Source: a virus. From it: DNA of 25,586 nt. This document shows, in pieces, positions 1 to 25,586 of this stretch. The notes below the pieces were generated by a model, which saw only the letters and a program-made list of their open reading frames with translations, had not been told where the DNA came from and searched no databases. The translations under genes were made by a program, and so were the position numbers. Positions within the stretch are counted from its first letter, which is position 1. Every line of letters begins with the position of its first letter. The stretch covers positions 1 through 25,586 of the IMG/VR virus record IMGVR_UViG_3300020220_005017. One strand, written 5' to 3'.

Positions 1-57
1 TATTTTTAATAGCTGGTCAACAGCTTTTTTAATATCATCATAACTGTTTTGAAGCAT
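1..57 (-). CDS. Partial CDS, N-terminus of unknown protein
   Basis: An ATG at 57-55 opens a frame that stays open to the window edge (19 codons, beginning MLQNSYDDIKKAVDQLL). The start lies one base after the TAA stop of the upstream gene, the tight spacing seen throughout this strand, which is why I accept so short a fragment. The visible residues look like the start of an amphipathic helix. Nothing can be said about function. The carbohydrate operon apparently continues, or passes into another module, beyond the edge. Confidence 0.45.
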   Translation of the reverse strand, partial: MLQNSYDDIKKAVDQLLKI

Positions 58-58
58 A

Positions 59-385
59 TTACTTTATTTTATCCATTAATACTTTTATTTTAGAACATTC
101 TTCATATTTTTCTTCCTCAATAAGTCTATCAATATATGTTTGTAAAGCTTGTTTCCATTGACTTTTATCTAACTCTAAATAATAATCACTTTTAGCTATT
201 TGAAATAATGTAGCAGTTTTACTTTTAGTACTAATAGCATCTTTAATCCCAGCTATTGTTTCTATGAATACTGCTTTGATAAACATTTCATTTTCACATA
301 GTGCTTCTATATCTGTTTCACCTTCTCCTTTAATAGTAACAACCATTGAAGGTACTTGTCTGTTTGATTTTTTAGCCATAGTCAT
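59..385 (-). CDS. Small conserved-type phage protein with UVR-like C-terminal helix
   Basis: This 108-residue soluble protein is of unknown function. Its ATG overlaps the TAA stop of the preceding glycosyltransferase by one base (TAATG), suggesting translational coupling; a second ATG two codons later (379) is an alternative start. The N-terminal half looks globular. The C-terminal 30 residues form a charged helix with IEEEKYEECSKIKVLMDKI, which resembles the UVR motif (E-x-YE-x-A/C-x-x-I) found in UvrB/UvrC and in many small regulatory proteins. It is not a sugar enzyme, and may be a phage house-keeping or assembly protein lying downstream of the carbohydrate module. The reading frame is convincing; the function is unknown. 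Confidence 0.75.
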   Translation of the reverse strand: MTMAKKSNRQVPSMVVTIKGEGETDIEALCENEMFIKAVFIETIAGIKDAISTKSKTATLFQIAKSDYYLELDKSQWKQALQTYIDRLIEEEKYEECSKIKVLMDKIK

Positions 386-1572
386 TATTTATTATAAATA
401 TGGATGAGTTTATCCTCATATGTATCCATATAGGCTATAGAGATATCAAATATATCTAATTCAAATTCACCTACTTCACCTGACTGAGTTATTATATCTG
501 AAAACTGGGCTATGGTTTTAAATGATTCTTGGTTTAATTGTTTAGCATCAAATTCAATTATAATATCATTATTAGGTGCATCATGTCCTATTAATTTAAT
601 TTTATCTTTTAAATTAATTAAAGTATGTTTTTGTTCTAAATCTCTATAACTTGATCCTATAATATCCATTTCATCTTCAATGTAAATATTATTACACCAT
701 GGTTCTAAAATAGCTAATGTTTCTAAATTACAATTACTAACTACAAATCCAATATCATACTTATGAGGTATAATTGGTTTCATATAAACATCATGTTTAA
801 CAAAATGACCCCATTTACGAATAAAATTTCTAGCATTTTTATTTGTAGTATGAAGCCATTCATCACTATTTTTACCTGCTGCCCCACCAGCATATTTATT
901 AAATCTACTACCACGGCTAGTAAAATGATAAACTAAACCATCCCATGATTGAATTACTTTATAACCTTTTAAAACAAAACGATTAAATAAATCACTATCT
1001 TCTTTAGATTGAGGAGCAAATAATTCATCATGTCCTCCTATTGCTAAATAATCTGATTTATACATACACCAAGGAGCAAATATACCTTCAGTGAATTTAT
1101 CTTTATTTAACTGTTCTAATTCTATAAATCTAGGTTTAGTAATATCATAGTTAAACTCTTCTATTTCATTACCCCAATTCATAGTTATTTTTTCTGGTCC
1201 TTGAGGATGTAATGGTGGCTCAACTCTAGTAGCACTTACTACTATACCTGGTTTAAGATGTTTTAAAATGTTTTTATCTAAATTAGGAGCAGCTACCATA
1301 TCAGCATGAAATGCAAATATAATTTCTGTTCTAGCCATCTCAATACCCTTATCAAACATACCTACAATACCAATACGCTCTGGTCCTGGATTGTAATATG
1401 TGATTAGATCTTCATCATTGAGTGATTTAACCCATTCTTTAGTTCCATCTATGCTGGCGTCATCTAAAATTAATATCTCATGTTTAGTTTCTAAATCACA
1501 AATTGATTTATATGCTAGTTGTAGAAACTCTAAATTATTTCTACTTGGTAATACAAATGTTATTTTATCCAT
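385..1572 (-). CDS. Family 2 (GT-A) glycosyltransferase with C-terminal extension
   Basis: This 395-residue protein begins with a GT2 fold: strand FVLPSRNN near residues 6-13, the nucleotide-binding pair LDDAS (36-40), a metal-site equivalent FHADM (88-92), and the ED pair of the catalytic-base region (SKEDSDLFNRF, about 189-199). It should transfer a sugar from a nucleotide-sugar donor; donor and acceptor cannot be read from the sequence. Residues about 271-395 are an extra domain I do not recognise. The start overlaps the stop of the upstream epimerase gene by 8 bases, and the stop overlaps the next start by one base, so it belongs to the same transcript. No membrane segment is visible, unlike many polysaccharide synthases of this family. 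Confidence 0.87.
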   Translation of the reverse strand: MDKITFVLPSRNNLEFLQLAYKSICDLETKHEILILDDASIDGTKEWVKSLNDEDLITYYNPGPERIGIVGMFDKGIEMARTEIIFAFHADMVAAPNLDKNILKHLKPGIVVSATRVEPPLHPQGPEKITMNWGNEIEEFNYDITKPRFIELEQLNKDKFTEGIFAPWCMYKSDYLAIGGHDELFAPQSKEDSDLFNRFVLKGYKVIQSWDGLVYHFTSRGSRFNKYAGGAAGKNSDEWLHTTNKNARNFIRKWGHFVKHDVYMKPIIPHKYDIGFVVSNCNLETLAILEPWCNNIYIEDEMDIIGSSYRDLEQKHTLINLKDKIKLIGHDAPNNDIIIEFDAKQLNQESFKTIAQFSDIITQSGEVGEFELDIFDISIAYMDTYEDKLIHIYNK

Positions 1573-2410
1573 TTAAATACTCTTTAATATAATCTTCAAT
1601 ATTATGTTTTGGTTCCCAATCTAATAATTCTTTAGCTAATGTATCAGTACATAATGTTATCTCAGCTTCACCTGGTTTATTTTCTTTATATTCTACTTCT
1701 TGTCCAAACATATCAGCTATATCTTTAACTGAGTGATTTTTACCTCTTCCAAGTTCAAATACTTGCCCCCATGATTGCTTTTCATTTATTAATAATAAAG
1801 CATTTACTATATCATTAATATGAGTGAAGTCTCTACGTTTAGTTCCATCACCATATATAATTAAGGATTGATGTTCTTCAATTTGTTTTTCCCAAGCACC
1901 AATTAAAGTAGTATAACCACCTTCTTTTAAATGATAAGGACCATACACATTGTAAAAACGAGCTATAGATGCTTTTAATTTATAATGTGATTGAAACAAT
2001 AAAATAATTTCTTCACCTATATCTTTACTAAATGTATAAGGATTCTTAAACTTACCTGAATGATGAGAACTACTACCAGCATAAATTAAAGGTATATTAT
2101 TATTAGAACAATATTTAGCTATTTTAAATGTGGCATTAGCATTAGTAGTAAAATAATCATATGGTTCTTTAAATGATGGTTGTATTCTAGCTATAGCTGC
2201 CATATGATAAACAATATCAAAGTCACCCCATGGTGAATAATCATCTATGTTTCTAATATCAAATTCAATATATTGAGCACCGGGTTGGTGATTTGATTTT
2301 AAACCAGTGTTATAATTATCAACTGATGTTACTTTATGTCCTTGTTCAAGAAATGTTTTAATTAAGTTAGTACCTACAAAACCAGCTCCACCTGTGACTA
2401 ATATATTCAT
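1565..2410 (-). CDS. NAD-dependent sugar epimerase/dehydratase (extended SDR)
   Basis: This 281-residue extended short-chain dehydrogenase carries the NAD-binding GGAGFVG at residues 7-13, an AGSSS strand around 111-115 and the catalytic pair YTFSK (Tyr125, Lys129). The family includes UDP-glucose 4-epimerase, dTDP-glucose 4,6-dehydratase and UDP-glucuronate decarboxylase, all acting on nucleotide sugars in the cytoplasm. At 281 residues it is somewhat shorter than the usual 310-340. The exact substrate cannot be assigned. It lies three bases after a GT-A-type gene and overlaps the next GT2 gene, so it probably supplies a donor sugar for the transferases around it. A second SDR gene lies at 11828-12823. 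Confidence 0.9.
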   Translation of the reverse strand: MNILVTGGAGFVGTNLIKTFLEQGHKVTSVDNYNTGLKSNHQPGAQYIEFDIRNIDDYSPWGDFDIVYHMAAIARIQPSFKEPYDYFTTNANATFKIAKYCSNNNIPLIYAGSSSHHSGKFKNPYTFSKDIGEEIILLFQSHYKLKASIARFYNVYGPYHLKEGGYTTLIGAWEKQIEEHQSLIIYGDGTKRRDFTHINDIVNALLLINEKQSWGQVFELGRGKNHSVKDIADMFGQEVEYKENKPGEAEITLCTDTLAKELLDWEPKHNIEDYIKEYLNG

Positions 2411-2413
2411 AAA

Positions 2414-3115
2414 TTATTGTTTTTGAGTTCCTCTAGCACACTCATATAAGTATTTACTATCTTGATATGTGTTAGATAAATAAGTTATTTTATCTTTACC
2501 ATATACTCTATATATTTTATAACCTAACATAGTTTGCTGTAAATTACCTATACCACCAATATGAAATTTACCATTAGCATCAGGTTGAGGTTCTTCCCAA
2601 ATTACTTCAAAATCAAATATGTTTTTAAGATAACCTCTTATTGTACATATAAAACTTTCTCTAATAGTTAATACAGTTCCAGCTGTATCAAATAAATGTT
2701 TAGCCTCATCTTTAACCCAATCAATACATTTTTTTCCTCTAACTATTTCTTGTGGATTAAAATTAGCTGGATAATTCATTCCATTACCTATAAATGCTAT
2801 ACCATTTTGTAAATGTTGTAAGCATATATTAATGAACTCCCAATCTTTAACCACAATATCATCATGCATTAAAAATAATATAATGTCATCATCTAAATTC
2901 AAATAATCTAATGCTTGTTGATACGCTCCATCTTCCAATCCTAAATTAGGAAATACTTTATAATCAAAATTTTGTTTAACTGTCTCACTAGGTTCTTTAT
3001 GACATGACCAAAATATTCCTACTTCAGGATTATCTGTTTTAAGTTGTTTTAACTCATTTATTAACTCAGGAAAATTATTAAAATGCCATCCTACTATTAT
3101 AAATTGTATTTTCAT
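2414..3115 (-). CDS. GT2-like glycosyltransferase (GT-A fold)
   Basis: This 233-residue protein has a GT-A-like layout: an N-terminal strand (MKIQFIIVGW), a helix, and then ILFLMHDDIVV at residues 79-89, where HDD occupies the place of the DxD metal-binding motif. Downstream are a GNGMNYPANF segment and a C-terminal GGIGNLQQTMLGYKIY resembling the acceptor-side helix of GT2 enzymes. A glycosyltransferase acting on a nucleotide-sugar donor is the likely role, but the fold is inferred from short motifs. Its ATG overlaps the stop of the 72-residue gene upstream (ATGA), and three bases separate it from the epimerase gene downstream. Confidence 0.68.
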   Translation of the reverse strand: MKIQFIIVGWHFNNFPELINELKQLKTDNPEVGIFWSCHKEPSETVKQNFDYKVFPNLGLEDGAYQQALDYLNLDDDIILFLMHDDIVVKDWEFINICLQHLQNGIAFIGNGMNYPANFNPQEIVRGKKCIDWVKDEAKHLFDTAGTVLTIRESFICTIRGYLKNIFDFEVIWEEPQPDANGKFHIGGIGNLQQTMLGYKIYRVYGKDKITYLSNTYQDSKYLYECARGTQKQ

Positions 3116-3330
3116 ATTTCATTTTCTTTAAATACCTCTACACATAATACATTTTTATCATTTATCATAATCCATGTTCCATCTTTTTGTCTAAACTTAG
3201 TGAATTGTCCTTGTCTTATAGATGTTGAATCTATATTATGAAATGTTCGTTTTTCACCTCCAACAAAATGAATTATTTGAGTAACATATTCACCTATATC
3301 ATTAACTGAGGATTTGAGATTAGTATTCAT
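3112..3330 (-). CDS. Small hypothetical phage protein
   Basis: This 72-residue soluble protein is rich in predicted beta strand (FTKFRQKDGTWIMINDKNV, then LCVEVF), so it may be a small barrel. I chose the ATG at 3330 because it overlaps the TAA of the aminotransferase gene (TAATG), a junction used repeatedly here. An ATG two codons earlier (3336) is almost as good, while the longest frame would need a TTG start at 3351. The stop forms an ATGA overlap with the next gene. It has no sugar-enzyme features despite lying between an aminotransferase and a glycosyltransferase, so it may be a phage regulator or accessory protein. Function unknown. Confidence 0.72.
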   Translation of the reverse strand: MNTNLKSSVNDIGEYVTQIIHFVGGEKRTFHNIDSTSIRQGQFTKFRQKDGTWIMINDKNVLCVEVFKENEI

Positions 3331-4511
3331 TACCATCCTTGTTTTATGCAATCAACAATGTATTGTCTCTCTTCTTCTGTTACCCACCATCCAACTGGAA
3401 GTGAAGATAATTTTCTAACAGTCTTATCTAGGTTAGGTAATATTGACTTATATTCTTTAACACAACTATGAATATCATTACGTTCATGTACTTGGGATGT
3501 AGCAATTCCTTTATCAGCCATATAGCGTTGGAAATCATCTTTACGATCTACTAATATACTATAAATCCAAAATGATGACTCTCTATCCTTATGACGTTTA
3601 AGTAAAGTTAAACCAGGAACATCTTTTAATGCTTCATCATAATACGCAGCATTTTCTTTATGTTTTGAAATTATATCATCAATACATTTAAAATTCTCTA
3701 ATCCAATAGCAGCATTAATATCATTCATATGAAACTTAAATCCCCATTCTAGAATATCAGCTTCACATCTAAAATCTTTACGATTACCTTCTCTATCAAT
3801 ACCATACCACCTTAATAACTTACCTCTTTTATATAACTCATCATGTGGTACAAATAAAATACCCCCATCACCTGATGTCACATGCTTAATTGCTTGTAAA
3901 CTAAAAGTACAAATATTACCATGTGTACCAATTAATTTACCTTTATACTTACTACCCATTGCATGAGCACAATCCTCAATAATAGCTGGTTTGAAACCAT
4001 ATAACCTATTAGCTTGGTTTTGAATTTCAGCTAAACGATCTAAATCAACTGGGTAACCACCCCAATGTACTACAAATATAGCTTTAGTTTTAGGAGTAAT
4101 TTTTCTAGCTAAATCATCTAGATCCATATTTAATGTCTCTGGATCAATATCAACCCATTTGATTTTAAAATTATTAGCTAATATAGGCCAGTTAGTAGCT
4201 GTACAAGTTAAAGCTGTAGTTAATACTTCATCTCCATCTTCCATTCCAGGCCATTTAGACTCATACATAGCATATCCATCAACTCCAACATTATGGATTG
4301 ATGGTTTTTTAAGCATATGTAATGCTAAATGTTCAGCTGATGTAGCGGCATTAACTGTTAAGATTTTATCATGTCTAAAGTACTTTTTCAAATGTTCCTC
4401 AAACTCATCAACCACTGGGCCCTGACCAATAAAACCACTTTTAAGTACCTGAGTTACCTTTTCAGGAGCTGAATCAGCCATATGTACTTTAAATAAGGGT
4501 ATATTTTTCAT
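3330..4511 (-). CDS. DegT/DnrJ/EryC1-type PLP sugar aminotransferase
   Basis: This 393-residue protein matches the family of PLP-dependent aminotransferases that convert a keto nucleotide sugar to an amino sugar with glutamate as donor. Visible features are the N-terminal GFIGQGPVVDEFE (26-38), the cofactor-binding EDCAHAMG (Asp180), and the Schiff-base lysine in SLQAIKHVTSGDGG (Lys209). The catalytic set looks intact. An insertion of roughly 18-20 residues around 69-92 separates the usual helix from the DGDEV strand, which may alter substrate access. It follows the GT-B-like gene by 7 bases. In the pathway it would act after a dehydrogenase or dehydratase has made a keto sugar, supplying the amino group that the GNAT and PIG-L enzymes next door could process. 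Confidence 0.93.
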   Translation of the reverse strand: MKNIPLFKVHMADSAPEKVTQVLKSGFIGQGPVVDEFEEHLKKYFRHDKILTVNAATSAEHLALHMLKKPSIHNVGVDGYAMYESKWPGMEDGDEVLTTALTCTATNWPILANNFKIKWVDIDPETLNMDLDDLARKITPKTKAIFVVHWGGYPVDLDRLAEIQNQANRLYGFKPAIIEDCAHAMGSKYKGKLIGTHGNICTFSLQAIKHVTSGDGGILFVPHDELYKRGKLLRWYGIDREGNRKDFRCEADILEWGFKFHMNDINAAIGLENFKCIDDIISKHKENAAYYDEALKDVPGLTLLKRHKDRESSFWIYSILVDRKDDFQRYMADKGIATSQVHERNDIHSCVKEYKSILPNLDKTVRKLSSLPVGWWVTEEERQYIVDCIKQGW

Positions 4512-4518
4512 AAATTAT

Positions 4519-5457
4519 TTATTTAAATAATGATTCTAATATATTATTCATTTTATTAAGAAACACTTCTTCTGAGTAGTATTGATGGTATAATTCTTTT
4601 GTTTCTGTAGAACATTTATTGTAAAATTCCTCATCTGTTTTTAATTTATTAGCTAATAATCTAGCACTATATATATCTCCGTCTGGTACAGATAAATTAG
4701 GATGTAAATATTTTTGAGTGTTAACATTATCATAACCTATACATGGAATACCTAAATATGAGCAATTTAAATTAAAAGTACCAGCAGCCGCTGTTCCTAA
4801 TTGCACACCATATTTCTTTTTTGACAATTCAAAAATCCAATCCTTCCAAACTATCCATGGTAAATGATTTATATCTAAACTTACTTCTTCAGGTTTCATT
4901 CTTCCTGTTGTTGGAGCTGCTATATCATCTGATAATATTTTACCTACAACATATGAATCAATTCCTCTATAAGCTGTTACCCAATTTCCTCCAATCATAA
5001 CTCCACTACGATTTTCCAAATTAGTATTGATAAAATCAGTTATCATTAAACTAGGCATTAATTCACACCTAGTGTCAGTCATTCCTTTATAATAAAGCAA
5101 ATCATGATCATTATGGCAAAATATAATATCCATTTGCTGTAAAAAATTATAATACCATATTTGAGATTGAATAGAATCACCTTGCCAATACCAATATGTA
5201 CTTTCTTGCATAAATGCTGTTTTTTTACATACTTGTTTAAAATGATCAGCTATAGATAATTCAACTAATTTTTGTTTATTTTTTGGGACAATAATAATTC
5301 CAACATCATATAAATTATTAGGTAATTTCATTAAATCATAAACTGGATGATGAGTAGCTTCTAATGAGCACATCCAAGCTTGATCAGTACGCATATTAGG
5401 ATTATTTCTAGGTATTAAACCTGTATATCCTCCTTCTGTGAAAAATCCTATTCTCAT
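4519..5457 (-). CDS. GT-B-like glycosyltransferase (putative)
   Basis: This 312-residue soluble protein has no strict family signature. It begins with a Rossmann-like strand and glycine loop (MRIGFFTEGGYTG), and its C-terminal half contains YGVQLGTAAAGTFNLNCSYL followed by GIPCIGYD, a layout typical of the donor-binding domain of GT-B glycosyltransferases (glycine-rich loop, helix, then a G-x-P strand). SVPDGDIYSARLLANKL near the end resembles the closing helix of such domains. I infer a glycosyltransferase, possibly acting on an amino sugar made by the neighbouring enzymes. Its start overlaps the PIG-L gene stop (ATGA), tying the two together translationally. Confidence 0.62.
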   Translation of the reverse strand: MRIGFFTEGGYTGLIPRNNPNMRTDQAWMCSLEATHHPVYDLMKLPNNLYDVGIIIVPKNKQKLVELSIADHFKQVCKKTAFMQESTYWYWQGDSIQSQIWYYNFLQQMDIIFCHNDHDLLYYKGMTDTRCELMPSLMITDFINTNLENRSGVMIGGNWVTAYRGIDSYVVGKILSDDIAAPTTGRMKPEEVSLDINHLPWIVWKDWIFELSKKKYGVQLGTAAAGTFNLNCSYLGIPCIGYDNVNTQKYLHPNLSVPDGDIYSARLLANKLKTDEEFYNKCSTETKELYHQYYSEEVFLNKMNNILESLFK

Positions 5458-6086
5458 AAAAATATTTGTTTGAATTTAAATTGTTCTATCCTACCTATTT
5501 TTCTTTTTGAGCATCTAAAATTAGAATGAAATTCATTTAATGTGTTAAGTTTAAAATAAGTTTTATGAATTTGTGATTTAAATTCTCCTAACATTTTTAT
5601 CTTTTTATCATAAACTTCATTTATATCTACAAATACATTTGGTATCCATGTTTCTAATGTACTTGGAGAATAATACTCTATTAATGATATAGGATATAAT
5701 CTTGTCAAAGCATATCCTAAATTACATACTATTTTATGTTCAAAATGACTATCAAATTGAGAAGGTGTAATTATACAACTATATTGATTTTTATGTATAA
5801 AATTATTTTCTATATAATTAATCCATTCATCTTCTCCTAATTCTTTTAAAAATTTATTTTGAGTAAAATATAAAGAAAAATTAGTAGAATCAGATACACT
5901 CCATACATTTTTTACTTCTTGTAAACGACTTTTACTTGTTGTTGAATCACAATCACCACCTTGAGTTAAACAAAGTATATCAAAATGAGTATCTTTATAT
6001 TTTAGAATAGTTCCAGCCATACTATATTCAACATCATCTGGATGAGGACTAATACAAAATATGCTATCAAAATTTAAAAATTTCAT
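5454..6086 (-). CDS. PIG-L/LmbE-family N-acetyl-sugar deacetylase
   Basis: This 210-residue protein carries the family hallmark PHPDD at residues 14-18 and a second metal site in DSHFEHK (Asp112, His114, His117). Together these give the zinc ligands His15, Asp18 and His117 expected of LmbE/PIG-L deacetylases, and the CLTQGGDCDSTTSKSR segment (39-54) matches the conserved loop. The family removes acetyl groups from N-acetylglucosamine-type sugars (GPI, mycothiol, bacillithiol and polysaccharide pathways). Here it sits between a GNAT-type acyltransferase (TAATG overlap) and a GT-B-like enzyme (ATGA overlap), which suggests it exposes an amine that is then re-acylated. Length is normal and all ligands are present. 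Confidence 0.9.
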   Translation of the reverse strand: MKFLNFDSIFCISPHPDDVEYSMAGTILKYKDTHFDILCLTQGGDCDSTTSKSRLQEVKNVWSVSDSTNFSLYFTQNKFLKELGEDEWINYIENNFIHKNQYSCIITPSQFDSHFEHKIVCNLGYALTRLYPISLIEYYSPSTLETWIPNVFVDINEVYDKKIKMLGEFKSQIHKTYFKLNTLNEFHSNFRCSKRKIGRIEQFKFKQIFL

Positions 6087-7021
6087 TAAAATACATCATT
6101 ATCACCTAAAGTCACATGCCATTTACTAGTATCAGCTTTTAAAAAATCTATATCTGAATGTAAAATGAAACGGCTTGATAATTCACTTTTATTAAATTTA
6201 AGTGTTGTTAATATTTCTTGTTCTTGTTTATTATAACACCATATATTAATAATATCAACTCCTAACTCATAACCTTTATTAATAGACAGTTTAATTATAT
6301 CAATAAAATCTTCTATTTGGTTATATCCAAAATCCACAATATGTAACTTATTCTCATCTTTATACTTAAAATGTTTTAATACAATAAAATTATTAAAAGG
6401 AGAAGATTTAAATATTAAATAATTAATGTTAGGTCTATCAATAAATCTCCAATTTAGATAATTAGAGTCTTTATCAATATAAAAATCATATTTAGATAAA
6501 AATTGTTTTATTTTAATATCATCTTCATTTGAAAATTTATCTACAAATGTATATTCATTTTTAAGTTCATATTTCACTTTAACATCTGTAATTTCAAAAA
6601 AAGGAATATTATTTAATTCTTGCCAACCTACTTTTCTATGACCTGGTATAGCATTATCATTTGGTATTCCCATTAGAATAACATCTTTGGTTCTTATATT
6701 TTCCATAATATGTTTTCCTAATTTAGTGAAAAAACCATTATTACCATATTCAGGATGAGTCATCCCATTATTTGCTAAATATGATTTATTATTTTTATTT
6801 TTATAAACTATATTTAAAGGAAATAGACCATATGATGCTACAACTTTATCTAAATCTTTAATAACATATAATTCATTTTTCTTATAAGAGGAATTATTAT
6901 ACCAATAAGCCCAATCTATGGTATATTCAGGACGTAAATTAAAACAAGATTTAAACAAATCCATCCATTTATTAATACTATTTTCTGATATATCAATTTT
7001 TTCTAGAGTATACTTATCCAT
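6086..7021 (-). CDS. GNAT-family N-acyltransferase
   Basis: This 311-residue protein has features of the two-domain GNAT proteins often found in polysaccharide clusters. The N-terminal part has a VVASYGLFPLNI strand (60-71) and an acyl-CoA loop region MTHPEYGNNGFFTKLGKHIM (87-106), where YGNNGFF occupies the pyrophosphate-binding position. A later YLNWRFIDRP segment is typical of this subgroup. The reaction would be transfer of an acyl group from acyl-CoA to an amine, plausibly the amino sugar made by the DegT enzyme or exposed by the PIG-L enzyme next to it. It starts four bases after the MaoC-type gene, which could supply an unusual acyl-CoA. The family is fairly clear; the acyl group and acceptor are inferred. 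Confidence 0.77.
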   Translation of the reverse strand: MDKYTLEKIDISENSINKWMDLFKSCFNLRPEYTIDWAYWYNNSSYKKNELYVIKDLDKVVASYGLFPLNIVYKNKNNKSYLANNGMTHPEYGNNGFFTKLGKHIMENIRTKDVILMGIPNDNAIPGHRKVGWQELNNIPFFEITDVKVKYELKNEYTFVDKFSNEDDIKIKQFLSKYDFYIDKDSNYLNWRFIDRPNINYLIFKSSPFNNFIVLKHFKYKDENKLHIVDFGYNQIEDFIDIIKLSINKGYELGVDIINIWCYNKQEQEILTTLKFNKSELSSRFILHSDIDFLKADTSKWHVTLGDNDVF

Positions 7022-7025
7022 TATT

Positions 7026-7409
7026 TTATATTTTTAAAGTAGCATTTCCTATGATTGTATACACATCTTGATCTTTTATATTAGTTTGTAAATAAATAAT
7101 ATTTTTTTTATGATCAACATTAATTACTTTAACTTCAGCTATATATTCAGTATCTGGGTACATAGGTTTTAAAAATTTAAAATTTTGTTCCATATAAGCA
7201 CATCCATTTCCTGGAAATGTTGTTCCAAATATTTTAGAAAAAATAGTTACTGATAAAAATCCATGCATGATTGGTTTTAAAAATACTGTTGATGCAGCAT
7301 ATTCTTCATCATGATGAATTGGATTTGTATCACCTGATAGTTTTATAAAATCTAAAACTTGTTCTTTAGTGAATGAAAATGTTTCTGTGTATATGTATCC
7401 TATATTCAT
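7026..7409 (-). CDS. MaoC-type (R)-specific enoyl-CoA hydratase-like protein
   Basis: This 127-residue protein is a single hot-dog domain. The hydratase motif is clear: SGDTNPIHHDEEYA (25-38) has the catalytic Asp27 and His32 pair, followed by IMHGFLS (47-53) and the FKFLKPMYPDTEY strand pair. MaoC-type enzymes hydrate 2-enoyl-CoA to (R)-3-hydroxyacyl-CoA. Such a gene is unexpected in a phage. Being directly upstream of the GNAT gene, it could make the 3-hydroxyacyl group used to modify an amino sugar; this is inference. Alternatively it may have been recruited for another dehydration in sugar synthesis. A 43-base gap precedes it, one of the longest in the window. Confidence 0.88.
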   Translation of the reverse strand: MNIGYIYTETFSFTKEQVLDFIKLSGDTNPIHHDEEYAASTVFLKPIMHGFLSVTIFSKIFGTTFPGNGCAYMEQNFKFLKPMYPDTEYIAEVKVINVDHKKNIIYLQTNIKDQDVYTIIGNATLKI

Positions 7410-7414
7410 AATAT

Positions 7415-7446
7415 GAAATATAATGATTTATTTTGTGATTACCAAA
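7415..7446 (-). promoter_or_regulatory. Weak Bacteroidetes-like promoter candidate
   Basis: In the 43-base gap upstream of the MaoC-type gene the minus strand reads TTTG (7446-7443), 20 bases, then TATATTTC (7422-7415). This approximates the Bacteroidetes housekeeping promoter (TTTG, about 19-20 bases, TAnnTTTG) with one mismatch in the -7 box. The same stretch can also be read as TTGGTA, 17 bases, TATATT, a poor sigma-70 match. Initiation here would give an almost leaderless transcript. In DNA this AT-rich such a match can easily arise by chance. Confidence 0.2.
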
Positions 7447-7452
7447 AATAGT

Positions 7453-8424
7453 TTATAAAATATCTATCCAAGTTTTAAATTTATAATTTGGATTAAATAA
7501 ATTATTTAAATTATCACTACTAGCTTGATATGCTTTTTGATACCACCCATGTTGTTTTCTTAATAATCCTGTATTAGTTGGATCAATACCTTCTTCTCCT
7601 TTCACTTTATAACGTTTGCTATGATGTTTTCTATTATGTACTAACAATATATTCCTAATAATAAATTGAGGTATATTACCTAATAATTTATTAGTCATAA
7701 ACATAAATGCTGTATCTTCATGAACAAAAAACATTCCCTTAGGTATATTAGCTCCTGCTTTAATTACTTCAGATGATATTATTAAACCACATCCATTAAA
7801 TTTATGTTGGGGTAATATTATAACTTCTGGTGACTCTGTTCTATTATTAATTTCATCCATTTCTTTTTCACTCATAGTATATCTTAAACTCCACCAATTG
7901 GTAGTATCACCCTCAATAAATGGTTTATCAGTGAAATCAGGATGTTCAAGTAATTTCCAACTATTATCCCACATTTTACATCCACCAAAGAAAGATAAAT
8001 ATTTGGGTGTTTGACTTTTTACTTGTTGATGTAATTGATCTAATATAATAAACATTTGTTTTGGGGCTAACATATCTGATTCACCCCAAACTAATATATC
8101 TACTTGTTCACAATATTTGTCATTAAATTCTCTTCTATAATCAGCTATTGAATATATCTTATCTGAATAACATTCCCAATTTACTCTATATCCATCATCA
8201 AATAGATCAATTATTGGTTTCATTAATTCATTTATTACTAATTCAAATTCTTCTTTAGTACCATCAAATTTTTCTAGTTGTTGTCCTTGTACTATAGCAA
8301 AATCAATTATAATTTTATCTTTATTATAATTATCTATAGCTGATTTAATAGTTGAAATATATTCTTTAATAATTTTAACTTCATACCATTGTACTAAGCA
8401 GCCTATAGCAAATTTATTTTCCAT
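7453..8424 (-). CDS. Putative GT-A-type glycosyltransferase
   Basis: This 323-residue soluble protein has no family signature I can name with confidence. A buried strand ending in an acidic motif, ILVWGESDMLAP (110-121), looks like the metal-binding loop of a GT-A enzyme (E-x-D in place of D-x-D). A later strand-turn, KFNGCGLIISSEV, and the acidic FFVHEDTAFM resemble the acceptor-side and catalytic-base motifs of GT2 proteins. The C-terminus is basic and aromatic. Its start lies inside the 3' end of the methyltransferase gene (11-base overlap), in the context TTAAGTTATG. A glycosyltransferase role is inferred from these motifs and from its neighbours. Confidence 0.6.
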   Translation of the reverse strand: MENKFAIGCLVQWYEVKIIKEYISTIKSAIDNYNKDKIIIDFAIVQGQQLEKFDGTKEEFELVINELMKPIIDLFDDGYRVNWECYSDKIYSIADYRREFNDKYCEQVDILVWGESDMLAPKQMFIILDQLHQQVKSQTPKYLSFFGGCKMWDNSWKLLEHPDFTDKPFIEGDTTNWWSLRYTMSEKEMDEINNRTESPEVIILPQHKFNGCGLIISSEVIKAGANIPKGMFFVHEDTAFMFMTNKLLGNIPQFIIRNILLVHNRKHHSKRYKVKGEEGIDPTNTGLLRKQHGWYQKAYQASSDNLNNLFNPNYKFKTWIDIL

Positions 8425-8983
8425 AACTTAAAATTATACCTTCATGATCAACTAATATTGATGTTGGATTATAAGTATATCCAGCTCCTTGTCCTATATA
8501 TTTTTCTATTTTTAAACCTTCTTCAATAGATTTTAGAATAGCATTTCTAACTCCATTAGCAGGTTCAACACTATGCCCATAATCATCAAAAATAAAATAC
8601 ATTCCTTTATTATTATCTAATAAAGATAAAGATGTATTTATATCATATATAACAGCCTCATAAGTATGAATGCAATCTATAAACACAACATCCATTTTAG
8701 GCATAGCTAAAAAAGTATTTGGATTATAAGCATCAGCTGTGTAATATATAATATTATTTTTATCAGGATTGTTTTTTTTGGCTAAATTAGTGTTATTTAA
8801 ACTATGATCTACAGTATGTATATTTTTAAATAAATCACTTAATATTCTAGTTGTCCAACCATGATTAGTACCTATTTCTAAACATGTATTTAAATTTTTA
8901 TCTTTAAAAAAATCAACTAAATCTTCTTTAAATTTTAAAGATGTTGTATTTTTATCTTCTGTTTTATCTGGTATATTAACCAT
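8414..8983 (-). CDS. SAM-dependent methyltransferase (class I, Methyltransf_24-like)
   Basis: This 189-residue protein has a class I methyltransferase core. CLEIGTNHGWTTRIL (34-48) is motif I for SAM binding, the strand IHTVDH follows, and MDVVFIDCIHTYEAV carries the H-T-Y signature seen in sugar and small-molecule O-methyltransferases of this group. I chose the ATG at 8983, 17 bases after the upstream stop; extending to 9031 would need a TTG and overlap the glycosyltransferase gene. It resembles the methyltransferase at 10673-11266 in both motifs, so the two may be paralogues. The likely role is O-methylation of a sugar or glycan; the acceptor is not evident. Confidence 0.82.
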   Translation of the reverse strand: MVNIPDKTEDKNTTSLKFKEDLVDFFKDKNLNTCLEIGTNHGWTTRILSDLFKNIHTVDHSLNNTNLAKKNNPDKNNIIYYTADAYNPNTFLAMPKMDVVFIDCIHTYEAVIYDINTSLSLLDNNKGMYFIFDDYGHSVEPANGVRNAILKSIEEGLKIEKYIGQGAGYTYNPTSILVDHEGIILSYGK

Positions 8984-9000
8984 GTTAGTTAAAAAATTTA

Positions 9001-9774
9001 TTATATATAATTTTGTTTTATTAAGTCCCAAGTTTGTTTCATTAATACACTTCTTTGTTCTCTAGGTATACCATTAAAATGCCATATATAACCATGTTTT
9101 ATAAAAATAGGTTCTCCAGTTATTATAGATTGAGCTAAAGCTTGAGTCATTATTAATTGAGACATATTAAATTTTTTAGATAGATATTTAAACCTATTTT
9201 TGTAAAAACTTTTAGCTAAAAAATTAATTGGTGTTTGATCAGTACCTTTTCTTAAAGTATTATGTTGTAAATCATATAATTTATTTTGATATTTACTATA
9301 AAAATTTTTAACAACATCACAAAATTCTTTACCATCAGAAGGTAACACTACAACTCCATTATTAACATAATTAGTCCAATCTAAATCAATATCTTTAAAT
9401 TCATCAAAACTATTTCTATAACCATCTATACTATTATTAATCCATTCTAAACTAATATCATCATTAACAGCTGCGTAATTGTCTCCAGCCATGTCAAATA
9501 TGTTAGGTGTGTCCCATCTAACCATAGTATCAATATCAATCATAGCTATACGACCAACATCTGTAATTCCACTAGCTTCTAATAAATTATAAACATACCA
9601 TCTTTGCCAAGTTGGTCTCATTACATTCACATCAACTAATGGATCTTCTAAAACAAATATTTCTAAATTATGTTTTTGAGCATAATAATTCCAAGTTAAT
9701 AATGACCATTCTTTATAGGTATCTAAATTAGGATCATTAGCTTTAAGTGATGTAAAGAATAAAATATTTTTCAT
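9001..9774 (-). CDS. GT8-like glycosyltransferase
   Basis: This 257-residue protein has the order of motifs expected in GT8-type GT-A enzymes: an N-terminal strand ILFFTS, the DxD motif in AMIDIDTMV (Asp80, Asp82), a NNGVVVLPS strand, GTDQTPINF where the catalytic region lies, and HFNG near the end, comparable to the H-x-x-G metal and substrate site. It should be a retaining transferase using a UDP-sugar; the sugar is not known. Its ATG overlaps the stop of the preceding gene (ATGA). No membrane segment or signal peptide is visible, so it acts in the cytoplasm of the infected cell. Confidence 0.82.
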   Translation of the reverse strand: MKNILFFTSLKANDPNLDTYKEWSLLTWNYYAQKHNLEIFVLEDPLVDVNVMRPTWQRWYVYNLLEASGITDVGRIAMIDIDTMVRWDTPNIFDMAGDNYAAVNDDISLEWINNSIDGYRNSFDEFKDIDLDWTNYVNNGVVVLPSDGKEFCDVVKNFYSKYQNKLYDLQHNTLRKGTDQTPINFLAKSFYKNRFKYLSKKFNMSQLIMTQALAQSIITGEPIFIKHGYIWHFNGIPREQRSVLMKQTWDLIKQNYI

Positions 9775-10670
9775 TGTATAAAATTTGGATGATACTGAAT
9801 AGCTTTAGGTTGTTGAATATTAATATATGAAGCATATTTCATTGGGTCACTATCTTGTTTATTAGGCCTCATAATAACATCTTTATCTATTTTATTAATA
9901 GTGTTATGTTTTATTTCTTGTAAACCCTTTTCAAAGTTACCCCAATACTCTTCTGAACGAACTATTTGATCATAGCGTAATTGTTTGTTTTTATCAAACC
10001 TAAACCAGTTATAATGATATGTATATAAATCAGATTTGAATAACATATTGTAATTTTGTTTTTCAAACTGATTAGTTATTTGTTTATAAAAATCTAAACC
10101 ACCATAGCATATAGCTATTTTTCTACCTTTAACTCTACCAATAAATGGATTATTATTTTTCTCAATATAATTTTGAGTCTCTAAAAAGTCTAACCATATA
10201 CTAGTAAAACCTTGATTTGGTTTTAATTGTTTTAATAAATAAGTAATATTGTCTTTATCTGATTCTAAATGAAAAATATCTGGTTCGTAAGGAAAAATAT
10301 AATCACCTGTTTCAACTTTAACTCCTAACTCATCCCAATTTGACACAGCATAAGTATATGCTTCAGGAGCATTCATGTTATCATTAAACTTCATCTCATT
10401 ATGTATCCATTGTGTATTAGGATATTTAATAGATGCTTCTTTAATTAATGTTTGTGTTTCTAATGTATCCCAAGCTAAGTTAGTGTCTTGATAGCAATAT
10501 TTTTCTCTAAATGCTTTATCAATATCAGTTTTACTCTCAGGACCTTTAGGAAATAAACCTTCATTATATATAACTACATCTGGATTAATTGTATCTACTA
10601 GGTTAGATATTTGACATTTAATAAAATGTGATTCACCAAAGTTAGGTGTTATAACTATTCGTCTTGACAT
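9771..10670 (-). CDS. Putative glycosyltransferase-like protein
   Basis: This 299-residue soluble protein is not one I can place in a named family. It starts with a Rossmann-like strand (RRIVITPNF) followed by a helix (HFIKCQISNLVDTI) and a strand (PDVVIYNEGLF), as in GT-A folds. A buried strand with an acidic end, GDYIFPYEPDIFHLE, may be the metal-binding region. Many Trp, Tyr and Asn residues lie in the C-terminal half, consistent with carbohydrate binding. A glycosyltransferase role is inferred mostly from context, between a methyltransferase gene and the GT8-like gene that it overlaps by four bases. It could also be another nucleotide-sugar enzyme. Confidence 0.5.
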   Translation of the reverse strand: MSRRIVITPNFGESHFIKCQISNLVDTINPDVVIYNEGLFPKGPESKTDIDKAFREKYCYQDTNLAWDTLETQTLIKEASIKYPNTQWIHNEMKFNDNMNAPEAYTYAVSNWDELGVKVETGDYIFPYEPDIFHLESDKDNITYLLKQLKPNQGFTSIWLDFLETQNYIEKNNNPFIGRVKGRKIAICYGGLDFYKQITNQFEKQNYNMLFKSDLYTYHYNWFRFDKNKQLRYDQIVRSEEYWGNFEKGLQEIKHNTINKIDKDVIMRPNKQDSDPMKYASYINIQQPKAIQYHPNFIQ

Positions 10671-10672
10671 TA

Positions 10673-11266
10673 TTAATCTTTTTTAATTACACCTATACCA
10701 GCCCAGTCACTATTAACATTGAACTCAATTTTATCTCCTTCTAATTCATTCCATAATTTACCTACATATACATTTCTATCTCTATGTCGTTGAGTATCAT
10801 TTATATCATGAAATGCTATATAACCACCTTTTTTAACTAAAGATGAGTACATTATATAATCTTGTTTTACACCTTCATAAGTATGATCTCCATCTATAAA
10901 AAGAAAATCAATTTCTTTACTGTTTAAAATTTGATTTAATAATTCAAATGTTTTAGATGAATGTGAGTCACCTTCTATAAAAATACACTCATGTCCATAC
11001 TTTTCTGTAAACATCTTATTACGTTTAGTAGTTTCTTCTCTAGTGATACCACCATGAATACCTTCTACAAGATCAATACTTATTTTAATTCCTGATGTTA
11101 GTTCACACCATAGCATAAGTGTACCTCCAAATTTAGTTCCTATTTCAACTATAATCTTAGGTTGTAACTTATAAACAAATTCAGCTAATGCTTCAATTTC
11201 TTCTCGTTCTTGAGGCATATATAACTCATATGCTTTATTTAATATGTTATTTATAACATTATTCAT
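10673..11266 (-). CDS. SAM-dependent methyltransferase (CmcI/Methyltransf_24-like)
   Basis: This 197-residue class I methyltransferase has motif I as VEIGTKFGGTL (40-50) and the characteristic IDFLFIDGDHTYEGVKQDY (119-137), where DGDH binds metal and cofactor in the cephalosporin-hydroxylase/rhamnosyl O-methyltransferase group. A GGYIAFHD strand follows. These enzymes are usually Mg-dependent O-methyltransferases acting on sugars or natural products. It sits two bases downstream of another methyltransferase gene, so two successive methylations, or two different positions, may be involved. The core is complete for its length. The glycan acceptor is an inference. Confidence 0.88.
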   Translation of the reverse strand: MNNVINNILNKAYELYMPQEREEIEALAEFVYKLQPKIIVEIGTKFGGTLMLWCELTSGIKISIDLVEGIHGGITREETTKRNKMFTEKYGHECIFIEGDSHSSKTFELLNQILNSKEIDFLFIDGDHTYEGVKQDYIMYSSLVKKGGYIAFHDINDTQRHRDRNVYVGKLWNELEGDKIEFNVNSDWAGIGVIKKD

Positions 11267-11268
11267 AA

Positions 11269-11817
11269 TTAAAAGTACATATAGGCAAATTTATCATTAT
11301 TAATAGGATTAACAACAACATTAATATTAGGAATATTATTTTGTATAGTATCTACTTCTCCATCAGCTATATCTTCAATAATATAAAGACCACCTGTGTT
11401 CATTAATTTACTAAATCGTTCAAATGTTTTTATTTGATGTGATGGATTATGACTCCCGTCATCAATAATGATATCAAATTTATCAGGGTATAAAGAAGTA
11501 AATTGATTAAAAATATCATCATTATCTTCAACTGTATTCATCTTAAATAATGATACATTATAATTTGATAAATTATTTTTAACTTCATCAATAGAAGTTC
11601 TTGTAAACATATCTATTCCAATAATATTTTTAGCATTAATAAAATAATCAGACCATAATTTCATACTCTCACCATTCCATACTCCTATCTCTAAAAAATT
11701 TAAATTAAGTTGTTGATATTTTAAAAAATTATCTTCATAAAAATCCTGTACATAAGTATGCTTACTATGTTTATCAGTTTTATATTTTTTTGTTTTTAGA
11801 ATTTCCATTAATTTCAT
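11269..11817 (-). CDS. SAM-dependent methyltransferase (MycE/TylF-like)
   Basis: This 182-residue class I methyltransferase resembles macrolide sugar O-methyltransferases. An N-terminal YKTDKHSKHTYVQDFYE segment is typical of the group that includes MycE-type enzymes. Motif I is NFLEIGVWNGESM (40-52), and FDIIIDDGSHNPSHQI carries the acidic metal-binding motif, followed by GGLYIIEDI. The expected reaction is Mg-dependent O-methylation of a sugar hydroxyl. Its motif spacing differs from the two other methyltransferases nearby, so it is a distinct enzyme rather than a recent copy. Ten bases separate it from the epimerase gene upstream. Confidence 0.86.
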   Translation of the reverse strand: MKLMEILKTKKYKTDKHSKHTYVQDFYEDNFLKYQQLNLNFLEIGVWNGESMKLWSDYFINAKNIIGIDMFTRTSIDEVKNNLSNYNVSLFKMNTVEDNDDIFNQFTSLYPDKFDIIIDDGSHNPSHQIKTFERFSKLMNTGGLYIIEDIADGEVDTIQNNIPNINVVVNPINNDKFAYMYF

Positions 11818-11827
11818 ATAATATGCT

Positions 11828-12823
11828 TTATTTCTTCCAGTATGTATAAATTCCTTTATCTAATTCATATGATGGCCATACAAATCTATCTCTCATAGGT
11901 TGTTGTTTAGCCCAATCCCACATTTGAGTTAATCCTTCTTTTAAATCAGTTTTATGTTTAAAATCTAATAATTCAATTGATTTTTGCCATGTTGGAACTG
12001 AGTGTTTAACTTCATGTCTGTATTCATGGTATTTAACTTCACCACCACCCATAATTTCTCTTAGTGTATCATTAGCTTCACTTATTGAATATTCTTTAAT
12101 ACCACCTAAGTTAATAATTTGTTTTAATGCTTGTGGTCTAACAGCTGCATTCCATAACGGTTCTAATGAATCATCTATATAACTAAATGCTCTTGTTTGA
12201 CTACCATCTCCAAATATAGACATTGGTTCATTATTTAAATGTTGGAACATCCAAATACCTAATACATTTCTATACTTATCCCAAATATTTTGTTTAACAC
12301 CATAAACATTATGTGGTCTAATAATACACCAATCTAAACCATGTTGTTCACCTGCAATTTGGATATCCATCTCACAGCTGTATTTGGCAACACCATATGG
12401 ATCAATTGGTTTTGGAGTATGTGATTCATCAAACATACTTCCTTCTCCATAGCCATAAACAGCTAATGTTGAAGTAAACACTAAACGTTTAATATCATAT
12501 TTAATACATTGATTAATAATTCTGGCTGTTGCTACTAAATTATTTTTATAGTTATATTCTCTAATAAATGGAGATAAACCCTCAGCAGCATAAGCAGCAA
12601 AATGAAATACATAATCAAATTTATGGTTTTGAAAACAATTTTCAATTGGATGATCAACTAGATTCATTTGCCAAAAATTGATTTTTGGGTTTATGTTTTC
12701 TCTATAACCACCACTTAAATCATCAATACCAACTACTTCTACTTCAGGATGATTATTAATAATCCAATCTGCTAATTTAGATCCTAATAACCCAGCTACC
12801 CCAGTGATTAATACTTTACTCAT
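11828..12823 (-). CDS. NAD-dependent UDP-sugar epimerase (extended SDR, GalE-like)
   Basis: This 331-residue protein is a full-length extended SDR. Features are GVAGLLG at residues 8-14 for NAD binding, GIDDLSGG as the second strand, FTSTLAVYG (116-124) with the catalytic Ser/Thr, and YGVAK (Tyr143, Lys147). The middle part (HNVYGVKQN and IFGDGSQTRAFSYIDD) matches the GalE / UDP-glucuronate 4-epimerase / RmlB superfamily layout, where the latter segment helps bind the nucleotide. Epimerisation or dehydration of a nucleotide sugar is expected; which one cannot be decided from motifs alone. The start overlaps the stop of the upstream small gene by four bases. Confidence 0.92.
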   Translation of the reverse strand: MSKVLITGVAGLLGSKLADWIINNHPEVEVVGIDDLSGGYRENINPKINFWQMNLVDHPIENCFQNHKFDYVFHFAAYAAEGLSPFIREYNYKNNLVATARIINQCIKYDIKRLVFTSTLAVYGYGEGSMFDESHTPKPIDPYGVAKYSCEMDIQIAGEQHGLDWCIIRPHNVYGVKQNIWDKYRNVLGIWMFQHLNNEPMSIFGDGSQTRAFSYIDDSLEPLWNAAVRPQALKQIINLGGIKEYSISEANDTLREIMGGGEVKYHEYRHEVKHSVPTWQKSIELLDFKHKTDLKEGLTQMWDWAKQQPMRDRFVWPSYELDKGIYTYWKK

Positions 12824-13245
12824 TCAATTATTTTTTTTAAAAGACTATCAATATTATTTTTATTTCTAGATCTACCCTCATTTGCTTTACGAAGACGTTT
12901 TTCATTAACTGTCATTCGTTCTATATTAGGTGTTTCTTTTTTAGCTTCTTCTAATCTAGCTCTATCAGCTTCACCAATGTTGATATCATTCTGAATTAAT
13001 TCTTCTAATTCTTCAATAATAGCACTTTCATTAAATGTTCTAAATTCACTTACATACTCATAAGACTTGTTAGTTACTGATTCAGTTAACAATTCAGATA
13101 TTTTTAATTTTATCTCATTAATAACTCTATTTTGATGTTCTACTTTATCTGTTAAACCATCTTTATTAAAAAAATATAACTTAATATTTTCAGTTATAAG
13201 TCTATCAAAGTAAGCACTTAATGTATCTATATTTGTCACTTTCAT
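12820..13245 (-). CDS. Hypothetical charged helical protein
   Basis: This 141-residue protein appears almost entirely helical and highly charged, with heptad-like stretches (for example EHQNRVINEIKLKISELL and IIEELEELI) and a basic C-terminus rich in Arg, Lys and Asn. No membrane segment, cysteine cluster or catalytic motif is visible. It is joined by ATGA overlaps to both neighbours, a glycosyltransferase-like gene upstream and the GalE-like gene downstream, so it is certainly translated with them. It may be a phage protein that happens to be embedded in the sugar module, or a scaffold for these enzymes. I do not recognise the family. Confidence 0.72.
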   Translation of the reverse strand: MKVTNIDTLSAYFDRLITENIKLYFFNKDGLTDKVEHQNRVINEIKLKISELLTESVTNKSYEYVSEFRTFNESAIIEELEELIQNDINIGEADRARLEEAKKETPNIERMTVNEKRLRKANEGRSRNKNNIDSLLKKIIE

Positions 13246-13964
13246 TTTTTAAAATTATTATTTAATATAGTTAAAAACTCTGAAGATATCAAACTATATA
13301 ATCCTTTATCTTGTAATTTTTTATATATATCCTCTTGATCTGGTTTAAATGATAATACAATTATAGGCTTAATAGCTGAGTCATATCTTAGTTGAGCATG
13401 AGTCATTCCAACATTCCATCTTTGATTAATAGAAGTCATTTTATGTTTTATTGGAGAGTTTTTTCTTAAAAATCCTATAATCACTTCATCACTACTAACT
13501 TTAACTTCTTTATTTTCTTCTAATGTGTCAACAATATATTGGAGTGTTGGTTTGCAATTTTTATTAAAATAAATACTACCACAATTCCATTCTCTAGTTC
13601 CTACATACTCAGCTCCAGCTACATCACCATCAAATTGAGGAAATACCATAGGTGATATCTGCCAACTGTCATGATCATGTAACCAAAATTCTTCATTAAT
13701 AATACCTTTATCAATTAATTCTAAAGCACCATACCAAAAGTTATGAAAACCACTCCATTCACATATATTAGTTAATAAATAGGATTCAATTCTATTATAA
13801 TTAAATTTAAAATTAGTACCAAGAATAATATCTTCTCTCTTCCATCCTAACCTTAAACTATTATCTATTTGAGCTTTAAAATATCTAAACAAGTCCCCAT
13901 CATTCCATCTATTAGCTCCATGGTTATTAGTTTTAATTTGATTATATACTATAACATTCTTCAT
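13242..13964 (-). CDS. Putative DxD glycosyltransferase (GT-A)
   Basis: This 240-residue soluble protein has an EEFWLHDHDSW segment (91-101) whose D-x-D (Asp97, Asp99) sits at the end of a hydrophobic strand, as in metal-dependent GT-A transferases. It is followed by GDVAGAEYVG, then a WNCGSIYFNK strand like the conserved N/C-G-x-x-x-F turn of GT8/GT2-like enzymes, and a late INQRWNVGM segment. I infer a nucleotide-sugar-dependent transferase of a poorly described family. Its ATG overlaps the UDP-sugar dehydrogenase stop by one base (TAATG), and its stop overlaps the next start (ATGA). Confidence 0.65.
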   Translation of the reverse strand: MKNVIVYNQIKTNNHGANRWNDGDLFRYFKAQIDNSLRLGWKREDIILGTNFKFNYNRIESYLLTNICEWSGFHNFWYGALELIDKGIINEEFWLHDHDSWQISPMVFPQFDGDVAGAEYVGTREWNCGSIYFNKNCKPTLQYIVDTLEENKEVKVSSDEVIIGFLRKNSPIKHKMTSINQRWNVGMTHAQLRYDSAIKPIIVLSFKPDQEDIYKKLQDKGLYSLISSEFLTILNNNFKK

Positions 13965-14809
13965 TAATAGGGAATTGGTGTTGGAGTAATTGCTCTACCA
14001 ACTAAATTTTTCCAATCTTGTTCTGGTCTAACTTCTAAATTTGTTTTCCAAGCAGCTTCAAGTGTATTCATATTAACACCTAATTCTTTACCCATTGTGA
14101 TTAATGCATTAATGTCTTTAGGAAAGCATGTCCCACCAAATCCTAATTTACCATCATGGCCAGGAACATTAGTATGTGAATTACCAATACGAGGATCAGA
14201 TACAAATCCTTCTAATGCTTTATTCCAATCAGCACCTAATATTTCAGACATTCTATAAAATTCATTTACAACAGATACTTTAACAGCTAAAAATGTATTG
14301 GCCATATATTTAATAAACTCTGCTGTTGTTGTATCAGTTAATATATAATGTTTTTGTCCAAATCGAACTTTAAATAATTCTAATACTTTTTCTGTGTGTT
14401 GAGTATCACCTCCAATCACTATTCTAGATTGAGTCAACATATCCAGTTTGGCGGTTTTTTCAGTTAAAAACTCAGGACAAAACACTATATTAAATTTATG
14501 TTTATTAATTAATGATTTTGTGGTACCTGGTAATACAGTTGATTTTAAAATAAAAATAGCATTTGTGTTATATAAACCTATATTACTAAAGAAATTTTCA
14601 ATATATGAAATATCTTGTTCACCACTTTCTTTCATTGGGGTTGGTAAACATACAAATATAAAATCTTGAGTTAATACTTCTAATAATGTATGGGTTGATT
14701 TTATAGGATTAATATCAAATATTTTAACATCAGCCATAGGTAAAAAAGCATATGCTTGAGACTCACCTACAAAACCATTTCCAATAATTCCTACTTTAAA
14801 TTTGCTCAT
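13964..14809 (-). CDS. UDP-glucose/GDP-mannose-type 6-dehydrogenase, short form
   Basis: This 281-residue enzyme has the NAD-binding GIIGNGFVGE (7-16), FVCLPTPM, the KSTVLPGTT loop, the CPEFLTE strand, the central-domain EFIKYMANT helix with its catalytic Lys, and the active-site cysteine in FGGTCFPKD (224-232, Cys228). The reaction is two-step oxidation of a nucleotide sugar C6 to the uronic acid. The usual C-terminal nucleotide-binding domain is absent: the protein ends about 50 residues after the cysteine, against 390-440 residues for typical members. I chose the ATG at 14809; a longer frame would need a TTG at 14839 and overlap the upstream gene more. It is intact otherwise, so this looks like a real short form rather than a broken gene. 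Confidence 0.88.
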   Translation of the reverse strand: MSKFKVGIIGNGFVGESQAYAFLPMADVKIFDINPIKSTHTLLEVLTQDFIFVCLPTPMKESGEQDISYIENFFSNIGLYNTNAIFILKSTVLPGTTKSLINKHKFNIVFCPEFLTEKTAKLDMLTQSRIVIGGDTQHTEKVLELFKVRFGQKHYILTDTTTAEFIKYMANTFLAVKVSVVNEFYRMSEILGADWNKALEGFVSDPRIGNSHTNVPGHDGKLGFGGTCFPKDINALITMGKELGVNMNTLEAAWKTNLEVRPEQDWKNLVGRAITPTPIPY

Positions 14810-15422
14810 AAAACTTATTTTGTTTTTCTTGTCTATCAATTGTTTTAGGATGTATTAAATCATATCCTTGAGGTAAGTTAGCTATTGTTTTCCATCCTTG
14901 TAAACGCTCATGTACCTTATTTTTCCATTGAATATCCTTTTTATTAATACATATACGAGTTTGGTAATCTGGATAATTGATCCAATCATTATCATCTATA
15001 AACCATCTCCATTTATCAATATGATTACGAGTCAATCCTTCAACTGTATTAATACGAGGTAAAGATATAACATCAACTAAACCTTTATTCATATCTAACA
15101 CACTGTGGATATTATTAGCTAATCCATCACTTAAGTATTCATCAGCATCAATAAAAAATACCCAATCACGTGTGCAATGATTTTTTAAATTATTTTTAAA
15201 TGAAGCAAAATCTTTATTTAATCCAAAATATATTCTATGATAATCAAATTTACCTCCAATATTATATTTATTAGCTACTTTTTTAACCTCATCTGTAGAT
15301 GTATTATCTAATTGAACCATTATTTCATCCTGTGGTTTAATAATAGTTACTAGTTGGTCTAGTAGATATTCTAATTCAACATGTTCATTACAAGCTGTAA
15401 TAGCAAAACTAATTGTTGACAT
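14796..15422 (-). CDS. Family 2 glycosyltransferase (WaaE/KdtX-like)
   Basis: This 208-residue GT2 protein begins SFAITACNE and has IMVQLDNTSTD (34-44) for nucleotide binding, FFIDADEYLSDG (89-100) with the D-x-D metal motif, and a C-terminal NKVHERLQGWK segment in which V-H-E marks this subgroup. The group includes the small lipopolysaccharide-core glucosyltransferases such as WaaE/KdtX. It likely transfers a hexose in the cytoplasm. It is preceded by TAAGTTATG and lies nine bases after the zinc-ribbon gene; it overlaps the dehydrogenase gene by 14 bases. At about 210 residues it is somewhat short for the family, but the core motifs are complete. Confidence 0.88.
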   Translation of the reverse strand: MSTISFAITACNEHVELEYLLDQLVTIIKPQDEIMVQLDNTSTDEVKKVANKYNIGGKFDYHRIYFGLNKDFASFKNNLKNHCTRDWVFFIDADEYLSDGLANNIHSVLDMNKGLVDVISLPRINTVEGLTRNHIDKWRWFIDDNDWINYPDYQTRICINKKDIQWKNKVHERLQGWKTIANLPQGYDLIHPKTIDRQEKQNKFYEQI

Positions 15423-15431
15423 AACTTAATT

Positions 15432-15860
15432 TTAAATTAAACCAATATAATGACAAGCCTCATCAAACTGGTCTTTAGTAAATGTTTTTAATGTCTTAGA
15501 ATCTGATTTATGTGTTGCACCTTTAAGTTTTTCTTTTTCTTCATCTGTTGTTTCTATAGCTTTAATACCTGCCCATCCCCAATTATCTTTAGTAGTACCA
15601 TTAATAAACACAGTACCTTTATCTTGTATATTAATAACTGTTGGATACCAAACTTGTTTTTTATCATCTATAAATTTAATATCTTTATATAACTCAGGCA
15701 TTACTTCTTCTGTTTGAGTCATTAACTCACTACCTTCAATCATTAATTCATTTGATGTGAATCCACAATTCATACAACTCCATATTAATATACCTTGCTG
15801 TTTATGCTCATAACAAGCATCTGATTCACAATGTGGACATGTTACTAATCTATCATTCAT
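15432..15860 (-). CDS. Zinc-ribbon protein of unknown function
   Basis: This 142-residue protein starts with a four-cysteine zinc ribbon: CPHC at 8-11 and CMNCG at 29-33, with hydrophobic strands between. The rest has a beta-rich section (WYPTVINIQDKGTVFING) and a helical C-terminus (KDQFDEACHYIGL). Zinc ribbons of this kind bind nucleic acids or proteins, but there is no catalytic motif. It is embedded between two glycosyltransferase genes, overlapping the upstream one by a base (TAATG). Similar small zinc-ribbon proteins are common in T4-like phages; here it may be regulatory or simply part of the phage core gene set. Confidence 0.78.
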   Translation of the reverse strand: MNDRLVTCPHCESDACYEHKQQGILIWSCMNCGFTSNELMIEGSELMTQTEEVMPELYKDIKFIDDKKQVWYPTVINIQDKGTVFINGTTKDNWGWAGIKAIETTDEEKEKLKGATHKSDSKTLKTFTKDQFDEACHYIGLI

Positions 15861-17191
15861 TATTCTATTTTTTTAAGTTTAGGTAAATTAAGTTTAGGTA
15901 TATCAATATTATTTACTTTTTTTAATGTTGGTAATTTAAGCTCTACTTGTTTAGGTACTTTTGATTCTAAAATATTATCTAATACTTCAGCCATTTTATC
16001 AAATGAGAAATTAGTTTTAGCAAAATGAGCTTGGCGTTTAGATTTTTCTAAATGTTTATTATAATCATTATAAACTGATTTAAAAGCATCAGCTACTTCT
16101 CCATCATTAGGAGTAAACCATTGTGATTCAGCTAATATCATATTTTTAGCTTGGGCTGATGAATGAACATTAGTTAATGTTCCTCCTACTAATGTGTTGT
16201 ATTCTGGATGTAAGAAATCTAAATGACCACTCCATTTACTAGCTATAATAGGTTTTTTAGATAAACTAAATTCAAGTAATGGTCTTCCAAATCCTTCTCC
16301 TTTAGTTAATGATACCATAGTCTTTATTTTACCATGATTATATAAATCATTTATATCTTTATCATCTAAATCACCATGTAATAAGTAAACATTTGGTAAA
16401 TCACCTTTAACTGTTTGTTTAACAGCTTCTATTTTTTTAAGTACTTCATCTCTATCCATTATTGAATTAGTAACCTGAGATGTTTTTAGAATTAATGCTG
16501 GTTTATTTCCTTTTTTATTTTTAAACATTTCTAAAAATACTTTAACCATATAACCTACATTCTTTCTATCTTCACCAATATCACCTTGTAACCAATGGCC
16601 AACAAATAAAAAACAAAAATCTTCCTCAATTTCATCTAATGCTACTACTAACTCAGTTTCTTCTAAATCATTATCATCAATATAAAAATATTTATTTAAA
16701 TCAACTCCTTCAAATAAAACCTCAACTGGTTTTTCTAATTTAACCACTCCTTCAAGTTGATTATTTTGTTTATTTCTTTTTTCAAATGATGATTGAATGA
16801 ACACTTGTTTAGCATGATTAGAAGACACTAGTGTTAAATTCATTTTATTAATACCTTCAATCCAACTTGGATCACACACAGTGGTTTCAATACCAGCTGT
16901 GATACCAATATTAAATTTACCTACTGGTTGGAATTCATTTGGCACAGTGATTTGAATCCAAACATCAGGCTGTTTAGGCAATTGAGGTTGTCTCCAAATT
17001 AAATCATATAATTTTTTATCTTCTAGATTATTTAAATCTAAAGCATTCCAAGCTGTATTTCCCCAACGTTGAGAAATAATTTTAATATCATATTTATCAT
17101 ACTTTAAAAGTGCTTTAACTATATCTCTAGATCTAGCACCATACCCAGACATTGTCTCAATAGGACAACTTATAACAATTAATGGTTTCAT
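15860..17191 (-). CDS. GT4-family glycosyltransferase with Pro/Lys/Leu tail
   Basis: This 443-residue GT-B enzyme of family GT4 has a glycine loop near the N-terminus (SGYGARSRD, 15-23), the C-terminal domain strand FCFLFVGHW (192-200), and the donor-binding E-x7-E motif GEGFGRPLLEFSL (298-310; Glu299, Glu307), followed by KPIIASKWSGHLDFL. These retaining enzymes use nucleotide sugars. After the GT domain the last 30 or so residues form a tail with repeated LPTLKK / IPKLNLPKLKK units, rich in Lys, Pro and Leu, which could be a membrane- or protein-binding element. It is preceded by TTGTTATG five bases after the stop of another GT4 gene. The two GT4 genes form the start of the carbohydrate module. 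Confidence 0.9.
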   Translation of the reverse strand: MKPLIVISCPIETMSGYGARSRDIVKALLKYDKYDIKIISQRWGNTAWNALDLNNLEDKKLYDLIWRQPQLPKQPDVWIQITVPNEFQPVGKFNIGITAGIETTVCDPSWIEGINKMNLTLVSSNHAKQVFIQSSFEKRNKQNNQLEGVVKLEKPVEVLFEGVDLNKYFYIDDNDLEETELVVALDEIEEDFCFLFVGHWLQGDIGEDRKNVGYMVKVFLEMFKNKKGNKPALILKTSQVTNSIMDRDEVLKKIEAVKQTVKGDLPNVYLLHGDLDDKDINDLYNHGKIKTMVSLTKGEGFGRPLLEFSLSKKPIIASKWSGHLDFLHPEYNTLVGGTLTNVHSSAQAKNMILAESQWFTPNDGEVADAFKSVYNDYNKHLEKSKRQAHFAKTNFSFDKMAEVLDNILESKVPKQVELKLPTLKKVNNIDIPKLNLPKLKKIE

Positions 17192-17196
17192 AACAA

Positions 17197-18627
17197 TTAA
17201 TAAACTAATTTATGACGAATATGTTTTCTTTTAAGTGGTTTTGTTTTAATTAACTCAAATTTATATCTTGGTTTCCAATTAGCTAAAACTTCATTAATAT
17301 GCTTTATAACATTTTCACTCATATTTTTAGCTGACATCATTGATTCATCTGATGTAACCCACTCATGAGCTAATTTTCCTCTACGCTCTCTTTCTTCAGT
17401 TCCCATCTCATATACTTTCATAATAGCTTCAGCAGCTTCTCTAAAATCAACTCTATCATCATATATATAAGGTGTTTGAGGAGAACCTTGAATACTTATA
17501 TTACTTGGAAATACTGGTATAGCCCATTCTCCACATTGTTTATATTTACCAAAATGGTTAGAACAAAAATCAGCATCAAAGTCAATCCACTTACCATTTT
17601 CATCTACAAAACGCATTTGGTCTTGCATACCACCTGTCACATTAGCAATAATTGGTTTACCACACATCATTGCCTCAGTTAAAGCTAATCCCCATCCTTC
17701 ATTTGATGTTAATAATATACAGACATCAGATATATTATATATTATATTAAGATCATTAGCTGGTATTTTTAAATCTGAAAAATATATTTGATTATATTGA
17801 TCATCATTAAATAATATATCACGCACAGCATATAAATCAGTACCATGCTCATCAATAGGTTGAGTATGTAATACTAAAGCACATTTATCAGCTTTTTCTT
17901 TAGACAATTTATCTAAAAATACTTTAAATGCAGCCATAGTATCAGGTACTTGTTTACGTCTAATATTTCTAGAATTAAACATTAAAACAAAATCATATTC
18001 TTTACTACCAAATAATTTTTTCTTAACCTCATTTAGTTTAGTCTTATCATCAATTGGAAAAAACATTTTTTCATTAATACCATGAGGTACATAACTTAAT
18101 ACTTTGTTTTTAACTTTATCACCTAATACTAATTTATTTATATTAAGTGTTTGTTTTGATATAGCCATTAATCCATCACATGATTCATAATATGGCTCAT
18201 TATATAATGGAGCTGGATAATCATCCCAAATGTTTAAATAGATAATAGGTATTTTTCTCCTAATTTCATTTTCAATTTGAAATAACCAAACCCAATATCT
18301 TGGATCAGTAAATATCATTAATGCATCTGGTTTTTCAATATCAATCATTTGTCTAATATACTGAGGGTCACCATATCCATTAATTGGATATAAAGTTACA
18401 CTAGCATCTTCTATACCAGCATGCTTGTTAGTATCAGCATTAATATCAAAACGTTTGCCCTGATCTGGGTGACTAATAGCACCTCCTACATTTACCCAAT
18501 TAAAATGATGAGCTGTACCAATAACAATTTCTCTAGCCATTGTGGATATACCAGATGTCATTCTAATATCATCACATAACAATAAGACTTTTTTTCTTTG
18601 TGCTTGTGGCAAATAACCTTCTTTCAT
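17197..18627 (-). CDS. GT4-family glycosyltransferase, first gene of the carbohydrate module
   Basis: This 476-residue GT-B enzyme has an N-terminal strand VLLLCDDIRMTSGIST (14-29) with the acceptor-domain glycine loop, a central YVPHGIN (179-185) at the domain junction, FNSRNIRRKQ as the phosphate-binding strand of the second domain, and the E-x7-E motif NEGWGLALTEAM (309-320; Glu310, Glu318) followed by KPIIANVTGGM. Family GT4 is retaining and uses nucleotide sugars. The C-terminus is strongly basic (KTKPLKRKHIRHKL). It follows the RHH gene after 20 bases that contain the 8-bp palindrome GTTTAAAC (18633-18640), and the start context is GTGTTATG. Confidence 0.9.
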   Translation of the reverse strand: MKEGYLPQAQRKKVLLLCDDIRMTSGISTMAREIVIGTAHHFNWVNVGGAISHPDQGKRFDINADTNKHAGIEDASVTLYPINGYGDPQYIRQMIDIEKPDALMIFTDPRYWVWLFQIENEIRRKIPIIYLNIWDDYPAPLYNEPYYESCDGLMAISKQTLNINKLVLGDKVKNKVLSYVPHGINEKMFFPIDDKTKLNEVKKKLFGSKEYDFVLMFNSRNIRRKQVPDTMAAFKVFLDKLSKEKADKCALVLHTQPIDEHGTDLYAVRDILFNDDQYNQIYFSDLKIPANDLNIIYNISDVCILLTSNEGWGLALTEAMMCGKPIIANVTGGMQDQMRFVDENGKWIDFDADFCSNHFGKYKQCGEWAIPVFPSNISIQGSPQTPYIYDDRVDFREAAEAIMKVYEMGTEERERRGKLAHEWVTSDESMMSAKNMSENVIKHINEVLANWKPRYKFELIKTKPLKRKHIRHKLVY

Positions 18628-18647
18628 AACACGTTTAAACTAAATTT

Positions 18648-18845
18648 TTAAGATTGTTTACTACCTGATAAAGATAAATTTGAATGGTTGTGAAGTTTTT
18701 TTCTATAGTCTTCATCTGTTAAATATAAATGAATACTTCTATCAACTAATTTTTGAAGTGAAAACTTTGTTCTAACACATAACACTTTAAACTCGTCAAA
18801 TAATGTTTCATTAACTTTAACACTTGTTAATTTATTGTCTCCCAT
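18648..18845 (-). CDS. Ribbon-helix-helix DNA-binding protein
   Basis: This 65-residue protein fits the RHH fold of small phage repressors such as Arc and MetJ. A beta strand TSVKVNETLF (7-16) has alternating residues suited to major-groove contact, followed by helix 1 (DEFKVLCVRT), a turn (KFS), helix 2 (LQKLVDRSIHLYL), and a polar tail. RHH proteins bind DNA as dimers or tetramers at short inverted repeats, commonly in their own promoters. Here the start codon abuts a large AT-only palindrome (18845-18883), which is a natural operator candidate. The gene stands exactly between the nucleic-acid module and the carbohydrate module, so it is the best candidate for a regulator of the latter. Confidence 0.82.
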   Translation of the reverse strand: MGDNKLTSVKVNETLFDEFKVLCVRTKFSLQKLVDRSIHLYLTDEDYRKKLHNHSNLSLSGSKQS

Positions 18846-18883
18846 AATCTATATTTTATATATATAAATATATATATAGATTA
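18845..18883. promoter_or_regulatory. Nested AT palindrome, candidate RHH operator
   Basis: The whole 35-base gap between the nuclease and RHH genes, plus three bases of the stop and one of the start, is an inverted repeat. Outer 10-bp arms TAATCTATAT (18845-18854) and ATATAGATTA (18874-18883) are perfect complements. Inside them TTTATATATATAAA (18855-18868) is a perfect 14-bp palindrome, slightly off centre. It could be an operator for the RHH protein, a promoter region, or in RNA a weak A-U hairpin. There is no GC stem with a U-run, so an intrinsic terminator is unlikely. Confidence 0.5.
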
Positions 18884-19822
18884 AGAAACAACATTTTTAT
18901 TACAAAGTTCTTTATTATTATTAAATGGACAATAGGTGCAAGAATCTTTACCTACTATTTTAGAATATTCTTTAATTATATGTTTACCATCATTATCAAA
19001 ACATTCATCTAAGAACATATTAAATTTATCAGCTGCTTGTTTACGTTTAATTTTACCACTAGCTGGTCTAAATGAGGTAATGTAAGGTATAGCAAATGCT
19101 TCATTATCCCATATTTTTCTTTTTAATATAAAAAACTCAACTTCAATTTTATCAATATCAATATTATATTGTTTAGCAAAATATTCTTTATAAAGCAATA
19201 TTTGAGCTAGTTTAATATCATCTTTTTTATCCTTATCTCTCCATCCTGACCTGGATGTTTTAATGTCATAGATATAAACTTTATCTAAATCTTTATCATA
19301 TAAAACAAAGTCAATATATCCTTTTAAAAATACATTTTTAGATAAACCAACCATTAAAGGCATTTCAATACCTAATAATACTGTATTACGAGTAGTAAAG
19401 AATTGAGTTTTATGTTTTTTAAACCATTCAAGTATATTAATTCCATCCTCATAAAATTCTCTCATTTCATCTGGATTGGAAAAATGTTGTTTAGCAGCTT
19501 CAAATTGTTCTTTATAAACTGCTCTAAAACGCTCATTAAACATTCCAACTATATCTTCTCTATCAGCTGCTGCTCCACTTTGTTCATACATCACTTTAAG
19601 ATAGTGTTGCATTGTCTCATGAATAGCAGTTCCAAATATAGTATGAATTGAGGCTGAATATGGAGCTAAATTCTTAACATAAGCTAAATACCATTGATGA
19701 GGACATTTACGCCACATTGAGTATTGAGAATATGATACTGTTGATTGATATCTATAATCAACTTCTTTAAGTTGATGTGTTTTTATTTTAAGTTCAATCT
19801 CTGTTAACTTACTTTTTGCCAT
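18881..19822 (-). CDS. PD-(D/E)XK nuclease with probable Fe-S cluster (Cas4/AddB-like)
   Basis: This 313-residue nuclease of the RecB/Cas4 type has an N-terminal SQYSMWRKCPHQWYL (32-46), His68 in FGTAIHETM, the acidic motif GYIDFVLYD with Asp171, and YIYDIKTS with Asp186 and Lys188 as the catalytic D-x-K. A following KLAQILLYKEYF supplies the Q-x-x-x-Y motif. Cys40 and the C-terminal trio Cys295, Cys298 and Cys307 have the spacing of the four-cysteine Fe-S clusters of AddB and Cas4. It should cut or resect DNA, probably in phage recombination or host DNA degradation. No CRISPR genes are nearby, so a CRISPR role is not supported. It overlaps the upstream MazG-like gene by 14 bases. Confidence 0.9.
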   Translation of the reverse strand: MAKSKLTEIELKIKTHQLKEVDYRYQSTVSYSQYSMWRKCPHQWYLAYVKNLAPYSASIHTIFGTAIHETMQHYLKVMYEQSGAAADREDIVGMFNERFRAVYKEQFEAAKQHFSNPDEMREFYEDGINILEWFKKHKTQFFTTRNTVLLGIEMPLMVGLSKNVFLKGYIDFVLYDKDLDKVYIYDIKTSRSGWRDKDKKDDIKLAQILLYKEYFAKQYNIDIDKIEVEFFILKRKIWDNEAFAIPYITSFRPASGKIKRKQAADKFNMFLDECFDNDGKHIIKEYSKIVGKDSCTYCPFNNNKELCNKNVVS

Positions 19823-20162
19823 ATATGTCTCTTATAACCTCACCCAACCTAGTATTGTCAGAATGTATTTCAATTAAATTTTGTATATCAGGAATAATTG
19901 ATTGTTCTTTTTTAACATACTGGGCAGCATCTAATAATTCTTCATATAGATGATTCATGTAATTATCCTTATTATTCTCACCTAATGTTGTGTTATATTT
20001 TTTATAACCACGTTCAGCTCTAGATTTTAAATCTTCAATTACTTGATTTGTGATATTATCTTTAGTATGTTGCATACGACTTTTTTCTCTTAATATTTCT
20101 TGTTCACGTTCCATCATGATCATGTATTCACGATATGATTTTGAATCTGATATATGGCTCAT
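19809..20162 (-). CDS. MazG-like protein
   Basis: This 117-residue helical protein contains DLKSRAERGYKKYNTTL (44-60) and then NHLYEELLDAAQYVKKE (69-85), a pattern typical of phage MazG-related all-alpha pyrophosphohydrolases (R-A-x-x-G-Y-x-K-Y-x-T-T-L and L-x-E-E-L-x-D-A-A-x-Y). In those enzymes the EE and D residues bind Mg and hydrolyse nucleoside triphosphates or alarmones. The N-terminal 40 residues are a charged helix. Only one part of the metal site is obvious, so activity is uncertain. It lies among replication genes, which suits a role in nucleotide-pool control. Its start follows a 43-base gap. Confidence 0.6.
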   Translation of the reverse strand: MSHISDSKSYREYMIMMEREQEILREKSRMQHTKDNITNQVIEDLKSRAERGYKKYNTTLGENNKDNYMNHLYEELLDAAQYVKKEQSIIPDIQNLIEIHSDNTRLGEVIRDIYGKK

Positions 20163-20205
20163 ATAATAAATTTAAATGACTTAATTGGGACAGCCAAGTG
20201 ATTAA
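20163..20205. other. Short intergenic gap without a clear signal
   Basis: This 43-base gap is one of the two longest in the window. It holds a short stem TTGG/CCAA around GACAG, flanked by TTAAT and ATTAA, too weak to call a terminator. I see no convincing promoter box or ribosome binding site in it. Confidence 0.3.
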
Positions 20206-20520
20206 TTAATTATTGTAATTGATTGTATTACTAGCTTTATCTACTTTTGAAACATAACTGCGTTCAATATGGTTATTGAACTTATCAAATCGTGAATCAG
20301 TGTAACTATAGTTATCATCAATTCTACGATTGACAATGTCTATGGCTTCATCTAATTTACGTTCAATTGAATTGTAACGTTCTTCAATCTCTCTCCATTG
20401 AACTTGATTTTCTTGTTCTAATGACTTAACTCTCTCTAGTGATCCAATAACACTAACTGAAAGCCAACCCAGTACCCCAACCACAACTGCAGCCAAAGCA
20501 CCTAAAATAAATGTAATCAT
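20206..20520 (-). CDS. Small membrane-anchored coiled-coil protein
   Basis: This 104-residue protein has one N-terminal membrane segment (about residues 4-27, rich in Ala, Val, Gly and Leu) followed by a long charged coiled coil (SLERVKSLEQENQ, then ERYNSIERKLDEAIDIVNRR) and a polar Asn-rich tail. The layout suggests a protein fixed in the inner membrane with a helical domain in periplasm or cytoplasm; the topology is not certain. It could be an i-spanin, a superinfection-exclusion factor or an anchor for replication proteins, but nothing distinguishes these. Its start overlaps the gp62-like stop by four bases, so it is co-translated with the clamp-loader genes. Confidence 0.78.
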   Translation of the reverse strand: MITFILGALAAVVVGVLGWLSVSVIGSLERVKSLEQENQVQWREIEERYNSIERKLDEAIDIVNRRIDDNYSYTDSRFDKFNNHIERSYVSKVDKASNTINYNN

Positions 20521-20924
20521 GATTTTTTTCTCCTTTTTTTGTTTGTACCTGACTGTCCCAAGTTAAGCACATTTTTAATATTATTTACATCTACTATATT
20601 AATATATTCTTTTGCCTCACGAGTACTACATTGGTAGTACTCTGATATAGCCTTAATTGTTTCTGGATCACCCTTAGCACTTGCTTTAATATACCTAAAG
20701 AATGCTTTTTGTTTAGGTAATAACTCACAATAGAATTGATATACCTTTCTTTTAGGGCAATCTGGATAACGTTGAATTAAATTAACAACATCAATATAAG
20801 ATGAATTCATACTAATGAAACGATGAATCATATAAGTATTAAACTCAGCTTTATCTTCATCCATAAATATACTCCATGGACGTTTATGATATGTTATCTC
20901 ATTTAACCAATCAAATAAATTCAT
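20517..20924 (-). CDS. 62: Clamp-loader small subunit, T4 gp62-like
   Basis: This 135-residue protein resembles the gp62 of T4-like marine phages. It has an N-terminal LFDWLNEITYHKRPW, an acidic Asp-Glu-Asp run and FNTYMIHRFISM, then KVYQFYCELLPKQKAFFRYIK (about 62-82), and a C-terminal helix region with YYQCSTREAKEYINIV. With gp44 it forms the ATP-driven loader that places the gp45 sliding clamp on DNA. It is close in length to the cyanophage forms and shorter than T4 gp62 (187 residues). The adjacent gp44-like gene, separated only by an 85-codon gene, supports the assignment. The C-terminus is a basic tail (NKKRRKKS). Confidence 0.85.
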   Translation of the reverse strand: MNLFDWLNEITYHKRPWSIFMDEDKAEFNTYMIHRFISMNSSYIDVVNLIQRYPDCPKRKVYQFYCELLPKQKAFFRYIKASAKGDPETIKAISEYYQCSTREAKEYINIVDVNNIKNVLNLGQSGTNKKRRKKS

Positions 20925-20926
20925 TC

Positions 20927-21184
20927 TTAACTATTAAATGAAAATCCTACCTCTTTAAATTCATCTCTAATTTCAGGAGGTAACATGTCTAAAGCTATTT
21001 TATGAGTTTTAATATCATAAAATACAGGAATAGGTACTAAAGCATCTTGTGTAGTACCAACTAAAAACTTATTAGCTTTTCTTAAAATAACAGCTTCACC
21101 TAAAACAATAGGTTCACCAGCTTCATTAGTAATTGTTACTGTTTTCTCTAATGGAATGTTTAATTTTGGTTGTTCTTGATTCAT
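20927..21184 (-). CDS. Small hypothetical protein between the clamp-loader genes
   Basis: This 85-residue soluble protein seems mostly beta strand in its first two thirds (KTVTITNEAGEPIVLGEAV, then KFLVGTTQDALVPIPVFYD) and helical at the end. It has no motif I recognise. Its ATG overlaps the stop of the gp44-like gene by four bases and two bases separate it from the gp62-like gene, so it would be made together with both clamp-loader subunits. In T4 the 44 and 62 genes are adjacent, so this is an insertion relative to that order. A role as a replisome accessory factor is possible but only from position. Confidence 0.75.
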   Translation of the reverse strand: MNQEQPKLNIPLEKTVTITNEAGEPIVLGEAVILRKANKFLVGTTQDALVPIPVFYDIKTHKIALDMLPPEIRDEFKEVGFSFNS

Positions 21185-22065
21185 AAATTTAAAAGTTTAG
21201 CTACACAACCCATAAAACATATTTCTTTATCAGGTATGGTAGTTGAATGAAACATATATTCTTCTATAACTATTGTTGACTCTGGAGATGAATAGTGATC
21301 ATATAATGACTTATATAAACCAGTGAAGTCATTTATATTATTATTAGCTATGATTTGTCTAATATTATTAAATGCTGTTTTCTTTTTAGACTTAAGTTCA
21401 TTAATAACTTGTTCAATATAATTACTATCTATTACTTCATTAAGTGTTAACTTGCCTTTAACTGAATTACTTTGTAATATATTAATTGCTCGTCTTAAAT
21501 CAGGATAGGTTTTTTTAACAATAGTAACTATATCTTGCTTATCATATTTAATACTCTCAGCATCCAGTATACCAACTAAATGTTTAGCCACTATCTTAAT
21601 ATCAGCAACTATTAAATGAAAACTAGTTAATCGTGATTGTAAAGCATCAATAATACGTTCTACATAATTACAAGTAAAGATGAATCTAGTATTTAAACTA
21701 AATGTCTCAATAATATTTCTAAGTGCTGCTTGAGCATTTATAGTTAAGAAATCAGCTTCATCTAATATAACTACTTTAAGTGGTTTAAATGTAGCACCTG
21801 AAGCAAACTGTTTTACTTTATCTCTAATCACATCAATACCATTCTCATCAGAACAGTTTAAATATAAAAAGTCACAATTAATATTTTTAACTACTAATTT
21901 AGCGGCAGTTGTTTTACCTGTACCTGGTGAACCGTAAAGTAATAGATTAGGAAAATTATTTTTATCAATCCATTCACTTAACGCTTCAGTGAATGATTCA
22001 TTTCCTAAATAACCATTTAATGTATCAGGTCTATATTTTTCAACCCACAATGTATGTTTACTCAT
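21181..22065 (-). CDS. 44: Clamp-loader AAA+ ATPase subunit, T4 gp44-like
   Basis: This 294-residue AAA+ protein is the ATPase subunit of the sliding-clamp loader, related to RFC small subunits. It begins WVEKYRPDTLNGYLG (7-21), the conserved loader N-terminus. Walker A is GSPGTGKT (45-52), Walker B VVILDEAD (98-105), and sensor 1 is FTCNY (130-134). The arginine-finger motif reads SRLTS (144-148) where SRC is usual, keeping the Ser-Arg but replacing the Cys. It would assemble with gp62 to load gp45 on DNA. Length is near that of T4 gp44 (319 residues). Its ATG overlaps the upstream stop (ATGA). Confidence 0.95.
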   Translation of the reverse strand: MSKHTLWVEKYRPDTLNGYLGNESFTEALSEWIDKNNFPNLLLYGSPGTGKTTAAKLVVKNINCDFLYLNCSDENGIDVIRDKVKQFASGATFKPLKVVILDEADFLTINAQAALRNIIETFSLNTRFIFTCNYVERIIDALQSRLTSFHLIVADIKIVAKHLVGILDAESIKYDKQDIVTIVKKTYPDLRRAINILQSNSVKGKLTLNEVIDSNYIEQVINELKSKKKTAFNNIRQIIANNNINDFTGLYKSLYDHYSSPESTIVIEEYMFHSTTIPDKEICFMGCVAKLLNL

Positions 22066-22262
22066 ATATAATCCATTATTAATTCTTCACCCCAACACAA
22101 GTACTGTAATGTTTTAAATTTAGCTTCATCATCTAATGGTTTAGCCTCATTATAATCACTACACCATACTAATTGACCACCATACATTAGTCCACTGAAA
22201 TACTCTAATTTAGAGTTCATAACAATAAACCATTTACGTTTTGGTTCTTTTTTACCTGTCAT
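22062..22262 (-). CDS. Small hypothetical protein
   Basis: This 66-residue protein is probably soluble, with a basic N-terminus (TGKKEPKRK) and an aromatic-rich body (WFIVMNSKLEYFSGLMYGGQ) ending in CWGEELIMDYI. Both ends form ATGA overlaps with neighbours, which makes translation credible. No function is evident. It lies directly upstream of the gp44-like gene. Confidence 0.68.
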   Translation of the reverse strand: MTGKKEPKRKWFIVMNSKLEYFSGLMYGGQLVWCSDYNEAKPLDDEAKFKTLQYLCWGEELIMDYI

Positions 22263-22759
22263 TTTAAGTATTTAGGTTTAATTACTTGTTCGTAATAATC
22301 AATTTTAGTTTCAATGCCGTTTTTACTTGACACCCATTTCTGTGGCATTATTTTTCTGCATTCAGCTATTCGTTCACGTCTTGATTTAGTTTTGTCTGTA
22401 GCATACTCATAGCACAACCATATTTCCCAGTATGAGTTAGGCCAATCAGTTGGTGGTTTAGGCGTCACTGCTATTTGGTATCCAAAAAACACAAACGTAA
22501 GCATTGGTCCATGTTCAAATCTGAAATCAGTGTCAGTCCATTTTGTTTTCCACCCTAATGAACATGAATCAAACCCAACTTTGATTGGTTTAAATTCTAA
22601 ATAACCTGGTTTAGTTTTACTTTTAACTGTTTTTCTAGGGTAAAAGTATGGAGTACCTAATGCTAGTTTGCCTACATACCATTTAAGAGTAAATGGTTTA
22701 AGTGGACTAAATAGTACTTTCCACCATCTAAGTCTTTCAAGTCTATATTTTAATGTCAT
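22259..22759 (-). CDS. Hypothetical phage protein, Trp/Lys-rich
   Basis: This 166-residue protein is rich in Trp, Tyr, Phe and Lys, without a signal peptide or clear membrane helix. It has a basic N-terminus (YRLERLRWWKVLF), a predicted beta-rich centre (MLTFVFFGYQIAVT) and a long basic C-terminus (ETKIDYYEQVIKPKYLK). I do not recognise a catalytic motif. Its start is preceded by TAAGTTATG, where TAA is the stop of the phosphatase gene, and its stop overlaps the next start. A structural or nucleic-acid-associated role would suit the composition, but this is a guess. Confidence 0.72.
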   Translation of the reverse strand: MTLKYRLERLRWWKVLFSPLKPFTLKWYVGKLALGTPYFYPRKTVKSKTKPGYLEFKPIKVGFDSCSLGWKTKWTDTDFRFEHGPMLTFVFFGYQIAVTPKPPTDWPNSYWEIWLCYEYATDKTKSRRERIAECRKIMPQKWVSSKNGIETKIDYYEQVIKPKYLK

Positions 22760-22762
22760 AAC

Positions 22763-23500
22763 TTATCTTGTTGTTCCAATAATAAGTTCTTTATCTTGGA
22801 TCACCAAATATTCACCTGTTGATTCTTGACAATCAATTAAATAATATCTACCACCAGCTGATTTTTGAGAACCAATTAAATCAAGTTTTTTAACTTGGGT
22901 ATGACCTACTATTTGAATATATCTCTTTTTTAATCCTTTATTATGTTTTTTATTTACAGCCATTAATGAACGAGGTCTAATCCAAATTGGTGTTTGGTAA
23001 GTATTATCACCATGAGGGTCAGTACCATTAAATTCAAATGATTTAGGTTTATATTTAAATAAATCATTTAATAATTCTACTATATTATCCTCAACCCATC
23101 CTTCTTCACCAAATTCACCATCCATAAATGTTGGACTAACACCAGCATGTGTAAATAAAAATTCATCAAATGAATAAGCCATTTGTAGGTGTTGTCTGTT
23201 TTCATCTATAACTTGATTAATAGATGGTGCAATACCTCTTTGATAACCACTAGTACCAGTATAACCTACTTCTGGATAATAATGATGGTCATGATTACCA
23301 ACTAACATAATAACTTCTTTACCTGATGTTTTTTTATACTCAATTATTTCCTTAAAGTTTTGAATCTGCTCAACACCTGATATATCAAATGAATCAAAGT
23401 AATCACCTATGAAGATAATTCTATCAGCATCTTGTTCTTGGTTAGTTATTAATTTCCATAATGAACATCCATGAACGTCTCCAATAACTATTGTTTTCAC
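22763..23500 (-). CDS. Calcineurin-like metallophosphatase
   Basis: This 245-residue protein is a full metallophosphoesterase: GDVHG at 7-11 (Asp8, His10), GDYFDS at 32-37, GNHDH at 68-72, FTHAG near the middle and QIVGHTQ toward the end. All five metal-binding motifs are present. The layout is like the lambda-phage and bis(5'-nucleosyl)tetraphosphate-type phosphatases, so substrates could be phosphoproteins, dinucleotides or nucleic-acid ends. It uses a GTG start (23500-23498) that overlaps the stop of the GIY-YIG-like gene (GTGA), the same arrangement as the ATGA junctions elsewhere. No ATG near the start gives the complete first motif. Confidence 0.93.
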   Translation of the reverse strand: MKTIVIGDVHGCSLWKLITNQEQDADRIIFIGDYFDSFDISGVEQIQNFKEIIEYKKTSGKEVIMLVGNHDHHYYPEVGYTGTSGYQRGIAPSINQVIDENRQHLQMAYSFDEFLFTHAGVSPTFMDGEFGEEGWVEDNIVELLNDLFKYKPKSFEFNGTDPHGDNTYQTPIWIRPRSLMAVNKKHNKGLKKRYIQIVGHTQVKKLDLIGSQKSAGGRYYLIDCQESTGEYLVIQDKELIIGTTR

Positions 23501-23874
23501 TTTCTTACAAATTGTATAAAATACAGTTTAACTGCAAATTGTTTTTGTTCTTTAATTGAACTAAATGTATTGTCTCCTCTAAGGTCATACAATTCTTTTT
23601 TTATTTTGTTCACAATTGCCTCATCAATATATCTCATCTCACTATGACCATCTATTTTATCAAAACCATTAACTGTAAAATTATATTTAATTTTAGGATA
23701 TCTTTGTAAAAATTCATTTTCAATTTCATAAGCCTCCTCTTTAGAAAACCATCCACTGAATATAACTTTCAAATCATATTGTTCTAGTAATGGATGATCT
23801 TTGAATCTATCTTCAACCTTAAACTTATTTGTGATACCAAATTTACTTATAACTGGAGGATTTTTTATTGTCAT
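23497..23874 (-). CDS. GIY-YIG-like protein
   Basis: This 125-residue protein has the core of a degenerate GIY-YIG nuclease of the T5orf172/Mug113 kind. SKFGITNKFKVEDRFKDHPL (10-29) gives the F-G-I-T strand and the catalytic Arg position, a strand with IFSGWFSKEEAYEIEN follows with the helix, and Glu53 in IENEFLQRYP is the metal-binding Glu position. The first GIY strand seems missing or altered (about residues 1-10), so activity is uncertain. A mostly helical C-terminal half follows. It overlaps the nucleotidyltransferase gene upstream (ATGA) and the phosphatase gene downstream (GTGA). It could be a nuclease or a remnant of a homing-endonuclease domain. Confidence 0.6.
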   Translation of the reverse strand: MTIKNPPVISKFGITNKFKVEDRFKDHPLLEQYDLKVIFSGWFSKEEAYEIENEFLQRYPKIKYNFTVNGFDKIDGHSEMRYIDEAIVNKIKKELYDLRGDNTFSSIKEQKQFAVKLYFIQFVRK

Positions 23875-24728
23875 AACTTTATTTTATTTACTAATTTTAT
23901 CTCTTGATTTCGTTTTACAAATTGTTCATGTTCTTTTTCCATTGTTAAAGTAAATGGATCAAGTGTTTCATTAAATACTTTTTCAAAAAAGTTTTCCATA
24001 TTATGATCTCTTCTATCAGCTAACTCTCTTATTTTATTTATTTTATCTTTATTACCCTCAACATTAGCATTATGCTCATGAATACGAGCTATCATTTTAT
24101 AAATGGCTCTAATTTTGAGATAGTACTCCTTAGCGTTTTTCATAAACTCACTCATGCGCTCCCAATACTTAAATGTTGTAGAACCTCTCTGATCTAAAGC
24201 GTATCTCATTCTATAACTGTAAGTTATACTTGGATGTACTAAACGAATTGGAAAATCATCATAATATATTTCAATGATATCTTTTTTTCTAAGCATTTCA
24301 TCATTGAATACATCTATCTTAATTTCAGCTAACCTATTATAATTTTCATTTACATTCACATCCCAATGTTTACCAAACTGCCATAGGTGAGCATTTGGAT
24401 CAAATTCTCTTTTATCTGGTTCATAACCATATCTTTCTCCATATGATGTAAAGAAACCAAAGAAATTTTTAGCTGTATTGAAATCTTCTTCTGTAAATGC
24501 TGATGTTAAACCAATATCAAAATCACCTACTTTATCTAATGGTTCAAAACCAAGTAACTTAAGTGATAAACTACCAGTCAAAACAAACTTATCATTCATT
24601 GCTAATAAAGGCAATAAATACTTATCAAATGCCTCTCTATTATCCTTATCTAATGACTTAAATAAACCATCCTTAAATTTAAGTTTCATCATTCCTGTCT
24701 CAGGATTGATATCATAAATTATATTCAT
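23871..24728 (-). CDS. Nucleotidyltransferase-fold protein (pol beta superfamily)
   Basis: This 285-residue protein shows a minimal nucleotidyltransferase core: LTGSLSLKLLG (50-60) with the G-S motif, DFDIGL (69-74) with the paired metal-binding Asp69 and Asp71, and IKIDVF (137-142) with the third Asp140. This is the signature of DNA-polymerase-beta-like nucleotidyltransferases such as AbiEii and MNT proteins. The C-terminal part is helical and charged. It could transfer NMP to RNA, a protein or a small molecule. It is the first of three overlapping genes with the GIY-YIG-like and phosphatase genes. Start context is AAGGTTATG, with a weak AAGG Shine-Dalgarno-like sequence. The substrate is unknown. 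Confidence 0.72.
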   Translation of the reverse strand: MNIIYDINPETGMMKLKFKDGLFKSLDKDNREAFDKYLLPLLAMNDKFVLTGSLSLKLLGFEPLDKVGDFDIGLTSAFTEEDFNTAKNFFGFFTSYGERYGYEPDKREFDPNAHLWQFGKHWDVNVNENYNRLAEIKIDVFNDEMLRKKDIIEIYYDDFPIRLVHPSITYSYRMRYALDQRGSTTFKYWERMSEFMKNAKEYYLKIRAIYKMIARIHEHNANVEGNKDKINKIRELADRRDHNMENFFEKVFNETLDPFTLTMEKEHEQFVKRNQEIKLVNKIKL

Positions 24729-24751
24729 AACCTTATTTTATTTTAAATATA

Positions 24752-25174
24752 CTAAAGTCTTCCAGCACCCTTATAATTTCTATTATAAGGATAACTGTTC
24801 AAATCACTTATGATCACTCCTTCTCTCCTATTTGAGGCATGAACAAATTTATTTCTACCAATATAAATTCCACAATGCCATCCTGATGGTGATAAATTAC
24901 TATTAAAAAATACTATATCACCTATTTCTAAACTAGCTTTAGATATTCGTTTTGTTTGTCTCCATTGTTTCCAAGTTACATTTTCTAATTGCTCACTATA
25001 AACTTCTTTATACAATCGTTTAGTAAATTGTGAACAATCAATTCCTGTTTTGGCATTACCTCCTAAACGGTAAGGAACACCTAACCACTCATTAACAAAT
25101 GAATCTAATGATTTAATTTGTCCATAACTAACTGTAGACAAACTTAAAAATAATATTAATAATAATTTTTTCAT
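24752..25174 (-). CDS. Secreted NlpC/P60 peptidase, probable endolysin
   Basis: This 140-residue protein has a clear signal peptide (KKLLLILFLSLSTVSYGQ, 2-19; Sec type, cut near SYGQ, a form common in Bacteroidetes) and an NlpC/P60 domain. The catalytic Cys47 lies in GIDCSQF, His100 in GWHCGIYIG, and the third polar residue His112 in KFVHASN. The family hydrolyses peptide bonds in peptidoglycan stems. With its own signal peptide it could reach the wall without a holin and act in lysis; a role as a virion or host-envelope enzyme is also possible. It lies next to small membrane proteins and starts with an ATGA overlap. It is nearly the minimum length for the fold. Confidence 0.9.
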   Translation of the reverse strand: MKKLLLILFLSLSTVSYGQIKSLDSFVNEWLGVPYRLGGNAKTGIDCSQFTKRLYKEVYSEQLENVTWKQWRQTKRISKASLEIGDIVFFNSNLSPSGWHCGIYIGRNKFVHASNRREGVIISDLNSYPYNRNYKGAGRL

Positions 25175-25332
25175 TGATTATATTTTAATAGTTTAAAAAT
25201 TTCTACAATATAGTAGAATGTCATAACTATTGATATGATACCAACTATTAACTTTATTTTATTCCACTTCAAGATCAATCTGTTCAGCTGTTTTAGGATG
25301 AATTTCTTTAATTTTCTCCCACATAACTTCAT
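25171..25332 (-). CDS. Tiny membrane protein overlapping its upstream gene
   Basis: From the ATG at 25332 this reads 53 residues: a basic amphipathic stretch, then a membrane segment (LIVGIISIVMTFYYIVEIF) and a short charged end. The first 74 bases overlap the preceding gene in another frame. A TTG at 25272 would give a 33-residue protein covering mainly the membrane segment, so the true start is uncertain. The TGA stop overlaps the ATG of the peptidase gene (ATGA), which favours a real gene. Next to an endolysin-type gene it could be a small holin or antiholin. It has no lipobox, so it is not an Rz1-type lipoprotein. Confidence 0.45.
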   Translation of the reverse strand: MKLCGRKLKKFILKQLNRLILKWNKIKLIVGIISIVMTFYYIVEIFKLLKYNQ

Positions 25333-25516
25333 AAGAACCAATTTGAATATCTTTAGTAAATATTTCACTACCAAGTGAATCAATAATGAATTGTTTAGAT
25401 TTAGTTTCTACTCTTAAAGTAGCTAATTCTTTTTGTTGAAAATAACAAAGAGTTAAAACGGCTACAGCGCCTGTTCCAACGATTGCTTTTTGATATTTTG
25501 CTATAAATTCTTTCAT
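25259..25516 (-). CDS. Small N-anchored protein, possible i-spanin-like
   Basis: This 85-residue protein has one N-terminal membrane segment (about 10-26, AIVGTGAVAVLTLCYF) after a charged start, and a mostly helical outer region (KELATLRVETKSKQFIIDSL). Type II topology with a periplasmic helix resembles i-spanins (Rz), the inner-membrane half of phage outer-membrane disruption. No matching o-spanin lipoprotein is visible, so this stays a suggestion based on position beside the NlpC/P60 gene. The ATG at 25516 follows a TAA by four bases, with an A-rich upstream stretch and no Shine-Dalgarno sequence. Confidence 0.68.
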   Translation of the reverse strand: MKEFIAKYQKAIVGTGAVAVLTLCYFQQKELATLRVETKSKQFIIDSLGSEIFTKDIQIGSYEVMWEKIKEIHPKTAEQIDLEVE

Positions 25517-25520
25517 AGTT

Positions 25521-25586
25521 TTATTTTTTAGGTATAATAATCCATGCTAAACAATAAATAAAAATCATAGGGAATGGTGCACATAT
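25521..25586 (-). CDS. Partial CDS, C-terminus of a small membrane protein
   Basis: The last 21 codons of an open frame enter from the right edge and stop at TAA (25523-25521). They read as one hydrophobic segment ending PMIFIYCLAWIIIPKK, four bases before the next start. A hydrophobic helix closing with W-I-I-x-P-K is what PspC-domain proteins have at their end, so a PspC-like envelope protein is possible. A holin or other small membrane protein would look similar. The start lies outside the window. Confidence 0.5.
   Translation of the reverse strand: MCAPFPMIFIYCLAWIIIPKK

Follow-up and report, generated by a model that had tools for sequence, protein, structure and literature searches.

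Three adjacent genes, encoding a putative MaoC-type hydratase, a putative tandem-GNAT acyltransferase and a putative PIG-L deacetylase, form a 2-kb insert of low GC content (5454-7409) in a phage that has relatives among those of Flavobacterium, and our preferred interpretation, to which we assign a probability of roughly 0.55, is that the insert is an N-acyl exchange cassette within a phage glycan-biosynthesis cluster. The window, as we call the whole stretch of DNA analyzed, comprises 25,586 nucleotides of the IMG/VR record IMGVR_UViG_3300020220_005017. An original prediction for this DNA had assigned five minus-strand ORFs at 3330-7409 to the MaoC, GNAT, PIG-L, GT-B-like and DegT families, and Pfam confirmed four of these assignments, while a structural model supports the GT-B one. 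The same prediction had treated all five genes as a single pathway; we rejected this operon-level scheme because three of the genes are inserted, whereas the DegT and GTB312 genes belong to the phage lineage.

Table. Genes and sites in the window that bear on the MaoC-GNAT-PIG-L insert
Feature	Coordinates	Strand	Remarks
MaoC-type (R)-specific enoyl-CoA hydratase (putative)	7026..7409	-	Pfam; PhaJ-aligned D27, H32, S58
Tandem-GNAT N-acyltransferase (putative)	6086..7021	-	Pfam and model; conserved D-x-D-x-x C-terminus
PIG-L (BshB-like) de-N-acetylase (putative)	5454..6086	-	Pfam; HPDD and distal His intact
GTB312, GT-B-like glycosyltransferase, lineage gene	4519..5457	-	Directly after h323 in closest relatives
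DegT/DnrJ/EryC1/StrS sugar aminotransferase, lineage gene	3330..4511	-	53% identity to PDB 4zwv
h323, conserved phage protein bordering insertion site	7453..8424	-	No Pfam match
43-base h323/MaoC gap, upstream insert edge	7410..7452	-	Gene order of relatives
NAD-dependent sugar epimerase, conserved frame	1565..2410	-	No D-E 4,6-dehydratase motif
GT443 and GT476, two glycosyltransferases, conserved frame	15860..18627	-	

All four Pfam matches exceeded the curated cut-offs, with E-values of 3.9e-17 for MaoC (PF01575; 62 bits, cut-off 27), 3.4e-11 for GNAT (Acetyltransf_9; 43.7 bits, cut-off 25), 2.8e-10 for PIG-L (PF02585; 41.2 bits, cut-off 28.2) and 4.8e-77 for DegT. A Pfam search with the GTB312 protein returned no match, and its moderate model (pLDDT 65) matches GT-B glycosyltransferases. 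The catalytic motifs of the insert are intact. MaoC residues D27, H32 and S58, the full Asp-His-Ser hydratase-2 set, align with the PhaJ structure 1iq6, in which we take their counterparts to be the active-site residues, while PIG-L residues H15, D17 and H117 (HPDD metal motif and distal His) are invariant across seven diverse members. The GNAT model (pLDDT 86) shows a tandem-GNAT fold matching NMT and Eis-type structures. The five genes are tightly packed, with a 4-base gap between MaoC and GNAT, a 1-base overlap between GNAT and PIG-L, a 4-base overlap between PIG-L and GTB312, and a 7-base gap between GTB312 and DegT. When read by eye, the gap upstream of MaoC appears to contain a sequence, TTTG-N20-TATATTTC, that weakly resembles promoters of the Bacteroidota type.

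Comparison with related phages revealed a discrete insertion. The h323 and GTB312 genes overlap at the insert site in both the closest relative (L004, whose DegT is 94% identical) and L049, and the cargo at this junction varies across many related phages. The three insert genes have a GC content of 22-24%, compared with 27% overall. A search with DegT retrieved 60 viral relatives, which by the nature of the search all have DegT, and none of the 60 carries MaoC or this GNAT. GTB312 and DegT are members of the glycan cluster proper to the phage lineage and not of the insert. The methyltransferases MT205, MT197 and MT182, previously suggested as partners, are located upstream without a link to the insert, and MT205 is also present in relatives that lack it. 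The exact order MaoC-GNAT-PIG-L is unique to this record.

Parts of this arrangement recur elsewhere. Bacterial relatives of the GNAT gene recurrently adjoin PIG-L deacetylase genes in legionaminic-type and other surface-glycan clusters, the two lying within ~1.5 kb of each other at 2 of 3 Chloroflexota, 6 of 30 Desulfobacterota and 2 of 30 Myxococcota loci. In other phages, where PIG-L has relatives of 50-58% identity, window-type PIG-L genes lie directly behind a hexapeptide acyltransferase gene (L127/L128, L334, L354, L361 and L387), and three of these pairs occupy the h323-GTB312 site. Upstream of the pair in L128 is a FabG/acetoacetyl-CoA-reductase-like SDR gene, which may offer a second way of making a 3-hydroxyacyl thioester. 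When the MaoC motif was relaxed, a search of IMG/VR yielded 11 distinct MaoC-bearing viral contigs; in six of them MaoC stands directly behind a hexapeptide acyltransferase gene, five times with an overlap of 14-25 bases and once after a gap of 1 base. Two of the contigs with a hexapeptide partner belong to the window's lineage; L403, of the same lineage, carries MaoC together with a PIG-L 50% identical to that of the window, and the partner is LpxA-like in L410 and L411.

The linkage of MaoC to GNAT, proposed earlier as a check, was therefore found in altered form: MaoC does adjoin sugar acyltransferase genes, but the partner is a hexapeptide enzyme rather than a GNAT. The objection that the two genes might be unlinked in all relatives fails in spirit, because MaoC recurrently follows a hexapeptide acyltransferase gene. 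Nor is this phage unique in having a sugar acyltransferase gene next to MaoC, since other viral contigs have one. A second MaoC-GNAT pair was found in none of the phages and bacteria searched, which did not cover Bacteroidota, the likely host group, and this result counts against acyl exchange. Patterns built from the window's own MaoC and GNAT, and from an alignment of bacterial GNATs, detected no relative when scanned against IMG/VR, and genome scans detected only generic MaoC proteins, mostly from Actinomycetota, and none for GNAT. Short 'Listeria/Enterococcus phage' records that weakly match MaoC and GNAT are probably host DNA.

We infer a route in which PIG-L would strip the N-acetyl group from an N-acetylated amino sugar, either nucleotide-bound or on a growing glycan, MaoC would form (R)-3-hydroxyacyl-CoA by hydrating an enoyl-CoA of the host, for instance crotonyl-CoA, and the freed amine would receive the (R)-3-hydroxyacyl group from the tandem GNAT, whose base is probably the C-terminal carboxylate, as in N-myristoyltransferase and Eis. 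The acylated sugar would then be used by neighboring glycosyltransferases and may be destined for the virion surface or the host envelope. PIG-L is more likely than DegT to be the amine source because GNAT-PIG-L and hexapeptide transferase-PIG-L pairs recur, and DegT occurs in relatives without the insert. The N-(3-hydroxyacyl) amino sugar of the original prediction therefore stays plausible as the best reading of PIG-L as deacetylase, MaoC as thioester supplier and GNAT as transferase, whereas DegT is the less likely source of the amine and the viosamine model does not fit the enzymes. Acyl exchange is favored by the occurrence of 3-hydroxyacyl amino sugars in flavobacterial O-antigens (PMC6519341, PMC3210612). 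Counting against it, the fold of the GNAT is about as close to Eis-type enzymes, which transfer acetyl, as to myristoyltransferases, the GNAT acyl-CoA loop reads GNNGFF as against RGRGLF in relatives and the canonical R/Q-x-x-G-x-G/A, and the related phages L244, L247 and L375 carry PIG-L with no adjacent acyltransferase gene.

The route first envisaged, in which GNAT acylates a 4-amino sugar made by DegT, following an anthrose-like logic, and PIG-L acts elsewhere, seems unlikely to us. DegT lies two genes from GNAT and is transcribed in the same direction, it is related to the aminotransferases CalS13 and AtmS13 besides its 53% identity to 4zwv, and L401-type and L403-type contigs carry, in consecutive order, a DegT-like gene of short length, one for a hexapeptide transferase, and MaoC. 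As a lineage gene, however, DegT is not tied to MaoC or this GNAT, and the recurrent partner of GNAT is PIG-L. The route also lacks a visible 4,6-dehydratase motif in the window, where both epimerase-family proteins are without the catalytic D-E (SSSHHSG and STLAVYG, by eye); a host or an unseen phage gene could supply this enzyme.

It is improbable, in our view, that PIG-L and GNAT swap the acyl group with acetyl-CoA or another host acyl-CoA while MaoC serves separately, for example in remodeling host acyl-CoA/acyl-ACP. Such a division would suit the bacterial GNAT-PIG-L pairs, which have no adjoining MaoC, and the phage MaoC genes without an acyltransferase neighbor (L402, L406 and L408), but MaoC lies only 4 bases before GNAT and, in six other viral contigs, either abuts an acyltransferase gene or overlaps one. 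We give very little credence to the idea that the insert is functionally idle DNA of recent acquisition, or that the assembly fused phage with bacterial sequence: against the low GC and the unique three-gene order stand intact reading frames, overlapping junctions, conserved catalytic residues and the PIG-L relatives in other phages.

Among known systems, antABCD resembles the window in combining a hydratase, an aminotransferase, an acyltransferase and a transferase to produce a 3-hydroxyacyl 4-amino sugar; its hydratase is of the crotonase fold, as opposed to MaoC in the window, and to our knowledge it includes no PIG-L. The antABCD genes form the four-gene anthrose operon of Bacillus anthracis (PMC10050317). 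The P. syringae viosamine island (vioA, vioB, vioS, vioR, acp, vioM and vioT) likewise joins an acyl-thioester enzyme to a sugar N-acyltransferase and also contains an aminotransferase, a methyltransferase and a glycosyltransferase, but it uses KAS III, ketoreductase, ACP and transfer by VioB, without MaoC, GNAT or PIG-L (PMC3927599), and is thus a misfit at the enzyme level. VioB belongs, by the family name in database matches, to the NeuD/PglB/VioB hexapeptide family. KAS III, ketoreductase, ACP and VioB are all absent from the window's annotated genes, and we rejected a strict-sense viosamine pathway because neither these enzymes nor a 4,6-dehydratase motif was found in the window. The O-antigen R-group genes wfpC-G of F. 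psychrophilum place a 3-hydroxyacyl amide (3,5-dihydroxyhexanoyl) on a surface sugar of a member of the Bacteroidota, but they are bacterial, not phage, genes and involve a PglD homologue together with KAS, ketoreductase and ACP (PMC6519341).

In legionaminic-type clusters (Sinorhizobium mexicanum L135; L175), which make nonulosonic acids and lack MaoC, a full-length GNAT relative lies two genes from PIG-L, with NeuB- and NeuC-like genes adjoining. Unlike these clusters, the window has no NeuB-type synthase among its annotated genes, and we rejected a nonulosonic acid pathway for this reason. PIG-L, WcaG, WecE and methyltransferase genes are adjacent in Stenotrophomonas phages DLP3/DLP5, but this sugar-gene run of predicted function lacks MaoC and GNAT (PMC7326821). 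Mimivirus has a UDP-Vio4NAc pathway of its own, which yields an amino sugar that is both N-acylated and O-methylated, but it is a eukaryotic virus that adds only acetyl, using unrelated genes (PMC10117803). DNA glucosylation was rejected as the main purpose, given the many sugar-nucleotide genes in the cluster; T4 glucosyltransferases are among the many GT-B enzymes that the low-confidence model of GTB312 resembles.

Related phages show repeated, non-homologous solutions for acyl chemistry, and because they achieve a similar design with other enzymes, the cassette looks like a swappable sugar-decoration module. We tentatively suggest that exchangeable acyl cassettes occur at fixed sites in this and other phage lineages, and that swapping them changes the glycan acyl group. 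Such cassettes may consist of an acyl-thioester enzyme (perhaps a MaoC hydratase, a FabG-like reductase or a 2-hydroxyisobutyryl-CoA-mutase-like enzyme) and a sugar acyltransferase (perhaps of the GNAT, hexapeptide or LpxA-like type), often with a PIG-L deacetylase. The usual picture of phage glycan clusters comprises glycosyltransferases and nucleotide-sugar enzymes, to which acyl-CoA chemistry is added here. A cassette swap that changed the acyl group of a phage-made glycan would parallel the exchangeable O-antigen R-group genes with which F. psychrophilum serotypes change (PMC6519341). If our reading is true, the phage would determine which acyl group decorates its own glycan, or that of its host, by exchanging a 2-kb cassette at a fixed site, and roles of phage glycans such as receptor masking and superinfection exclusion would become testable.

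The five adjacent genes that the original prediction treated as one route to an N-(3-hydroxyacyl) amino sugar are all present as described; neighbours overlap by at most 4 bases and lie no more than 7 bases apart, and Pfam confirms the family of four of the five above its curated cut-offs. The fifth gene encodes GTB312, a 312-aa protein for which we found no match in Pfam, PDB sequences or INPHARED phages; its AlphaFold model (moderate, pLDDT 65) matches GT-B glycosyltransferases. As a single set, the five genes came apart into two. The genes for h323 (a conserved phage protein without Pfam match), GTB312 and the DegT aminotransferase are consecutive and overlapping in L004, the closest relative of the window (DegT, 94%; exonuclease, 99%), and identically arranged in L049, while MaoC, GNAT and PIG-L sit exactly between h323 and GTB312 as an insert, with 43 bases separating h323 from MaoC at one edge and a 4-base PIG-L/GTB312 overlap at the other. 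The GC content of the three genes is 0.22-0.24, versus 0.27 for the whole window. The 43-base gap contains TTTG-N20-TATATTTC, which resembles a Bacteroidota promoter and is likely to arise by chance in AT-rich DNA.

The window, a single IMG/VR record of 25,586 bases, encodes a T4-like clamp loader. Its DegT shares 59% identity with the one in Flavobacterium phage immuto (Immutovirus), and the surrounding glycan genes are common to both genomes. Comparing every window gene by tblastn with 60 IMG/VR loci carrying DegT relatives revealed a conserved frame of exonuclease, GT476, GT443, GT2_208, DegT, epimerase and GT2_395 genes, between which the content varies. Scans with GTB312 and h323 alignments yielded a further 160 viral loci and about 76 h323-GTB312 pairs (some from overlapping contigs; the locus counts likewise include overlapping contigs of one virus), of which about 27 abut and the remainder lie 0.3-7.0 kb apart; this junction is an insertion hotspot. 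PIG-L is present in 36 of these 160 loci, and MaoC and the window-type GNAT in none. Among 50 whole records of relatives searched by family, likewise, none has MaoC, five have PIG-L, and one, a 595-kb phage, has Acetyltransf_9 as a short unrelated ORF. Other recurring cargo at the site (L320, L322, L325, L242) comprises a BshB1-like PIG-L, a short DegT-like protein, a WbqC-family protein and sometimes a methyltransferase. Elsewhere, the window encodes a 291-aa UDP-sugar dehydrogenase homologue with matched NAD-binding and central domains and an unmatched C-terminal UDP-binding domain, and upstream of the Immutovirus glycan cluster (L002) lie genes annotated as DpdA, FolE and QueF, which make up a route to 7-deazaguanine modification of DNA.

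Coordinates of the features discussed in the window and in compared loci
Feature	Sequence	Coordinates	Strand
DegT aminotransferase	window	3330-4511	minus
GTB312	window	4519-5457	minus
PIG-L	window	5454-6086	minus
GNAT	window	6086-7021	minus
MaoC	window	7026-7409	minus
Promoter-like gap	window	7410-7452	
h323	window	7453-8424	
UDP-sugar dehydrogenase homologue	window	13964-14839	
GT476 and GT443	window	15860-18627	minus
7-deazaguanine genes	L002	1-3975	
Cytidylyltransferase cluster	L027	1462-8614	
Cytidylyltransferase cluster	L031	2904-8587	
Ligase, GNAT relative, deacetylase	L177	5317-9006	
Hotspot cargo	L320	8950-11451	
Mutase and MaoC run	L404	6628-11738	
Acyltransferase and MaoC	L409	8998-10162	
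LpxA-like transferase, MaoC, dehydratase	L411	6549-8421	

Full-length relatives of the GNAT, alignable end to end at 18-22% identity, come from a Sinorhizobium mexicanum plasmid and from Desulfobacterota, Chloroflexota and Myxococcota genomes, and several adjoin PIG-L. With names assigned by sequence reading, the order is NeuB-NeuD-GNAT-NeuC-PIG-L in S. mexicanum and NeuA-NeuB-GNAT-NeuC-PIG-L in L175; GNAT and PIG-L are adjacent in L176 and L179 and divergent in L174. A PIG-L profile, built partly from these loci's own PIG-L (L140, L141, L168/L229, L186, L196, L231 and L238 are independent of it), placed PIG-L within about 1.5 kb of the GNAT relative in 2/3 Chloroflexota, 6/30 Desulfobacterota and 2/30 Myxococcota loci, which we estimate to be far above chance because PIG-L genes are few among the thousands per genome. 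Read by eye, the bacterial locus L177 has an acyl-CoA-ligase-like gene ahead of its GNAT relative and a CE4-like polysaccharide deacetylase after it, and may represent another acyl supplier and deacetylase around a GNAT. The GNAT model (pLDDT 86, pTM 0.86) is a tandem GNAT whose top matches are N-myristoyltransferases (NMT) and Eis-type acetyltransferases. Both use a C-terminal carboxylate as catalytic base, and we infer the same here by analogy; [D/N]-x-D-x-x forms the exact C-terminal end in 57 of 75 relatives.

The window MaoC retains the PhaJ active-site residues D27, H32 and S58 (compared with 1iq6). Direct protein scans of phage collections gave no credible MaoC relative, and PHROGs holds no matching family. 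A degenerate motif search of IMG/VR returned 17 stretches representing 11 distinct contig types, with MaoC confirmed by profile in 16 and by tblastn in the other (L415). In six of the 11 (L401 group, L403/L400, L407, L409, L410, L411), MaoC comes straight after a hexapeptide acyltransferase gene: the two reading frames share 14-25 bases in five of these contig types, and L409 has a 1-base gap instead. The L410 and L411 transferases match LpxA (1e-48), which transfers (R)-3-hydroxyacyl groups to UDP-GlcNAc; that of L409 belongs to the NeuD/PglB/VioB family, over the curated cut-off. The L409 pair, in an apparent prophage, is flanked by tail-like genes on one side and lysozyme/integrase-like genes on the other, and could be a lysogenic-conversion gene pair. 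L403, L411 and the window share exo-h65-GT476-GT443-GT2_208, and the L403 and window PIG-L are 50% identical; MaoC thus occurs in at least three different settings within the window's phage lineage. The LpxA-like gene of L411 overlaps MaoC and is followed by a PseB-like dehydratase, between exonuclease and GT476. On the phage contig L404, downstream of tail and lysozyme-like genes, MaoC shares one run with genes for a hexapeptide acyltransferase, DegT-like and glycosyltransferase-like proteins and a member of the methylmalonyl-CoA-mutase family whose nearest match is the 2-hydroxyisobutyryl-CoA mutase large subunit (4r3u); the run might rearrange acyl-CoA in a B12-dependent way to supply a phage glycan.

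Related phages pair the same deacetylase with other partners. A hexapeptide acyltransferase directly precedes the window-type PIG-L in L127/L128, L334, L354, L361 and L387 and lies one gene away in L241. Since the order in L334, L354 and L387 is h323, hexapeptide transferase, PIG-L, the place of MaoC-GNAT-PIG-L in the window, two unrelated acyltransferase folds occupy one slot beside the same deacetylase. The gene ahead of the L127/L128 transferase encodes an SDR that scores best against 3-oxoacyl-ACP reductase (6e-32) and acetoacetyl-CoA reductase (2e-30), scores that do not reveal its specificity. PIG-L comes after UDP-GlcNAc 4,6-dehydratase-like and WbcJ-like proteins in L244, L247 and L266 (families tested on L247), suggesting a UDP-GlcNAc-derived N-acetyl sugar as its substrate there. 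In L027 and L031, PIG-L is accompanied by SIS/HAD-like, cupin-like and CMP-NeuA-like cytidylyltransferase genes, a set that, judged from sequence, suggests a nonulosonic- or KDO-like sugar.

Most likely, PIG-L would free the amine of an N-acetylated sugar, MaoC, a predicted (R)-specific enoyl-CoA hydratase, would turn host enoyl-CoA into (R)-3-hydroxyacyl-CoA, and GNAT would move the 3-hydroxyacyl group onto the freed amine; gene adjacency is evidence for cooperation rather than for substrate, and many pairwise identities are modest. The proposed likeness to the Pseudomonas syringae viosamine island survives in its logic and fails in its enzymes: there, KAS III, a ketoreductase and an ACP produce the acyl group and VioB is the transferase (PMC3927599), and no 4,6-dehydratase is visible in the window, whose two epimerase-family proteins lack the D-E motif by eye (SSSHHSG, STLAVYG). 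At 53% identity to 4zwv, the window DegT falls in a group that includes CalS13, which agrees with a 4-amino sugar being a product of the lineage in any case. PIG-L and aminotransferase genes had been described in phages before (DLP3; PMC7326821), as had viral acyl amino sugars (Mimivirus; PMC10117803); the literature searched held no description of an acyl-thioester-making enzyme in a phage glycan cluster, or of its modular exchange. Sugars bearing 3-hydroxybutyramido and 3,5-dihydroxyhexanamido groups occur in flavobacterial and marine surface polysaccharides (PMC3210612, PMC6519341), so N-3-hydroxyacyl chemistry is already familiar from the host group.
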